Shown here: positions 1 through 64,000 of the stretch, in pieces
Layout: each line of letters opens with the position of its first letter
Position numbering within the stretch: the stretch's first letter is position 1
Source of the DNA: Bizionia argentinensis JUB59
GTDB lineage: Bacteria > Bacteroidota > Bacteroidia > Flavobacteriales > Flavobacteriaceae
DNA: 64,000 nt
Reading direction: 5' to 3'
Assembly: GCF_000224335.1 (NCBI RefSeq)
Contig: NZ_AFXZ01000025.1
Location: 62,001-126,000 of the forward strand
The notes under the pieces: generated by a model
Database searches by the model: none
What the model saw: only the letters and a program-made list of their open reading frames with translations
What the model was told of the DNA's origin: nothing
Program-made: the position numbers and the translations under genes

Positions 1-551
1 GCTTCAACAATAGCTTTTTCAATATTATTTTTCAAAAGTGTTTGTTCAGAGACACCAGTAATAAAAGAATTTGTTTCCATATAACTATCTTGAGCTTCTG
101 TATTCACCTTGTTTGCATCTACCAAAGCCAATCGTATTTCTGATCCTTTTTTAGGATTCGTTATCGCCTTTTTATTTGGCGCATTATTAATTTTATTTTC
201 AATTGAGTTTTCCTTCACTTTTTCAGTCGTCGCAACTATAGCTTCGGAATTTTTAGACATTTTCGAATTCTTTTCATTAGTCATTATCTTTTCCGAAGGA
301 GCAGAAGGAGTATTTACAATAGCAGGTGTTGTGGGATTTTGGATACTTTCAAATGGATTAAACGTATTCATTAAAAATAGCACACCAATAACACTCGCCG
401 CAATTCCTATAAATAAAATGTACTTATTGGTGGATTTTTTATCTTGTGAATCCAACCTACTAGACAACTGATTCCATGCTTCCGAAGAAGGTTGAATCTG
501 ACGTTCTTCCAAGACTTTCTTTATGTTATTTTCAAATTTATTCGCTTCCAT
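1..551 (-). CDS. anti-sigma-like membrane protein, 3' end outside window
   Basis: The reading frame starts with ATG at 551 and stays open to the window edge (183 codons seen). The N-terminal 40 residues include the PSSEAWNQL segment (21-29), which resembles the cytoplasmic part of Bacteroidetes anti-sigma-like proteins. One hydrophobic segment follows at about residues 44-62, then a Lys/Asn/Thr-rich, probably periplasmic tail. The start overlaps the end of the ECF sigma gene by 14 bases, so the two are probably translationally coupled. The role as regulator of that sigma factor is inferred from position and topology; I see no named domain. Confidence 0.75.
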   Translation of the reverse strand, partial: MEANKFENNIKKVLEERQIQPSSEAWNQLSSRLDSQDKKSTNKYILFIGIAASVIGVLFLMNTFNPFESIQNPTTPAIVNTPSAPSEKIMTNEKNSKMSKNSEAIVATTEKVKENSIENKINNAPNKKAITNPKKGSEIRLALVDANKVNTEAQDSYMETNSFITGVSEQTLLKNNIEKAIVE

Positions 552-1110
552 AATGTGTTTTATTTAAAACGTGTAGTTTTTGTTGAAGCATTTTTCTAGC
601 TTTAAACAACTGCGATTTCGAAGTACCTTCGGTTATATTAAGCATCTCTGCAATTTCCTGATGTTTGTAACCTTCAATAGCATACATAACGAACACCATT
701 TTATAACCTTCCGGTAGCGCATCAATTAGTTGTTGTATTTCATCTACTTCTATATTGCTATAAGTTTCGTTATAACCTTCTTGATGCGCCACAGTTTCCA
801 TAGGAAACTCAATATTTTTAGATTGTCGCAAATATGAAATAGCTTCCCTAACCATAATTTTCCGTAACCAACCTTCAAAACTACCCGTATCCTGAAATTG
901 TTTCAAATGTGTGAAAGCTTTTAAGAATCCGTTGAGCATAACCTCTTCGGCTTTTTGGAAATCTCTTACATAATACCGACAAACACTTAACATTTTAGGC
1001 GCATGCGTATCAAAGAGCACGCGTTGTGCTTCCCGATTGTTTTTAGCTGCCTTATTAATAAGGTTTATATTATTTTTGTGTAGTTGGATAACCTTCAAAA
1101 TTGCTTTCAT
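538..1110 (-). CDS. ECF-type RNA polymerase sigma factor
   Basis: This 190-residue protein has the size and layout of a group 4 sigma factor. Region 2 spans about residues 25-95 and holds the FQKAEEVMLNGF helix and the GSFEGWLRKI segment. Region 4 spans about 125-180 with a helix-turn-helix around HQEIAEMLNITEGTSKSQL. It would direct RNA polymerase to a small regulon, usually in response to an envelope or stress signal in this group. It is followed by an overlapping anti-sigma-like membrane protein and preceded by an ECF-type promoter, which suggests autoregulation. Confidence 0.93.
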   Translation of the reverse strand: MKAILKVIQLHKNNINLINKAAKNNREAQRVLFDTHAPKMLSVCRYYVRDFQKAEEVMLNGFLKAFTHLKQFQDTGSFEGWLRKIMVREAISYLRQSKNIEFPMETVAHQEGYNETYSNIEVDEIQQLIDALPEGYKMVFVMYAIEGYKHQEIAEMLNITEGTSKSQLFKARKMLQQKLHVLNKTHYGSE

Positions 1111-1129
1111 TAGAGCTTCTATTTATAAA

Positions 1130-1156
1130 GACGCAAATTGTTTAAGAAAGGTTGCC
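1130..1156 (-). promoter_or_regulatory. ECF-sigma-type promoter upstream of the sigma gene
   Basis: On the minus strand GGCAACC (1150-1156) and CGTC (1130-1133) are separated so that AACC-N16-CGTC is formed. This is the AAC / CGT spacing typical of ECF promoters. It lies about 20 bases upstream of the sigma gene start. There is no TAnnTTTG box nearby, so autoregulation by the encoded sigma factor is the simplest reading. Confidence 0.55.
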
Positions 1157-1174
1157 TGAAGTTTAAAAGAAATA

Positions 1175-2152
1175 TTATTTTTTTCGCTGGATGACATAAT
1201 TCACCATAAGTTCTAGTGAATCGCGGAAATCAGATTTTGGATACGTATTTAGAATTTCTAAAGCTTCTGCTTGAAAGGTTTTCATTTTGGTTATGGCATA
1301 ATCTAATCCACCTTGTTCCTTAACAAAATTAATAACCTCACGGACACGCTTTTTATCCTTATTATGATTTTTAATAGAATTAATTAACCAGCGTTTATCC
1401 TTTTTATTGGCATGGTTTAAAACATAAATTAAAGGCAAGGTCATTTTTTGCTCTTTAATATCTATTCCTGTGGGTTTGCCTATTTTTTCGGTTCCATAGT
1501 CGAACAAGTCATCTTTAATTTGAAAAGCCATCCCAATCAGCTCACCAAACTTCCGCATGCGTTCCACATGGTCTGATCCTGGTTTTACTGATGCAGCACC
1601 TAAACTGCAACAAGCCGCAATAAGCGTCGCCGTTTTCTGACGGATAATTTCATAATAAATCGCTTCGGTAATATCGAGCTTTCGTGCTTTTTCTATTTGA
1701 AGTAATTCGCCTTCACTCATTTCGCGAACGGCAATGGAAATGATTTTTAATAAATCGAAATCATTATTATCAATTGATAATAACAAGCCTTTAGATAATA
1801 AATAATCACCGATAAGAACGGCGATTTTATTTTTCCACAAAGCATTTATGGAGAAAAAACCACGACGCCTGTTACTGTCGTCAACGACATCGTCATGCAC
1901 TAATGTTGCTGTATGAATGAGTTCTATTACAGAAGCTCCACGATAAGTACGTTCGCTGACTTCGCCATTAGACACCATTTTAGCGACTAAAAACACGAAC
2001 ATAGGTCGCATTTGCTTCCCTTTCCGGTTAACTAAATAATGGGTAATACGATTAAGAAGTGCCACTTTTGAAGACATGGCCAATTGAAACTTTTGTTCAA
2101 AAAGTTCCATTTCATAATCTATGGGTTGTTTTATTTGTTCTACTATTTTCAA
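1175..2152 (-). CDS. polyprenyl diphosphate synthase (trans-isoprenyl chain elongation)
   Basis: A 325-residue trans-prenyltransferase of the IspA/IspB family. The first Asp-rich motif is DDVVDD at 87-92, followed by RRR. The second is DDLFD at 214-218. These bind Mg-diphosphate of the allylic substrate and of isopentenyl diphosphate. Length and sequence fit the long-chain (octaprenyl or heptaprenyl) enzymes that make the menaquinone side chain, rather than farnesyl diphosphate synthase. The exact chain length cannot be read from the sequence. It lies downstream of rlmN on the same strand, 130 bases away. Confidence 0.9.
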   Translation of the reverse strand: MKIVEQIKQPIDYEMELFEQKFQLAMSSKVALLNRITHYLVNRKGKQMRPMFVFLVAKMVSNGEVSERTYRGASVIELIHTATLVHDDVVDDSNRRRGFFSINALWKNKIAVLIGDYLLSKGLLLSIDNNDFDLLKIISIAVREMSEGELLQIEKARKLDITEAIYYEIIRQKTATLIAACCSLGAASVKPGSDHVERMRKFGELIGMAFQIKDDLFDYGTEKIGKPTGIDIKEQKMTLPLIYVLNHANKKDKRWLINSIKNHNKDKKRVREVINFVKEQGGLDYAITKMKTFQAEALEILNTYPKSDFRDSLELMVNYVIQRKK

Positions 2153-2282
2153 AAGTAAATCTCGCTATTTCAGAAAAGCTAAATTACTAAAAATGTGCGT
2201 GAAAAACTATTTTGATTGTCGGTAGATTAGACGTTATAAATAACTTATAAACACCTAATTTCAGGGAGATATTTACTACGCT

Positions 2283-3320
2283 TTAAGATTTATTCGCCAA
2301 TTGACCACAAGCAGCATCAATATCTTTCCCTCGAGAACGTCTTACCGTTACTGTAATATTGTTCTTTTCAAGCATATTTACATACATGTCTATCGCTTCA
2401 TCATGAGCTTGCTGAAACATACCATCGTCTATTGGGTTGTATTCAATTAAGTTCACTTTACTTGGTGCAAACTTGCAAAATTCTATTAAAGCTTCTACAT
2501 CTTTTTTCTTATCATTGATACCTTTCCAAACAATATACTCATAAGTGATTCTATTTTTTGTTTTGGCATACCAATACTCTAAAGCTTCCCGTAAATCTTT
2601 TAACGGAAACGTGGCATTAAATGGCATAATTGAAGTTCGAATCTCATCAATAGCAGAATGTAGGGAAACGGCTAATTTAAACTTCACCTCTTCGTCTGCC
2701 ATTTTTTTAATCATTTTAGGCACACCAGATGTAGAAACTACGATACGTTTAGGCGACATCCCCAAACCTTCTGGCGAGGTAATTTTATCAATCGCTTTTA
2801 GTACATTATTGTAATTCATAAGGGGCTCACCCATTCCCATAAATACAATGTTACTTAAAGGTCTGTTATGATATAAGCGACTTTCATTATCAATAGCCAC
2901 TACCTGATCATAAATTTCATCAGGATTTAAATTACGCATGCGCTTTAAACGCGATGTTGCGCAAAAAGAGCAATCTAAACTACAGCCAACTTGACTAGAT
3001 ACACAAGCCGTTGTACGCGATTTTGTTGGAATTAAAACCGATTCCACAATTAATCCATCATGTAGTTTTACCGCATTTTTAATCGTACCATCACTACTTT
3101 TTTGCATATCGTCCACTTTTATATGGTTGATAACAAAATTATCTTCAAGCATGGTTCGTGTCTCTTTGGATAAGTTTGTCATATCGGCAAATGTATGCGC
3201 CGATTTACTCCAAAGCCACTCGTAAACCTGATTACCGCGAAAAGCTTTATCACCTTCTTTTTCAAAAAAATCGCGTAATTGGTCTTTAGTTAATGCTCGT
3301 ATGTCTTTTTTATCACTCAT
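2283..3320 (-). CDS. rlmN: 23S rRNA (adenine-2503-C2)/tRNA methyltransferase RlmN
   Basis: A radical SAM enzyme that methylates C2 of A2503 in 23S rRNA and A37 of some tRNAs. The cluster motif CxxxCxxC is at C113, C117 and C120. The two catalytic cysteines correspond to C106 (TTACVSSQ) and C338 (DAACGQLA). I chose the ATG at 3320, which gives MSDKKDIRAL; an in-frame ATG 33 bases upstream adds a hydrophobic stretch unlike the family. The protein has about 345 residues, normal for RlmN. It follows the queA terminator. Confidence 0.96.
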   Translation of the reverse strand: MSDKKDIRALTKDQLRDFFEKEGDKAFRGNQVYEWLWSKSAHTFADMTNLSKETRTMLEDNFVINHIKVDDMQKSSDGTIKNAVKLHDGLIVESVLIPTKSRTTACVSSQVGCSLDCSFCATSRLKRMRNLNPDEIYDQVVAIDNESRLYHNRPLSNIVFMGMGEPLMNYNNVLKAIDKITSPEGLGMSPKRIVVSTSGVPKMIKKMADEEVKFKLAVSLHSAIDEIRTSIMPFNATFPLKDLREALEYWYAKTKNRITYEYIVWKGINDKKKDVEALIEFCKFAPSKVNLIEYNPIDDGMFQQAHDEAIDMYVNMLEKNNITVTVRRSRGKDIDAACGQLANKS

Positions 3321-3353
3321 ATAAATATCTGTAAACGTAAAAAAATAAAACAA

Positions 3354-3379
3354 AAAAGCCTTGAATAAACAAGGCTTTT
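3354..3379 (-). terminator. intrinsic terminator after queA
   Basis: AAAAGCCTTG and CAAGGCTTTT form a perfect 10-bp stem around a 6-base loop, followed on the minus strand by a T-rich run. It sits just after the queA stop and separates queA from rlmN. Confidence 0.8.
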
Positions 3380-3390
3380 AAATATGTTTA

Positions 3391-4440
3391 TTATATAATT
3401 AACATGGCATCACCATAGCTATAAAACTTATACTTTTCTTTAACAGCCTCGTCGTAAGCTTTCTTAATAAATTCATGACCAGCAAAAGCTGAAGCCATCA
3501 TTAAAAGCGTTGATTTTGGTGTGTGAAAATTGGTAATCATACAGTTAGCAATACTAAAATCGTATGGAGGGAAAATAAATTTATTGGACCAGCCATCAAA
3601 TTCATTTAATGTTCCGCTAGACGAAACAGCACTTTCCACAGAACGCATAGCCGTTGTACCTACCGCACAGATACGTCTTTTATTTTTAATAGCATTATTA
3701 ATAATATCTGTTGTCGGTTTTTTAATAATGATCTCCTCACTATCCATCTTATGCTTCGATAAATCTTCCACCTCAACAGGATTAAACGTCCCTAAACCTA
3801 CATGTAAAGTTACATCAGCGAATTTAACACCTTTAATTTCTAGACGCTTTAATAAATGTTTAGAGAAGTGTAAACCAGCAGTTGGCGCAGCAACAGCTCC
3901 TTCATTTTTAGCAAAAATAGTTTGGTAACGCTCTTGATCTTCCGGCTCTACTTCGCGTTTGATATATTTAGGAAGTGGTGTTTCTCCAAGCTCTGTTAAT
4001 TTCACTCTAAAATCTCTATACGATCCATCATATAAAAAACGTAATGTTCTACCTCTAGATGTTGTGTTATCTATAACTTCAGCAACTAAAGATTCGCCTT
4101 CACCGAAATACAATTTATTCCCAATTCTAATTTTTCTAGCTGGATCTACCAATACATCCCAAAGACGTTGTTCTTCATTTAACTCACGCAATAAAAACAC
4201 CTCAATACGTGCACCCGTTTTTTCCTTATTACCATATAAGCGAGCAGGAAAAACTTTAGTGTCGTTTAAAATCATGACATCATCCTCATCAAAATAATCG
4301 ATAATGTCCTTAAACATTTTATGCTCGATTGTTTGCTCTTTTCTGTTTAATACCATTAAACGTGACTCATCCCTGTTTTCAGAAGGATATTCCGCTAATA
4401 ACTCTTCGGGTAACTCGAAGTGAAAATGCGATAATTTCAT
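3391..4440 (-). CDS. queA: S-adenosylmethionine:tRNA ribosyltransferase-isomerase
   Basis: A 349-residue QueA. It transfers the ribosyl part of SAM to preQ1 in tRNA to form epoxyqueuosine. Family segments are visible from the start: [20 protein letters not shown], then [11 protein letters not shown], then [13 protein letters not shown] in the middle and [12 protein letters not shown] near the end. The full length is present. It has its own promoter in the 101-base gap after aroA and is closed by a terminator. No other queuosine gene is in the window. Confidence 0.96.
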
Positions 4441-4494
4441 TTTTTTGATAGCTGTATAGGTTTTAAGGGTTAATAAATACTAAATGCAAGGTTG

Positions 4495-4526
4495 CAAATA
4501 TACGACCTGAAAGTAGGCGTTGTCAA
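4495..4526 (-). promoter_or_regulatory. Bacteroidetes-type promoter for queA
   Basis: On the minus strand TTG (4524-4526) is followed after 21 bases by TATATTTG (4495-4502), an exact TAnnTTTG -7 element. The spacing fits the flavobacterial housekeeping promoter. It lies about 55 bases upstream of the queA start. Confidence 0.6.
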
Positions 4527-4541
4527 GTATTTAGCCATTTA

Positions 4542-5771
4542 TTATTCAAATTGGTTGATTCCGATGCTTTTTAGATCATTCCAAAATGTTGGATAAGATT
4601 TGGAAACGACTTCCCAATCGTTGATAACGATATCTGTTTTTAGAGATAACGGCGCAAAAGCCATAGCCATCCTATGATCGTTGTAGGTATCAATAGAAAT
4701 ATCTTTTTTTATAATTGATGTTGCTTTCAATTCTAAACTTTCTGAAGAGATACTAACATGTGCTCCTAATTTTTCTAATTCGGTTTTTAAAGCCACCAAT
4801 CTGTCTGTTTCTTTAATTTTAAGCGTATGCAAACCAGACAAATGGCACGAAACGTCCAAAGCAAAACACGTAACCGCAATAGTTTGTGCAATATCTGGTG
4901 CGTTAACCAAATTCAATTTTACACGATAAGATGAATCAATATCTACTATTTTTTTTAGTGAAATGCTATTTTCATGGAAGCTCGTTGAAACCCCAAATAT
5001 TTTATAAATTTCTGCTAATACGGAATCGCCCTGTAAACTATTCTCCTTATAAAATGTCAGTTTCACTTCTGTTCCAATAGCGCTTAAAGCTATTAAACTG
5101 TAAAAATAGGAAGCAGAAGACCAATCGCTTTCAACGGTTAATTCCGTTTCTTTTAATTCTTCAAAAGGTTTAATTTGAATAACGTTATTTTCGAAAACCG
5201 TTTCCACACCAATTTGGTTTAGTAATTGAAGTGTCATTTTTATGTATGGAATAGAAGTGATTTCGCCTTCTAAAGTCAAATTTAGTCCATTTTCTAATTT
5301 TGAACCAATAAGTAATAATGCTGAAATATATTGACTACTAACACCTGCTTCAATTTTAACCTGACTGCTAGTTAATACCCGACCTTTAATCTGCAAAGGT
5401 GGGAATCCATCATTTTCTAAATAGCTGATATTGGCGCCTAATTGATTTAATGCATCCACCAAAATTTTAATAGGACGTTCCTTCATCCGTTGCGAACCCG
5501 TAATAGAAACTGTTCGGTTTTCCTGCACGGCGAAATAGGCCGTTAAGAATCGCATGGCCGTTCCCGCATGATGCACATCTATAGAGTCTGAATTTGTTGA
5601 CAAGGCTTTTTCCATAAAAACCGTATCATCCGAATTGGAAAGATTGTGAATCTTAATTTCCGGATATAAAGCCTGTAACAATAACAATCTATTAGATTCG
5701 CTTTTTGAACCGGTAATTTTTATAACCGTTTCCTGTTTTTGAAAGATTGATTTTTCGAGTTTGAGGTTCAT
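4542..5771 (-). CDS. aroA: 3-phosphoshikimate 1-carboxyvinyltransferase (EPSP synthase)
   Basis: The sixth step of the shikimate pathway, joining shikimate-3-phosphate and phosphoenolpyruvate. Recognisable parts are KSESNR at 23-28 (substrate-binding lysine), AGTAMRFL around 69-76, DWSSASYF in the second half, KETDRL near 320 and DHRMAMAFAP near 365. At 409 residues it is slightly shorter than the Escherichia coli enzyme but keeps all motifs. It is the last gene of the aromatic operon, so the operon ends with another enzyme of the same pathway after rsgA, dtd and the MazG-like gene. Confidence 0.95.
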   Translation of the reverse strand: MNLKLEKSIFQKQETVIKITGSKSESNRLLLLQALYPEIKIHNLSNSDDTVFMEKALSTNSDSIDVHHAGTAMRFLTAYFAVQENRTVSITGSQRMKERPIKILVDALNQLGANISYLENDGFPPLQIKGRVLTSSQVKIEAGVSSQYISALLLIGSKLENGLNLTLEGEITSIPYIKMTLQLLNQIGVETVFENNVIQIKPFEELKETELTVESDWSSASYFYSLIALSAIGTEVKLTFYKENSLQGDSVLAEIYKIFGVSTSFHENSISLKKIVDIDSSYRVKLNLVNAPDIAQTIAVTCFALDVSCHLSGLHTLKIKETDRLVALKTELEKLGAHVSISSESLELKATSIIKKDISIDTYNDHRMAMAFAPLSLKTDIVINDWEVVSKSYPTFWNDLKSIGINQFE

Positions 5772-5820
5772 AATTTCAGTAAATGTGTTTATCTCGAATA
5801 TATGAGCATTGAAATAAGTA

Positions 5821-6147
5821 CTATTTCAACTTTGGATTATTTTGATGACGATCATGGTCACGCTTGGTTTTAATATCCAATTTTTTATCAAAAGCTGCTT
5901 GTAAATCAATTCCTGTTTGGTTTGCTAAACATAAAACTACAAAAACAACGTCTGCTAATTCTTCACCTAAATCTTTATTTTTATCGCTTTCTTTTTCGCT
6001 TTGTTCGCCATAACGTCTTGCTATAATTCGAGCGACTTCGCCAACTTCTTCCGTTAACTGCGCCATATTAGTCAGCTCGTTAAAATATCGGACACCGTGT
6101 TCTTTTATCCATTCATCAACGGCTACTTGTGCGTTTTCAATATTCAT
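5821..6147 (-). CDS. MazG-like nucleotide pyrophosphohydrolase
   Basis: A 108-residue all-helical NTP pyrophosphohydrolase of the MazG/RS21-C6 type. The metal-binding pattern is E33-E34-x-x-E37 followed by E63-x-x-D66. Such enzymes clear non-canonical or excess (d)NTPs; the substrate cannot be named here. Its ATG overlaps the dtd stop codon as TAATG, so translation is probably coupled. It sits between dtd and aroA in the aromatic operon. Confidence 0.88.
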   Translation of the reverse strand: MNIENAQVAVDEWIKEHGVRYFNELTNMAQLTEEVGEVARIIARRYGEQSEKESDKNKDLGEELADVVFVVLCLANQTGIDLQAAFDKKLDIKTKRDHDRHQNNPKLK

Positions 6148-6599
6148 TAGTCTTTATTTTTAGTGTCAATAATTATAGTAACAGGGCCGTCGTTAATTAG
6201 TGCGACTTCCATATCAGCACCGAATTCACCTGTTTGAATTGGCTTTCCTAAATCGGATTCCAGCTGCTTGATAAAACTCTGGTAAAGCGGAATAGCCACA
6301 TCGGGTTTTGCTGCTTTTATATAACTCGGTCTATTCCCTTTTTTAGTATTTGCGTGCAAAGTAAACTGACTCACCACAATAATGTCTCCATGATTATCGG
6401 ATATAGAATTATTCATAACGCCTTCGGCATCTGGAAAAATACGCATATTCACCATTTTATTGGAAAGCCAAGAAATATCATCTGTTGCATCATCACTAAC
6501 AATACCTAATAAAACCAATAAACCTGATTTTATAGCCGCTACTTTTTTTCCATTAATAGTCACGCTTGCTTGCGAAACACGCTGAATAACTGCTTTCAT
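6147..6599 (-). CDS. dtd: D-aminoacyl-tRNA deacylase
   Basis: A 150-residue DTD1, which removes D-amino acids (classically D-Tyr) and glycine mischarged on tRNAs. The two family signatures are present: SQFTLHA at 77-83 and the GPVTI motif at 138-142, which form the active site across the dimer. Its stop codon overlaps the start of the MazG-like gene. Its place in a Phe/Tyr biosynthetic operon may reflect its link to D-Tyr-tRNA, but that is inference. Confidence 0.96.
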   Translation of the reverse strand: MKAVIQRVSQASVTINGKKVAAIKSGLLVLLGIVSDDATDDISWLSNKMVNMRIFPDAEGVMNNSISDNHGDIIVVSQFTLHANTKKGNRPSYIKAAKPDVAIPLYQSFIKQLESDLGKPIQTGEFGADMEVALINDGPVTIIIDTKNKD

Positions 6600-6651
6600 A
6601 TTAACTAGATTTTAATTTTGGAGTAATTCGACTTTTACAAGGAGTTGAAAA

Positions 6652-7602
6652 TTATTTCATCCATTCTTCGGTACGATAATGATCTTCATCACCTTCTAAA
6701 ATTTGCAAATAACTTCGGTAGCGCGAAATAGCAATTTCATCCGCATCCAGTGCTGTTTTTACGGCACATTCAGGCTCTTCCACGTGGATGCAATTATTAA
6801 ATTTGCAATGCTCTTTTAGTGCGAAAAACTCTGGGAAATAATCACCAATTTCTTCTTTTTCCATATCTACCACACCAAAACCTTTAATTCCTGGCGTGTC
6901 GATAATCTTGGCATCAAAGCTCAAATCAAACATTTCAGCAAAGGTTGTAGTATGTTGCCCTTGCATGTGCTGTTCCGAAATAGCTTTAGTTTTCAAATCC
7001 AGTGTCGGTTCAATAGCATTTACTAACGTCGATTTCCCTACGCCAGAATGCCCAGCAAACATGCTAACCTTCCCTGTCATTATTGCTTTAACCTTATCGA
7101 TGTTTTTTCCAGTTGTTGCGGAAATCCCGATACATTCATAACCGATTTTTCGATAAATATGAGCTAGATATCGCACTTCGTTTAAAGTGTCGTCATCATA
7201 GGTATCTACTTTATTAAAAAGTAAAATGGTTTTAATTGAATAAGCTTCGGCAGTGACCAAAAACCGATCAATAAAACTCGTAAATGTCGGCGGATTATCA
7301 ATGGTGATTAATAAAAAAACCTGATCAATATTAGCCGCAATAACATGTGTTTGTTTGGATAAATTAACAGATTTCCGAACAATATAATTTTTACGATCGT
7401 GGATGTTTTTAATAACACCCACTGGCTTTTCGTTATTATCATGATCCAGATCAAAATCCACCCGATCGCCAACGGCAATGGGATTGGTGCTCCTTATACC
7501 TTTCATCCGAAATTTACCTTTAATACGGCATGGATAAACAGCACCTAAATCCGTTTTCACGGTGTACCAACTTCCTGTAGATTTATATACTATTCCTGTC
7601 AT
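6652..7602 (-). CDS. rsgA: ribosome small-subunit-dependent GTPase A
   Basis: A circularly permuted GTPase that assists late 30S maturation. An OB-fold covers about residues 1-80. The G motifs come in permuted order: NKVD (G4) at 130-133, GHSGVGKST (G1) at 184-192 and DTPG (G3) at 235-238. A C-terminal zinc knuckle uses C266, C271, H273 and C279. It lies within the aromatic operon, 61 bases after the DAHP synthase gene. Confidence 0.96.
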   Translation of the reverse strand: MTGIVYKSTGSWYTVKTDLGAVYPCRIKGKFRMKGIRSTNPIAVGDRVDFDLDHDNNEKPVGVIKNIHDRKNYIVRKSVNLSKQTHVIAANIDQVFLLITIDNPPTFTSFIDRFLVTAEAYSIKTILLFNKVDTYDDDTLNEVRYLAHIYRKIGYECIGISATTGKNIDKVKAIMTGKVSMFAGHSGVGKSTLVNAIEPTLDLKTKAISEQHMQGQHTTTFAEMFDLSFDAKIIDTPGIKGFGVVDMEKEEIGDYFPEFFALKEHCKFNNCIHVEEPECAVKTALDADEIAISRYRSYLQILEGDEDHYRTEEWMK

Positions 7603-7663
7603 TATTACAAAGATGCGATATTAATTTATACCGATGAATTAATCGATAAGAAAACACGGCTAA

Positions 7664-8746
7664 TTACGAATTGATTATTTTATCCTGATGGTTTATCGAC
7701 TCTTGATGCACGGCTTTGAATACACGAAGAATAAACTCCTCACTTAAATTCTTTTCTTCACCTTGTAAAATCATTTTACCTAAAATTTCATTCCAACGTT
7801 TGGTTTGTAAAACCGCCACGTTATGAGATTTTTTAAGTAATCCGATATCGTCTGCTATTTTCATACGCTTTCCTAACATATCAATTAACTGATGATCAAT
7901 TACGTCAATTTGCGTTCGTAAAGTGTTGATTTTGTTTTTAAATTCCGTGGCCTCACCTGTTTCTTTCCTGATTTTTAAATCGTCCATAAACTTTATAAGC
8001 GTGCTCGGTGTAATTTGCTGTGCTGCATCACTCCAAGCATTATCAGGATCATAATGGGTTTCAATCATCAAACCATCATAGTTTAAATCCAGGGCCGTTT
8101 GGCATAAATCAAAAATAATATCGCGGCGCCCGGCAATATGCGATGGATCGAGAATTAATGGTAAATCTGGAAAACGATTTTGCAAGTCGATTGGTAATTG
8201 CCATTCCGGATTATTTCTATAACGTGTTTTCTCATAAGTAGAAAACCCGCGATGAATTACACCTAGATTTTTAATATCGGCGGTATAGAGACGTTCCACA
8301 GCACCTAACCATAAAGCTAAATCGGGATTTACAGGGTTTTTTACTAAAACAGTTTTACCTGTACCTTTCAGCGCATCTGCGATTTCTTGAACAATAAACG
8401 GACTTACGGTAGTTCTAGCGCCAATCCATAACACATCTACATCGTGTTTCAATGCTAATTCTACGTGGTTCGCGTTGGCAACTTCAGTGGCAATTAACAT
8501 ACCTGTTTCTTCTTTTGCTTTCTGCAACCACTTTAAGCCTAATGCACCAACACCTTCAAAATTTCCCGGTCGTGTTCGTGGCTTCCAAATACCCGCTCTT
8601 AAAACGGTAGCATCTGTATCTTTTAACTCATGAGCAATTCTTAAAACTTGCTCTTCTGTTTCAGCACTGCAAGGCCCCGCAATAACTAAAGGGTGGTCTA
8701 ATCCAAAGTTATTTAACCAATTTCCTAATTCTTTTTTGTTTTCCAT
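7664..8746 (-). CDS. bifunctional DAHP synthase / chorismate mutase
   Basis: The N-terminal about 260 residues form a KDPG-aldolase-like 3-deoxy-7-phosphoheptulonate synthase (AGPCSAET near residue 24, GVGALGLKWLQ, ILDPSHIAGRRD). The last about 90 residues form an AroQ-type helical chorismate mutase (RTQIDVIDHQLIDMLGKRM). The protein thus opens the shikimate pathway and also starts the Phe/Tyr branch. Bacteroidetes fusions carry the mutase at the C-terminus, opposite to Bacillus AroA(G). I use the ATG at 8746 (MENKKELGNW); an ATG 24 bases upstream adds only hydrophobic residues. tyrA, the aminotransferase and pheA lie directly upstream. Confidence 0.95.
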   Translation of the reverse strand: MENKKELGNWLNNFGLDHPLVIAGPCSAETEEQVLRIAHELKDTDATVLRAGIWKPRTRPGNFEGVGALGLKWLQKAKEETGMLIATEVANANHVELALKHDVDVLWIGARTTVSPFIVQEIADALKGTGKTVLVKNPVNPDLALWLGAVERLYTADIKNLGVIHRGFSTYEKTRYRNNPEWQLPIDLQNRFPDLPLILDPSHIAGRRDIIFDLCQTALDLNYDGLMIETHYDPDNAWSDAAQQITPSTLIKFMDDLKIRKETGEATEFKNKINTLRTQIDVIDHQLIDMLGKRMKIADDIGLLKKSHNVAVLQTKRWNEILGKMILQGEEKNLSEEFILRVFKAVHQESINHQDKIINS

Positions 8747-8760
8747 AATTATTATAATTT

Positions 8761-8826
8761 CAAAACTCAAATTCTAAAATCCGTTTTTATAGGTTTACTA
8801 TGTTGGAATTTAGAATATCAGTTTTG
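8761..8826 (-). repeat. imperfect inverted repeat before the DAHP synthase gene
   Basis: CAAAACT (8761-8767) with AGTTTTG (8820-8826) and ATTCTAAA (8771-8778) with TTTAGAAT (8809-8816) pair around a 3/3 internal loop and a 30-base apical loop. The RNA hairpin would end 14 bases before the ATG at 8746. No U-tract follows, so it is not an obvious terminator. Confidence 0.5.
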
Positions 8827-8836
8827 GTTCTTAAAT

Positions 8837-9688
8837 TTAATGTATTCCGTTTAATATTTCCTTAATGTGATTGGTATTACTCATTTCTTTATGAATAGCC
8901 TCAAAATTATCCGCTTCCATATAGTTTTTAAACCGGTTTAAATTCTGAATATACTCTTCCAAAGTCTCCAACACATTGACTTTATTTTGCTTAAAAATGG
9001 GTGTCCACATATCGGGCGAACTTTTCGCTAATCGTACGGTTGATGCAAATCCACTGCCTGCCATATCAAAGATATCGCGTTCATTACATTCTTTATCAAT
9101 AACCGTTTTTCCGAGCATAAAAGAACTGATATGTGATAAATGCGACACATAGGCAATATGCTTATCGTGGTCTTTCGGATTCATATAACGAATACGCATG
9201 CCCATAACTTGAAAAATGGCTAATGCGCGTTCTTGCAATTTAAAAGCAGTTTTTTCTACTTCACAAATAATATTTGTTTTCCCTCTAAATAACCCTTCCA
9301 CAGCAGCTTTTGGCCCCGAAAACTCGGTTCCTGCAATGGGATGCGTCGCTAAAAAATTTCGACGTTTATTATGTTTTTCAACTGCTTTACAAATAGCAAC
9401 TTTTGTTGACCCTGATTCCATAACCAAGGTATCGTCATGGATTAAGTCTAGAACCTCTGGCAATATGGTTACTGCTGCATCTACTGGAACGGCTAAAATA
9501 ACGGCATCAGCATTTTTTAAATCGCCAAATTCAGCTTTAGCATCAATAATTTGAAGCACCAATGCTTCATCCAAATGTTCGGGATTGGAATCAATACCGT
9601 AAATTGTGATCTCTGGATTTAAATGCCTGATATCTTTAGCAATACTTCCACCAATTAATCCAACACCTATGATATATATATTTTTCAT
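8837..9688 (-). CDS. tyrA: prephenate dehydrogenase
   Basis: A 283-residue NAD(P)-dependent enzyme that oxidises prephenate to 4-hydroxyphenylpyruvate for tyrosine. The nucleotide-binding loop GVGLIGGS is at residues 8-15. The catalytic region contains THPIAGTEFSGP and the conserved YVSHLSHISS helix. It is monofunctional: chorismate mutase is on the next gene. A small possible hairpin (TAAACCT/AGGTTTA at 9705-9732) lies between the aminotransferase gene and this one, and I give it little weight. Confidence 0.95.
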   Translation of the reverse strand: MKNIYIIGVGLIGGSIAKDIRHLNPEITIYGIDSNPEHLDEALVLQIIDAKAEFGDLKNADAVILAVPVDAAVTILPEVLDLIHDDTLVMESGSTKVAICKAVEKHNKRRNFLATHPIAGTEFSGPKAAVEGLFRGKTNIICEVEKTAFKLQERALAIFQVMGMRIRYMNPKDHDKHIAYVSHLSHISSFMLGKTVIDKECNERDIFDMAGSGFASTVRLAKSSPDMWTPIFKQNKVNVLETLEEYIQNLNRFKNYMEADNFEAIHKEMSNTNHIKEILNGIH

Positions 9689-9740
9689 TTATAAATTAAC
9701 TTTTTAAACCTTTCCTTTATTTAGGAGGTTTATTTAGAAT

Positions 9741-10886
9741 CTATTGCACTCTGGCAATCGCTTCTTCAATAATTTCTGTTGTTGCACATAGAGAAAATCG
9801 CACATAACCTTCCCCATTAGATCCAAATATGGTTCCTGGCGCTATAAAAATGTTATTTTCCTTTAATAATAAATCAATGAATTCTTCAGATTTCACGAAA
9901 GGCGGTAATTTTGCCCAGACAAACATGCCACTTGTATTTTTATCATACGTGCAATTCAATGCATCGGCTAATTCCCAAATACGTTTTCTCCGCTCTTCAT
10001 AAGTTTGATTCAAGCTTTCATACCATAATTTAGAGCAGCTCATAGCTTGGATAGCTGCTTTCTGAATCCCGAATAACATCCCTGAATCCATATTGCTTTT
10101 CACTTTTAAAATAGCATTAATATACTCTGATTTCCCAAGTACCATGCCCACACGCCAACCAGACATATTAAAAGTTTTGCTTAAAGAATTTAGTTCCAAG
10201 CAAACGTCTTTTGCGCCCGGAATTTGTAACATACTTTTAGGATCTCTATTTAAAACGAAACTGTATGGATTATCATTTATTATTAGAATATTATAACGTT
10301 TTGCAAAAGCAATTAGTTTTGTGAAAAACGCATCATTTCCATTGGTACCTGTAGGCATATGCGGATAATTAACCCACATAATTTTCACTTTCGATAAATC
10401 TTGCTCCTCTAAAGCTTCAAAATCTATTAACCAATTTGACGCTTCTGTTAAATCGTAAAAAATAGGCTCTGCTCCCACTAATTTGGTAACAGAGGTATAA
10501 GTTGGATATCCCGGATTAGGGATTAATGCTTGATCGCCTGGATTTAAAAACGCCATGGAAATATGCATAATACCTTCTTTACTCCCCGTCAATGGTAGCA
10601 CTTCTGTGGAAGGGCTCATAAAAACGCCATATTGATCCCTATAAAAAGCCACGATAGCTTCACGAAACTCTGGCAAACCCTGATAACTCTGATATTGATT
10701 GGATTTCGGGTGTGCAAAGCTTTCGGTTAAAGCTTCTATAACTTTTTGTGGCGGATTTAAGTCCGGACTTCCAATGCCTAAATTAATAATAGGCTTGCCG
10801 TTTGACATAAGTAAAGCCACTTCCCGTAATTTTTTCGAAAAGTAGTATTCCTCAACTGTCTGTAAACGATTAGCTAACTCAATCAT
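9741..10886 (-). CDS. PLP-dependent aminotransferase of the aromatic operon
   Basis: A 381-residue fold type I aminotransferase. The PLP lysine is K237 in SLSKTFNMSGWRVG; NPGYPTY and VNYPHMPTG are typical class I segments. Wedged between pheA and tyrA, it most likely converts phenylpyruvate and 4-hydroxyphenylpyruvate to Phe and Tyr, although the LL-diaminopimelate-aminotransferase-like sequence also allows aspartate-type substrates. Its ATG overlaps the pheA stop as TAATG, so it is translationally coupled to pheA. Confidence 0.9.
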   Translation of the reverse strand: MIELANRLQTVEEYYFSKKLREVALLMSNGKPIINLGIGSPDLNPPQKVIEALTESFAHPKSNQYQSYQGLPEFREAIVAFYRDQYGVFMSPSTEVLPLTGSKEGIMHISMAFLNPGDQALIPNPGYPTYTSVTKLVGAEPIFYDLTEASNWLIDFEALEEQDLSKVKIMWVNYPHMPTGTNGNDAFFTKLIAFAKRYNILIINDNPYSFVLNRDPKSMLQIPGAKDVCLELNSLSKTFNMSGWRVGMVLGKSEYINAILKVKSNMDSGMLFGIQKAAIQAMSCSKLWYESLNQTYEERRKRIWELADALNCTYDKNTSGMFVWAKLPPFVKSEEFIDLLLKENNIFIAPGTIFGSNGEGYVRFSLCATTEIIEEAIARVQ

Positions 10887-11710
10887 TATTTCGTGTGTTT
10901 GTATTGGCCTAAAATTTTAAAATCTTCGGCCATAATTTCTAATATAGAGCGTGCTTTTTTAAAGTTACTATAGTTATCAAAAGTCACATCAACAAAAAAA
11001 GCATACTTCCACGGGGTCTCTATTTTTGGAAGCGATTGTATTTTGGTTAAATTCAGCTGGCAATCACTCATTACATTTAAAATCGCTGCTAAACTGCCGC
11101 GCTTATGATCTAATTCAAACTTCAGAGAAGCTTTATCAATTTTAGCCTCGGTAAAATCAGGTTTTTCACGTTGAACAATTACAAAACGTGTTTCATTATG
11201 CTTGATGGTTTGAATGCTGTTAGCCAGAATTTCTAGCTCAAACAAATCGGCAGCTAATTGACTCGCAATTGCTGCAACGCCTTTTAATTGCCCATTTTGA
11301 ATGCGCTGTGCCACTTCCGCTGTATCCTTATCTTCAATGAGTTTGATATGTGGATGTTTTTTAAAAAAAGCTTTACACTGTAACAATGCCATAGGATGGG
11401 AATATACCTCCTGAATATCCTGAATCCCTTGTCCAGGCATGGCCATTAAGTGATGTTGAATGTCTAAATAACGTTCGCCAATAATGTATAAATCATTGTT
11501 GTCAATTAGAGCATAATTCGGAATAATGGAACCTGCTATTGAGTTTTCAAGCGCTATAACCACGGCATCAACGTGCTTATTTAAGAGTTGACTTACAACA
11601 GAATCAAATGATAAACATTCGATTAGCGCAACAGCATTTCCAAAATACTGCTGTGCCGCAATATGATGAAATGACCCTTTTATTCCTTGTATAGCTATAG
11701 CATTATCCAT
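10886..11710 (-). CDS. pheA: prephenate dehydratase
   Basis: This converts prephenate to phenylpyruvate. The catalytic domain covers about residues 1-180 and carries the TRF motif at 174-176. A C-terminal ACT domain (about 195-270) should bind phenylalanine for feedback control; the usual ESRP motif reads QSLP here, as is common in Bacteroidetes. There is no fused chorismate mutase. It is the first enzyme gene of the aromatic operon and lies just behind the leader peptide and attenuator. Confidence 0.95.
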   Translation of the reverse strand: MDNAIAIQGIKGSFHHIAAQQYFGNAVALIECLSFDSVVSQLLNKHVDAVVIALENSIAGSIIPNYALIDNNDLYIIGERYLDIQHHLMAMPGQGIQDIQEVYSHPMALLQCKAFFKKHPHIKLIEDKDTAEVAQRIQNGQLKGVAAIASQLAADLFELEILANSIQTIKHNETRFVIVQREKPDFTEAKIDKASLKFELDHKRGSLAAILNVMSDCQLNLTKIQSLPKIETPWKYAFFVDVTFDNYSNFKKARSILEIMAEDFKILGQYKHTK

Positions 11711-11763
11711 GTTTCCTTCTTCTTTTGTCGTTTTAATTACGTTTCAAACCAAACTATTACAAA

Positions 11764-11794
11764 CAAAAAAAGTCCCGATTTTCATCGAGACTTT
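11764..11794 (-). terminator. attenuator terminator of the pheA operon
   Basis: On the minus strand AAAGTCTCGAT (11784-11794) pairs with ATCGGGACTTT (11769-11779), 11 bp with one G-U pair, around a 4-base loop, and a run of T follows. It lies between the aromatic leader peptide and pheA, about 55 bases before pheA. The 5' arm GTCTCG can instead pair with CGAGAC inside the leader reading frame, giving an antiterminator. Confidence 0.85.
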
Positions 11795-11818
11795 ATATAT
11801 ATAGTTTAATTTTATCTA

Positions 11819-11905
11819 TCAAAAATTACACATACCAGGTCTCGTCTCTTTGCTATAAAAGAAATAATACCAGCTATAATATGTGCTATTTGTATTTGTG
11901 TTCAT
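11819..11905 (-). CDS. aromatic leader peptide (attenuation), 28 residues
   Basis: A short frame from ATG at 11905 to TGA at 11819. Residues 9-17 read YYSWYYFFY: five Tyr, two Phe and one Trp in nine codons, far beyond chance. It lies upstream of a strong intrinsic terminator and of pheA. Known leader peptides such as PheL and TrpL work by ribosome stalling at codons of the regulated amino acid. Stalling here would leave codons 20-23 (GAGACGAGAC) free to pair with the terminator 5' arm. The peptide itself needs no function. The aromatic run fits an operon making Phe and Tyr. Confidence 0.85.
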   Translation of the reverse strand: MNTNTNSTYYSWYYFFYSKETRPGMCNF

Positions 11906-11916
11906 AATTTGAAAGG

Positions 11917-11946
11917 CTAAAGTAGTTAATAATTTGAAAAAACAAA
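11917..11946 (-). promoter_or_regulatory. probable promoter of the pheA leader and operon
   Basis: On the minus strand TTTG (11943-11946) is followed after 18 bases by TACTTTAG (11917-11924), one mismatch from TAnnTTTG. Transcription would begin only a few bases before the leader ATG at 11905, so the leader would be almost leaderless, as is tolerable in a phylum that rarely uses Shine-Dalgarno sites. Confidence 0.45.
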
Positions 11947-12034
11947 ATAAATTACAATTATTTTAAGAATATAAGTTTTCCTTATACCTTCGGCTCACTA
12001 TTATATGTTATTTTTGAAAAAACGAATTTGCTTT

Positions 12035-12949
12035 ATGTCTATTGAAGTTAAAAACATCACCAAATTATACGGCTCTCAAAAAGCGTTAAACAACATTTCT
12101 TTTAAGGTAAATAAACCTGAAATAGTTGGTTTTCTTGGTCCAAATGGCGCCGGAAAATCTACAATGATGAAAATATTAACCACTTATATTGACGCTTCTG
12201 AAGGTGAAGCTAAGGTAAATGGTTTTAGTGTAAGTACCGATAAACAAAACGTGCAGCAGAGCGTTGGGTATTTACCAGAACACAATCCGTTATACCTGGA
12301 TCAATATGTTAGAGAGTATTTAAATTTTAATGCATCGATATATAATGTAGATTCCAAACGGATTGCTGAAGTTATTGTACTAACCGGATTAGCACCCGAA
12401 GCGCATAAAAAGATAGGTCAGCTATCTAAAGGTTATAGACAGCGTGTTGGTTTAGCAAACGCCTTACTTCATAATCCAGATGTATTGATTTTAGATGAGC
12501 CAACAACAGGATTAGATCCGAATCAGTTAGTAGATATTCGTAATTTAATAAAAAGTATAGGTAAGGAAAAAACGGTGTTTTTATCCACACATATTATGCA
12601 GGAAGTTGAAGCCATGTGCGACCGTGTTATTATTATTAATAAAGGTGAAATCGTTGCTAATAAAACTTTGCAAGAATTACGTAATGATAAAGAACAGGTG
12701 GTAATTGTAGAGTTTGATTACCGTGTTGAAACAGTTTTTCTTGAAAAATTACCACATGTAAAAGGAGTAAAAAATATACATGATTTCATTTATGAAATCA
12801 CTTTTGTCACTTCCGAAGATATGCGATCGCATGTATTTGATTTTGCTCATGATAATGAATTGAAGATTCTTCAGCTAAATCAGAAAAACGCCAGTCTAGA
12901 AAGTTTATTTCATGAATTAACAGCCGAAACTAAAACTATTCAAGAATAA
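12035..12949 (+). CDS. gldA: gliding-motility-associated ABC transporter ATPase GldA
   Basis: An ABC ATPase of about 304 residues. Walker A GPNGAGKST, the signature region LSKGYRQRVG and Walker B LILDEPTTGLDP are all present, and a GldA-type C-terminal extension follows. It pairs with GldF/GldG, which are not in the window. I chose ATG 12035 (MSIEVKNITKLYG), the usual GldA start, over an upstream in-frame ATG at 12005. GldA is found in gliding and non-gliding Bacteroidetes, so motility is not proven. It runs tail-to-tail into the next gene with a 14-base overlap. Confidence 0.9.
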   Translation: MSIEVKNITKLYGSQKALNNISFKVNKPEIVGFLGPNGAGKSTMMKILTTYIDASEGEAKVNGFSVSTDKQNVQQSVGYLPEHNPLYLDQYVREYLNFNASIYNVDSKRIAEVIVLTGLAPEAHKKIGQLSKGYRQRVGLANALLHNPDVLILDEPTTGLDPNQLVDIRNLIKSIGKEKTVFLSTHIMQEVEAMCDRVIIINKGEIVANKTLQELRNDKEQVVIVEFDYRVETVFLEKLPHVKGVKNIHDFIYEITFVTSEDMRSHVFDFAHDNELKILQLNQKNASLESLFHELTAETKTIQE

Positions 12950-13685
12950 GATAACCGCGATAGTGTTGTCCTACCTCAACGATTGGCGGTGTGTTAACAG
13001 ATATAAGATTACCTATTCCGTACAAATCACCTTTGAGTTCTAATTGCGGATTAACAATCATATCGTTATTCCCGCGATGGTAAACGGTTACTTTTTGCAC
13101 ACTAAAATCGCGACCTTCAAACCGACCAATTCCCGAATAAAATCCAATAGTGGCATTTACAGCAGATCCAGAAATATAGAAAGATGATAAGTTATTGGAT
13201 GTCAACGAAAAATTGGTCACATTAATATCCATTCTAAAATCACCAATCGTGAGCGCTTCAGTTGTATTAAAATTTTCAGAAATAAGTCTTAAAGTTGGAT
13301 AATTTAAAACACCATCAGACGACACATCAAACTGGGTAGAGCTTCTAATTTCTGTAATATTAGGCGCTGAAACATAAATTTTAGTCGTACCATAATCTCG
13401 CACCAAATTACAGGTATTATTATCGGTTAATTGCAATTGATTACCAACCACGATAGCCTGAACATCATTCATCAAATTTTTTCCTGTTTCAATAATCACG
13501 GAATAATTGGGAGCTTCTTTAACAATCAATTCCACGTCGCGATTAACCAGAATAGTTTCAAAATTAGGCACGGAAACTTCCTGTTGAATTGTTTTTCCAG
13601 CATTTTGAAAACAATCGTTAGCATCTTCATTACTGCAAGATAAAACAGTAATAAATACAAGAAGATATGTTAGTTTTTTCATCAT
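12936..13685 (-). CDS. head-GIN domain lipoprotein (DUF2807)
   Basis: A 249-residue exported protein. The signal sequence ends in a lipobox-like VLSCSN, so it is probably a lipoprotein. The rest is a beta-rich head-GIN (DUF2807) domain of the 'putative auto-transporter adhesin' type, seen in VPNFETILVNRDVELIV near the start of the domain. Its role is unknown; surface or periplasmic location is likely. It is three bases downstream of the PagL-like gene, so the two form a transcription unit. Confidence 0.8.
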   Translation of the reverse strand: MMKKLTYLLVFITVLSCSNEDANDCFQNAGKTIQQEVSVPNFETILVNRDVELIVKEAPNYSVIIETGKNLMNDVQAIVVGNQLQLTDNNTCNLVRDYGTTKIYVSAPNITEIRSSTQFDVSSDGVLNYPTLRLISENFNTTEALTIGDFRMDINVTNFSLTSNNLSSFYISGSAVNATIGFYSGIGRFEGRDFSVQKVTVYHRGNNDMIVNPQLELKGDLYGIGNLISVNTPPIVEVGQHYRGYLILE

Positions 13686-13688
13686 AAA

Positions 13689-14780
13689 TTATAATCTGAT
13701 ACCAATACCAAACTCAACAGCTTCGGCTTTTGCACCATGTGATTTCAAAGTTAATGCACCAAATACTTTATTGCTAAAATAGCGCTTCATCCCAATACGA
13801 AGGTAGGTTCGTCCTTCAAAGTCGTATGGATAATACACGTAATATCCCACTTGGGTAACAACTGAAGTTTTATTAATAAAAAGCTCGTGTCCAACAAACA
13901 TCCCAACACGCTTCCAATCTTCATTACCTGAAACATTTTCTTCTGGGAAAGAAACGCCTCTATAATAAATTAATTCTTCTAGAAATTTGGAAAAGAACAC
14001 ATCGGCACCTAACTGAATGGCACTCTTATGTCCTAGGCGTTTATCGGCATAAGCGGATACGATATAAAATGGAAATTGGCCACTTCCTACCACATCACTT
14101 TCATTAATTCCCGATCTAAATGCTAGATTAAATCTAATAGGTTCCGAGAATTTTTCTTTGGTAAGCGTATAGATATACTCCGATGCTACGTCATCCAAAT
14201 TATAGGTAACACCAACATTAAAAGCAATGGTATTTACACTGGTGTTTGGAGCTTTTACATTGGCATTGGAGTAATGAAGCAGACTTAAACCTGCCATAAT
14301 TCCAAAACGATCAAAAATACGTTCACGTTTGTAATTCAACATTAAATAGGTACCGCTTAAAAGTGACGTTCCAAAAGCATTATTTTTTGGATTTTCTACT
14401 TTATCATATGGATTTGTCGCATACCCCAAACCTTGGCCAATCCGCAACATTAAATTTCGCTTTAAAAAATAGAAATTGTAATGTGCGTAAAGCGAATAGT
14501 TCGTTCCCAATACATCATTTTTTAAATTCTGATATGCAAAGGATACGCCATAATCTGGATATCCATAACGTTGTTCCCAGTCTTTATTTCCAAATGTTTT
14601 TTTGTTCCAGCTCAAAATAAAACCTTCTGGATGGCCTTTAATAAGATGCAAAATATCATTATTATGAACAGCTATATTTCCCTTAAAATAATTTAGGTCA
14701 AAATAGGAATTCGTAGGTTTATCTTGAGCAAATAGTGCCGTAAAACCAAAGCAAAACAGAAACGTAAAAAGGTACTTCAT
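13689..14780 (-). CDS. acyloxyacyl hydrolase / PagL-like lipid A deacylase
   Basis: A 363-residue protein with a signal peptide ending around LFAQ (residues 16-19) and an outer-membrane beta-barrel pattern. The PagL active-site signature H-x-S-N is present as H169-Y-S171-N172. PagL removes the 3-O acyl chain of lipid A. The protein is longer than Pseudomonas PagL, as usual for the Bacteroidetes group annotated as acyloxyacyl hydrolase, so the exact bond cleaved is uncertain. Confidence 0.78.
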   Translation of the reverse strand: MKYLFTFLFCFGFTALFAQDKPTNSYFDLNYFKGNIAVHNNDILHLIKGHPEGFILSWNKKTFGNKDWEQRYGYPDYGVSFAYQNLKNDVLGTNYSLYAHYNFYFLKRNLMLRIGQGLGYATNPYDKVENPKNNAFGTSLLSGTYLMLNYKRERIFDRFGIMAGLSLLHYSNANVKAPNTSVNTIAFNVGVTYNLDDVASEYIYTLTKEKFSEPIRFNLAFRSGINESDVVGSGQFPFYIVSAYADKRLGHKSAIQLGADVFFSKFLEELIYYRGVSFPEENVSGNEDWKRVGMFVGHELFINKTSVVTQVGYYVYYPYDFEGRTYLRIGMKRYFSNKVFGALTLKSHGAKAEAVEFGIGIRL

Positions 14781-14824
14781 TCTAAAATTTGTGGCGCAAA
14801 TGTATGTAATTTCTTAAAAGGATG

Positions 14825-16084
14825 TTATTTTAATTTCTGAAGAGCATTTTCTAAAAGTCCAAAAATGGTTTCGATATCTTCTTTCTTGGATGTTCCAACC
14901 GATAATCTAAACCAGTTAGAATCAATTGATGTTCCGAAAGCATAGAAAGGCACAATGGCTAATTTGGCTTCATGAAGAATATAAGCCGTTACCTCTTGAA
15001 TTGTTTCTAATTTCACTCCTTCTTTGGTTGTTTTTCCTACTAAATCAAACTGAACGGTTAAATACAGGGCTGCTTCTGGCTCGATAGCTCGAACTGGAAA
15101 CCCTTTGGCTTGAAGTGCATTAAAGCCGCTATAAAAGGACACTAAACGTTCGTTTAACTCCTTTCTAATATGTGTTAAGTATGTCTGAACCTCATCCGAC
15201 TGATTTAAAAAAGAAGCTGTTGCCATTTGTTCTGCTTTTGGCGCCCAAGCTCCAATATGACTCAACATGGCTTTCATTTTATTAATAATATGTGCTGGAC
15301 CAAAAGCCCAACCAACACGCACACCAGTTGCTGCAAACGCTTTAGAAATTCCATCGACAAAAATGGTATAGTCACGCATTTCAGGTACTAATTCTACTGG
15401 ATTATAATGAACGGTATCGCCATACGTTAATTGCCAATAGATCTGATCGTATAAAACATATAATGGTTTTACATTTAAAGACGCGCGACGTTTATTTTCT
15501 TCAACTACTAATAGAGAAATTTCCGTAAGCGCTTGTTTTGTAAACGTCGTTCCAGTAGGATTTAATGGCGAACATAACGCTATTAAATTCACATCTTGAA
15601 TATGTGGCTTAATATCTGATGCCGTTGGCATAAAATTATTTTCAACCTTTGTTTCCACAACCACAGCTTTGTTTCGCGCTAAATAGGTATAAGAATCGTT
15701 ATTCCACGAAGGAACTGGATATAAAATAGAGTCTTCAAGATCTAAAATAGTTTGATACACCGCATAAATTAAAGGTCGCGCTCCACCAGAAATCAATATT
15801 TCATCTTTAGAATAATTTAGTTTCAAGTTTTTTGTTAAATAATCTGAAACTGCTACACGTAACACTTCCATACCGTTAGACTGCGGATAATTGGTATGAC
15901 TATCATTATAAGCTGAAATAATCTCAACTTTCAAAGCTTCCGGAATAGGGAAAACACTGGAATCAAAGTCACCGATAGTTTGGTTATAAACAACTTCACC
16001 TTGCTCCTTTAATACATTGGCTTCACCTGCTATTTTTATAATTTCAGAAATTTTTAAACCTTCTGCTAATTTTGATATTTTCAT
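14825..16084 (-). CDS. class I/II PLP-dependent aminotransferase
   Basis: About 419 residues. It carries the class I arrangement: LISGGARPLIYAVYQTIL, SPLNPTGTTFT, YDQIYWQLTYG and the PLP-lysine region GISKAFAATGVRVGWAFGP. The substrate cannot be told from the sequence; an aspartate- or aromatic-type aminotransferase is possible. I prefer the ATG at 16084 (MKISKLAEGL) over one 21 bases upstream. It lies after the terminator of the methionine operon, so it probably has its own promoter, which I could not identify. Confidence 0.85.
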   Translation of the reverse strand: MKISKLAEGLKISEIIKIAGEANVLKEQGEVVYNQTIGDFDSSVFPIPEALKVEIISAYNDSHTNYPQSNGMEVLRVAVSDYLTKNLKLNYSKDEILISGGARPLIYAVYQTILDLEDSILYPVPSWNNDSYTYLARNKAVVVETKVENNFMPTASDIKPHIQDVNLIALCSPLNPTGTTFTKQALTEISLLVVEENKRRASLNVKPLYVLYDQIYWQLTYGDTVHYNPVELVPEMRDYTIFVDGISKAFAATGVRVGWAFGPAHIINKMKAMLSHIGAWAPKAEQMATASFLNQSDEVQTYLTHIRKELNERLVSFYSGFNALQAKGFPVRAIEPEAALYLTVQFDLVGKTTKEGVKLETIQEVTAYILHEAKLAIVPFYAFGTSIDSNWFRLSVGTSKKEDIETIFGLLENALQKLK

Positions 16085-16103
16085 AAATATAACGTGTTTT
16101 GCC

Positions 16104-16150
16104 AAAAATAAGGTTTATAAGTCAAATTAATCCTAAAGAACCTTATTTTT
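16104..16150 (-). terminator. probable terminator of the metY-osmC-metX/thrA operon
   Basis: AAAAATAAGGTT (16104-16115) and AACCTTATTTTT (16139-16150) form a perfect 12-bp stem with a 23-base loop. On the minus strand the second arm ends in T residues. It follows the trifunctional gene and precedes the aminotransferase. Confidence 0.55.
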
Positions 16151-16235
16151 TAAAGCACTTACGAAACCCTCATTTTATTGTTGTCTTTTTTCCTTCTAAA
16201 TAGAATTAAAATCTGAACTCATTCTTTCGAAATTT

Positions 16236-19200
16236 TTAGTTACCGTTTTTTGTCAATCTTAAAATATCTCCAAAAACCCCTCTGGCAGTCACATTTTTTC
16301 CGGCGCCAGCACCTTGAATCACCAAAGGTCTTTCTCCATAAGACTCTGTGAATATTTCGAAAATAGCATCCGACCCTTTTAAAGAGCCTAAAGATGAATT
16401 TTTAGGCACAGAAACTAATTGCACGTCTAATTGCCCCTTACTTTGAAATAAATCACCCGACAAATCGCCAATATATCTCAATACGTGATCTGGTTTTTGT
16501 GCATCTTTCTTACTTTGAAAGGTATTGTTGAGCGCTTCAAGATTTTCTAGGAATTGAGATGTAGAATTATCTCTAAACGCTTCAGGAATTAAATTCTCTA
16601 TATGAATGTCTTCAAATTCATTTTCTAAATCTAACTCACGTGCCAGAATTAATAATTTCCGAGCCACATCGTTGCCGCATAAATCTTCTCGAGGATCTGG
16701 CTCTGTAAAACCACTATCAATTGCTTCTTGTAAAATTTCTGAAAACGGTCTGTTTTCCGCAGAGAACGCATTAAATAAATAACTTAAAGATCCTGAAAAA
16801 ACACCGCGTATACGTGTAATGTTTTCACCTGATTCATGTAATAATTTAATAGTATCTATTAACGGTAATCCAGCACCAACATTCGTTTCATATAAATATT
16901 CCTTTTTATTTTCAGCTAATTTTTCTCTTAAGGTTTTATAAAAATCATAAGAAACGGTATTGGCTATTTTATTTGAAGACACCAAATCGAAACCAGCTTC
17001 GACCAAAGGAATATAATTTTCAATAAAGTCGCCATTTGCCGTATTATCGACTGCAATAAGGTTTTCTAAATGATGTTTTTCAGCATATTCGATAACTGTT
17101 TCAACTTTGGTGCTTTTAACACCTTCCGTTTCTAAATCCTGTTTCCAACTTTCATCTATTCCAGACGCATTTAAAAGAACTTGTTTCGAGTTTGCAATGG
17201 CAAAAACACGTAGCTGAATGTTTCTACGTTTTAAAATAGACTCTGTATTTTCTAAAATCTGATCGATTAGCGTTCCTCCAACCAGGCCTTTTCCAAAGAC
17301 AGCTATATTTATTTTTCTAGCGACTCCAAACACTTGACCGTGAATTACGTTTAACGCTTTATGCAACTGATTTTTCCTCACTACCAAACTCACATTTTTC
17401 CCTGAAATCGTGTTATTGAATAATAAAGGAACAATTTGGTTTTTTATAAGCGCATTATACGGCTGATGGAATTTACTTAAATCCAACCCAATAATAGAAA
17501 TAACTGAAACATCATCTATAATTGAAATTTTATGCACGTCTTTGGTATAAAAGTCGTTTTCAAATTCCTGTTCTAATGCGGCAACAGCCTCTTTTGCGCG
17601 ATTAGCCGCAACTATGAAACCAATACCACGCTCGGACGAGCCTTGCGCAATAATACTCACGCTAATATGATGAATACTCAACGTTTTAAATATTCTGGCA
17701 TCCACGCCTGCTTTTCCTAAAAGACCACGACCTTCAAAATTTATAAGCGACACATTATCTAAAACTGAAAGCGATTTAATGCCTTCAACGTTTGCTTTAG
17801 AAGTGATTATTGTGCCTTTATCTTCAGGGTTAAACGTATTTAAAATTCGTAGATTGATATTTTTTTCAATAAGCGGAACAATGGTTTTCGCATGTAAAAT
17901 AGTCGTTCCAAAATTGGCTAACTCATTTGCTTCCGCAAAAGACAGCTGATCTATTTTCTTGGCATCAGCCACTAAATCTGGATTTGCTGTATAAATACCA
18001 TTCACATGCGTATAACTTTCCAGTTCTTCAGCATCTAAATAATTAGCCAATAGAGAAGCGGTATAATTACTACCGTTGCGACCTAATGTGGTGGTTTGAT
18101 TTTTTAAATTTGATGCAATAAAGCCTGAAACAATATGTACGGTATTGCCATTATATTTATCAAAATGGGCTTTTACATTTTTCTCTGAAACTGCCAAAAT
18201 AGGTTGTGCATCGCCAAAATTTGCATCGGTTTTTATTAATAAACGCGCATCTGTAGCATGTGCTTTTATACCGCGATCCGTTAATAATTGCGTGACTATT
18301 TTTGTTGCTAGTAATTCGCCTTGGGCTAAAACGGCATCTTTTATCTTTTCGCTATAATCTTCAAGTAAATTCACTCCTTCTAAAAGGGTATCTAATTTTG
18401 AAAACTCTTCAGTGAAGTCCACAGATTTTAGAGGCTCAATTTGATAGGCTTTAAAAGCTTCCAACTCATCTTTATAAGCTTGATTAGTCGCTGCTTTTTC
18501 AAGAATAGCTTCTAATTCGTTCGTCGCATTTCCTCTGGCAGAAACGACCACTGCAATATGTTGTTTTGCTTTTACTTTAGTTTCTATAATTGAGAGCACC
18601 CTCTTTAATCCGTTTCCGTTTGCTAAAGACTTCCCTCCAAATTTTAATATTTTCATATTCTTTTCTTTTGTATCAGGTTTAAAAATTCCTGAAATAATTT
18701 TTTCTAATTGTTCAAATTCTATCAAAAACGCATCGTGCCCGTGAATGGATTGGATTTCATTATAAGTCACATTTGGATGTATCAAGGCCAGTTGTTTTTG
18801 AGTTTCCCTATTTTCTTCAGCTGTAAAAAACAAATCTGAATCCACACCTATTATATGAATGTTGGCTTGAATGCGATCTAAAATATCCAAACTGTGTTCG
18901 CCTCCATTGGTAACATCAATTGTTTTCAGTAATTGATTCATTAATTTATAGGACGCCAACTGATAGCGTTCTTGTAATTTTTTACCGTGATGCAGCAACC
19001 AACTTTCCACATTAAAAATCTGTAAATCACTATTTTTAGTTCTTTGAAACCGTGCTTTAAAAGAAGCTGGTGTTCTATAACACATCATGGCATGCATTCG
19101 GGCATCGTGAACTGGATTGCAGGAGTTGACTAAAAACTGTTCTTGGATTTGACAGTTGGCAATCAGCCAATCCGTCGCTTTCCAATCGCTTGCCACCGGA

Positions 19201-19634
19201 ATAAAATGTGTTGCCAAATCGGGTTTTATCGCTAACATTTCCCAAGCAATTCCACCACCTAAAGAGCCGCCAATTACAGCGAATAAACTCTCAATTTGAA
19301 GTTTTTGTAATCCTAATAGAAACAGCTTTGCCATATCTTTAGCAATAAAGCTTTTGTAGTCTTCGATTATAAAATCATCATAACCGTTTCCTGGAATATT
19401 AAAAGCTAAAACCGTATATAGTTTCGTATCGATAACCTTTTCTGTTCCAATGAGATCTTTCCACCAACCTTCCGCTCCCGACACATCGCTATTCCCCGTC
19501 AACGCATGGTTAACCAGTACAATTGGCGCAGTACCTAACGATTTCCCAAACAGTTGGTAAGACAATTTTAGAGAAATTGTCTTACCGCTTACTGTGGTGA
19601 AATATGAAATAGGAATGTATTTTAATTGCGACAT
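16236..19634 (-). CDS. thrA: trifunctional homoserine O-acetyltransferase - aspartokinase - homoserine dehydrogenase
   Basis: One 1132-residue frame holds three enzymes. Residues 1-320 are a MetX-type alpha/beta hydrolase with nucleophile S124 (GGSLGGG), D267 and H300 (GHDAFL). Residues 327 to about 615 are an aspartokinase starting MKILKFGGKS, followed by ACT domains to about 770. From 774 the homoserine dehydrogenase begins, with the NAD(P) loop GKGLVGGT at 781-788. It would take aspartate to aspartyl phosphate, later reduce the semialdehyde to homoserine, and acetylate homoserine for methionine. The stretch 321-327 (DTKEKNM) looks like the junction, with an internal Met at the old aspartokinase start. 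It directly abuts osmC and lies in the SAM-I controlled operon. Confidence 0.93.
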   Translation of the reverse strand: MSQLKYIPISYFTTVSGKTISLKLSYQLFGKSLGTAPIVLVNHALTGNSDVSGAEGWWKDLIGTEKVIDTKLYTVLAFNIPGNGYDDFIIEDYKSFIAKDMAKLFLLGLQKLQIESLFAVIGGSLGGGIAWEMLAIKPDLATHFIPVASDWKATDWLIANCQIQEQFLVNSCNPVHDARMHAMMCYRTPASFKARFQRTKNSDLQIFNVESWLLHHGKKLQERYQLASYKLMNQLLKTIDVTNGGEHSLDILDRIQANIHIIGVDSDLFFTAEENRETQKQLALIHPNVTYNEIQSIHGHDAFLIEFEQLEKIISGIFKPDTKEKNMKILKFGGKSLANGNGLKRVLSIIETKVKAKQHIAVVVSARGNATNELEAILEKAATNQAYKDELEAFKAYQIEPLKSVDFTEEFSKLDTLLEGVNLLEDYSEKIKDAVLAQGELLATKIVTQLLTDRGIKAHATDARLLIKTDANFGDAQPILAVSEKNVKAHFDKYNGNTVHIVSGFIASNLKNQTTTLGRNGSNYTASLLANYLDAEELESYTHVNGIYTANPDLVADAKKIDQLSFAEANELANFGTTILHAKTIVPLIEKNINLRILNTFNPEDKGTIITSKANVEGIKSLSVLDNVSLINFEGRGLLGKAGVDARIFKTLSIHHISVSIIAQGSSERGIGFIVAANRAKEAVAALEQEFENDFYTKDVHKISIIDDVSVISIIGLDLSKFHQPYNALIKNQIVPLLFNNTISGKNVSLVVRKNQLHKALNVIHGQVFGVARKINIAVFGKGLVGGTLIDQILENTESILKRRNIQLRVFAIANSKQVLLNASGIDESWKQDLETEGVKSTKVETVIEYAEKHHLENLIAVDNTANGDFIENYIPLVEAGFDLVSSNKIANTVSYDFYKTLREKLAENKKEYLYETNVGAGLPLIDTIKLLHESGENITRIRGVFSGSLSYLFNAFSAENRPFSEILQEAIDSGFTEPDPREDLCGNDVARKLLILARELDLENEFEDIHIENLIPEAFRDNSTSQFLENLEALNNTFQSKKDAQKPDHVLRYIGDLSGDLFQSKGQLDVQLVSVPKNSSLGSLKGSDAIFEIFTESYGERPLVIQGAGAGKNVTARGVFGDILRLTKNGN

Positions 19635-20087
19635 TTATTGAATGACATATTGTTTTTCTACACTCACTTTTACAGGCGTTATATTGGTCAAGTTGTCTTT
19701 AACAGGACATCTTTCTTGAACAATTTTCAACCATTCTACCAATGTTTCGATTGAAGCATCTGTTTCTGGATTCAATTTTAATTCAATTCCCTTAAAACCT
19801 GCTCTTTCATCATTAGAAATACCAAATAACTTACTAGGATTGATATTCCCAGTAACTTCTATCTTTAACTTCTTAATTGAAAACCCCAATTCTTTAGCAA
19901 CCAAATGGCCAACAACGTTTACACACCCAGCCAAACCTGCTAACAAATATTCTACGGGATTTGCATTTTCATCAGTTCCGCCTAAATCTTCGGGCTCATC
20001 GATAACCAACTTAAACTGTCTTGTTTTTGCAATAAATTTTGCTGCTGAAGAACTCTCTCCTAGTACACTAAATATTAAATCGCTCAT
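19635..20087 (-). CDS. OsmC/Ohr family protein
   Basis: A 150-residue OsmC-fold protein. The two redox cysteines are C55 (LAGCVNVV) and C127 (ERCPVKDN), typical of peroxide-reducing OsmC enzymes. Its stop codon touches the start of the trifunctional gene with no gap, and it lies 11 bases after metY, so all three are in one operon. OsmC in a sulfur-assimilation operon may protect thiols or act on reactive sulfur species, but that is inference. Confidence 0.9.
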   Translation of the reverse strand: MSDLIFSVLGESSSAAKFIAKTRQFKLVIDEPEDLGGTDENANPVEYLLAGLAGCVNVVGHLVAKELGFSIKKLKIEVTGNINPSKLFGISNDERAGFKGIELKLNPETDASIETLVEWLKIVQERCPVKDNLTNITPVKVSVEKQYVIQ

Positions 20088-20098
20088 AATTTTTTTAT

Positions 20099-21406
20099 TT
20101 ATAAGTTAGATTCATTTTGTAAAACAGCTTCATTAACTAATCTGAATGTTGCTTTTAAATCGGCTTTTAAATCATCTAGATTTTCAATTCCAACAGACAG
20201 TCTAATTAAATCTTGAGAAACACCAGCACTTGCTTGCGATGCCTCATCTAGTTGTTGATGTGTGGTACTTGCTGGATGAATAATCAGCGACTTTGTATCG
20301 CCAATATTAGCGAGTAAAGAAAATATTTTGGTGTTGTCGACTATTGTTTTAGCTGCTTCAAAACCACCCTCTACGCCGAAAGTCACCAAACCACTTTGTC
20401 CTTTTGGCAAGTATTTTTTGGCTAATTCGTAGTATTCATTGCTTTCTAATCCTGGATAATTTACCCACCTAACTTCAGGTTGTTCTTCCAACCATTTGGC
20501 TATTTCCAAGGCGTTTTCACTGTGCTTTTTAATGCGTATTTCCAACGTTTCTAAACCTTGAATAATATTAAACGCATTTGTTGGACTAATGGCGCCGCCA
20601 TAATCACGCAACCCTTCTAAAATTAATTTAAAAGTGTAAGAAGCTGCGCCTAAAGCTTCATGATAAACCAAACCATGATACCCTGCTGAAGGTTTTGTAA
20701 ATTCAGGAAACTTCCCACTAGACCAATCAAAAGTTCCGGCATCAATAATAGCACCACCTAAAGAAGTTCCTTGTCCGCCAATATATTTTGTTAAAGAGTG
20801 AATAACAATGTTTGCACCATGTTTAATAGGGTTTAATAAGGCTGGAGTTGCTACGGTATTATCAACAATAAAAGGAACTCTTGCTGCTTTTGAATGTGTA
20901 GCAATGGCCTCTAAATCCAATACATCTAACTTCGGGTTCCCTAAAGATTCCACAAAAAAAGCTCTCGTATTTTCCTGAACGGCGTCGGCAAAATTATCAG
21001 GATTTAAAGCATCCACAAATGTGGTTGTAATACCTAGTCTTGGCAAGGTGACATTCAACAAATTATAAGTTCCACCGTATAAACTGCTGGATGCTACAAT
21101 ATGATCGCCTGCTTTTAAAAGTGTTAACAGTCCTGTGGAAATTGCCGACATTCCTGAAGCAAAAACAACCGCTCCAATTCCGCCTTCAACAGCAGCTAAT
21201 CGGTCTTGTAAAATTTGATTTGTTGGATTGTTTAATCTCGTGTAGATAAACCCTAATTCTTTCAAAGAAAAGAGGTTGGCCGCATGTTCTGAATTGTTGT
21301 AAACATAAGACGTTGTTTGGTAGATTGGTACAGCACGTGATCCGCCGTTTTTTGTCACATCGTGACCTGCATGCAACGCTTTTGTTGCGAAATTTTGAAT
21401 ACTCAT
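20099..21406 (-). CDS. metY: O-acetylhomoserine sulfhydrylase (aminocarboxypropyltransferase)
   Basis: A 435-residue Cys/Met-metabolism PLP enzyme. The PLP lysine is K207 in SLTKYIGGQG. The length of about 430 and the segments THAL-like ATKALHAGHD and TNQILQDRLAAVEGG fit the MetY group, which joins O-acetylhomoserine and sulfide to homocysteine, rather than the shorter MetB/MetC enzymes. It is the first gene after the SAM-I riboswitch. Downstream, osmC and the MetX-containing fusion supply its substrate. Confidence 0.93.
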   Translation of the reverse strand: MSIQNFATKALHAGHDVTKNGGSRAVPIYQTTSYVYNNSEHAANLFSLKELGFIYTRLNNPTNQILQDRLAAVEGGIGAVVFASGMSAISTGLLTLLKAGDHIVASSSLYGGTYNLLNVTLPRLGITTTFVDALNPDNFADAVQENTRAFFVESLGNPKLDVLDLEAIATHSKAARVPFIVDNTVATPALLNPIKHGANIVIHSLTKYIGGQGTSLGGAIIDAGTFDWSSGKFPEFTKPSAGYHGLVYHEALGAASYTFKLILEGLRDYGGAISPTNAFNIIQGLETLEIRIKKHSENALEIAKWLEEQPEVRWVNYPGLESNEYYELAKKYLPKGQSGLVTFGVEGGFEAAKTIVDNTKIFSLLANIGDTKSLIIHPASTTHQQLDEASQASAGVSQDLIRLSVGIENLDDLKADLKATFRLVNEAVLQNESNL

Positions 21407-21649
21407 TTTTCTAGTTTTTTGAGTTAAATAATGAGTGCTATTTGTAAAGCGATAATCATAGCGTAAAAAGTTTCTTTTTTACGTATGCTTTGAGATAAAA
21501 ATAAACCGTAGCGATGCTATGCTTGATTTCTCTCTCTGCGCCTAATCAAAAAATAATTCTGTTTCCGCTTCGTGATTCCCACTCCACAAACAGCACGATT
21601 AAACCAAAAGTCAAATAGGCTTCGTTTGAAGCATACCAAATAGAAAAAT

Positions 21650-21687
21650 GTTAAAAAGAAAATTTGAAATCACAGATGAGTAATTTC
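21650..21687 (-). terminator. probable SAM-I expression-platform terminator
   Basis: On the minus strand GAAATTAC (21680-21687) pairs with GTGATTTC (21666-21673), 8 bp with one G-U, around a 6-base loop, and a U-rich run follows. It begins 6 bases after the last P1 base of the SAM-I aptamer. The stem is weak in GC, so this is moderate evidence. Confidence 0.5.
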
Positions 21688-21693
21688 GTTTGA

Positions 21694-21814
21694 GTTATCT
21701 ATCCAATATTTCGATTAATGAATCGAAAATTAAGTAGAATTTAGCACCTTCATAGTATAGAACTAAGGGTTGCTAAGGCTTCAGCGGGTCTATCCCTCCA
21801 CCTTTCTTGATAAC
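21694..21814 (-). promoter_or_regulatory. SAM-I (S-box) riboswitch upstream of metY
   Basis: On the minus strand the 121-base element starts GTTATCAAGAAAGGTGGAGG, continues with GAAGCC and GCAACC, and ends with GGTGCTAA and a P1 closing strand GATAAC. P1 is the perfect 6-bp pair GTTATC (21809-21814)/GATAAC (21694-21699). These are the conserved S-box core segments that bind S-adenosylmethionine. It controls metY, osmC and the MetX-AK-HSDH gene. A further hairpin (CGTAAAAA/TTTTTACG, 21462-21483) lies closer to the metY start. Confidence 0.93.
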
Positions 21815-21953
21815 ATTTTTGGAATTTTTTAAAAGCAAAATTTTGCATTTTAAAAATATTCCTTTACAGTAAGTCTTTGAACTTTGTGAGCACAAATATT
21901 GCAACACAAATTTGTAATAACCAAATTAAATGTGAAAAAAAGTATAAATAATT

Positions 21954-21981
21954 TTTGTTCCAGTTAATTTTCATACTTTTG
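21954..21981 (+). promoter_or_regulatory. promoter of metK and its SAM-II leader
   Basis: TTTG (21954-21957) is followed after 16 bases by TACTTTTG (21974-21981), an exact TAnnTTTG -7 box. The spacer is slightly shorter than usual. Transcription would start about 10 bases before the riboswitch stem AAGAGG. Confidence 0.6.
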
Positions 21982-21992
21982 TACAGTAATAA

Positions 21993-22090
21993 TTAAGAGG
22001 AAAAATTTGTCTGATTGCAACCTCTTCAAACCACTATTTTTCTCTAAAAACGAGACTTCATTTGGTATGGAAATAAATGCTAAAGCAGTT
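21993..22090 (+). promoter_or_regulatory. SAM-II-type riboswitch with an enlarged loop, upstream of metK
   Basis: Stem AAGAGG (21995-22000)/CCTCTT (22021-22026) encloses a loop with ATTTG and GATTGCAA (22013-22020), matching the SAM-II core. A downstream GCTAAAG (22079-22085) is the SAM-II pseudoknot strand. In canonical SAM-II this strand lies about a dozen bases after the stem; here it lies 52 bases after, as in the SAM-II long-loops variants reported from Bacteroidetes. The insert may carry a small ACCA/TGGT stem. Binding of SAM would repress SAM synthetase. Confidence 0.82.
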
Positions 22091-22163
22091 TTTTGTACTA
22101 CTCTAGCAGGCTTTTGCAATCATACAGTTTTTCACAATGTACAATACATAAATACGTGATACT

Positions 22164-23453
22164 ATGCCATATTTATTTACTTCAGAAAGTGTTTCTGAAG
22201 GACATCCAGATAAAATTGCCGATCAAATAAGTGACGCATTAATTGATAATTTTTTAGCTTTTGATAGGGAATCAAAAGTCGCTTGTGAAACCCTTGTAAC
22301 AACTGGTCAAGTTGTTTTAGCCGGTGAAGTGAAATCTAAAACCTATTTAGACGTTCAGAAAATTGCCCGTGATACCATTAACAAAATTGGCTACACGAAA
22401 GGCGCCTATATGTTCGATGGCAGTTCTTGTGGTGTATTTTCTGCTATTCATGAACAATCTGAAGATATTAATCGCGGTGTAGATCGTGAAAACAGAGAAG
22501 AACAAGGTGCTGGTGATCAAGGTATGATGTTTGGTTATGCTACTAACGAAACTGAAAACTATATGCCATTGGCATTAGATTTATCGCACAGATTATTATT
22601 AGAATTAGCAGAAATACGCCGAGAAAACAAAGACATTACCTATTTACGTCCCGACTCAAAAAGTCAGGTAACTATTGAGTATAGTGATGATAATGTACCA
22701 CAACGTATTGAAGCGATTGTGGTTTCTACGCAGCATGATGAATTTGTTTTACCCAAATCACAATCCAAAGAAGATAAAAATGCAGCCGAGGAAGAAATGG
22801 TTGCGAAAATCAACAAGGATATTAAAGAAGTTTTAATTCCACGCGTGATTGCTAAATTACCAGAGCATATTCAAATATTATTTACAGATAATATTAAATA
22901 TCATATTAATCCAACAGGCAAGTTTGTTATTGGTGGACCGCATGGTGATACTGGTTTAACAGGTCGTAAGATTATTGTAGATACTTACGGTGGAAAAGGC
23001 GCCCATGGTGGTGGTGCTTTTTCTGGAAAAGATCCAAGTAAAGTGGATAGAAGTGGTGCTTATGCCACACGCCATATTGCTAAAAACTTGGTTGCAGCAG
23101 GTGTTTGTAGCGAAATTTTGGTTCAAGTAAGTTATGCTATTGGTGTTGCAGAGCCAACCTCTATTTATGTTGATACCTATGGAACCTGCCCGTTTAATAT
23201 GACGGATGGTGAAATAGCCATTAAAGTGAAAGAGATCTTTGAGATGAAACCATTTGCTATAGAAAAACGTTTAAACCTACGCCAACCAATGTATAGCGAA
23301 ACAGCCGCTTATGGCCATATGGGACGTAAAAACGAAGTAGTAAGCAAAACGTTTGAACAATTTTACGGCAAACCAATTACTATGAATGTTGAACTGTTTA
23401 CATGGGAAAAATTAGATTACGTGGATAAAGTGAAAGCAGCTTTTGGGTTGTAA
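22164..23453 (+). CDS. metK: S-adenosylmethionine synthetase
   Basis: A 429-residue methionine adenosyltransferase that makes SAM from methionine and ATP. The signatures are GHPDK at 14-18, [11 protein letters not shown] (the methionine loop) and [16 protein letters not shown] (phosphate-binding P-loop-like motif). It is slightly longer than the Escherichia coli enzyme (384), with an insert rich in charged residues around 190-220. Its transcript begins with the SAM-II-like leader, so the product should feed back on its own gene, and a strong terminator follows. Confidence 0.97.
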
Positions 23454-23476
23454 TTTCCAGTAATTTATAAAATATA

Positions 23477-23510
23477 AAAAGCTCTATAATTAATTTTATG
23501 GAGCTTTTTT
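23477..23510 (+). terminator. intrinsic terminator after metK
   Basis: AAAAGCTCTATAA (23477-23489) pairs with TTATGGAGCTTTT (23496-23508), 13 bp with one G-U pair, around a 6-base loop and followed by T. It lies 24 bases after the metK stop. Confidence 0.85.
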
Positions 23511-23556
23511 GATATCCCAATTTTATCGAAAAAAACAGGATTAGATATCCCTTTCC

Positions 23557-23688
23557 ACACTTCGTTAAAACGAAAAATCAAACTGCTTATTTTTGGTTTT
23601 AAGAGAAAGAAAATTTTAAAGAAAACTAATAGGATTAACTCCGTTGATCCTGCAGGACACTTCGTGAAAATGAAAAATCAAACTGCTA
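23557..23688. repeat. two direct copies of an intergenic sequence between metK and tRNA-Tyr
   Basis: The sequence CACTTCGTkAAAAyGAAAAA followed by TCAAACTGCT occurs at about 23557-23587 and again at about 23658-23688 with two differences, 101 bases apart. CTTCGTtAAAAcGAA is itself a small inverted repeat. I see no gene in this stretch; it looks like non-coding repeat DNA. Confidence 0.55.
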
Positions 23689-23710
23689 TGCAGTTTATTT
23701 TTTTTGTTTT

Positions 23711-23751
23711 CATATTTTATGATTTTGAGTGGGACTCAATCATAAAATATG
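23711..23751. repeat. long inverted repeat
   Basis: CATATTTTATGA (23711-23722) and TCATAAAATATG (23740-23751) are perfect complements; inside them TTGAGT and ACTCAA also pair around GGG. The flanks TTTGTTT and AAACAAA extend the pairing beyond one mismatch. It lies just downstream of the tRNA-Tyr terminator on the minus strand. Confidence 0.65.
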
Positions 23752-23754
23752 CAA

Positions 23755-23785
23755 ACAAAAAAACCCACACTTGCGTGTGGATTTT
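23755..23785 (-). terminator. terminator of tRNA-Tyr
   Basis: On the minus strand AATCCACAC and GTGTGGGTT pair around GCAA, followed by a run of seven T. It begins about 12 bases after the tRNA 3' end. Confidence 0.75.
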
Positions 23786-23796
23786 TCGAGTTAAAG

Positions 23797-23878
<82 letters not shown>

Positions 23879-24113
23879 AAAATTGATTGCAAATATATTA
23901 TAGTTTTTATCTTTTCTTGCCAAAAAACTTACTTATTTATTTTAAAAGATTAAAGAACACATAATGAGCCACTTAACATCTAACAATGAGTTCTCACTCC
24001 TATTCTTTCTATAAAAATCAATCTAAATGTGGAATTATTTAATCAATAAAAATAATTTTATGATTGTAGCCAAAACTGTATTCCGATTATAATTATGAAA
24101 TGTTTTTAAATAG

Positions 24114-24145
24114 AAAAGCCTTACAATTTTAATTGTAAGGCTTTT
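24114..24145 (-). terminator. terminator after the M28 peptidase gene
   Basis: AAAAGCCTTACAATT and AATTGTAAGGCTTTT form a perfect 15-bp stem with a 2-base centre, flanked by T on the minus strand. The rest of the gap 23879-24175 shows nothing else recognisable. Confidence 0.8.
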
Positions 24146-24175
24146 ACATCATAGCATTTTCAAACTACTTATATC

Positions 24176-25735
24176 TTACTTATCAATACCTCCTTTACGT
24201 TCTGGTGAACGGTGCTCAGGCCAAGTACTTTGCTTACCTGTTCTAGAATTAACTGGTAAAATAATTTTATCTGAAGATGCTCTTTCTGGATCTTCACAAG
24301 CCATATATACTAAAACAGCTGTTAAGATAGCGTTGCTTCTTACATCATCAAAAACAATTTTATCATAAGTATCTCTATTTGTATGCCATGTATAATTCCA
24401 ATAAGACCAGTTTAATGAACTTAAATTAAATGATGGCACACCAGCTGCTACAAACGATGCATTATCCGATCCACCGCCACTTGGAGAACCTGGGAAATCT
24501 GTTTTAATGTGTTTAGACACATCATTAGGAACTGCATTTAACCAACGAGATAAATACTCATAAGCATGTAAAAACCCGGCACCTGAAAGATCTACAACTC
24601 GACCAGTTCCATTGTCTTGATTAAATACTGCTTGTGTGTTTTTAATAATTTCTGGATTATCTTCAACGAAAGCTCTAGAACCATTTAATCCTTGCTCTTC
24701 ACTTCCCCAATGCCCAACAATAATACTACGTTTTGGATTTGGATATACTTTTTTAAGAATACGCATTGCTTCCATCATTACTAAAGTACCTGTTCCGTTA
24801 TCGGTAGCACCTGTTCCACCATCCCAAGAATCGAAATGTGCAGACATGATAACATATTCATCCGGTTTTTCCGTTCCTTTTACTTTTGCAATCGTGTTGT
24901 AAGTTGGAGTGACACCTAAATCTTTAGATTCTGCAACAATTTTAAGTTGTGGTTTACTACCATATTCTACCAAACGGTAAAGCATTGTGTAATCTTCTAA
25001 CTCAATATCAACTGTTGGAATATTTTTAGTTCTAGCGCTGAAAATTTTATTTGCTCCAAATCCTTTAGACCAGTAAGAAGACACAATTCCTGCTGCACCA
25101 GCTTTTTCTAAAGCGGCATCAATAGTACGTGACGTATATCCTGTATTTCTTATATTTTCGTAAAAATTTTTAGTAAGCTCATCGCGATTTTTCTTCATTT
25201 TATCAAATGATTCTTCAGTTGCGAATTCTTCCCAGTTATAATCTGGACGACCTGTAGGTTGGTATATAGAAGTCATTACTAATTTGCCTTTTATAGTTTT
25301 TAACCATGCTTCAAATTCCGCAGCATTTTTTACTGTTGGTAACGTAACAACTTCAGCAGTAATTCCTTTAGATTTTGTGCTTGGACTCCAAGCTAATTGC
25401 ATTCCAGCTAACGATTGAACGCGAGGATGAACCATATCGATATGTGTAATACCACGTTCCCATGCACGCCATTCGCCCCATTGCTCATTTTTAGCCGAAA
25501 TACCCCAATCAGCATATTGAGCAATAGCCCAATCATTGGCTTGTTTCATTTGCGGTGTTCCTACTAATCGCGGACCAATACCATCTAGCATTTCATGGGC
25601 TAAACGTTCTAATTGCGAATTCTCGGTTGCTTCCTTTACAATACTTTCTACAACGACATCGGTGTTTTGAGCATGTACAAATCCAACGGAAATCATAGCC
25701 AATATAGCTAATCCATGTCTAATAATGTTTTTCAT
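24176..25735 (-). CDS. secreted M28-family metallopeptidase
   Basis: A 519-residue exported peptidase. The signal peptide ends near residue 22 (VGFVHAQN). A protease-associated (PA) insert with GAAGIVSSYWSKG lies in the middle. The zinc site is formed by the SAHFDSWDGGTGATDNGTG region, the SEEQGLNGSRAF segment and GGGSDNASF, typical of M28 aminopeptidases that use two zinc ions. It probably releases N-terminal residues in the periplasm or outside. It is a single gene with its own terminator. Confidence 0.92.
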   Translation of the reverse strand: MKNIIRHGLAILAMISVGFVHAQNTDVVVESIVKEATENSQLERLAHEMLDGIGPRLVGTPQMKQANDWAIAQYADWGISAKNEQWGEWRAWERGITHIDMVHPRVQSLAGMQLAWSPSTKSKGITAEVVTLPTVKNAAEFEAWLKTIKGKLVMTSIYQPTGRPDYNWEEFATEESFDKMKKNRDELTKNFYENIRNTGYTSRTIDAALEKAGAAGIVSSYWSKGFGANKIFSARTKNIPTVDIELEDYTMLYRLVEYGSKPQLKIVAESKDLGVTPTYNTIAKVKGTEKPDEYVIMSAHFDSWDGGTGATDNGTGTLVMMEAMRILKKVYPNPKRSIIVGHWGSEEQGLNGSRAFVEDNPEIIKNTQAVFNQDNGTGRVVDLSGAGFLHAYEYLSRWLNAVPNDVSKHIKTDFPGSPSGGGSDNASFVAAGVPSFNLSSLNWSYWNYTWHTNRDTYDKIVFDDVRSNAILTAVLVYMACEDPERASSDKIILPVNSRTGKQSTWPEHRSPERKGGIDK

Positions 25736-25883
25736 AATTACAGGTTTATTAAATTAAATTTGACCTTACAAAATACACAATTTCATTAAGAGTATCTGTT
25801 AAAGTGCATACATTTAGGCGTTTTTTAACTTAAAAGTGACGTTATTAAAATAACATCGCTTTTTAAAACAACAAAAAAATAAT

Positions 25884-26229
25884 TCACTGGAGATTGTAAA
25901 TAATTTGCAGTGTTACAAATCGTGGTTGAATATAATATTCGCTTGTACTGCCCGATAATCCAGCAACATTTGTTTGACTTTGGGACTTTGTATTTAGTAA
26001 GTTAGTCGCTTTCATTTCAAATTCCCATTTGGCATCGAAATCTTTTCTGACTAATAAAGATGCCTCCTAAAAATGCAAACTATTAATTTTTAGCTCTTAA
26101 CAAGTTGTATTCTTAAATTATTTTGAATTGGCACTAGGCATTACCGTGAAAATCTTGTTGCACATAATTATACGCTGAAGAGAATAATGCTAAACAGATT
26201 ACTATAAAGAGCTTGCAGAAATGATTCAT
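25884..26229 (-). pseudogene. decayed outer-membrane beta-barrel (TonB-receptor-like) gene
   Basis: Two coding fragments remain. The first is a signal peptide from ATG 26229 (MNHFCKLFIVICLALFSSA) that hits TAG at 26134. The second, in another frame and ending at 25884, reads DAKWEFEMKATNLLNT, then YYIQPRFVTLQIIYNLQ and a stop, the typical last strands of a Bacteroidetes barrel. KWEF-x5-NxLN also occurs at the end of the barrel gene at 36088-38736. Nearly all of the plug and barrel is missing, so an internal deletion is likely. The remainder of 25736-26392 shows nothing else. Confidence 0.65.
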
Positions 26230-26392
26230 GTTAGAGGGTTTTTTATATGCTTTTGATACAAATAGCATGACTTAAGACCCGTTGGACTTTTTAAAAAAAA
26301 ATTCAAAACTTCAAATGTTAAAACTTTAGCATTGAAGTTTATAAAAATATAAAACGCCCCATTTAGTTTGAATTTTGTACTTTTCAAACTTT

Positions 26393-27169
26393 ATGAAAAC
26401 ACTTACATTTTTGATGATACTTTTATCTCTATCGGCTTTTGCGCAGGATAGCATTCCCACTTTTAAGAAAGCTAAACTCACGCTAAAAGTTGAAACTATT
26501 GTAGGTATTGATACTTTTGGCACCAGCTATTATGTAACAAATAATGTGCTTTATAAAAAAACAGAGGACAAAGTAATCAATTATAACAATTTGCAATTAG
26601 GTGAATTAACATCTGTCAATATTTATAATCCGCTAAAAATCATTCTTTTTTATAAAGACTTCAACACAGCCATAATTTTGGATAATCGTTTATCTGAAAT
26701 TATAAGGATTGACTTTAACAGCCTGCAACCTTATAAAAATGTCAGCTATGCTTCATTAGGAAACGATTCGACTATTTGGATTTTCAATTTGGACAATCAG
26801 CAATTAGAATTATATGACTATAAAGCTAAAACTGTTCGCGCAACCACCATACCTGTCGTATCAAACACGTTATCTTTAACCAGTAACTATAATTATGTTT
26901 GGTTACTTACCGAGAAATTTATATATAAATACAGTTATTTTGGAAGCCTACTTTATAAAATCAAGAATGACGGCTTTACTAAACTCAAGGAACGCAATGA
27001 TGACATTATTCTTCAGAAAGAAAATGGCTTGTATTTTTTAAATGATAAAACCCAAGAAATCGCCCCAATTGCATTACCAACTTTGTTAATAAATCAGTTT
27101 TTAGTAACGGGCGAAACGGTGTATATTTACGATTCGAAAATTCTACATGAATTCCAATTAAAAAACTAG
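26393..27169 (+). CDS. hypothetical secreted protein
   Basis: About 258 residues with a signal peptide (MKTLTFLMILLSLSAFAQ). I prefer the ATG at 26393 over an in-frame ATG at 26375 because it gives a normal signal peptide. The mature part is beta-rich with recurring short strands (TIWIFNLDNQQLELYDY, YVWLLTEKFIYKYSYFG), suggestive of a beta-propeller-like exported protein. I do not recognise the family. It ends 5 bases before the deoxynucleoside kinase gene, so they are probably co-transcribed. Confidence 0.8.
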   Translation: MKTLTFLMILLSLSAFAQDSIPTFKKAKLTLKVETIVGIDTFGTSYYVTNNVLYKKTEDKVINYNNLQLGELTSVNIYNPLKIILFYKDFNTAIILDNRLSEIIRIDFNSLQPYKNVSYASLGNDSTIWIFNLDNQQLELYDYKAKTVRATTIPVVSNTLSLTSNYNYVWLLTEKFIYKYSYFGSLLYKIKNDGFTKLKERNDDIILQKENGLYFLNDKTQEIAPIALPTLLINQFLVTGETVYIYDSKILHEFQLKN

Positions 27170-27174
27170 AACGT

Positions 27175-27792
27175 ATGCATGTTGCAGTAGCCGGAAATAT
27201 AGGCGCAGGGAAAACTACCCTTACCAAATTATTAGCCAAACATTATAAATGGGAACCGCAACTGGAAGACGTGGTAGACAATCCATATTTAGATGATTTT
27301 TATAATCAGATGGAGCGTTGGAGCTTTAATTTACAGGTTTATTTTTTAAATAGTCGCTTCCGACAAATCAGCCAAATTAGAGCCAGCGGAAAGGATGTTA
27401 TTCAAGACCGAACCATTTATGAAGATGCACATATTTTTGCCCCTAACTTGCATGCCATGGGCTTAATGGCGAATAGGGATTATGATAACTATCGCTCCTT
27501 ATTCGATTTAATGGAGTCTTTTGTACAAGGTCCCGACTTATTAATCTACTTGCGCAGTTCTATTCCTAATTTAGTAAGTCAAATTCATAAAAGAGGGCGC
27601 GAATACGAAAACAGTATCAGTATTGATTATTTAAGTCGCTTAAACGAACGCTATGAAGCATGGATTCATGGGTATGACAAAGGCAAATTACTTATAATTG
27701 ATGTTGACAATATGGATTTCGTTGCCAATCCAGAAGATTTAGGAACTATTATAAATAGAATTGAAGCTCAAATTCATGGACTTTTTGAATAA
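27175..27792 (+). CDS. deoxynucleoside kinase
   Basis: A 205-residue kinase of the dCK/dGK/TK2 family. The P-loop GNIGAGKTT is at residues 7-15. QDRTIYEDAHIFA (the ERS/DRT region) and the lid segment RGREYENSI are present. It phosphorylates deoxynucleosides for salvage; purine or pyrimidine preference cannot be assigned. It shares its transcript with the upstream secreted protein and complements thyA and the nucleoside transporter elsewhere in the window. Confidence 0.93.
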   Translation: MHVAVAGNIGAGKTTLTKLLAKHYKWEPQLEDVVDNPYLDDFYNQMERWSFNLQVYFLNSRFRQISQIRASGKDVIQDRTIYEDAHIFAPNLHAMGLMANRDYDNYRSLFDLMESFVQGPDLLIYLRSSIPNLVSQIHKRGREYENSISIDYLSRLNERYEAWIHGYDKGKLLIIDVDNMDFVANPEDLGTIINRIEAQIHGLFE

Positions 27793-27880
27793 CAGAAGTT
27801 ATTAGAGCTCCTATAATTAAACGATTTGACCTCTTTCAAGCATTAAAACGTTTCGCTTTCAGAAACAAGTATAAAACCAA

Positions 27881-27906
27881 AAAACCACGCAAATTAGCGT
27901 GGTTTT
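27881..27906. terminator. bidirectional terminator between the convergent dNK and hppA genes
   Basis: AAAACCACGC and GCGTGGTTTT form a perfect 10-bp stem with a 6-base loop. T runs occur on both sides in the respective directions. Confidence 0.8.
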
Positions 27907-27931
27907 CTTATACTATATCATTTTGTAACGT

Positions 27932-30376
27932 CTATCTGTCCGCAATCGGTCTTTCATCCGTTACATCCATCTTAAATTGCGAAGATTCTTTTTTCAATTT
28001 AGCAATTCTTGCATCAACTTCAGTTTTGGTTCCAGTAATTACGCTTTCTTTTATAGCATAATCTTCACCTTCTATATTAGTAATACTAATAACGGCTTTT
28101 GCTAACTCATTAGATTTAATAATAAAATCGATATATACTTCTTTAGCAGTAAGCTCATCTACTCTTTCTACTGAATTTTTTAAAGTTAAACCTTCCTCTT
28201 CCAAAGCATGTCCACCTAATATTGGTGCAATAACTAAACCTATTAAGCAGGTTAATTTAATTAAGATATTCATAGATGGTCCAGACGTGTCTTTAAACGG
28301 ATCACCGACGGTATCACCAGTTACAGCAGCTTTATGCGCTTCCGACCCTTTAAAGGTCATTTCACCATCAATCATAATTCCAGCTTCAAAAGATTTTTTA
28401 GCGTTATCCCAAGCACCACCAGCATTGTTTTGGAAAATAGCCCAAAGCACGCCAGAAACCGTAACACCAGCCATATAACCACCTAACATTTCAGCAATAG
28501 CCATATTATCCATTCCAAAAATCATTGGAATAAAAGCAATTGCTAAAGGAAATCCAATAGTTAATAAACCTGGCAACATCATTTCTCTTAAAGATGCTTC
28601 TGTAGAAATAGCCACGCACTTATCATATTCAGGTTTTCCAGTGCCTTCCATAATCCCAGGAATTTCTCTAAACTGACGACGTACTTCTTGTACCATTTCC
28701 ATGGCTGCTTTACCAACCGCGTTCATAGCAAGTGCAGAGAAGACTACTGGCACCATACCACCAACAAATAACATAGCCAAAACTGGTGCTTTAAAAATAT
28801 TAATTCCATCAATTCCGGTAAATGTAACATAAGCCGCAAATAAAGCTAAAGACGTTAATGCTGCAGAAGCAATAGCAAATCCTTTTCCTGTTGCTGCCGT
28901 TGTATTTCCTACAGCATCTAAAATATCCGTACGTTCTCTTACAATAGGATCTTGTTCGCTCATTTCGGCAATTCCCCCTGCATTATCAGCAATAGGTCCG
29001 AAAGCATCAATAGCTAATTGCATGGCTGTTGTAGCCATCATAGCAGAAGCAGCTAAAGCAACACCATAAAAACCAGCAAAAGCATAAGACGCCCAAATAG
29101 CACCCGCAAATAATAACACCGATGGAAATGTAGAAATCATACCGGTTGCTAAACCTGCAATAATATTTGTTCCAGCTCCAGTTGAAGACTGCTGAACAAT
29201 TTTTAAAATTGGCTTTTTACCTAATCCTGTGTAATACTCTGTAATGGATGAGATAACAGCACCAACAAATAAACCTACTAGCGTAGCATAAAACACACGC
29301 ATAGATGATATTTCTAATAAACCTTCACCAAAGAAATTCATTATCATCGTTTCTGGCAACATCCAGGTTACTAAAGCGAAACAAGATATAGCCACTAGAG
29401 CAATAGAAATCCAGTTACCAACATTTAAAGCGCCCATAACTTGAGCTTCTTTTGCCTCGTTACTTTTAATTTTTACAAACATGGTTCCTATAATAGAAAT
29501 AACAATTCCTACTCCAGCAATAGCCATTGGCAATAAAATTGGACCAATACCACCAAAAGCATCATCCAAACTACCACCCATATCCCTAATAACATAGTTA
29601 CCTAAAACCATAGCGGCTAAAACCGTTGCCACATAAGATCCAAATAAATCGGCACCCATTCCAGCTACATCTCCAACGTTATCACCAACATTATCAGCAA
29701 TTGTTGCTGGGTTTCTTGGATCATCTTCAGGAATTCCTGCTTCTACTTTACCTACTAAATCGGCTCCAACATCGGCGGCTTTGGTATAAATACCTCCACC
29801 AACACGGGCAAATAACGCAATAGACTCTGCTCCAAGAGAAAAACCTGCTAATGTTTCGAGAACAATAGTCATATCCATTGTGCTTGTCCAAACACCTCCC
29901 ATAAACACCTCAAATAAAATAATAAAGAACAGGGTTAATCCAAGTACAGCTAATCCAGCCACGCCAAGTCCCATTACTGTTCCCCCGCCAAAAGATACTT
30001 TTAAGGCATTTGGCAAACTAGTTTTTGCAGCTTGTGTGGTTCTTACATTTGTTTTCGTAGCGATTTTCATACCTATATTTCCAGCAAAAGCAGAGAAAAA
30101 GGCTCCAAAAATAAAAGCAATTACAATTAGCCAGTGCGTTGTTGGAACTATAAATGAAACGCCTGCCAATGCAACACTTACTATCAAAACAAATATGGCG
30201 AGCAACCTGTACTCTGCATTTAAAAAAGCTAGAGCACCTTCATATATATGATTTGCAATTTCTTTCATCTTCCCATCTCCAGCATCTTGCTTCATAACCC
30301 AAGACTTCTTAACCACCATATATATTAATCCTAAAATTGCCGCTACAACTGGCATATAAATCATTATTGATCCCAT
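27932..30376 (-). CDS. hppA: membrane-bound ion-pumping pyrophosphatase
   Basis: An 814-residue protein with about 16 membrane segments that couples PPi hydrolysis to H+ or Na+ transport. The catalytic signature DVGADLVGKVE is at 202-212. GNTTAATGKG at 490-499 has Ala at 494, where K+-independent enzymes carry Lys, so a K+-dependent enzyme is inferred; those of this clade often pump Na+. The C-terminus (about residues 740-814) is a soluble charged tail. The soluble pyrophosphatase gene lies next to it. Confidence 0.95.
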   Translation of the reverse strand: MGSIMIYMPVVAAILGLIYMVVKKSWVMKQDAGDGKMKEIANHIYEGALAFLNAEYRLLAIFVLIVSVALAGVSFIVPTTHWLIVIAFIFGAFFSAFAGNIGMKIATKTNVRTTQAAKTSLPNALKVSFGGGTVMGLGVAGLAVLGLTLFFIILFEVFMGGVWTSTMDMTIVLETLAGFSLGAESIALFARVGGGIYTKAADVGADLVGKVEAGIPEDDPRNPATIADNVGDNVGDVAGMGADLFGSYVATVLAAMVLGNYVIRDMGGSLDDAFGGIGPILLPMAIAGVGIVISIIGTMFVKIKSNEAKEAQVMGALNVGNWISIALVAISCFALVTWMLPETMIMNFFGEGLLEISSMRVFYATLVGLFVGAVISSITEYYTGLGKKPILKIVQQSSTGAGTNIIAGLATGMISTFPSVLLFAGAIWASYAFAGFYGVALAASAMMATTAMQLAIDAFGPIADNAGGIAEMSEQDPIVRERTDILDAVGNTTAATGKGFAIASAALTSLALFAAYVTFTGIDGINIFKAPVLAMLFVGGMVPVVFSALAMNAVGKAAMEMVQEVRRQFREIPGIMEGTGKPEYDKCVAISTEASLREMMLPGLLTIGFPLAIAFIPMIFGMDNMAIAEMLGGYMAGVTVSGVLWAIFQNNAGGAWDNAKKSFEAGIMIDGEMTFKGSEAHKAAVTGDTVGDPFKDTSGPSMNILIKLTCLIGLVIAPILGGHALEEEGLTLKNSVERVDELTAKEVYIDFIIKSNELAKAVISITNIEGEDYAIKESVITGTKTEVDARIAKLKKESSQFKMDVTDERPIADR

Positions 30377-30446
30377 ATATTATTGATTTTTTGTTAAATA
30401 ATTAGTTAATTAGTTGCGCTAAAGTAGTGAAATCTCTTAAAACTAA

Positions 30447-30478
30447 AAAACCCTTCTATTTAATAATAGAAGGGTTTT
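30447..30478 (-). terminator. terminator after the soluble pyrophosphatase gene
   Basis: AAAACCCTTCTATT and AATAGAAGGGTTTT form a perfect 14-bp stem with a 4-base loop and a T-run on the minus strand. It separates ppa from hppA, so the two pyrophosphatase genes are separate units. Confidence 0.85.
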
Positions 30479-30499
30479 AATTTAATGTAAATCTTGGTA

Positions 30500-31027
30500 C
30501 TAAATAGTAAAGTTACCATTAGTTTTATGCTCACTTGCTTCATAACGATCGATACATTTATCAAGGATTTCATATGCTTCTTTAGCATCTCCCCAACCAC
30601 CAACGTCAACTTTTTTCATTTCTAAATCTTTATACACTTGGAAGAAGTGCTCGATTTCTTTAATACGATGCGGATTTAAATCTTTAAGATCTCTATAAGT
30701 ATTCCAAATAGGATCGGATACTGGTACACAGATTAATTTTTCATCTGGGCCCTTTTCATCTGTCATATGGAAAACACCAATTGGCCTAACTTCCATAACA
30801 CACATAGGAAATGTTGGTTCTGCACCTAATACTAAAACATCTAATGGGTCATGATCTAAAGCCAATGTTTCTGGAATAAATCCATAATCACCTGGATACA
30901 TCATTGATGAAAACAACATACGGTCGAAACGTATTTTTTTTAATTCAAAATCGTATTCATACTTGTTTCTACTACCTTTTGGTATTTCGATTAACACATC
31001 GAAAGTTTCTTTTCCTTTTGGACTCAT
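30500..31027 (-). CDS. ppa: soluble inorganic pyrophosphatase (family I)
   Basis: A 175-residue cytoplasmic enzyme. YPGDYGFIPET is at 44-54. The metal-binding DxDPxDV motif is at 58-64, read as DHDPLDV, with His at the second position where Gly is usual. It hydrolyses PPi to drive biosynthesis. With the pump downstream, both PPi-dissipating and PPi-conserving enzymes are encoded side by side. Confidence 0.95.
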   Translation of the reverse strand: MSPKGKETFDVLIEIPKGSRNKYEYDFELKKIRFDRMLFSSMMYPGDYGFIPETLALDHDPLDVLVLGAEPTFPMCVMEVRPIGVFHMTDEKGPDEKLICVPVSDPIWNTYRDLKDLNPHRIKEIEHFFQVYKDLEMKKVDVGGWGDAKEAYEILDKCIDRYEASEHKTNGNFTI

Positions 31028-31191
31028 AATAAAATTTATAGTTTAGATTCACTTTAAATGAAGTGATATCATTGTTTATATCTGTATTACCGAAAAAAAA
31101 ATCGGGGATGCAAAGATACATAAGTCTTTGGGCTTGGGCAACTAATTTTTTTAAGCAAAAAGTAGCCTCACTAATCACACAAAAGTGAATT

Positions 31192-33693
31192 TTAAAAATT
31201 AAACCCAAAACTTCCGGTTACGCCAAAATTTCGTGAATCGGGATTATCTAAATAGTTTCCACGGAAATTAAAATCGATTCTAAAGACTTTAAAAATATTA
31301 CCAACTCCAACACTATATTCATAATAAATCTCATCGGTTGGCGCTATTAATGGAATATTAGAAGGTGCGCTTAACGCTATATTATTTGCAGATAAATCGC
31401 CCCAAACACCTCGAACACCCACAATTTCACGCCAATTTAATTTTCGTAAAAATGGAATTCTCGAAAATAATCGTCCATTAAAATTATGTTCTAAATGTAA
31501 AGACGCATACGTATCGGTTACAAACTCATAGTAATTTAATTGTGAAAAGGATTTGTAAATCGAGAAGTACGATTGGTTTCCAGGTACAATACTCAACAAT
31601 CCTAGCGGCACAGTACCAAACGTTTTACCGACTTCAACAGTAGAATATAGACGTCCTAAACCACCTAATTGCCATGGTTGAACATAAGATAACTGAAGTT
31701 TTGTATAATTAAAATCGCTGTTAAAAAACATTTTATCACCCATAGTGTATTGCGCAAAAATGGATGCATAAGTATCATTCGCATTCTGACGTTCCACACC
31801 ATAACCTATCATTTTCCGACCAGGGAAATACGAAACAGCTATCGTGCTTTCAAATTGCTGAATATCCGATGATACACCACCTGGCGCTTCTGGATTTAAA
31901 TAATCCAAACTAAAGGTTGGTGAGGCGGAAGACAGTGTTCTATAATCACCGCCAATACGGAACAGCACGTTTTTAATGGGCTCAAATTCCACAGCCATGG
32001 CTGTTAATTTAATATTGGTCAACTTATCATTAGTTGCTGTACTAAAAACCGCGTTAGATGCCAAGCTGCGCCCTAGAACATCGGTAGATGTAGTTAAACT
32101 AGCGCCTATTTGTTCAACATCGCGTCTATGTCCTGCCGAGACAATTAATCGATTACTCCTATTAATTAAGTACTTAGCTGAAAAACCATACTTTACTTTA
32201 TCATCTTTAAACCCATAAGCCATAAACCCTTGCAAACGCCATAAATCATTGGGTCCAAAATAAGTACGTGCTCCCCCGCGTATTCGCAAGCCTTCGACAT
32301 CATTATAACCTACAGTTGAAAAAATAGGTCCATAATCCATTTTTAAGTCCTGGAATTCAATATATCCAGATCCTAAAATACTACCAATATTATATAAACG
32401 TTTAAATTTTTTAACGGTTTTTAAGGTATCTAACATTTTGTAAATGCCTTTCTCGTCATTGTTTAAAGCTTCCAATCGGTTTTGATCCCAAAATTCGTCT
32501 TCACGATTATAGGCATCTAAATTATAATCGAAAACCTCATCCTTATAAAACTTATCCTCTTTTACTTTATTGAATTCATAATTATCATAAAGTGTGGTTC
32601 GTTTACCATAGACACCGCGAGACTTTTCCTTCTTATTAAAAGTGAAATCGGACATAAAATAGTCGCGTTTAATAAGAAAAACGGAATCATTTAAAACATC
32701 AAATTCCTGTTCAATATAAATTTCTTTCACCCAGTTTATATTCGCGCTTTTGGAGGCTTGCATATTAATTTCCTTAATAGCGAATGTGGAATCATTCACC
32801 CAAAAATCACCTTTAAAAGTCAATTCGTTTTTACGTCTTGGGTAATAAATAATATTGTAGCACCATTTATTATCTATAAATGCGCTATCCGATAGTACGT
32901 AATTATACGTATTTACACCCGTTTTAGAAATGGGGCTCACAAAACTCTTGTCGAAAAATTTTAGATAATTATCGTAAACATCATACTCAGAGTACAAGTC
33001 TTTAATAAAGGCTATAATACTTTGGTTATTACTAAAACCCGAGTTTTTATTACCCTTCAATTCTATCTTTTCCTTATTTAGAATATTGTCTCCATACACT
33101 TTGGCAGCTTCTTCGTTTAAAAAAATAGGCAAATACGTTTTTCCAGTAACTCGTGACGTATCGACTTGCTCAAAAACAAACTCCATTCCTTTAAATAGAT
33201 TACTTTTTACAAGTGAACTATCTATAGTATTTAAATCGAATTCTACTTTTTCATATCGATCGTAAGCATATTGCTTAAACTGGCGTAGACCGTTTTTACG
33301 TTTACGTTCCCAAATTTTCTGAAGAATGGCTATTGCAGGGTTTTCTTCGGCTTTCTTCGATTGTTTTCCAGTAACAATAAATATTTCATTTAATGCCGCT
33401 GTTTCTTCTTCAATAGTAAAATTTAAATCATAATTAACTTTTTTATCCAGAGGATATTCAACGCTTTTATAACCAACAAAAGACACTATTAGTGTTGGCC
33501 AAGTTGTTTTTGACTCCAAGTAGAAGCGACCATTTTCATCGGTTATTGTACCTTCAAAAGAACCTTTGAAAATAATATTGGCGTATGCAACAGGTTCTTT
33601 ATTTTCATCGAAAACGTAACCGCTTACCTTTGTTTGGGCACAAACAAAAATAGTTGCAAAAAAGAAGAATATAAGTAGTAGTTTAAATTTCAT
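31192..33693 (-). CDS. DUF5686 outer-membrane protein with carboxypeptidase regulatory-like domain
   Basis: About 833 residues. A signal peptide (MKFKLLLIFFFFATIFVCAQ) is followed by a carboxypeptidase-regulatory-like beta-sandwich (about 20-95, VSGYVFDENKEPVAYANI). The rest is a DUF5686 outer-membrane barrel ending in aromatic Phe (SFGFNF). I use the ATG at 33693; the upstream ATG at 33729 gives an atypical N-terminus. It belongs to a family with unknown substrate, common in flavobacteria. Confidence 0.88.
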   Translation of the reverse strand: MKFKLLLIFFFFATIFVCAQTKVSGYVFDENKEPVAYANIIFKGSFEGTITDENGRFYLESKTTWPTLIVSFVGYKSVEYPLDKKVNYDLNFTIEEETAALNEIFIVTGKQSKKAEENPAIAILQKIWERKRKNGLRQFKQYAYDRYEKVEFDLNTIDSSLVKSNLFKGMEFVFEQVDTSRVTGKTYLPIFLNEEAAKVYGDNILNKEKIELKGNKNSGFSNNQSIIAFIKDLYSEYDVYDNYLKFFDKSFVSPISKTGVNTYNYVLSDSAFIDNKWCYNIIYYPRRKNELTFKGDFWVNDSTFAIKEINMQASKSANINWVKEIYIEQEFDVLNDSVFLIKRDYFMSDFTFNKKEKSRGVYGKRTTLYDNYEFNKVKEDKFYKDEVFDYNLDAYNREDEFWDQNRLEALNNDEKGIYKMLDTLKTVKKFKRLYNIGSILGSGYIEFQDLKMDYGPIFSTVGYNDVEGLRIRGGARTYFGPNDLWRLQGFMAYGFKDDKVKYGFSAKYLINRSNRLIVSAGHRRDVEQIGASLTTSTDVLGRSLASNAVFSTATNDKLTNIKLTAMAVEFEPIKNVLFRIGGDYRTLSSASPTFSLDYLNPEAPGGVSSDIQQFESTIAVSYFPGRKMIGYGVERQNANDTYASIFAQYTMGDKMFFNSDFNYTKLQLSYVQPWQLGGLGRLYSTVEVGKTFGTVPLGLLSIVPGNQSYFSIYKSFSQLNYYEFVTDTYASLHLEHNFNGRLFSRIPFLRKLNWREIVGVRGVWGDLSANNIALSAPSNIPLIAPTDEIYYEYSVGVGNIFKVFRIDFNFRGNYLDNPDSRNFGVTGSFGFNF

Positions 33694-33759
33694 AAGGTCA
33701 AAAAAAAACTTCATTAACAATGTAGCCAATGAAGTTTAATAAACGTAAAATTTACGTAA

Positions 33760-34737
33760 TTATTTATACAGCACTTTTTTCACAGCCTTAATAACTTCTG
33801 TATAATCAGGCAACCATTCTTTAAAAAGAACTGGTGAATAAGGTGCAGGTGTATCTGCTGTGTTTATTTTTATTATTGGCGCATCTAAATAATCGAATGC
33901 TTCAGATTGTACTAAATAGGTGATTTCTGTAGCGACATTTCCAAAAGGCCAAGCTTCTTCTAATATGATTAGTCGATTGGTTTTTTTAACGGATTTTACA
34001 ATAGCATCGCGATCCATTGGTCTAACAGTACGTAAATCGATAATTTCACAAGAAATACCCTCTTTTGCCAATTCTTCAGCCGCTTTATAAGCTTCTTTTA
34101 TAATTTTCCCAAAAGAAACGATTGTTACATCTGTTCCTTCTCGTTTAATTTCGGCAACGCCTAAAGGAATCGTGTATTCGCCCTCTGGCACTTCACCTTT
34201 ATCGCCATACATTTGCTCACTTTCCATAAAAATAACAGGATCGTTATCACGGATAGCAGATTTTAATAGACCTTTAGCATCATACGGGTTAGATGGCACG
34301 ACAACTTTTAAACCTGGTGTGTTGGCAAACCAATTCTCAAAAGCTTGCGAATGGGTTGCACCTAACTGACCAGCAGAAGCTGTTGGGCCACGGAAAACAA
34401 TTGGACAAGGGAATTGCCCACCAGACATTTGTCTGATTTTTGCTGCATTATTTATAATCTGATCAATTCCTACTAATGAGAAGTTAAACGTCATGTATTC
34501 CACAATTGGTCTATTTCCTGTCATAGTAGATCCAATAGCTATTCCGGCAAAACCAAGTTCGGAAATCGGTGTATCAATAACACGTTTTGCTCCGAATTCA
34601 TCAAGCATGCCTTTAGATGCCTTATATGCACCATTGTATTCAGCAACTTCTTCACCCATTAAATAAACGCTTTCGTCACGACGCATTTCTTCGCTCATGG
34701 CTTCGCATATAGCTTCTCTAAATTGTATTGTCTTCAT
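33760..34737 (-). CDS. pdhB: pyruvate dehydrogenase E1 component, beta subunit
   Basis: A 325-residue thiamine-diphosphate-dependent E1-beta of the transketolase-like superfamily: MKTIQFREAICEAMSEEMRR, MGEEVAEYNGAYKASKGML, DTPISELGFAGIAIG and the C-terminal half LITLAEAW-like RLIILEEAWPFG. It works with E1-alpha and E2 (not in the window) to oxidise pyruvate to acetyl-CoA. It follows the Bacteroidetes habit of standing alone. An AT-rich accessory block begins just upstream. Confidence 0.95.
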   Translation of the reverse strand: MKTIQFREAICEAMSEEMRRDESVYLMGEEVAEYNGAYKASKGMLDEFGAKRVIDTPISELGFAGIAIGSTMTGNRPIVEYMTFNFSLVGIDQIINNAAKIRQMSGGQFPCPIVFRGPTASAGQLGATHSQAFENWFANTPGLKVVVPSNPYDAKGLLKSAIRDNDPVIFMESEQMYGDKGEVPEGEYTIPLGVAEIKREGTDVTIVSFGKIIKEAYKAAEELAKEGISCEIIDLRTVRPMDRDAIVKSVKKTNRLIILEEAWPFGNVATEITYLVQSEAFDYLDAPIIKINTADTPAPYSPVLFKEWLPDYTEVIKAVKKVLYK

Positions 34738-35075
34738 TTCCTTATCTTAATTACGAATCCACAAAAATACTATAATTAGTAATAAAAGAGAATTATTTGA
34801 CGGGCTAAAATTTTTTTAATAAACAATACCTGTTTACTTTTAATCTGTGCAACTTAAACTTTCTATTTCAGCTTTAGTTATTTCAACATGCCACGCATCT
34901 TTCTCTCCTTTTGCTGCGCTAAGCCCCGCGCAAGAAACTTACTATAAAATCGCTAAAAAGCCTTCAAATTTATTCAAAGGTAAATTATTTGACTATTTAT
35001 TTTATCAGAATCCCCTTGCATATGTCATTTCCTTTTTTTTTATTTAGCCAGCACTAACGTATAAATCAATATATT
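34738..35075. other. intergenic stretch with no convincing gene
   Basis: 338 bases between pdhB and the small secreted protein. A 66-codon frame (34847-35047, +) begins with a hydrophobic N-terminus but has no family resemblance and ends in a poly-T tract, so I do not call it. I see no terminator or promoter with both boxes. Confidence 0.5.
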
Positions 35076-35318
35076 ATGAAAAAATTCATTTTAAATGTTA
35101 TTGCCATTGTTTGTTTTACTTTTATGAGTTTTGCAAACACAAACGACATTATTAAGCCCTTAAATTTAGAGCCTAATGTTGCAGAAACCGTAAATAAAAC
35201 TGTCGATGAGGACAAATTATTATGGTGTGTAGCCTATTATAGTGAAACCGTTTATAGCTTTATGGATAAAACCTATCACACAATTGTTTACGTTGCGTGT
35301 ACTGAAGTTTCTTTATAA
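35076..35318 (+). CDS. small secreted cysteine-containing protein of unknown function
   Basis: An 80-residue protein. The signal peptide is MKKFILNVIAIVCFTFMSFA (residues 1-20). The mature part is short and acidic at first (NTNDIIKPLNLEPN), ending in an aromatic segment with two Cys (C51 and C75) that could form one disulfide. I recognise no family. It lies 60 bases before the GLPGLI protein and the barrel protein and may be their partner or substrate; that is inference. Confidence 0.6.
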   Translation: MKKFILNVIAIVCFTFMSFANTNDIIKPLNLEPNVAETVNKTVDEDKLLWCVAYYSETVYSFMDKTYHTIVYVACTEVSL

Positions 35319-35380
35319 AGTATAATCAAAACTACTTCAGCCTATTAATTATGTTGAAGTGGTTTTTTAATTTAAAAAAA

Positions 35381-36088
35381 ATGAATAAATTTTTAGTAAT
35401 ATTATTTATATCAACAATCACTTATTCTCAAACTGTAAAAGGTATCATTACGGTTAATCCAAAACATGCGATTGGTGATAATACAGAATTATCTGAAATG
35501 GCTAAAAAGCCTATGTATCACAGTTATATTTATTCTAATAAAATATCGAAACAAGAACTTATCTCCAAAGAAGAAACAATAATCGATACTATACTTGTTC
35601 AATACGAAGATCATAAAGAATTAACTCAAGAAACTACCAAAGCCTTAATAAAATCGAATAAAATAATATATTTTAAAAATTTTGAAACTAACATATATAG
35701 ACTTGAAAACTCAAGAAAAAATCGCTATTTGGTAACTGAAAACACAAGCATAAAAGATGAAATCCCTAATTATGAATGGGTTTTAGCCACAGATACACTA
35801 ACAGTAGCAGGATATGCATGTAAAAAAGCAACAACAGAGAGAGTTTTATTTGGCAGGAAGCAACATATTACAGCTTGGTATTCTGATGATATTCCAATTA
35901 ACGATGGACCAATGGCTTTTAATGGTTTACCTGGTTTAATTTTACAGATTGAAATAGATGAAAATAATATTATCAAGTTTGAAAAATTAAAATTCTTAAA
36001 AGAGGATACTGAAATTATTGAACCTAAAAACGAAGTCCCTTTCTTGAGTATTAATCAATATCAATTAAAAGCAATGAACAGAAATTAA
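35381..36088 (+). CDS. GLPGLI family exported protein
   Basis: About 235 residues with signal peptide (MNKFLVILFISTITYSQ). The hallmark GLPGLI lies at 182-187, after YACKKAT and the W-Y-S-DDIPINDGP segment. These proteins (Porph_ging group) are exported and their function is unknown. The ATG at 35381 gives a clean signal peptide; an upstream ATG at 35351 is less likely. Its stop overlaps the barrel gene start as TAATG, so the two are translationally coupled. Confidence 0.88.
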   Translation: MNKFLVILFISTITYSQTVKGIITVNPKHAIGDNTELSEMAKKPMYHSYIYSNKISKQELISKEETIIDTILVQYEDHKELTQETTKALIKSNKIIYFKNFETNIYRLENSRKNRYLVTENTSIKDEIPNYEWVLATDTLTVAGYACKKATTERVLFGRKQHITAWYSDDIPINDGPMAFNGLPGLILQIEIDENNIIKFEKLKFLKEDTEIIEPKNEVPFLSINQYQLKAMNRN

Positions 36089-38736
36089 TGATTGATACAT
36101 CACTAAATAGCAACTTAATAAAAAAGCAGTTTTTCTGCTTTTTTTTATTTCTACCAAGTTTTGTTTTTTGTCAAAACAATTTAGAAGGATATATAAAAGA
36201 TACTAATAATACAATTATTACTGGTGCAAATATTATACTGATAAAAAACAATAATATTGAAATTATCACATACACTATTAGCAATAATAAAGGCTATTTT
36301 AAGCTAATGGCTAAAACAGGTGTTTATATTCTTAAAATTAGTTATTTAGGTTATAAAACTGTCTCAATAAGTGTTGAAATAAAAGAATCAGATTTACAAC
36401 TTAACGTCCTTACTTTAACAGAAAACAACACAGAATTAGAGGAGGTAATAATTAAAGCGGAAAATAATGGCATTGTTCAAAAAGGTGATGTTACGCAATA
36501 TAAAATTGATAAGTTTTTAAATGGAACGGAAGAAAACCTAAAGGATATAATAACAAAGCTGCCGGGTTTAGGTATTAATGAAGATGGAAAAATTACGGCT
36601 AACGGAAAAGTAATTGACAGACTGCTTATAGATGGCGAAAATTTATACAAAACGCAACACCAGTTAGCAACAGAAAATATAAATTCTGAAATGGTACAAG
36701 ATGCAGAACTAATACGCAATTACAAGGATTTTGAGTCTATAAGTCAAAATGACAAAACGGGTATTACAGCATTAAACATTAATATTAAGGACGAATTTAA
36801 AAATAAATTTACGGGTAATATAGAGACTCATTTAGGCATTAGTAATAAATACAAAATTAAAGCCGCTCTGTTTAATTTCAATAAAAAAATAAAATTCTCA
36901 TTAATACCAAGCGCTAATAATTTAGGGGAATCTACTATGAGTGTTCAGGATTACTATGCTTTAACAGACACTGATGCTAGAAATAATTCTAGAGGAGAAA
37001 GCAAAGTTACTTTCTCTAAACTCAATGATTTACCAAGGTTTTTAAATGAAAATAATAAAGTGAAATCACTACGAAATAATTTTATTACAGTAAGTAGCAT
37101 TGCAAATATTTCTAAAAAAACTAAAATAGATTTTTATGGTATTTTCAACAACAGCAAACAACATGAATTCAATGAAAGAGAAGTAAATTATAGTTCAAAT
37201 CAATTTCAAATTAATGAAAACAACGCTATTAAAGAAACAAATTATTTTGGTGTTTTTCAATTGAAGTCTATTTTTAAACCGAATAAGGATGCCGTAATTA
37301 CCTTTAACAATCATTTAAACATAGATAACTCGAGCAAAGAAAAAGAGATTTCAAGCGCATCAAATAATATAAGAGAACACAGTAAACCTAAAAAAACGCG
37401 TTTCAATTCAGAAATAATTTATAACAAAAATATTAATTCAAATATATTTAGTACTAGTCTATCATTTAATTATTTACAGAATAATAATGAACATGTTATT
37501 CGTTCTAATAATGCGTTTTTAAATATTGATTTTAATACTAATGATTATGTTGCTAATCAATCTGTAAACAAAGTGCTTCGTGAAACTAATTATAACGTTA
37601 ACTACACCCTATACCTTAATAAGGTTTCTATTAACGTATATAACACCACGAATTTTTCAAATAATAATTTCACATCTAACACAAACAATCTTCAAGATTA
37701 TTTCAATGATTTATCATTAAATAGTTTTTTAGCAAAAAACGGTGTTGATTTAACTATTAAATTGACAAAGAAAACAAATTATACCGTTGGTACAAACTAC
37801 AATTACATAATCAAAAATTTAAATAATTTTTCTAATAAAAAAAATTATTTAGGTTATAACACGTCACTAAAAACTGTTTTTAGTAGTAATAATATTGCAC
37901 AGCTTTCTTATAACTATTCTAGCGCTATAGCAACAATTGATTATTTAACAAATGGATTTCTAATTAAAGATTATAGAAATTTAATTAGAAATGAAAATGT
38001 ATTCTCAAGTGATTTATTACCCTATCACCAAATCGGTGCAAGTCATTTTATTTTCAAGCCGAAAACAAAATTTTCATATATTTTCAATGCTTCATATAAC
38101 ATAAAAGAAAAATCCATTGGAGACAATATTATAAATCAAGAAAATGTATCCATTTCAAGGAACAAAATAATCCATCAAGATAATTTCTTCAACTCATTTA
38201 TTTTTATTGATAAAAAATTTAAAAAAATACCTTACTCTTTTTCTGGAAGCATATCTTACAACAATAATAGTAAAGAATATTTTCAAGATAATATTGCATA
38301 TAATTTTAGAAGTGAAAACATATCGAGTATTATCAAAGTTGCAAGTCAATTCAAAAAATCGATTATTCATTTCAATATTGGCTATAAATATTCTAAAGAC
38401 AATTTTAAAGATCAAACAAATAAATCCTTTCTGATAGTATCACAACCCTATTTAAATTTGAATGGTAAAATTAAAAAGAATCTTTTTTGGTATATCAATT
38501 CTAACTACACGGTCTATAAAAACCAGAGTACTGAAAGAAACATCTTTAATATTAGTCCAAGATTAAGATTTACAAAAGAAAAATCTAAATGGGAATTTTA
38601 TTTAACAGGAAACAATATTCTTAACTTAAATAACAAATCAATTATTGAAAATAATAGCTCTCCAAGTTTTATTGAAGAAAAAACCACTTCTATTCTTGAT
38701 GGTTATATTCTTTTAGGCTCTAAACTAAAATTTTAA
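36088..38736 (+). CDS. TonB-receptor-like outer-membrane barrel protein
   Basis: An 882-residue protein with an N-terminal hydrophobic export segment (about 12-28), then a carboxypeptidase-regulatory-like domain (about 30-115, NNLEGYIKDTNNTIITGANI). A plug-like domain follows (about 115-240, LPGLGINEDGKITANGKVID), then a barrel to the C-terminal Phe. No TonB box is evident. The gene is extremely rich in Asn, Lys and Ile codons compared with etfBA beside it, which suggests recent acquisition or relaxed constraint. It is coupled to the GLPGLI gene, a pairing common in Bacteroidetes; the cargo is unknown. Confidence 0.85.
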   Translation: MIDTSLNSNLIKKQFFCFFLFLPSFVFCQNNLEGYIKDTNNTIITGANIILIKNNNIEIITYTISNNKGYFKLMAKTGVYILKISYLGYKTVSISVEIKESDLQLNVLTLTENNTELEEVIIKAENNGIVQKGDVTQYKIDKFLNGTEENLKDIITKLPGLGINEDGKITANGKVIDRLLIDGENLYKTQHQLATENINSEMVQDAELIRNYKDFESISQNDKTGITALNINIKDEFKNKFTGNIETHLGISNKYKIKAALFNFNKKIKFSLIPSANNLGESTMSVQDYYALTDTDARNNSRGESKVTFSKLNDLPRFLNENNKVKSLRNNFITVSSIANISKKTKIDFYGIFNNSKQHEFNEREVNYSSNQFQINENNAIKETNYFGVFQLKSIFKPNKDAVITFNNHLNIDNSSKEKEISSASNNIREHSKPKKTRFNSEIIYNKNINSNIFSTSLSFNYLQNNNEHVIRSNNAFLNIDFNTNDYVANQSVNKVLRETNYNVNYTLYLNKVSINVYNTTNFSNNNFTSNTNNLQDYFNDLSLNSFLAKNGVDLTIKLTKKTNYTVGTNYNYIIKNLNNFSNKKNYLGYNTSLKTVFSSNNIAQLSYNYSSAIATIDYLTNGFLIKDYRNLIRNENVFSSDLLPYHQIGASHFIFKPKTKFSYIFNASYNIKEKSIGDNIINQENVSISRNKIIHQDNFFNSFIFIDKKFKKIPYSFSGSISYNNNSKEYFQDNIAYNFRSENISSIIKVASQFKKSIIHFNIGYKYSKDNFKDQTNKSFLIVSQPYLNLNGKIKKNLFWYINSNYTVYKNQSTERNIFNISPRLRFTKEKSKWEFYLTGNNILNLNNKSIIENNSSPSFIEEKTTSILDGYILLGSKLKF

Positions 38737-38746
38737 ACACTTGGAA

Positions 38747-38782
38747 TCGAATATTTACTATGCATGCATAGCAAATATTCGA
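38747..38782. repeat. 36-bp near-perfect palindrome between the barrel gene and etfB
   Basis: The arms TCGAATATTT/AAATATTCGA and CTATGCA/TGCATAG pair with a single mismatch in between, centred on GCATGC at 38762-38767. No T-run follows on the plus strand, so it is not a normal terminator. Confidence 0.6.
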
Positions 38783-38842
38783 AATAAAATAATTAACTTC
38801 GTAATCTGAAAATAGTATACTTTTTAATATAAAAATAGAGAT

Positions 38843-39589
38843 ATGAAAATATTAGTATGTATTAGTCATGTACCTGATACGACTTCCAAGATTAATTTCA
38901 CTGATGGCGACACCAAATTTGACTCATCCGGTGTGCAATTTGTAATTAACCCGAATGATGAGTTTGGATTAACACGCGCCATGTGGTTTAAAGAAAAGCA
39001 AGGTGCCGATGTTACAGTTGTAAATGTTGGTGGCCCAGAAACAGAACCTACCTTGCGTAAAGCATTAGCTATTGGCGCAGATAACGCTATTCGCGTAAAT
39101 ACGGAAGCTAAAGATGGTTATCAAGTAGCCAAGCAATTAGCGAATGTCGTTAAAGAAGGTGGTTACGATTTAGTTATTGCTGGACGTGAATCCATTGATT
39201 ATAATGGCGGAATGGTTCCAGGCATGTTAGCTGGTTTAATTGATGCAAACTTTGTAACAAACTGTATTAGTTTAGAAGTAGATGGCACAAAAGCAACAGC
39301 TATGCGTGAAATAGACGGTGGAAAAGAAACTGTTTCAACTAGTTTACCATTAGTAATTGGTGGTCAAAAAGGATTAGTTGAAGAAAGTGATTTACGTATC
39401 CCTAACATGCGTGGTATTATGATGGCTCGAAAAAAACCATTAGAAGTTAAAGAACCAATTGATGCTGGAACGGAAACGGCTTCTGTTAAATTCGAGAAAC
39501 CTGCTGCAAAAGGCGCGGTTAAATTAATCGATCCAGATAACGTAGAAGAATTAGTAAACTTACTTCACAACGAAGCTAAAGTTATTTAA
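38843..39589 (+). CDS. etfB: electron transfer flavoprotein beta subunit
   Basis: A 248-residue ETF-beta/FixA. The characteristic MKILVCISHVPDTTSKINF start and the NPNDEFGL, ALAIGADNAIRVN and GRESIDYNGG segments (AMP-binding region) are present. It binds AMP and, with EtfA, carries electrons from acyl-CoA dehydrogenases. It is followed by etfA after a 107-base gap, and codon use is unlike the AT-rich gene before it. Confidence 0.96.
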   Translation: MKILVCISHVPDTTSKINFTDGDTKFDSSGVQFVINPNDEFGLTRAMWFKEKQGADVTVVNVGGPETEPTLRKALAIGADNAIRVNTEAKDGYQVAKQLANVVKEGGYDLVIAGRESIDYNGGMVPGMLAGLIDANFVTNCISLEVDGTKATAMREIDGGKETVSTSLPLVIGGQKGLVEESDLRIPNMRGIMMARKKPLEVKEPIDAGTETASVKFEKPAAKGAVKLIDPDNVEELVNLLHNEAKVI

Positions 39590-39696
39590 TCCTTTTTCAC
39601 CTCTTCAATGGAGGCAAATACAGGATAAAACAAATGATTATTAACGTTTCGTAGCGCTTTCCTTTGGAAAGGGTTGGGATAGGAAAAAATAAAATT

Positions 39697-40656
39697 ATGT
39701 CAGTTTTAGTATATACAGAATCCGAACAAGGAAAATTTAAAAAAGTTGCTTTAGAAGTTGCATCTTATGCAAGAGCTGTAGCAGACGAAATGGGTACTAC
39801 CGTAACGGCTATTACCTTTAACGCTGATGACACAAGCGTACTTGGAAATCATGGTGTCGATAAAGTATTAAAAGTTAATAATAGCGATTTAGAGAAATTT
39901 AACGCCAATGCTTATGCAAGTGCTATTTCTCAAGCTGCTGAAAAAGAAGGAACCAAAGTAGTTATTGTCAGTTCTAGTGCAGACAGTAAATATTTAGCAC
40001 CTTTATTAGCTATTAATTTAGATGCTGGTTATGCATCCAATGTGGTTGAAGCACCATCAAGTGTTTCACCATTTACTGTAAAACGTACGGCGTTTACAAA
40101 TAAAGCCTTTAACATGACAACCATTGATACTGATGTAAAATTGGTAGGTGTCTCTAAAAATGCTTTTGGTGTTAAAGAAAGTTCTGCTAGCGCAACTGCT
40201 GAAGACTTTTCGCCAAACGTTCCAGAATTAACTGTTCACGTTGATTCGGTTGATAAAATAACGGGGCAAGTAACTATTGCCGATGCAGATATAGTTGTTT
40301 CTGGTGGTCGTGGATTAAAAGGTCCAGAAAACTGGGGAATGATTGAAGAGTTAGCCGAAGTTCTAGGTGCAGCTACTGCTTGCTCTAAACCAGTAAGTGA
40401 TTTAGGTTGGAGACCACATGGTGAACACGTTGGACAAACAGGAAAACCTGTTGCTTCTAATTTATATATAGCTATTGGAATTTCTGGAGCTATTCAGCAT
40501 TTAGCTGGTATTAACGCATCTAAAGTCAAAGTGGTAATCAATACAGATCCAGAAGCTCCTTTCTTTAAAGCTGCTGATTACGGAATTGTAGGTGACGCTT
40601 TTGAGGTAGTTCCTAAACTAATTGAAAAATTAAAGGAATTTAAAGCACAACAATAA
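39697..40656 (+). CDS. etfA: electron transfer flavoprotein alpha subunit
   Basis: About 319 residues from ATG 39697 (MSVLVYTESEQG); an in-frame ATG 33 bases upstream gives an N-terminus unlike EtfA. The C-terminal FAD domain is clear: GGRGLKGPENWGMIEELAEV, SKPVSDLGWRPHGEHVGQTG and IAIGISGAIQHLAGI. It forms the FAD-containing ETF heterodimer with EtfB and feeds electrons to the quinone pool. Confidence 0.96.
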   Translation: MSVLVYTESEQGKFKKVALEVASYARAVADEMGTTVTAITFNADDTSVLGNHGVDKVLKVNNSDLEKFNANAYASAISQAAEKEGTKVVIVSSSADSKYLAPLLAINLDAGYASNVVEAPSSVSPFTVKRTAFTNKAFNMTTIDTDVKLVGVSKNAFGVKESSASATAEDFSPNVPELTVHVDSVDKITGQVTIADADIVVSGGRGLKGPENWGMIEELAEVLGAATACSKPVSDLGWRPHGEHVGQTGKPVASNLYIAIGISGAIQHLAGINASKVKVVINTDPEAPFFKAADYGIVGDAFEVVPKLIEKLKEFKAQQ

Positions 40657-40683
40657 ATATATATATTTTAAATTGTATTTATA

Positions 40684-40770
40684 AAAGAGCTGTTTAAGTT
40701 GGTGAAAATTACTAAAACTGTTTCGTTCAGTTTGGTAAAGTCCTAATTTAAACAGTTCTTTGTTTTTTAA
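40684..40770 (+). terminator. large branched terminator after etfA
   Basis: AAAGAGCTGTTTAA (40684-40697) pairs with TTAAACAGTTCTTT (40748-40761) with one G-U pair, followed by a T-run. A second stem (TTACTAAAACTG with CAGTTTGGTAA) lies inside the loop. Confidence 0.65.
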
Positions 40771-40776
40771 TAAACT

Positions 40777-41397
40777 ATGAGTTTAGTACGACTAAATATA
40801 AAAGGAATTTCTTACAGCCAAACGCAAAATGGCGCCTACGCATTGATTTTAAATGAAGTAGATGGCGATAGGAAATTGCCTATTGTAATTGGTGCTTTTG
40901 AAGCTCAATCCATTGCTATTGCTTTGGAAAAAGAAATTAGTCCCCCTAGACCACTTACTCACGACTTATTTAAAAATTTTGCAGATAGGTTTGATATTGT
41001 CATCAAACAAGTTATCATTCATAAATTGGTGGATGGTGTGTTTTATTCCAGTATTATTTGTGAACGCGATAACGTTGAAGAAATAATTGACGCTAGAACC
41101 AGCGATGCTATTGCTTTAGCATTACGCTTTCAAGCACCCATTTTTACTTATAAAAACATTTTAGATAAAGCAGGAATTTACTTGAAAATTAATCCTGAAG
41201 ATGAAGACGACTCCGAATCAGATAGTATTTTGGTAGACGATTTAATTGCCGAAGAGCTAGAAACTGGAAGTCCTAAATCGTCGGATAATTTCAAAGTAAA
41301 ATCGATTGACGAACTAAACGTCATGCTTAATGAAGCTGTTGCCAATGAAGACTACGAAAAGGCCGCCAAAATTAGAGACGAAATATCTAAACGATAA
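40777..41397 (+). CDS. bifunctional nuclease family protein with C-terminal UVR motif
   Basis: A 206-residue protein. Residues 1-125 match the DUF151 bifunctional nuclease fold (LPIVIGAFEAQSIAIALEKE, ARTSDAIALALRFQAPI). The last 30 residues (LNEAVANEDYEKAAKIRDEI) form a UvrB/UvrC interaction motif. DUF151 proteins have been reported to have DNase and RNase activity; the UVR motif suggests protein contacts. It is typical of Bacteroidetes and probably co-transcribed with the transporter 15 bases downstream. Confidence 0.9.
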   Translation: MSLVRLNIKGISYSQTQNGAYALILNEVDGDRKLPIVIGAFEAQSIAIALEKEISPPRPLTHDLFKNFADRFDIVIKQVIIHKLVDGVFYSSIICERDNVEEIIDARTSDAIALALRFQAPIFTYKNILDKAGIYLKINPEDEDDSESDSILVDDLIAEELETGSPKSSDNFKVKSIDELNVMLNEAVANEDYEKAAKIRDEISKR

Positions 41398-41412
41398 CCT
41401 ATTCATCACCTT

Positions 41413-43134
41413 ATGAAAAAGCTATTTTTAGCGTTTACAGCTATTTTATTCTCTATAAATGGGCTCTTTGCTCAAGATATTTCTAAAAAATGGGAGTTTG
41501 AATCTGTTAAAAATAATGTTGGTGAAAGTGCTATTACAGTTGAACCTTACACAGATATTTTAGATTTAAAAAACGGGGAATTCAATTTTTCATTGAAAGA
41601 TAATGATACAATAAGTGCAGCTGGTGATTATATGTATCAGAATAATTTATTAGTATTCTTCTACTCTAAACCTACCGAGACCTTAAAACGATATAAAATA
41701 ACCGAGCTTACCGACTCGACATTAGTTTTTACTGAAAAAGAGAAGATTTTCAGCTTTAAGGCTGCAAAATCGCTTGAAAACACAGGACTTGTTGCGCAAA
41801 TAATTGATGAAAACGCTATTAAACCAAGCCAAGGTTTTTCTTTTAACAGTCTTTGGCGTGGCGTTCTAGGAATGGTTTCATTGATTTTTATAGCTTTTCT
41901 ATTTAGTAATAATAGACGAGCCATAAATTGGAGAACCGTTGGAATTGGCATAACTTTTCAATTAATTATTGCTGTTGGTGTTTTAAAAGTACCATTTATT
42001 CAATCTACTTTTGAATGGGTTGGCGGTTTATTTATAAGTATTCTAGACTTTACACGTGCAGGAAGTAAATTTTTATTTGAAGGTCTTGTCGTAGACATGG
42101 ATACCTTCGGGTTTATTTTTGCCTTTCAAGTACTACCAACTATTATTTTCTTTTCAGCTTTAACGTCTGTTTTATTTTATTTAGGACTTATTCAACGTGC
42201 CGTAAAATTAATGGCCATGTTATTGAGTAAACTTCTTCAAATTTCTGGTGCTGAAAGTTTAAGTGTCGCAGGGAATATCTTTTTAGGCCAAACGGAAGCG
42301 CCACTTCTAATTAAGGCTTATTTAGAGAAAATGACCAAGTCCGAAATACTCTTGGTAATGATTGGTGGTATGGCTACTGTTGCGGGAGCCGTATTAGCTG
42401 CATATATTGGTTTTCTAGGTGGCGACGATCCTGCTTTGCGATTAATATACGCAAAACACTTATTAGCCGCCTCGGTTATGGCTGCGCCTGGAGCTATTGT
42501 AATTTCAAAAATATTATATCCTCAAACGGAAGAAATTGATAAAGATGTTTCGGTATCATCCGAAAAAATTGGTTCAAACCTTTTAGATGCTATTGCCAAT
42601 GGAACTACAGAAGGCTTACGTTTAGCTGTTAATGTTGGAGCCATGTTATTGGTTTTTGTAGCATTTATTGCCATGATTAACGGAATATTGGGTTGGGTTG
42701 GCGATTTTTCAACCATTAATACTTGGATGGCCGATAACACACCATATCCAGCATTATCTTTAGAAGCTATTTTAGGAACCATTTTTGCACCACTCATGTG
42801 GCTTATTGGCGTTGCTACGGAAGACATTATGATGATGGGACAATTATTAGGAATTAAATTAGCAGCCAGCGAATTTGTTGGGTATATACAGTTGGCAGAT
42901 TTAAAAGATATTTCTAACGAGGTCCATCTTAACTATAACAAATCCATTATTATGGCAACCTATATGCTTTGTGGTTTTGCGAATTTTGCATCTATCGGTA
43001 TTCAAATTGGCGGCATAGGATCTTTAGCACCAGGGCAACGAAAAACACTGTCTGAATTTGGTATGAAAGCCTTAATTGGTGGAACAATTGCTTCTTTAAT
43101 TTCAGCGACTATTGCAGGGATGATTATTGGTTAA
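41413..43134 (+). CDS. CNT-family nucleoside transporter with N-terminal periplasmic domain
   Basis: A 573-residue protein. A signal-like segment (1-20, ending FSINGLFAQ) is followed by a soluble lipocalin-like part (about 21-120, KWEFESVKNN). The rest, from about 143, is a concentrative nucleoside transporter: VAGNIFLGQTEAPLLIKAYL, a NupC signature, and GFANFASIGIQIGGIGSLAPGQ. It would import nucleosides with Na+ or H+. Its final codons are inside the duplicated repeat downstream. Confidence 0.9.
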   Translation: MKKLFLAFTAILFSINGLFAQDISKKWEFESVKNNVGESAITVEPYTDILDLKNGEFNFSLKDNDTISAAGDYMYQNNLLVFFYSKPTETLKRYKITELTDSTLVFTEKEKIFSFKAAKSLENTGLVAQIIDENAIKPSQGFSFNSLWRGVLGMVSLIFIAFLFSNNRRAINWRTVGIGITFQLIIAVGVLKVPFIQSTFEWVGGLFISILDFTRAGSKFLFEGLVVDMDTFGFIFAFQVLPTIIFFSALTSVLFYLGLIQRAVKLMAMLLSKLLQISGAESLSVAGNIFLGQTEAPLLIKAYLEKMTKSEILLVMIGGMATVAGAVLAAYIGFLGGDDPALRLIYAKHLLAASVMAAPGAIVISKILYPQTEEIDKDVSVSSEKIGSNLLDAIANGTTEGLRLAVNVGAMLLVFVAFIAMINGILGWVGDFSTINTWMADNTPYPALSLEAILGTIFAPLMWLIGVATEDIMMMGQLLGIKLAASEFVGYIQLADLKDISNEVHLNYNKSIIMATYMLCGFANFASIGIQIGGIGSLAPGQRKTLSEFGMKALIGGTIASLISATIAGMIIG

Positions 43135-43375
43135 CTCAATTCCTGCGCAGGCAGGAATCTCATTATAAATAAGGATACACCATAGAATTAAAAAAGCCTT
43201 TAACAAACAAGTGTTTCAGGCAATTTCACATTCAACCATTTAAATCCCGTTAACAACTTTTAATATCAATATAGAGTTTAATCTATTCCATTGAACTCTT
43301 TTTTTATTTTTCTATTATACTTCCATTATAATATGTGTAATTAAAAAGAGAGTCCTGCTGGCGTAGATATAAGAA
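43120..43375 (+). repeat. tandem repeat copy A (256 bp) after the nucleoside transporter
   Basis: This copy starts in the last transporter codons (ATGATTATTGGTTAA) and runs to a degenerate right end (GAGAGTCCTGCTGGCGTAG). It shares long identical blocks with copy B, such as AAGGATACACCATAGAATTA and CTTTAACAAACAAGTGTTTC. The left end has the 20-base palindromic unit ATTCCTGCGCAGGCAGGAAT at 43139-43158. No coding content beyond the first five codons. Confidence 0.85.
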
Positions 43376-43653
43376 ATGATTATTGGTTAACCCAATTCCT
43401 GCGCAGGCAGGAATCTAATTATAAATAAGGATACACCATAGAATTAAAAAAGCCTTTAACAAACAAGTGTTTCAGGCATTTTTATATTTAACCATATAAA
43501 CACCGTTATCCACTTTTAATATCATTTCAGATTTAAACCTATTCCATTGCATTCTTTTTTTTTACTTTTGCTTTCTATTATACGCGATTTAATATTGCAT
43601 ATAGTTTATAATATTTGGTGTAATTAAAAAGAGATTCCTGCCTGCGCAGGAAT
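43376..43653 (+). repeat. tandem repeat copy B with inverted 20-base ends, upstream of thyA
   Basis: It begins again with ATGATTATTGGTTAA and keeps the blocks of copy A with about 27 extra bases near the end. The 20-base unit at 43395-43414 is repeated in exact inverse orientation at 43634-43653, so the element has terminal inverted repeats like a MITE. The right end stops 6 bases before the thyA ATG. A TACTTTTG promoter box (43563-43570) present only in this copy could drive thyA. Confidence 0.85.
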
Positions 43654-43659
43654 AGAATT

Positions 43660-44484
43660 ATGAAACAATATCACGACCTAGTAAAACACGTATTAGAAAA
43701 CGGCAACGAAAAAGGAGACCGCACAGGAACTGGAACAAAAAGTGTATTTGGCTACCAAATGCGTTTTGATTTAAGTGAAGGTTTCCCCATGGTTACGACC
43801 AAAAAAGTACATTTAAAATCCATTATTCACGAACTTTTATGGTTTATTAAAGGAGATACTAACATAAAGTATCTCACAGATAATGGTGTTCGTATCTGGA
43901 ATGAATGGGCGGATGCTAATGGCAATTTAGGTCCAGTTTATGGTCATCAATGGCGAAATTGGAACAGTGATGAAATAGATCAGATTAAGGATATTGTAGA
44001 GACTTTAAAATCGAACCCTAATAGCCGACGCATGTTAGTTTCTGCTTGGAATCCATCGGTTTTGCCAGATACATCTAAATCGTTTGATGAAAATGTTGCC
44101 AATGGTAAAGCGGCTCTTCCTCCGTGTCACGCATTTTTTCAATTTTATGTATCCAACGGGAAGTTATCTTGTCAATTGTACCAACGTAGCGCAGATATTT
44201 TCTTGGGCGTACCATTCAATATAGGATCCTATGCTTTATTTACTATGATGATGGCCCAAGTTTGTGGCTATGAAGCAGGTGAATTTATCCACACCTTTGG
44301 AGATGCACATATTTACAATAACCATGTTGAACAATTGGAACTTCAGTTATCACGTGATATCAGACCACTACCAAAAATGATTATTAATCCAGAAATAACA
44401 AATATTTTCGATTTCAAATTTGAAGATTTCACGCTGGAAGATTATAATCCACATCCGCATATCAAAGGCGTTGTGGCTATTTAA
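43660..44484 (+). CDS. thyA: thymidylate synthase
   Basis: A 274-residue folate-dependent enzyme that methylates dUMP to dTMP. The catalytic cysteine is C156 in [36 protein letters not shown] and the [17 protein letters not shown] segments are all intact. The length matches the family. Dihydrofolate reductase, needed to regenerate its cofactor, is the next gene. Its 5' end abuts the tandem repeat. Confidence 0.97.
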
Positions 44485-44535
44485 AATCTCATTAATTAAA
44501 ATAAAACTGTATCTTTATAAGAAGCACTCATAATT

Positions 44536-45438
44536 ATGTTCGGAAAGAAAAAAGAAAGTACAACAGAAATTGATAAAGAGCAATTAGAACTTATAAAAAC
44601 GGCTCAAAAACGAATCAAACAAAAGAAACGGCTATATGCTCATTTCGTAATATTCCTTATTGGAGCTGTGTTTTTAATACTAGCAAATACGGTTTTAGGC
44701 ATAGGTCAAACTTTCAGACCTTTTGATATTGATTGGTTTGTATTCGCTATTGCCATTTGGTTGTTCATATTTATTTATCATTTATTTAGCGTTTTTATCA
44801 CCTCTAAACTATTAAGTAAAAAATGGGAAGAAAAACAATTAAATCAAATAGTCGCTAAACAAAAGAAACGTATTGCCGAACTAAAAGATCAAGTAGAACA
44901 AGACATTCCATTACCAGAAAGAAAGAGCTTGAGAGCGCCTTCTAGAAAATCTGATATTACGATTATAGTTGCTGCTGGCGAGAACAATTCCATTGGAAAA
45001 GACAATCAACTTATTTGGCATTTAAGCGATGACTTAAAACGTTTCAAAAACTTAACCAACGGCCACCATATTATTATGGGGCGTAAAACTTTTGAGACTT
45101 TTAAAAAACCATTACCAAATCGCAAACATGTTGTTATAACGCGTCAAGACAACTATCAAGTACCTGAGGGTGTTATTGTAGTTAATAATTTGGCAGATGC
45201 TTTGGATGCTTCTAGAACCGACAAACAACCGTTTATTATTGGTGGTGGCGAAATTTATAAACAAGCCATGGATTTTGCTGATAAATTAGAAATTACACGT
45301 GTTCATGCCGAATTTGAAGCCGATACTTTTTTTCCAGAAATAGATATGGCTAATTGGAAAGAAGTTACCAAAACACAACATCAAAAAGATGAAAACCATG
45401 CTTACGATTTTTCATTTATAACCTACATTAGACATTAA
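44536..45438 (+). CDS. folA: dihydrofolate reductase with N-terminal two-transmembrane domain
   Basis: A 300-residue fusion. Residues about 1-120 are a 2TM domain with membrane segments near 35-55 and 67-90 and charged Lys/Glu ends. Residues 141-300 are a complete DHFR: IVAAGENNSIGKDNQLIWHL with an acidic D165/D166 at the folate site, MGRKTFE at 181-187 and GGGEIYKQ at 236-243. It reduces dihydrofolate with NADPH, coupled to thyA upstream. The membrane part should tether the enzyme to the inner membrane. The frame is uninterrupted, so I do not think it is two genes. Confidence 0.9.
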   Translation: MFGKKKESTTEIDKEQLELIKTAQKRIKQKKRLYAHFVIFLIGAVFLILANTVLGIGQTFRPFDIDWFVFAIAIWLFIFIYHLFSVFITSKLLSKKWEEKQLNQIVAKQKKRIAELKDQVEQDIPLPERKSLRAPSRKSDITIIVAAGENNSIGKDNQLIWHLSDDLKRFKNLTNGHHIIMGRKTFETFKKPLPNRKHVVITRQDNYQVPEGVIVVNNLADALDASRTDKQPFIIGGGEIYKQAMDFADKLEITRVHAEFEADTFFPEIDMANWKEVTKTQHQKDENHAYDFSFITYIRH

Positions 45439-45445
45439 TTTTATT

Positions 45446-46744
45446 GTGAAGCTAAAAAAGAAACGAAAACTCATAACGTATCTTAATATACTTGACCAAC
45501 CTATTCAATTTAATCCTTTTGTATTTAGTCGCAAGTTTATTCTTTGGGCTGTTTTAGGTCTATTTGGCGGATTAATTGCAAGTGTCTATTGGATTATTCT
45601 AGAATTTTTCACACATCAATTAGCCTTTTTTGATGACTGGTTAGTTATACCAACCATGGCTATTTGTGGACTTCTAGCCGGTTTAGTTATTCACTTTATT
45701 GGCGACCCTGGAGAAATTCACTTAATTGTAAACAACATCCGTTTCAATAAAGGCAAGCTAGACCCCAAGAATAATCCATCCATGGTGTTATCGTCCTTAT
45801 TTTGTATTGCTTCAGGCGGTAGTTTAGGTCCAGAAGCACCTTTGGTACAAGTAACGGGGTCTACCGGAACCTGGCTTGGAAAATTATTCCGATTAAAAGG
45901 TGAAGATTTACGTTCCATGAGTATTGCTGGAATGGCATCCGGATTTACGGCCTTATTTGGCGCACCTCTAGGCGGAAGTTTGTTTTCACTAGAAATTCTA
46001 CATCACGAACATGCCGTGGAATATTACAAAGCTATCATTCCTGCCTTTGTAGCCAGTAGTTTTAGCTATATGGTTTTTGCTCTGATTATTCATTTAGGAA
46101 TTGGCCCCACTTGGGATTTACCAGCTTATCATATGTTAAGTAAATTCGATTTTGCTTATGCTATATTCTTTGCTATTATTGCTACTGTTTTTGGATGGTT
46201 ATTTATTTATTGTACAAAGTTTTTCAAAAATATATTTGGAAAAATAAGCACGCCCATTTATATACATACACTAATTGGTGGTGTGGCATTGGGCCTTATT
46301 GCATACTTTTTGCCCATAACCAGATATTTCGGACACCATGAAATTAATACACTTATTATAAGTGATTTTTCATTGACCATGCTTGTTCTAATTCTGTGCT
46401 TTAAAATTGTAGCTATTGCTATAACGGTAACTTCGGGCTGGCGCGGCGGGTTTATAATACCGCTCTTTTTTACCGGTGCTACATTAGGTTTAATTATTCA
46501 TCAATTTATACCATCAATCAGTTTGTCACTTGCTATTGTAAGTTGCATGGCTGCTATTAATGCTTGTGTTACTAGAACACCCATGAGCACCACCATTCTA
46601 CTGGCTACATTAACCGGATTCACCTATTTTATTCCTATTTTATTCGCGAGTTTAACTGGCTACTTTCTAGCACCTCGAATTCCGTTTATTTCGTCGCAAA
46701 TGCAAAAAACAGAAGCTTCTAATATTGTAGCGAAAAAACAATAA
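45446..46744 (+). CDS. ClC-family chloride channel/antiporter
   Basis: A 432-residue membrane protein. It carries the GSLGPEAPL version of the G(K/R)EGP selectivity motif with the gating Glu, and helices of the ClC fold throughout. It may act as a Cl-/H+ antiporter. The first possible start is GTG at 45446, 7 bases after the DHFR stop; no in-frame ATG lies nearby upstream. It is probably in the same transcript as thyA and DHFR. Confidence 0.88.
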   Translation: MKLKKKRKLITYLNILDQPIQFNPFVFSRKFILWAVLGLFGGLIASVYWIILEFFTHQLAFFDDWLVIPTMAICGLLAGLVIHFIGDPGEIHLIVNNIRFNKGKLDPKNNPSMVLSSLFCIASGGSLGPEAPLVQVTGSTGTWLGKLFRLKGEDLRSMSIAGMASGFTALFGAPLGGSLFSLEILHHEHAVEYYKAIIPAFVASSFSYMVFALIIHLGIGPTWDLPAYHMLSKFDFAYAIFFAIIATVFGWLFIYCTKFFKNIFGKISTPIYIHTLIGGVALGLIAYFLPITRYFGHHEINTLIISDFSLTMLVLILCFKIVAIAITVTSGWRGGFIIPLFFTGATLGLIIHQFIPSISLSLAIVSCMAAINACVTRTPMSTTILLATLTGFTYFIPILFASLTGYFLAPRIPFISSQMQKTEASNIVAKKQ

Positions 46745-46871
46745 GCTTCACTCAAGGAATAAGCGCCTTCATTAAAACAAGTGCCATTTTCTAGCTTGAA
46801 ATAGAATTCTTAATAGTTTTTCATCGTAATTCATTACATTGGTCAAATCAGAATCCCCAAACCTGCATCTT

Positions 46872-47924
46872 ATGAAAACGCTTTATGTAAATATGAAATT
46901 CATTGTTATACTTTTAGCAATCATGATGGTTTCCTGCCAATCCATGAATAATTTAACCATGAGCGTTACAGAGCCTGCGCCTGTTTATATACCTTCTACA
47001 ATTGAAAATATTGGGCTTTTAAACCGAAGTCTAGCCTCAACCAAAAACAAACCTTTAGATGATATTGACAAAATTCTTTCCATTGAAGGTAAGAATCTCG
47101 ATAGCGATGGCGCCAATTACACCCTTCAAGGCATTAAAGATGTCTTGGAAAAAGACATGCAATATAAAAGCATAAAAATGATGTCTTCCGATAAAATTGA
47201 AAACCCAGGAATGGGCATTTTTCCAAGTGCATTACCCTGGGGAACTATTAATAATTTGTGTCAGGAAAACGATCTAAATGCCATAATTACCCTTTCCTTT
47301 TACGATACAGATACGCAAGTAGCATACAAAACCAGAACCGTAGAAAAACTGAATGCTTTCGGTATTACAATTCCCATGATTGAGCACGAAGCTACAATTT
47401 CCACCTATATAAAAGCTGGTTTCCGCGTTTATGATAACGTAAACAAAGTTATAAGAGATGAAATTGTAACAGACCGATGGATAACGGCTGTTGGTAAGGG
47501 CATTAACCCATTAAAAGCTATTGAAGCCATTATTGGAAGAAAAGAAGCCTTATTACAAATGAGTACTAAAATGGGGCAGGATTATGCTTACAGAACCTAT
47601 CCTTTTAAAATCCGAGTAACGAGACAGTACTATGTTAAAGGTTCCAAAAAATTTGAAATCGGAAAACGCCGTGCACAAACCGGAGATTGGGACGGTGCGG
47701 CTCAATTATGGGAACAAGAACTAAACAATCCTAAAGCCAAAATTGCCGGTTACGCCTGTTATAATATGGCCATTATTAATGAAATTAATGGCGATTTAGA
47801 TTCAGCAATGACCTGGGCATCCAAAGCCTATACCGATTACGAAGATAAAAACGCCCTGCGATATCTTAATATTCTAAAAAAGAGAAAAAATCGAAACATA
47901 CAGCTACAAAAACAAGCCCAATAA
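46872..47924 (+). CDS. DUF6340-type lipoprotein with TPR-like C-terminus
   Basis: About 350 residues. The lipobox ILLAIMMVSCQS is near the N-terminus, so it is a probable lipoprotein. An alternative start at 46893 gives a shorter signal peptide, and one at 46839 is too long. The C-terminal 100 residues contain TPR-like helices (FEIGKRRAQTGDWDGAAQLW, YNMAIINEINGDLDSAMTWA). I know such proteins only as a conserved family of unknown function in Bacteroidetes. It stands alone between the ClC gene and the FAD dehydrogenase. Confidence 0.78.
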   Translation: MKTLYVNMKFIVILLAIMMVSCQSMNNLTMSVTEPAPVYIPSTIENIGLLNRSLASTKNKPLDDIDKILSIEGKNLDSDGANYTLQGIKDVLEKDMQYKSIKMMSSDKIENPGMGIFPSALPWGTINNLCQENDLNAIITLSFYDTDTQVAYKTRTVEKLNAFGITIPMIEHEATISTYIKAGFRVYDNVNKVIRDEIVTDRWITAVGKGINPLKAIEAIIGRKEALLQMSTKMGQDYAYRTYPFKIRVTRQYYVKGSKKFEIGKRRAQTGDWDGAAQLWEQELNNPKAKIAGYACYNMAIINEINGDLDSAMTWASKAYTDYEDKNALRYLNILKKRKNRNIQLQKQAQ

Positions 47925-48078
47925 CATAGCCTTTTAAAGCCGTTAATACATCTTGTAATTAGCAATTAATTATATTTTCGTCAACGATACGTATAAAAGC
48001 TTGCTGCTTAAGTGTGTTTAATCAAAACTAAAATCGGCAATCTTACACTCATCTCCTATTTTTCTGTAATTTTGCCAC

Positions 48079-49635
48079 ATGATAAAAGATCTTCAGCTAC
48101 GCATCAGTTTAAAAGAGGAAGAAATTCCTAATATTCTTTTAATAAAATCTGCCGAAAAACTCGATATGTCCAGAGATAAAATCTCTGGTATTAAAGTACT
48201 TCGGAAATCTATTGATGCGCGAAAACCTAAAATAATTTTCAATTATAAAGTGGCGGTTTATATTAGTGAACCAGTTCCAGATACATCAGAATATAATTTC
48301 GACTATAAAGATGTTTCTAAAGGGAAGCCCATTCATATTATTGGATTTGGCCCTGCTGGAATGTATGCAGCTTTGCGCTGTATTGAACTCGGTTTTAAAC
48401 CTATTGTTTTAGAACGCGGTAAAAATGTTCAAGACCGTCGTCGTGATTTAAAAGCTATCAATCGTGATCATTTTGTTAATGAAGATTCTAATTATTGCTT
48501 CGGCGAAGGTGGTGCCGGAACTTATAGCGATGGTAAACTTTATACAAGAAGTTTAAAACGTGGTGATGTTCGACGTATTTTTGAAAACTTGGTTTATCAC
48601 GGAGCAACGGATCAGATTTTAGTGGATGCGCATCCTCATATTGGCACTAATAAATTACCGAAAGTAGTCCAAAATGTTCGCGAAACGATTTTAAAATATG
48701 GTGGCGAAGTTCATTTTGAAACACGTGTCACAGATTTCACTATAAAAAACAGCGCTATTACAGCCATTCAATTACTAAATGGCGATGAAATGATTGCCAA
48801 TAAAGTAATTTTAGCAACCGGACATTCTGCAAGAGATATTTATTATTTAATGCACAAGAAAGAAATGGCACTAGAAGCAAAATCTTATGCCATGGGCGTT
48901 CGTGTAGAACATCCTCAAGCAATAATAGATAGTATTCAATATCATTGCAGCGGAAAACGTAGCGACTTATTACCAGCAGCCTCATACGGTTTGGTGCAAC
49001 AAGTAAACGATCGCGGTGTGTACTCGTTCTGTATGTGTCCCGGCGGTTTTATAGTACCAGCGGCAACAGCCAATGGCGAAGTAGTTGTTAATGGCATGTC
49101 GCCATCCAAACGAAATAACTTATTTGCCAATTCAGGTATTGTTGTGGAGATTGACGTAGAAAAAGACTTACAGAAGTACGAACACTTTGGTGTTTTAAAG
49201 GCTTTGGAATACCAAAAAGATTTAGAACGATTAGCATTTACTGCTGGCGGAAGAAGCCAAGCAGCGCCAGCACAACGTTTAACAGACTTTGTAGACGGCA
49301 AATTATCATCAAGTTTAAACCCAACTTCCTACCAACCGGGTTTAAATTCTGCACCTTTGCATTCCTTGTTGCCAAAATTAATTGGGAGTCGTTTACGTCA
49401 AGGATTTAAATCTTTTGGTAAAAAAATGCATGGTTATTATACGGAAGAAGCAAATATTGTGGGTGTAGAGTCTAGAACGTCATCCCCTATTCATATTCCT
49501 AGGACTGAAAAATTAGAACACGTGCAGATAAAAGGATTATTTCCCTGTGGTGAAGGTGGTGGTTTTGCTGGCGGAATTGTTTCAGCAGCTATGGATGGCG
49601 AGCGTTGTGCAGAAGCTGCTTGCGAATTGAGTTAA
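48079..49635 (+). CDS. FAD-dependent oxidoreductase (COG2509-like)
   Basis: A 518-residue flavoprotein. The dinucleotide-binding segment is IIGFGPAGMYAALR (about residue 92). A substrate-binding half contains EGGAGTYSDGKLYTR and CMCPGGFIVPAA. It resembles the uncharacterised FAD dehydrogenases often labelled NAD(P)/FAD-dependent oxidoreductase; no substrate is known. A TAATTTTG -7-like box is at 48067-48074, only 4 bases before the ATG, so the transcript may be nearly leaderless. Confidence 0.85.
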   Translation: MIKDLQLRISLKEEEIPNILLIKSAEKLDMSRDKISGIKVLRKSIDARKPKIIFNYKVAVYISEPVPDTSEYNFDYKDVSKGKPIHIIGFGPAGMYAALRCIELGFKPIVLERGKNVQDRRRDLKAINRDHFVNEDSNYCFGEGGAGTYSDGKLYTRSLKRGDVRRIFENLVYHGATDQILVDAHPHIGTNKLPKVVQNVRETILKYGGEVHFETRVTDFTIKNSAITAIQLLNGDEMIANKVILATGHSARDIYYLMHKKEMALEAKSYAMGVRVEHPQAIIDSIQYHCSGKRSDLLPAASYGLVQQVNDRGVYSFCMCPGGFIVPAATANGEVVVNGMSPSKRNNLFANSGIVVEIDVEKDLQKYEHFGVLKALEYQKDLERLAFTAGGRSQAAPAQRLTDFVDGKLSSSLNPTSYQPGLNSAPLHSLLPKLIGSRLRQGFKSFGKKMHGYYTEEANIVGVESRTSSPIHIPRTEKLEHVQIKGLFPCGEGGGFAGGIVSAAMDGERCAEAACELS

Positions 49636-50036
49636 CCGTATTAAATATTGATTCTTAAATCTCATGATTTTTCAAATTAGAGTCTCGATCACTTTGCTGT
49701 TAGAAACAAGATATTAGACTAAATTTATAAAGCATTGAAAGATTTTTTTGATAAAACTGAAACAAATATTCTTTCTTAAATTTTTAGAAAAAGAAACTGA
49801 CGACGACACCTTAAAGTATTGAGCTTGAATTTCGATCTAAAAAAGCCTTTATTTCCTATTGATCTTGATTTCGGAAAAAACAACCCTAATTAATCAAATC
49901 CTTTACATGTTAAAGTGACATTTGAAAATCTTAATTAAAATGGCGGAATTATATGCTCTACAATCTAAAAGCCAAGCGATCTATTCTCTAAAAATAAATT
50001 TCCTATTTTTGCAGCAATTATAAAAAATTCAAATTC
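49636..50036. other. non-coding gap with a possible gene remnant
   Basis: 401 bases. Around 49730-49825 a frame reads ALKDFFDKTETNILS, then after a stop the neighbouring frame reads KFLEKETDDDTLKY before another stop, which could be a frameshifted coding remnant; I cannot name it. A TATTTTTG -7-like box (50004-50011) may serve fabD. Nothing else is seen. Confidence 0.4.
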
Positions 50037-50930
50037 ATGAACGCATATATATTTCCTGGCCAAGGTGCCCAATTTCCAGGTATGGGATTAGACCTGTATG
50101 AAAAATCGCCTATAGCACAAGAGTTATTCGAAATAGCCAACAATATACTCGGTTTTAATATTACCGATATTATGTTTGAAGGTTCTGCCGAAGACTTAAA
50201 ACAAACTAAAGTTACCCAACCAGCTATTTTTTTACATTCAGTAATTTTAGCGAAAGTTTTAGGAGACAGCTTTAAACCAGACATGGTTGCTGGTCATTCT
50301 TTAGGTGAGTTTTCTGCTTTGGTTGCCGCTGGTGCTATATCTTTTGAAGATGGTGTGAAATTAGTTTCAAAGCGTGCTATCGCTATGCAAAAAGCTTGCG
50401 AAATGCAACCAAGTACTATGGCTGCTGTTTTAGGGTTGGAAGATGCTATTGTAGAAAAAATATGTGCAGAAACGGAAGGTATTGTCGTTGCTGCAAACTA
50501 CAATTGTCCAGGGCAATTAGTAATATCAGGCGACATTGATGCTATTAACAGAGCCTGCGAAACACTGAAAGCTGAAGGTGCTAAACGTGCGTTGGTATTA
50601 CCTGTTGGTGGTGCTTTTCATTCACCTTTAATGGAACCTGCACGCGAAGAATTAGCTGCAGCCATTGAAGCTACGAATTTTGTAAAACCAAACTGTCCAA
50701 TTTATCAAAATGTAACAGCCAGCGCTGTTATGGACGAAGCTATTATAAAAGCAAACTTGATTTCGCAATTAACAGCTCCTGTAAAATGGACGCAGTCTGT
50801 ACAGCAAATGATTGCCGATGGTGCTACTTTATTTACTGAAGTTGGGCCAGGAAAAGTTTTGCAAGGTTTAGTTAAGAAAATAAACAGAGAAGCTCAAACC
50901 GCTTCTGCAACCATTGAATCGGAATCTTAA
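50037..50930 (+). CDS. fabD: malonyl CoA-acyl carrier protein transacylase
   Basis: A 297-residue FabD. Nucleophile S88 lies in GHSLGEFSA and the catalytic histidine is H195 (GGAFHSPLM). It loads malonyl onto ACP for fatty acid synthesis. FPGQGAQFPGMG at the N-terminus is the family signature. Its stop codon overlaps the lspA start as TAATG, so the two genes are translationally coupled, an arrangement that is convenient rather than pathway-linked. Confidence 0.96.
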   Translation: MNAYIFPGQGAQFPGMGLDLYEKSPIAQELFEIANNILGFNITDIMFEGSAEDLKQTKVTQPAIFLHSVILAKVLGDSFKPDMVAGHSLGEFSALVAAGAISFEDGVKLVSKRAIAMQKACEMQPSTMAAVLGLEDAIVEKICAETEGIVVAANYNCPGQLVISGDIDAINRACETLKAEGAKRALVLPVGGAFHSPLMEPAREELAAAIEATNFVKPNCPIYQNVTASAVMDEAIIKANLISQLTAPVKWTQSVQQMIADGATLFTEVGPGKVLQGLVKKINREAQTASATIESES

Positions 50931-51430
50931 TGAAACTTCCTCGTACTACATGGATTATTCTATTAATAGTTTTTAATATAGCTATTGATCAGATCACCAA
51001 ATTTATTGTTAGAGCTGAAGTCGTTCCTGGCAGTCAGACACCTATTATTGGCGATTTATTCACCTTACATAATGTTGAAAATGCTGGAGCTTTTCTAGGA
51101 ATGGGTAGTGACTTCCATCCAACCTTAAGACTCATTTTACTCTTAATACTGCCAACCGTCGTTTTAGGATATGTTGTTTATTATATTATAAAAAATAAAT
51201 CGTTAGACCGTTTTTCTTTAATAGGATTTTGCTGTATTGTTGGTGGTGGCGCTGCCAATGTTTACGATAGAATTGTTTACGGATCTGTAACAGATTTCTT
51301 TCACATTGATTTAGGTGGCGTATTTAGAACAGGGATTTTTAATATTGCAGATATGTCTGTAATGTTTGGAATGGGACTTTTATTATATGCTAGCTTTAAG
51401 GGAAACAAAACTAAAAAAGAAATCGCTTAA
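50930..51430 (+). CDS. lspA: lipoprotein signal peptidase (signal peptidase II)
   Basis: A 166-residue inner-membrane aspartic protease with four hydrophobic segments. The catalytic aspartates correspond to D122 (GSVTDFF) and D141 (FNIADMSV). It cleaves the signal peptide of prolipoproteins ahead of the lipid-modified Cys, several of which are predicted in this window. It is coupled to fabD. Confidence 0.95.
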   Translation: MKLPRTTWIILLIVFNIAIDQITKFIVRAEVVPGSQTPIIGDLFTLHNVENAGAFLGMGSDFHPTLRLILLLILPTVVLGYVVYYIIKNKSLDRFSLIGFCCIVGGGAANVYDRIVYGSVTDFFHIDLGGVFRTGIFNIADMSVMFGMGLLLYASFKGNKTKKEIA

Positions 51431-51453
51431 AAAGCGATCACATTAAAACATAA

Positions 51454-51498
51454 AAAACTTGTCGAATTCATTTTATTTAAATGTTTCCGACAAGTTTT
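51454..51498. terminator. terminator between lspA and the convergent small gene
   Basis: AAAACTTGTCG (51454-51464) and CGACAAGTTTT (51488-51498) form a perfect 11-bp stem. The stronger T-run is on the minus strand, so it may serve both directions. Confidence 0.6.
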
Positions 51499-51538
51499 AA
51501 ATCTAAAAAATTATCTTAATAATTTTTTTATAGCTAAA

Positions 51539-51730
51539 TTATTTTGCTAATTCGCAAGATTTACAATCTTTAATTTTCCCGTAATAAGTCTCACGGTATT
51601 TGTGGATTGTTTTAATAGGAATACTAAAAACATGTTTCCTAATATAAGTCACCTTCGTTAATAATTCACCCATTTTTGGTGTGAATCTTTTTTCGATTTT
51701 CGTCTCTCGTTTTACCCGAATCAATCTCAT
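51539..51730 (-). CDS. small hypothetical protein with CxxC motif
   Basis: About 63 residues from ATG 51730 (MRLIRVKRETKIEKRF); an in-frame ATG at 51754 is also possible. It is rich in Lys and Arg and ends with KDCKSCELAK, whose CxxC could bind metal. No family is known to me. It has a good reading frame in otherwise non-coding sequence, and the terminator at 51454-51498 lies at its 3' end. Confidence 0.5.
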   Translation of the reverse strand: MRLIRVKRETKIEKRFTPKMGELLTKVTYIRKHVFSIPIKTIHKYRETYYGKIKDCKSCELAK

Positions 51731-51916
51731 TTTATCTCGTATCATATAGTACAAAGAAACGAATAACAGGGATAATATACAAAATTAGCCTATTAGAATA
51801 CTGGAAATCAGAATATTAATATGGATATAATAATTTAAACGCTATTTCATTGCCATATCCATAATTAAACAATGGTATAATTATCACATCTCAAATGCTG
51901 AAAACGCCAAAACCGA

Positions 51917-52939
51917 CTACAAATCACGAATTTGCTGTTCCCATTTCCATGCCGATAGCATGGCTTCGTCTAAAGTAGATTGTGCTTTCCATCCTAATTC
52001 TGTGTTTGCTTTTGTAGTATCTGCATAAGCTGAAACAACATCGCCTTCTCGCCTATCTGCAATTTGATAATTCAAACTTTTATTTGAAACACGTTTGAAA
52101 GAATTGATAACTTCTAAAACCGAACTACCAACACCAGTTCCAATATTGAAGGTTTCAAAATTAATTTTATTTTTCTTATTTAATAAACGTTTTAAAGCTA
52201 CAACATGTGCTTTTGCCAAATCTACTACATGAATATAATCCCGAATACACGTGCCATCTGGCGTTGGGTAATCATCACCAAAAACGGATAATTCATCACG
52301 TAATCCCGCTCCAGTTTGGGTAATGAATGGTACTAAATTTTGAGGCACGCCAATTGGCAACTCACCTATTTTCGCAGTAGGATGTGCGCCAATAGGATTA
52401 AAGTATCGTAAAGCAATTGCATTTAAATTCGGTTGGACTTTACACGTATCTTTTATAATTTCTTCACCAATTTGCTTGGTGTTTCCGTAAGGTGATTCCG
52501 CAGGTTTTATTGGTGCATTTTCCGTAATGGGCATTTCATCTGCCTGACCATAAACCGTACAAGACGAACTAAATATAAAATTTGAATTAGATTTAACTGT
52601 CAGTTCCTGCAACAAATAAATAAGCGTGTTTAAATTGTTTTCATAATACATTAAAGGTTCTTGAACACTTTCGCCAACCGCTTTACTAGCAGCAAAATGT
52701 ATAACACCTTTAATATCTTTATAGGTCGAAAAGAAATTCTGAACGGACTGCTTATTCTTTAAATCCAATTTCTCGAAAATTGGCGATTTCACTGAAATAG
52801 CTGTAATTCCTTCCAAAACATCAATAGATGAATTAGATAAATTATCAATTATTACAACTTCAAAGCCTTCGTTTTGTAATTCGACAACGGTATGAGAGCC
52901 TATAAAGCCTAAACCGCCTGTAACTAATATTTTATCCAT
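51917..52939 (-). CDS. galE: UDP-glucose 4-epimerase
   Basis: A 340-residue short-chain dehydrogenase. The NAD-binding loop is GGLGFIGS (8-15). The catalytic region has SSSCTVYG and YGNTK (Tyr-x3-Lys). It interconverts UDP-glucose and UDP-galactose for surface polysaccharide. The gene overlaps the DegT aminotransferase by 8 bases, forming a nucleotide-sugar unit divergent from kdtA. Confidence 0.92.
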   Translation of the reverse strand: MDKILVTGGLGFIGSHTVVELQNEGFEVVIIDNLSNSSIDVLEGITAISVKSPIFEKLDLKNKQSVQNFFSTYKDIKGVIHFAASKAVGESVQEPLMYYENNLNTLIYLLQELTVKSNSNFIFSSSCTVYGQADEMPITENAPIKPAESPYGNTKQIGEEIIKDTCKVQPNLNAIALRYFNPIGAHPTAKIGELPIGVPQNLVPFITQTGAGLRDELSVFGDDYPTPDGTCIRDYIHVVDLAKAHVVALKRLLNKKNKINFETFNIGTGVGSSVLEVINSFKRVSNKSLNYQIADRREGDVVSAYADTTKANTELGWKAQSTLDEAMLSAWKWEQQIRDL

Positions 52940-54089
52940 TAATATATTCTAAAACTTTTGATGTAATAAATTCAATTTGCTCATCGTCCAATTCGGTATG
53001 CATTGGCAATGATATAACTGTTTTAACTAAATCATTGGTTACGGGAAAATCAGCTTCATTATAACGTTCATCGGCATATGCTTTTTGATTATGCAACGGA
53101 ATTGGATAATAAACACCACATGGAATATCATGTGCGTTTAAGAATTTCACCAATCCATCACGATCCACATTATTTAACTTTAATGTATATTGATGAAAGA
53201 CATGACAATCACAAGTCGCACAATTACCTTCACAATCGTTACTCTTTCTAAAAGGAATTTCTATGTTTTCATGATTTTTAAAAGCGGCATCATATTTCAT
53301 AGCAGCTGCTTGTCTCGCTTTATTATAAGCATCTAAATGCGGTAGTTTCGCATTTAAAACGGCTGCTTGAATAGAATCTAAACGGGAGTTGACACCAACC
53401 ACATCATGATGATAGCGCTCGTACATTCCGTGATTTACAATACCTCGGATTATGTGTGCTAAATCGTCATCATTCGTGAAAATAGCACCGCCATCACCAT
53501 AACAACCTAAATTTTTTGATGGGAAAAATGAAGTGGATCCTACATGACCAATAGTTCCTGCTTTGGCTTTTTTACCGTTACTGTAAGTATAATCGGCGCC
53601 GATTGCTTGCGCATTATCTTCAATTACATATAAGTTATGAGCTTCTGCCAACTCCATAATGGCTTCCATATTGGCAACTTGACCAAATAAATGAACTGGA
53701 ACAATTGCTTTAGTTTTTGGCGTAATCGCCTTTTTAATGGCTTCAATATTAATATTGAAATCATTCGGATTTACATCAACCAAAACAGGCGTTAATTGTA
53801 AAAGCGCAATAACCTCAACGGTGGCTGCAAAGGTGAAGTCGGCTGTAATCACCTCATCACCTGGCTTTAAACCAAGTCCCATCATAGCAATCTGCAGCGC
53901 ATCCGTACCATTGGCACATGGAATTACGTGTTTAACATCTAAATATGTTTCCAGATTTTTTTGAAACTCATGAACTTTTGGTCCATTAATAAAGGATGCA
54001 TTATCAATTATTTCCTGAATATCCGGATTTACTATATCCTTAATCGCGTTATACTGACCTTTTAGGTCAACCATTTGAATTTTTCTCAT
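52932..54089 (-). CDS. DegT/DnrJ/EryC1/StrS-type aminotransferase
   Basis: About 385 residues from ATG 54089 (MRKIQMVDLKGQYNAI). It is a PLP enzyme for amino-sugar synthesis, with PLP lysine at K192 (SFFPSKNLGCYGDGGA) and GTDALQIAM and EDNAQAIGADY segments. An odd insert near residues 286-295 holds four Cys (C-x3-C-x2-C-x-C), which could bind a metal. Its partner GalE suggests a UDP-linked sugar, but the product is unknown. Confidence 0.88.
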   Translation of the reverse strand: MRKIQMVDLKGQYNAIKDIVNPDIQEIIDNASFINGPKVHEFQKNLETYLDVKHVIPCANGTDALQIAMMGLGLKPGDEVITADFTFAATVEVIALLQLTPVLVDVNPNDFNINIEAIKKAITPKTKAIVPVHLFGQVANMEAIMELAEAHNLYVIEDNAQAIGADYTYSNGKKAKAGTIGHVGSTSFFPSKNLGCYGDGGAIFTNDDDLAHIIRGIVNHGMYERYHHDVVGVNSRLDSIQAAVLNAKLPHLDAYNKARQAAAMKYDAAFKNHENIEIPFRKSNDCEGNCATCDCHVFHQYTLKLNNVDRDGLVKFLNAHDIPCGVYYPIPLHNQKAYADERYNEADFPVTNDLVKTVISLPMHTELDDEQIEFITSKVLEYING

Positions 54090-54171
54090 ACGCCACGAAT
54101 TTACGAAATTCATCAACGCGAACCAATGAAATTATTTTAAAGAGATGTATTTTAGCAGCAAATTATAATAA

Positions 54172-55404
54172 TTGAGAATTATATTTAACATCGGTATTTA
54201 TTTAGCGCAATTGATTTTGCCTATTGTAGCTTTATTTAATCCTAAAATAAAATTGGGCGTTACTGGTAGGTCTCAAACGTTTTCAATTTTGGAAAACACG
54301 TTAGATACTTCTAAAAAAACGCTGTGGTATCATTGTGCATCTTTAGGTGAATACGAGCAAGGCTTACCTGTTTTTAAAGAATTACGTGCGCTATATCGCG
54401 AGCATCAAATTGTGTTGACATTTTTTTCTCCTTCAGGTTACGAGATTCGGAAAAACACAGACATTGCCGATATTGTAGTGTACTTACCTTTAGACTCACC
54501 AAGTAACGCCAAAAACTTTTTAAATTTAGTAAAACCCGAATTAACGATATTTGTTAAATATGATATTTGGCCTAATTATCTATTAGAACTCAAAAGACGC
54601 AATCATCGTGCACTTTTAATTTCGGCTTTATTTAGAAAAGATCAATCTTACTTTAAGTTTTTCGGCGGCTTTATGCGTCAGGCTGTTTTCGCTTTTGAAC
54701 ATATTTTTACTCAAAATGAAAACACAAAGCAGTTATTAGCAACTATTAATTATAATCAAACAACTGTAACAGGTGATACGCGTTTTGATCGTGTTTATAG
54801 TCAATTGGCACAAAATAATGAACTTGACTTTATTGGAGATTTCAAAAACAACAAAATATGTGTCGTTGCTGGAAGCACTTGGCCAGAAGACGAAGCGCTA
54901 TTAATCGATTTTATAAATAATACAGAATCCGACACCAAATTTATAATTGCACCGCATAATATTAAGGTCAATCAAATTCAGAAATTAAAAGGTTCACTGA
55001 ATAAAAAAACAATCCTTTTTTCAGAGAAAGAGCATAAAAACTATGCCGAATATTCCGTGTTTATTATAGACACTATTGGTTTACTAACCAAAATTTATAA
55101 CTACGCTGATATTGCTTACGTTGGCGGAGCAATGGGATCAACGGGATTACATAACACTCTAGAACCAGCCGTTTTTGGCGTCCCTATCATTGTTGGGAAG
55201 CATTATGACAAGTTTCCAGAGGCATCGCATATGATTTTGGAGGGCGGAATGTTTACCATAAGCAATAAAAACGAGCTAGAGTCAACACTAAACCTGTTAA
55301 TAAAAAACCCAGAAAAATCGCAAAACATTGGGAGTCAAAATTTTAAATTCATAAAAAATAGTATGGGTGCCGTAATCCAAATTGTAAACTACATACGTAT
55401 ATAA
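54172..55404 (+). CDS. kdtA: 3-deoxy-D-manno-octulosonic acid transferase
   Basis: A 410-residue glycosyltransferase that adds Kdo to lipid IVA in LPS. The N-terminus is a membrane anchor; segments such as WYHCASLGEYEQG, TGDTRFDRV and GSTWPEDE are recognisable. The first codon is TTG (54172); the ATG at 54145 upstream is followed by an in-frame stop. It is divergent from the DegT gene and ends before the repeat lipoprotein. Confidence 0.9.
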   Translation: MRIIFNIGIYLAQLILPIVALFNPKIKLGVTGRSQTFSILENTLDTSKKTLWYHCASLGEYEQGLPVFKELRALYREHQIVLTFFSPSGYEIRKNTDIADIVVYLPLDSPSNAKNFLNLVKPELTIFVKYDIWPNYLLELKRRNHRALLISALFRKDQSYFKFFGGFMRQAVFAFEHIFTQNENTKQLLATINYNQTTVTGDTRFDRVYSQLAQNNELDFIGDFKNNKICVVAGSTWPEDEALLIDFINNTESDTKFIIAPHNIKVNQIQKLKGSLNKKTILFSEKEHKNYAEYSVFIIDTIGLLTKIYNYADIAYVGGAMGSTGLHNTLEPAVFGVPIIVGKHYDKFPEASHMILEGGMFTISNKNELESTLNLLIKNPEKSQNIGSQNFKFIKNSMGAVIQIVNYIRI

Positions 55405-55516
55405 GGCTGGAAGCGATTTTTCTATCAGTTGTTAAAAAATGTTAAAATTAAACACAAATTATCAAATTTTGTTATTAAATTCGCACCATTAAAATTAACA
55501 CTAAAACTATTAACTA

Positions 55517-55849
55517 ATGAAAAAATTATTATTAAGTACAGCTTTATTATTGGCTTTAACTGTAACGTTCACATCTTGTAGAGATGAAAACAAAGCTGAC
55601 TCTGTAGAAGAAGCTATGGATAACGCCGGCGATTCTATGGAAGATGCTGCTGATGACGTTGAAGATGCAATGGACAACGCTGCTGATGATGCTGAAGGTG
55701 CAATGGAAAAAGCTGGAAAAGCTGTAGACAAAGCTGCTAAAGATACTGGAGACGCTGTTGATAACGCTGTTGACGAAACTGGAAAAGCTATTGACAATGC
55801 TGCTGATGCAACAAAAGATAAAGTTAACGACTTAACTGACGACAACTAA
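55517..55849 (+). CDS. lipoprotein made of 11-residue repeats, LEA-like
   Basis: A 110-residue protein with signal peptide and lipobox TFTSC21. From residue 33 to 109 it is seven consecutive 11-residue repeats, for example AMDNAGDSMED, AADDVEDAMDN, AADDAEGAMEK and TGKAIDNAADA. This Ala/Asp/Glu/Lys-rich period resembles group 3 LEA proteins, which protect cells from drying and cold. It should form an amphipathic helix attached to a membrane. It has its own terminator; the open frame on the opposite strand is a by-product of the repeats. Confidence 0.8.
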   Translation: MKKLLLSTALLLALTVTFTSCRDENKADSVEEAMDNAGDSMEDAADDVEDAMDNAADDAEGAMEKAGKAVDKAAKDTGDAVDNAVDETGKAIDNAADATKDKVNDLTDDN

Positions 55850-55873
55850 TTAGATTTTATAAATCTGAATATT

Positions 55874-55898
55874 AAAAGTGCTCCAAATGGAGCACTTT
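55874..55898. terminator. terminator between the LEA-like and beta-CASP genes
   Basis: AAAAGTGCTCC and GGAGCACTTTT form a perfect 11-bp stem around AAAT/A with a T-run on the plus strand. It lies 24 bases after the lipoprotein stop and 7 bases before the beta-CASP gene end. Confidence 0.85.
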
Positions 55899-55904
55899 TT
55901 TTAT

Positions 55905-57290
55905 TTACACATTAAATATTTCAACATCATCCAATTTGGGCATAGAGACCTGCCATTTCAATTCTGTTTGGATTTTAACCCGAAATGCATCCATGGCTGC
56001 AGGTTCTCCATGAATTAAAAATACTTTTTCTGGAATATTCTTTATCGCGCCCATCCAATGCAATAAATCCTTTTGATCTGCATGAGCAGACAAACTTTGC
56101 AAATGCATAACTTTGGCATTCACGGGGTAATATTTTCCGAAAAATTTAATTTCGTGAGCGCCGTCTAATAATTGCCTGCCACGAGTTCCTTCGGCTTGAT
56201 AGCCCACTAATAAAACAGTTGTGTTTTTCTCATCTATAAGTTGTTGTAAATAAGTTAAAACACGACCACCAGTTACCATGCCGCTACCTGCAATAACTAT
56301 TTTTGCTCGTTTATCGTCTATAGCCTTCCACGTGTCCTTATAGGATTCTGTAATAGTAACATGATTGCACATCGCATCATATTCCGATGCTGTTAGCTTA
56401 TGCCAATCCGGAAATTGCCTAAAAACTTCTAATACATTTTGTCCCATTGGGCTATCTACAATAATAGGAATATTCGGGATTCTATTTTCCTTGTAAAGCT
56501 TCCAAAGCACATACATTAAAGTTTGTAGTCGCTCCACGGCAAAACTTGGAATAATAAGATTCCCCCTATTATGAATGGTTTCTTTAACCAAATCGGTAAG
56601 AATTGTTTCAACATCTTCTTCGGGATGTAGCCTATTCCCATACGTACTTTCAATAAATAAAAAATCAGCCCATTCTGGTCTCTTTGGTGCTACCAACAAA
56701 TAATCATCTCGGCGACCAATATCACCTGAAAACACGAAGCGTTTTTCAAAAACATCTAATTCAATAAATGTAGCACCGAGAATATGACCATTGTATTGAA
56801 AACGGTATTTGAAAAATTCTGAAAGCGTATGCCACTTTTCAGGCTCCTGACTTTGAAATAATCGAATCGTCTGTTCCGCATCTCTAATTGTATAAAAAGG
56901 CAAGGCCGGATCATGTTTGGTGAATTTTTCTTTATTCGCTTTTTCTGCACTTTCCTCATGTATTTTAGCGCTGTCCTTTAAAATTATTTCCGCAATAGCA
57001 AGCGTTGGTGCTGTCCCTATTATTTTTCCAGAAAAGCCTTGTTTTACTAAACGCGGTAAATAACCAACATGATCCAAATGCCCATGTGTTAGTAAAACCA
57101 CGTCAATGGCGGGAACATCGATAGATAAATCGCGCCAGTTTAATTCGCGTAATTCCTTTAAACCTTGAAACATACCGCAATCTATTAAAACATTTAAGCC
57201 ATATGTTTCCAATAAATATTTTGACCCCGTAACGACTTGAGAAGCTCCCAAAAACGTTACTTTAACCTGATTTTCTGTGTTATTAATCAT
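55905..57290 (-). CDS. beta-CASP metallo-beta-lactamase-fold hydrolase
   Basis: About 461 residues. The MBL motif THGHLDHVG is near residue 70, with further metal ligands in SFAVERL and HADQ segments. The beta-CASP domain and the C-terminal RNA-specificity (RMMBL) domain (SAHADQKDLL, VFLIHGEP) mark it as a likely ribonuclease of the RNase J/CPSF-73-like group. A GTG at 57293 is another possible start. It overlaps the ATP-cone gene and is the last gene of the Usp operon. Confidence 0.9.
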   Translation of the reverse strand: MINNTENQVKVTFLGASQVVTGSKYLLETYGLNVLIDCGMFQGLKELRELNWRDLSIDVPAIDVVLLTHGHLDHVGYLPRLVKQGFSGKIIGTAPTLAIAEIILKDSAKIHEESAEKANKEKFTKHDPALPFYTIRDAEQTIRLFQSQEPEKWHTLSEFFKYRFQYNGHILGATFIELDVFEKRFVFSGDIGRRDDYLLVAPKRPEWADFLFIESTYGNRLHPEEDVETILTDLVKETIHNRGNLIIPSFAVERLQTLMYVLWKLYKENRIPNIPIIVDSPMGQNVLEVFRQFPDWHKLTASEYDAMCNHVTITESYKDTWKAIDDKRAKIVIAGSGMVTGGRVLTYLQQLIDEKNTTVLLVGYQAEGTRGRQLLDGAHEIKFFGKYYPVNAKVMHLQSLSAHADQKDLLHWMGAIKNIPEKVFLIHGEPAAMDAFRVKIQTELKWQVSMPKLDDVEIFNV

Positions 57291-58134
57291 CACAAAGTTG
57301 TTTAATTTCGTTTAAAATTTTTGTTTTTCTCACTTCAGAAATACCTAAATGATCTAAAAAAAAAGCATCGTCAATCAAATCACGACACAAAATGACGTCT
57401 CGAGATAATAAAAATTGTTTTTCACGATTAGTTAATAAGGTTGAAACGGTTATTGGATACAAACCCAGTCTGTCTATTCGATCTTTAAGTCCATCATTTT
57501 TAGGGTAATCCCAACTCAATAAATACAATCCAATACACTTACCATATTTAAGGGCGTCTTTAGTGAAACGCGTATTAGTAACCACCCAACCGGCTGTTAA
57601 TGGCGTTTTATATGATTTAGAGTCCCAATGTTTTTTAACATCTTTAAATCTGGAAGCAATGTAAAGCGGGACTTTCACGTTACAGTTTCTCCCTTCCTCA
57701 CTATGAAATTTGCATTCGGCAATAAGTGTTTCCCCATCTTTATGCGCCACCACATCAATTTCATGGGACACACAATGGCCTACTAAAACTTCACCAACTT
57801 GGGTTTCATAACCAGAATATTTTAAAAGTGCCGCAATAAAATGTTCAAAAGGAAAACCTGTTGGGCCCAGTTCATAAATTGCTTTTTTCAATTTGTATTT
57901 AGAAGCGTAACAATTCTTCTCCTTTTTTAATAACGCATAAGCTCTGTTATAAATTTCTGTTGTGGAAATGCCCTGGTACAATTCATCACGAACAGTGTCT
58001 AGAATTCGGTTGACAACATCTTTTTCAGCCCCAGACCGATTTAAAGATGCGCGCAACTTTTCCAAAGAAAACTTAACGCGATCTCCAGAGCTTTTAACAA
58101 TATCAATATCTGATTCTATAGAAACCTTTTGCAT
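57283..58134 (-). CDS. ATP-cone plus Mrr-type endonuclease domain protein
   Basis: A 283-residue protein. Residues 8-95 are an ATP-cone (VKFSLEKLRASLNRSG), a nucleotide-sensing fold best known from ribonucleotide reductase regulators. Residues about 98-215 form a PD-(D/E)xK nuclease-like domain with E125-I-D127 and E140-C-K142. A short helical tail follows. An ATP-regulated nuclease is inferred. It overlaps the beta-CASP gene by 8 bases and lies 38 bases after the Usp gene, so these are co-transcribed. No methyltransferase is nearby, so it is unlikely to be a classical restriction enzyme. Confidence 0.8.
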   Translation of the reverse strand: MQKVSIESDIDIVKSSGDRVKFSLEKLRASLNRSGAEKDVVNRILDTVRDELYQGISTTEIYNRAYALLKKEKNCYASKYKLKKAIYELGPTGFPFEHFIAALLKYSGYETQVGEVLVGHCVSHEIDVVAHKDGETLIAECKFHSEEGRNCNVKVPLYIASRFKDVKKHWDSKSYKTPLTAGWVVTNTRFTKDALKYGKCIGLYLLSWDYPKNDGLKDRIDRLGLYPITVSTLLTNREKQFLLSRDVILCRDLIDDAFFLDHLGISEVRKTKILNEIKQLCDD

Positions 58135-58172
58135 GATAAATTATGGTTAAATTTTTATAAACTAGTTTCAGT

Positions 58173-59009
58173 TTATGATGGAATTACCAAAAAGGGTATG
58201 TGGATATGAAATCCGATATTATCGACACGGGATTTAAAAAACAGGTTTTCAAAAAAGGAATGCTTGTTATTTATCATAACTAACATATCTACTGGCTTTT
58301 CACTCATAAAATCGTTTATAGCCGTCGACACACTTTCATTTCCAACATCGTGAAAGTCATGACTAATGTTGTTTAAATAGCTTTTCAACTTTAAGCGATT
58401 AACCTGTTGTTTCTTCGATAATTTATCACCAGAACCAACATGAAATACATGAACTTGTGAATTGTACTTTTTAGCCATTTCCGTTAATGAAGCTACGTTT
58501 TGATCTTGATACTCTACTTCAAAATCAGTAGGGAATAATATATCTTGAAGTGTTTTATATTCAGCATTTTTCGGAATTACTAAAACGGGACAAGTAGCAT
58601 CTTTAAATACATGCACCGTATTGGATCCGAAAAGAACTTCTTTAGATCCTGTAGCACCTTTGGTTCCCATAACTACGTAATCAATATGTTTCTTTTTCAC
58701 AACATCTTTAACCTCTTGCGTTATCGTATCGGATCCAGAAATGGTTTCAAAAGAATGATGAGAATTATTAAACGACGTTTCAATTCTATTATGAAAGCTA
58801 CTCAATCTTTCTTGAGATGCGGTCTTTGCAGATTTCTCTACTTTAATTTGCGCAGGACTAATTTGCATATGATCCATATTATCTACTATTGATGCATACG
58901 AGTGAAGTAAATAAAAACGGCACTTCTCTTCTGAAAATAGTTTTAAAGCATGACTTATGGCATGAAACGAATTGTCAGAGAAATCTGTGGGTAATAAAAT
59001 ATTTTTCAT
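58173..59009 (-). CDS. universal stress protein, two UspA domains
   Basis: A 278-residue tandem UspA protein. The N-terminal domain has the ATP-binding G-x2-G-x9-G(S/T) motif (MGTKGATGSKEVLFGSNT). The C-terminal domain lacks it. The protein shares most motif segments with the next Usp upstream (ILLPTDFSDNS, FENLFFKSR), so the pair arose by tandem duplication. UspA proteins respond to starvation, oxygen limitation and stress. Confidence 0.92.
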   Translation of the reverse strand: MKNILLPTDFSDNSFHAISHALKLFSEEKCRFYLLHSYASIVDNMDHMQISPAQIKVEKSAKTASQERLSSFHNRIETSFNNSHHSFETISGSDTITQEVKDVVKKKHIDYVVMGTKGATGSKEVLFGSNTVHVFKDATCPVLVIPKNAEYKTLQDILFPTDFEVEYQDQNVASLTEMAKKYNSQVHVFHVGSGDKLSKKQQVNRLKLKSYLNNISHDFHDVGNESVSTAINDFMSEKPVDMLVMINNKHSFFENLFFKSRVDNIGFHIHIPFLVIPS

Positions 59010-59175
59010 CGGAATTATTTTTAAATAGATTAATTATTAGAGCCTTAAATTTCACAAAACAAAAAAAGGTATACTAATTTTAAGGTCTTTTTCTTTAGGA
59101 TTGACTGCCTAGTCAGGGCTTTTATATAATATTATTTGGGATTCACCATAAGCTACTTTTAACTTTTAAGTTGTC

Positions 59176-60018
59176 TTATTTATAGGAAGGTATTACTAAA
59201 AATGGAATACCAATATGAAATCCTATTTGATTGATTCGCGATTTAAAAAATAGGTTTTCAAAAAAGGAGTGTTTGTTATTTATCATAACCAACATATCTA
59301 CTGGAAATTGTTTTTGAAAGTCAGCAATAGCTGGCGATACGCCTTCATTTCGCAAATCGTGAAAATCATGATTAATATTCTTTAAATACCCTTTCAACTT
59401 TAAACGATTTGTTTTTTGTTTCTCGGTTAATTCATCTCCAAAGGAGACATGTAAAACATGCACACGAGCATTATTTTGCTCCACTATATTTAGAAATGGT
59501 TTTAGGTTTTTATCCTGGTAATCAATACCATAGTCTGTTGGAAATAACACATATTCCGGTTTAGAGAACACCACATCTTTAGGAATTGCTAATACTGGAC
59601 AGGTTGCATTTTTAAAGACGTGCACCGTATTAGAACCAAAAAGCACTTCTTTGGCGCCAGTAGCTCCTTGCGTTCCCATAACCACATAATCGATATTTTT
59701 TTTGCCCACCACATTCTTAATTTCTTGAGTAAGTGTATTGAAGGACGATATCGTTTCTATACTGTGTTTCGGGTTATTGAATTTAGATTTCAGTTTATTA
59801 ACAAGATCCCCAAGACGTTCTATAGACGCTAATCTTACGGTTTCCATTAAATCGAATTGTGCCGTTCTGGTTTGCATATAATCCATGTTATAAATTACAG
59901 GTGTATACGTGTTTAGCAAATAAAATGTACAATCCATATTGCCAAATAATTGGATAGCATGATGTATAGCATGCATTGAATTATCAGAGAAATCAGTTGG
60001 TAATAATATATTTTTCAT
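59176..60018 (-). CDS. universal stress protein, two UspA domains
   Basis: A 280-residue paralogue of the downstream Usp gene. The ATP-binding motif is MGTQGATGAKEVLFGSNT in the first domain; the second domain is degenerate. Identical stretches such as VDMLVMINNKHSFFENLFF near the C-terminus show close relationship to the downstream gene. The 166-base gap to that gene contains a short palindrome (TGACT-N4-AGTCA, 59102-59115). Confidence 0.92.
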   Translation of the reverse strand: MKNILLPTDFSDNSMHAIHHAIQLFGNMDCTFYLLNTYTPVIYNMDYMQTRTAQFDLMETVRLASIERLGDLVNKLKSKFNNPKHSIETISSFNTLTQEIKNVVGKKNIDYVVMGTQGATGAKEVLFGSNTVHVFKNATCPVLAIPKDVVFSKPEYVLFPTDYGIDYQDKNLKPFLNIVEQNNARVHVLHVSFGDELTEKQKTNRLKLKGYLKNINHDFHDLRNEGVSPAIADFQKQFPVDMLVMINNKHSFFENLFFKSRINQIGFHIGIPFLVIPSYK

Positions 60019-60049
60019 GATGTTAATTTTAAAAGATTAAACGGAACTA

Positions 60050-60892
60050 TTAACGTCTTAAGTTTTGCATAACTAAAAACGGAATATTTACTTGAAGCGT
60101 CATTTTATCGACTGCAGACTGCATGAGCATGACTTCAAAAAACGACTGCCTTGTATTGACCATAACGAGCATATCTGTTTCATGTTTTTCTATATATTGA
60201 TGTATGGCCGAAACAATATCATGATGACTTTCTGTAATAAGGTTAATGTCATTTTTGCTAACAACGCCTTTAACAAAAGCTAAATTATCTTCTTGTCGTA
60301 AGGATAAATTACTGCTTTTTGAAACATATAATAAGTCTATTTCTGCACGATAAGGCGCCGCTATTTCACACAACAATTTAAGCTCACGGCGTTTGTAAGG
60401 AATCATTAAATTGGTAGGAAACAGTATATGTTTTGGTTGCGTATAAACGTAATTTTCTGGAACCGCCAGCACAGGACATTGCACATATTTTAAAACTTGA
60501 AGTGTATGGCTTCCAAACAGCACCTTGGGATCGTTAGTTTCGCCACGCGTTCCCATAACAATTAAATCAATATTATGCGCTTCAACTTGCTTATCTGTTT
60601 CATCTACCAACGAATTATTGGAGGCAATAGCATGATATTTATGTCGGGGATTTGGCGACAATGCATTTACATGCGCTAGCGTTTCCGCTAACTTTGCCTC
60701 AACATCTGCTTGAATAGATTTTTCAATCTCTTGTAAAGTCTCGCGTGTTAGTTCAGAATTTTCATAAATAGTATCTTCGTAGGTGTGCAAAAAATAAAAA
60801 ACACAACGTTCATACTTAAATAATTCCGAAGCATACTTAATGGCGTTTTTAGCATTCTCCGAAAAATCGGTTGGCATTAAAATTTGTCTCAT
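60050..60892 (-). CDS. universal stress protein, first gene of the stress operon
   Basis: A 280-residue tandem UspA protein, more diverged than the other two. The ATP-type motif reads MGTRGETNDPKVLFGSHT. The start MRQILMPTDFSENA and the C-terminal VNTRQSFFEVML resemble its neighbours. It is 31 bases from the next Usp gene and has a CRP/FNR-like palindrome 54 bases upstream of its start, making it the probable head of a five-gene unit. Confidence 0.92.
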   Translation of the reverse strand: MRQILMPTDFSENAKNAIKYASELFKYERCVFYFLHTYEDTIYENSELTRETLQEIEKSIQADVEAKLAETLAHVNALSPNPRHKYHAIASNNSLVDETDKQVEAHNIDLIVMGTRGETNDPKVLFGSHTLQVLKYVQCPVLAVPENYVYTQPKHILFPTNLMIPYKRRELKLLCEIAAPYRAEIDLLYVSKSSNLSLRQEDNLAFVKGVVSKNDINLITESHHDIVSAIHQYIEKHETDMLVMVNTRQSFFEVMLMQSAVDKMTLQVNIPFLVMQNLRR

Positions 60893-60945
60893 ATAATCAG
60901 ATTTTTAGCTATTCTAAAATTAAACAATCACATTTTCATTTACTA

Positions 60946-60957
60946 TGATATTTATCA
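60946..60957 (-). promoter_or_regulatory. CRP/FNR-like operator upstream of the Usp operon
   Basis: TGATATTTATCA is a TGAT-N4-ATCA palindrome (arms TGATA/TATCA perfect), the core of the FNR/CRP recognition sequence. It is centred about 60 bases before the Usp start at 60892. A short palindrome in AT-rich DNA can arise by chance; the kind of genes behind it supports it. Confidence 0.5.
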
Positions 60958-61156
60958 CATTAACAAAGTTTTATAAAATAGAACGGTTATTTATTTTATA
61001 AAAAAGGTAACTTTAATTTTCTATTTTTGAATATAAAGAATAACTGGCAAATATGTTACCACAAAAGAAAAAATTCTAGATAATTTCAACTTGATCTTAT
61101 TATATTTCCCACAGATTGACTTATATTAAAACCGCCTACTTAATGAAAATTACTAT

Positions 61157-62374
61157 ATGAAAAGTTATTCCATATTCACCATATTATTATTGTGTTTTGC
61201 CATATTCATGGTTGATTTTGCAGCTTTTTATTGGTTAAAATCTATTACCGATCTACTAAATTCAGATATATTAAAACATACCATACATATACTTTTCTGG
61301 TTTTTTACTGTCGGTTTAATAACCGCTATTATTATTCTGAAATTAAAGTTAGATTCTATTGCACCACGACGTAAACAAATTTTAATAAGCTCCATTTATG
61401 GACTCACCATTTCCTCATTTGTTCCGAAAATAATTTTCATTGTTGTGATAAGCATATTATATCTCACCAATTATGCTGTAACATCTAAAGAATCGCTTAT
61501 TATTATTCCTTTACTGGGTTTATTTGCTGGATTTTTACCCTTTTTTGTAATTGTATATGCTATTTTTAAATCGGTTTACAATTTTAAAGTTTATGAACAT
61601 AGCATCAAGTTCTCACATTTACCTAAAACTTTCGATGGCTTAAGAATTGTTCAGATTTCCGATTTACACTTAGGAAGTTTCAATCATCGTTTTCATATTA
61701 TGGATCGTGCATTTTCAAAAATAAACCAACTGAATCCCGATTTGATATTCTTTACTGGCGATTTAGTAAATAACTATGCTTCAGAATTACGCGGTTGGAA
61801 AAAATCTTTCCGACATCTTTCGGCTAAAAAAGGCATGTATGCTATTTTAGGAAATCATGATTATGGCGATTATAGCCTATGGAAATCTGAAGAGGCCAAG
61901 CGAAAAAACTTTAAGGGCATAACGAAATTTTTCGAAGACAATAATTTTAAATTACTTTTAAACGAATCTGAAGTAATTGAAATAGACAATCAGAAAATCA
62001 CTATTATTGGTGTTGAAAACTGGGGGAACCCACCTTTTAAACAGTATGGCGATTTAAAGAAAGCCATGAGCAAAATTCAAGACATTCCTTTTAAAATATT
62101 ACTTTCTCATGATCCGTCTCATTGGACAGAAGAAGTAATAAATAAAACGGATATTGCATTAACGCTTTCTGGACATACACACGGCATGCAAGCTGGCGTA
62201 AGTTTTGGGAAAAAAGAATGGAGCCCCATAAAATATAAGTATAAACATTGGGCGGGATTATATAAAGAAAACGAACAATACTTATATGTTAATCGCGGCT
62301 TGGGTTGGCTTGGATTTCCTGGAAGATTAGGAATGCGACCAGAAATAACCTGCATTACATTGCGTAAAGCTTAA
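61157..62374 (+). CDS. membrane-anchored metallophosphoesterase
   Basis: A 405-residue protein with about four N-terminal hydrophobic segments (about 1-150). The catalytic domain follows: ISDLHLGS (DxH), GDLVNN (GD), LGNHDYGDY (GNHD) and LSGHTHG (GHxH). It binds two metal ions and should hydrolyse phosphoesters at the outer or inner face of the membrane; related proteins of the YkuE/YaeI group act on lipids, but the substrate here is unknown. Confidence 0.92.
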   Translation: MKSYSIFTILLLCFAIFMVDFAAFYWLKSITDLLNSDILKHTIHILFWFFTVGLITAIIILKLKLDSIAPRRKQILISSIYGLTISSFVPKIIFIVVISILYLTNYAVTSKESLIIIPLLGLFAGFLPFFVIVYAIFKSVYNFKVYEHSIKFSHLPKTFDGLRIVQISDLHLGSFNHRFHIMDRAFSKINQLNPDLIFFTGDLVNNYASELRGWKKSFRHLSAKKGMYAILGNHDYGDYSLWKSEEAKRKNFKGITKFFEDNNFKLLLNESEVIEIDNQKITIIGVENWGNPPFKQYGDLKKAMSKIQDIPFKILLSHDPSHWTEEVINKTDIALTLSGHTHGMQAGVSFGKKEWSPIKYKYKHWAGLYKENEQYLYVNRGLGWLGFPGRLGMRPEITCITLRKA

Positions 62375-62410
62375 ATTTTAATATTAGATTATAACTAAAA
62401 ACAAGAATAC

Positions 62411-63298
62411 ATGTCTTTTATAGATTACTACAAGGTTTTAGGTATTGCCAAAAATGCAGACGAGAAGGCCATTAAAAAAGCATACCGAAAAATGGCACGA
62501 AAATATCACCCAGATTTAAATCCAGGTGACACAGAAGCAGAAAAAAAGTTTAAAGAAGTTAATGAAGCCAATGAGGTATTAAGCCATCCTGAAAATCGCA
62601 AGAAATACGATTCACATGGAAAAGACTGGCAACATGCCGATGCCTACAACCAAGCTAGACAGCAACAAGGTGGCGGCCGGAGTCAGCAGCAATATTCAGG
62701 CTCTAGTCAGTTTAATGGAGGTGATTTTTCCGATTTTTTTGAATCTATGTTTGGCGGCGCTTCTCGCGGATCCAGAAGTCAAGCCGGCTTTAGAGGCCAG
62801 GATTTTAATGCCGAATTACAATTGGATTTAAAAGATGTTTATATAAGTCATAAACGCACTTTAACTATTAATGGCAAGAATATACGCATTACTATTCCTG
62901 CTGGTATTGAAAACGGCCAAGTTATAAAAATATCAGGTCACGGCGGACCAGGAGCTAATAACGGCCCAAAAGGTGACCTTTTTATAACATTTACCATTAA
63001 TAATAACACCACATTTAAAAGAGACAAAGCTAATCTATACGCCACAGTCGATTTGGATTTATACACCGCACTTTTAGGTGGCGATATTACTGTAAACACT
63101 TTTGACGGTAAAGTAAAATTAAATGTTAAACCAGAAACCGAAAACGGAACGCGCGTAAAACTTAAAGGGAAAGGGTTTCCGGTTTATAAAAAAGCAGATA
63201 CGTTTGGCGATCTATTTATTACTTATGATATAAAAACACCGACCAATCTTACCGATAAAGAAAAAGAATTATTCACTGAATTATCAAAACTACGATAA
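62411..63298 (+). CDS. CbpA-type J-domain co-chaperone
   Basis: A 295-residue DnaJ homologue without a zinc finger. The J domain (1-70) has the HPD motif at 33-35. A Gly/Gln/Ser-rich linker (about 80-125) precedes the C-terminal substrate-binding region (about 130-290). CbpA stimulates DnaK and can bind DNA in other bacteria. A gene for a CbpM-like partner starts 3 bases after its stop, so the two are co-expressed. Confidence 0.93.
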   Translation: MSFIDYYKVLGIAKNADEKAIKKAYRKMARKYHPDLNPGDTEAEKKFKEVNEANEVLSHPENRKKYDSHGKDWQHADAYNQARQQQGGGRSQQQYSGSSQFNGGDFSDFFESMFGGASRGSRSQAGFRGQDFNAELQLDLKDVYISHKRTLTINGKNIRITIPAGIENGQVIKISGHGGPGANNGPKGDLFITFTINNNTTFKRDKANLYATVDLDLYTALLGGDITVNTFDGKVKLNVKPETENGTRVKLKGKGFPVYKKADTFGDLFITYDIKTPTNLTDKEKELFTELSKLR

Positions 63299-63300
63299 CC

Positions 63301-63600
63301 ATGGACACAAAAAACGTCATTACTATAACAGAATTCTGTCAGCATTATGATATTCCGGAATCGTTTATTATAACTTTAAGCGAATATGAATTAGTAGAAA
63401 TTTCAACCGAGAGCGAAACGCCGTGCATTTACGTAACCGAAATCAAATCCATTGAAAAACTGATACGTTTTCATTTTGAATTAGATATAAACATTGAAGG
63501 CATCGATGCTATTTCAAATTTATTAAATAAAGTAGAACGATTACAAGAAGATGTTAAGTCCTTGAACAATAAGTTACGGTTTTATAAGGAAGGTGATTGA
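63301..63600 (+). CDS. CbpM-like chaperone modulator
   Basis: A 99-residue protein. The N-terminus resembles the MerR-like helical CbpM fold (TITEFCQHYDIPESFIITLS) and the C-terminus is a short coiled coil (NKVERLQEDVKSLNNKLRFY). CbpM binds the J domain of CbpA and inhibits it. The position directly behind the CbpA gene is the main support. Confidence 0.85.
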   Translation: MDTKNVITITEFCQHYDIPESFIITLSEYELVEISTESETPCIYVTEIKSIEKLIRFHFELDINIEGIDAISNLLNKVERLQEDVKSLNNKLRFYKEGD

Positions 63601-63722
63601 AACACTTACTATGTTTAAATTCGCTTTCGTTAGTTTGCATGAAGAATTTAAAGAAAATACAAGTTTTTTTAATTATTCGAAAAGCATACCTTTTTGATGA
63701 AAAGCTTAAGCTGATTTATATT

Positions 63723-64000
63723 TTATTCCGACTTGAATTTTCTCTTTATAGCAGCTTCGACTCTAATTATTAGAACAATAACCACCAGAATAATTAATCC
63801 TGATCCAATAATAGTTGCAGTATTTTCACTTGGCTGATATATAAATCCAAGCAATCCAGTCATAGATAATAAAGCTCCAAGTTTCATCATTTCCTTTGAA
63901 GAATATTTCTGTGCAAAACCCCATGTTTCTTTAGTTTTCATTGAGTTTTTAGTCCTATAACCATAAAGACTATTTATTTTATCAGGAGGAAATATGAGCA
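63723..64000 (-). CDS. SdpI-family membrane protein, 5' part outside window
   Basis: The frame is open to the window edge and continues upstream. The segment INSLYGYRTKNSMKTKETWG matches the conserved SdpI-family signature (LYGYRTxxSMxxxETW). Two hydrophobic segments follow (about GALLSMTGLLGFIY and IIGSGLIILVVIVLII). SdpI in Bacillus gives immunity to a toxin; most homologues have unknown roles. The internal Met at 63941 is not the start. Confidence 0.8.
   Translation of the reverse strand, partial: LIFPPDKINSLYGYRTKNSMKTKETWGFAQKYSSKEMMKLGALLSMTGLLGFIYQPSENTATIIGSGLIILVVIVLIIRVEAAIKRKFKSE

Follow-up and report, generated by a model that had tools for sequence, protein, structure and literature searches.

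A probable ribosome-mediated attenuator ahead of the pheA operon of Bizionia argentinensis and its conservation among relatives

What does a short reading frame crowded with aromatic codons do directly upstream of pheA in Bizionia argentinensis, and do this frame and the hairpin behind it act as one control element? We addressed this question in a window of 64,000 nucleotides from contig NZ_AFXZ01000025.1, the numbering of which is used throughout; all parts of the element lie on its minus strand. The leader frame (11905..11819, 28 codons plus stop, conserved in relatives) translates into the 28-residue peptide MNTNTNSTYYSWYYFFYSKETRPGMCNF, and its residues 9-17, YYSWYYFFY (11855..11881; five Tyr, two Phe and one Trp), form the aromatic codon run, i.e. 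the proposed stall site. The first-pass annotation had described this frame without giving a strand, and we could confirm it on the minus strand. Still within the frame lies segment 2, CGAGAC (11839..11844), which complementarity and folds mark as the 5' strand of a putative antiterminator, and it is followed by segment 3, GTCTCG (11786..11791), the 5' arm of the terminator and common to antiterminator and terminator. The complementarity of the two, which had already been pointed out, is exact (11844..11839 against 11791..11786). The predicted terminator, hairpin 3:4 with a T-run (AAAGTCTCGATGAAAATCGGGACTTT, 11794..11769, −13.4 kcal/mol), is completed by segment 4 (11779..11769), the partner of segment 3 in the 3' arm; its T-run is apparent from the sequence at 11771..11765. 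The terminator is the only terminator-like hairpin within positions 11000-12600, and shuffles of that region average 1.2, so that the scan alone is at chance level and the hairpin's distinction comes from its conservation. As for the codon run, the 450-nt upstream region in the window was shuffled 2000 times with dinucleotides preserved, and 5 of these shuffles contained an ORF with eight or more aromatics among 12 residues. On the plus strand, the wrong one for the element, folding 221 nt of the region gave an unremarkable result (z −1.8), which was discarded.

The genes read from the minus strand behind the T-run, from which the pheA ATG is separated by 54 nt, are pheA, encoding prephenate dehydratase (10886..11710; PF00800, with an ACT match under its Pfam cut-off), a class I/II aminotransferase gene assigned by family profiles (9741..10886), tyrA, encoding prephenate dehydrogenase (8837..9688; NF006307 above cut-off), and a gene for a fusion of DAHP synthase and chorismate mutase (7664..8770; PF00793 and PF01817). 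Their products serve the synthesis of both Phe and Tyr. The leader frame is short and rich in codons for the amino acids made by this operon, and the predicted intrinsic terminator lies between it and the first gene, which bears out the earlier description of a terminator placed after the leader and before a Phe/Tyr operon. Upstream of the leader, a divergent ORF resembles an ABC-transporter ATP-binding protein by eye.

The first-pass annotation had proposed an alignment of relatives as the test of its reading, and we compared two samples. Near loci were the best 80 of 259 confirmed pheA loci, from records named Flavobacteriaceae, Flavobacteriales or uncultured Bacteroidota; a wider sampling of genomes with a pheA match comprised all 38 of the family besides B. 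argentinensis itself, 22 of 45 at the class level, 20 of 248 at the phylum level and none of 8 at the order level. All 80 near loci (best 80 of 259) share the gene order pheA, aminotransferase, tyrA, DAHP synthase, and a leader with a terminator precedes pheA in 79 of them; at the remaining locus (L007) the contig end cuts inside the leader, the tail and the terminator still being present. Within 450 nt, a leader with at least six aromatics in 12 residues was found at 77 of the 80 near loci, and at two further ones (L017, L032) the leader lies further upstream. At least seven aromatics in 12 are present in 38 of 38 further family genomes and in 18 of the 22 class-level genomes sampled. Three class-level exceptions (L120, L121, L123) have aroA running up to pheA, which therefore sits inside another operon there, and in the fourth (L127) pheA is preceded by aroA and a further frame. 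Over 140 upstream regions, i.e. leaving out L007 as too short, the same threshold was reached in 132, compared with 7 of 700 shuffles and 1 of 140 antisense strands. The aromatic codons are thus conserved in Flavobacteriaceae and beyond, as the proposed test asked. Among the 20 distant phylum-level genomes sampled, an aromatic leader is present in three and absent from 17. Three genomes placed outside the class (L146, L147, L148) carry a pheA near the Bacteroidia type (E 5e-70 to 7e-67) together with an aromatic leader, and either transfer or misplacement may account for this combination. In four Gelidibacter records (L015, L017, L032, L039), repeat-like blocks lie between the terminator and pheA, and the attenuator is 156-517 nt away from the pheA match.

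Where would transcription of the leader begin? A putative sigma-A −7 box of the TAnnTTTG type, TACTTTAG (11917..11924, minus strand), was recognized from the sequence and its relatives, and 18 nt before it lies TTTG (11943..11946, minus strand), a putative −33 element named after the consensus that we take to apply. A TAnnTT(T/A)G motif occurs at most 60 nt upstream of the leader ATG at 78 of 80 near loci (best 80 of 259) and at 34 of 54 wide loci, compared with 47 of 840 background windows; TTG or TTTG starts 19-27 nt before the box at 74 of the 78 near loci with a box and at 27 of 34 wide loci, both counted without a background. Taking the box to span −12 to −5, a position given in a part of PMC9723704, the transcript start is predicted near 11912, 7 nt before the leader ATG. 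The near-leaderless start that had been suggested for the leader frame is consequently plausible in view of the conserved box, the start near 11912 itself being a prediction.

We examined the pairing between the leader tail and the terminator in 141 regions, 134 of which gave a leader and a gapless hairpin (dropped were L007, L120, L121, L123 and L127 with no leader in reach, and L137 and L139 with no gapless hairpin). These 134 regions have, within the leader tail, a segment 2 that is complementary to segment 3, the complementarity being weak in four class-level members (L129, 3 nt; L122 and L141, 5 nt; L133, 6 nt). In the alignment of near relatives, A1, segment 3 is invariant in 61 of 61 rows and both its partners wobble, which is what a strand that pairs with either of two mutually exclusive partners should show. 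Two-sided pair changes within A1 were found in neither helix; since segment 3 is common to both helices and invariant, we rejected such changes as a test, and the case for co-variation rests on the comparison across clades. Here, segments 2, 3 and 4 change jointly, yielding 58 distinct triplets, e.g. CGAGAC/GTCTCG/CGGGAC, GGGATTGT/ACAATCCC/GGGATTTT, ACGGGACT/AGTCCCGT/ACGGGACT and CGAGGCTTT/AAAGCCTCG/CGAGGCTTT. When arms were permuted among 12 arm clusters, the complementarity of tails to their own arms (17.25) exceeded the permuted mean (12.17) and was reached in 0 of 2000 permutations, and the wide set of 55 regions gave a similar picture (19.6 versus 13.7 permuted; 0 of 2000). Choosing segment 2 as the best complement of the arm inflates the score of the own arm, but the permutations pick likewise for foreign arms. 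The individual clusters give a less clear picture: 7 of 12 have at least one foreign arm with a score as high as that of the own arm, the worst being L122 (8 of 11 foreign arms) and L141 (4 of 11). The fold energy of the stalled-state RNA likewise separates own from permuted arms (−14.95 versus −9.79, 0 of 5000; wide set, −17.22 versus −11.63, 0 of 3000). A cruder swap control, which asked for five or more tail-arm pairs in the fold, was passed with 68 of 69 own arms but also with 178 of 207 foreign ones and could not tell the two apart, probably because arms of different clusters resemble each other. Overall, an antiterminator pairing that is exclusive with the terminator is kept by co-variation between clades and not by two-sided changes within A1, so that the alternative pairing, the other part of the proposed test, also holds in the form of segments 2 and 3 changing together.

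The predicted folds are in line with this exclusivity. To mimic a stalled ribosome we removed the RNA upstream of segment 2, and segment 4 was omitted to represent the state before its synthesis; at least 80% of the chosen 2:3 pairs then form in 133 of 134 regions, and the stalled-state fold has a mean z of −3.9 (n = 69). Full leader folds show the terminator in 133 of 134, and in 124 of 134 segment 2 is at least half paired with upstream RNA. In the window, the minimum free energy fold contains a 1:2 hairpin (11845..11864, minus strand), in which UUUCUUU from the aromatic codons (11864..11858) pairs with AAAGAGA (11851..11845); it adjoins segment 2, and an outer helix links 11886..11877 with the end of the leader ORF. 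RNAalifold of the relatives returned the terminator and a second hairpin, UUUCUUUUUU of the aromatic codons pairing with AAAAGAAACGAGA (columns 42-51/57-67), which covers part of segment 2. The modelled folds thus show three mutually exclusive states, one in which the aromatic codons hide segment 2, one with the 2:3 pairing and one with the 3:4 pairing. The energies of the window's antiterminator and terminator are of similar size (−16.6 and −13.4 kcal/mol). The distance from the last aromatic codon to the beginning of segment 2 is 7-14 nt in 130 of 134 regions, and a ribosome with the last aromatic codon in its A site would end about where segment 2 starts. With this gap a ribosome on the codon run would leave segment 2 free, and we argue that one at the stop codon would cover it.

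With high confidence we regard the element as a ribosome-mediated transcription attenuator of the pheL/trpL type, and from its parts, their conservation, co-variation and spacing and the three folds we infer the following course of events. Transcription would start a few bases before the leader ORF. When Tyr-tRNA or Phe-tRNA is short, the ribosome would stall in the run of Tyr and Phe (and Trp) codons and cover segment 1, i.e. the codon stretch, leaving CGAGAC of segment 2 free to pair with segment 3 (GUCUCG) once this is made; no terminator would form, and the operon from pheA through the aminotransferase gene and tyrA to the DAHP synthase gene would be read. When both amino acids are plentiful, the ribosome would reach the leader stop and cover segment 2, so that segment 3 would pair with segment 4 and transcription would end before pheA. 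Without a ribosome, segment 1 would hide segment 2, and again the terminator would win. The earlier proposal of pheL/trpL logic, in which stalling exposes the antiterminator, is supported in its core by the pairing and the folds; it had overlooked the third state, in which the aromatic-codon stretch pairs with segment 2 and hides it when no ribosome is present. The 12-residue cluster contains Phe as well as Tyr in all 134 leaders and Trp in 88 of them, and accordingly the suggestion that several aromatic acids are sensed at once is backed for the first two and more weakly for Trp. Charged tRNA-Tyr and charged tRNA-Phe would be what the attenuator senses, perhaps along with charged tRNA-Trp. 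The codon content is most simply read as a joint Phe/Tyr signal, to which Trp may contribute in a minor way or in particular clades. Such a device would explain how a joint Phe/Tyr operon can be set by two amino acids at once.

The same parts could in principle control translation instead, with a hairpin that hides the pheA start region and is opened by a stalled ribosome, which would make premature termination unnecessary. Indeed, the hairpin ends at most 15 nt from the start of the pheA match in 35 of 134 regions, and at several loci the T-run goes straight into the pheA ATG. However, the distance from the terminator to the pheA match start varies from 5 to 517 nt over the 134 regions, lying at 61-150 nt in 34 and above 150 nt in four (L015, L017, L032, L039), and the hairpin and its T-run stay, a variability that suits termination rather than the hiding of a start codon; the 54 nt between T-run and ATG in the window speak against translational control as well, which we consider improbable. 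Still less credit is due to the idea that the short ORF is the gene of a small functional protein (the TYYNWFYFFF peptide) and that the terminator simply ends this gene. The leader peptide is highly conserved among near relatives, as this idea would have it, but it has no Pfam match, from clade to clade its tail varies together with the terminator arm, and five orthologues lose the tail and keep the RNA past the stop: in L006, L031, L046, L054 and L061 the ORF stops at most three codons after the last aromatic, and a GAGAC, GAGGC or GGGGC segment still follows. The choice of tail codons is constrained, too. In the 80 near leaders, Glu at the place of segment 2 (tail codons 4-5) is encoded by GAG 73 times and never by GAA, tail GAA being found only at tail codons 1-2, compared with 398 GAG and 1195 GAA in the pheA genes; tail Asn is encoded by AAC 63 times and by AAT twice (pheA genes, 298 and 783). 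These sequence comparisons indicate that the RNA, besides the peptide, is under constraint in the leader tail.

A conserved, structured 5' element with a terminator might also be a metabolite riboswitch or a protein-bound terminator for Phe or Tyr, with the ORF incidental. We consider this about as far-fetched as a small protein: no Rfam family reaches its gathering score at the pheA leader, whereas SAM-I and SAM-II riboswitches were detected at other positions of the window; what is conserved at the core of the element is the codon run, in which Phe occurs alongside Tyr in all 134 regions; and at hisG and trpE the corresponding position is taken by His and Trp codons, respectively. The Rfam model coming up here, RF01859 (Phe_leader), gave 25.9 bits (E 0.034), far below its gathering score of 55. 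The window leader aligns with this model over its full length, in which it resembles E. coli pheL. There, a leader peptide with Phe codons precedes pheA and is followed by a terminator, with exclusive 1:2, 2:3 and 3:4 pairings, and the attenuator proposed here for B. argentinensis shares the aromatic leader peptide before pheA, the terminator and the exclusive pairings. In contrast to pheL, with its Phe codons, the Bizionia leader mixes Tyr, Phe and Trp codons and would control a combined Phe and Tyr operon, and it is further set apart by the position of its leader ORF, a few bases behind the predicted beginning of the transcript.

The trpL and hisL leaders of Proteobacteria combine a run of cognate codons, a terminator and alternative hairpins, and two other leaders of the own genome follow that plan. 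The hisG gene is preceded by the His leader MTFIQSHHHHFHTCTQAG (HHHHFH) and a terminator (L166:1141-1197), in whose 5' arm GTTTGAGT is the pairing partner of the leader tail ACTCAAGC. The trpE gene is preceded by the Trp leader MNTILNYTWWWNNRNEIIVN (WWW) and a terminator (L167, L192), and here the tail TCGTGAA is complementary to the loop and the 3' arm, not to the 5' arm. Unlike in trpL, segment 2 (TCGTGA) of most trp leaders in our set pairs with the hairpin loop and 3' arm rather than with the 5' arm. With simple thresholds and no shuffle control, a His leader with a terminator was found at 20 of 21 hisG loci and a Trp leader with a terminator at 21 of 22 trpE loci, each including the own one; hisG was present in 21 of 31 genomes searched. 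At one hisG locus (L175) the His leader is present, and a hairpin was searched for and not found, and at L193 there is no leader in the sequence stretch examined. In several hisG and trpE leaders, the complement between tail and hairpin is short. A search of the own genome with model R1, which is usable to annotate close relatives of the pheA leader element, scored the pheA leader alone highly (108.3 bits). The next three of ten further matches (32.5, 31.7 and 30 bits) are by eye ordinary terminators at gene ends and were rejected as copies of the element, and a branched-chain-like short ORF with a terminator before window position 3320 was judged to be due to chance. No match to ilvD (PF00920) was found in the own genome.

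How much of this is new? A 2021 transcriptome study of Flavobacterium psychrophilum (PMC9723704) reports, in one section, a structured 5' element upstream of pheA that is conserved in Flavobacteriaceae and has no Rfam hit, and the same section mentions clues for leader-peptide attenuation of amino-acid operons; that section gives no pheA leader sequence, pairing or mechanism, and the leader-peptide elements are not singled out in it. The first-pass annotation had called the element notable in a Bacteroidete, and this notability is lowered by the prior report. For Bacteroides thetaiotaomicron, a passage of PMC7366714 describes long 5' UTRs with leader-peptide-like short ORFs, its example being BT_4401, a hypothetical protein, and neither an amino-acid operon nor a pairing figures in that passage. 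Lopatovskaya et al. 2010 on attenuation in bacteria, cited in PMC4833913, may overlap part of these results, and the relevant part of PMC8305728, on the his genes of Bacteroidota, mentions attenuation for enterobacteria only. The mechanism, the cross-clade co-variation and the breadth of the pheA attenuator were not found in the literature searched, which consisted mostly of papers outside subscription. The element was therefore already noted in print and its kind is classical; what is added here is mechanism-level evidence, the co-variation across clades and the breadth.

From the pheA, hisG and trpE leaders together, we lean slightly towards the view that throughout the class Bacteroidia, where Shine-Dalgarno sites are few and the leader ORFs would be nearly leaderless, Phe/Tyr, His and Trp operons are generally controlled by ribosome-mediated attenuation, and that the pheA version takes Tyr and Phe, joined by Trp in many species, as a single signal. 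If true, this would require ribosome and RNA polymerase to move closely together. Attenuation by a leader peptide depends on translation keeping up with transcription, and a conserved set of such elements in Bacteroidia would thus be a natural probe of coupling; for comparison, Bacillus subtilis is reported to be uncoupled in the part of PMC7819879 concerned. We see the main interest of the pheA attenuator, which is real and well conserved and, judging from sequence comparison and modelled folds, very probably works by ribosome stalling, in this use as a probe of transcription-translation coupling in Bacteroidota. It would also provide a concrete regulatory RNA in a phylum that, according to PMC9723704, has signals for the start of translation other than the Shine-Dalgarno type.

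Elsewhere in the window, the Rfam search placed the SAM-I (21692-21816, minus strand) and SAM-II (21991-22093, plus strand) riboswitches about 175 nt apart on opposite strands. At 16236-19634 on the minus strand, an ORF of 1132 aa appears by eye to fuse a homoserine acetyltransferase-like part to an aspartokinase/homoserine dehydrogenase.
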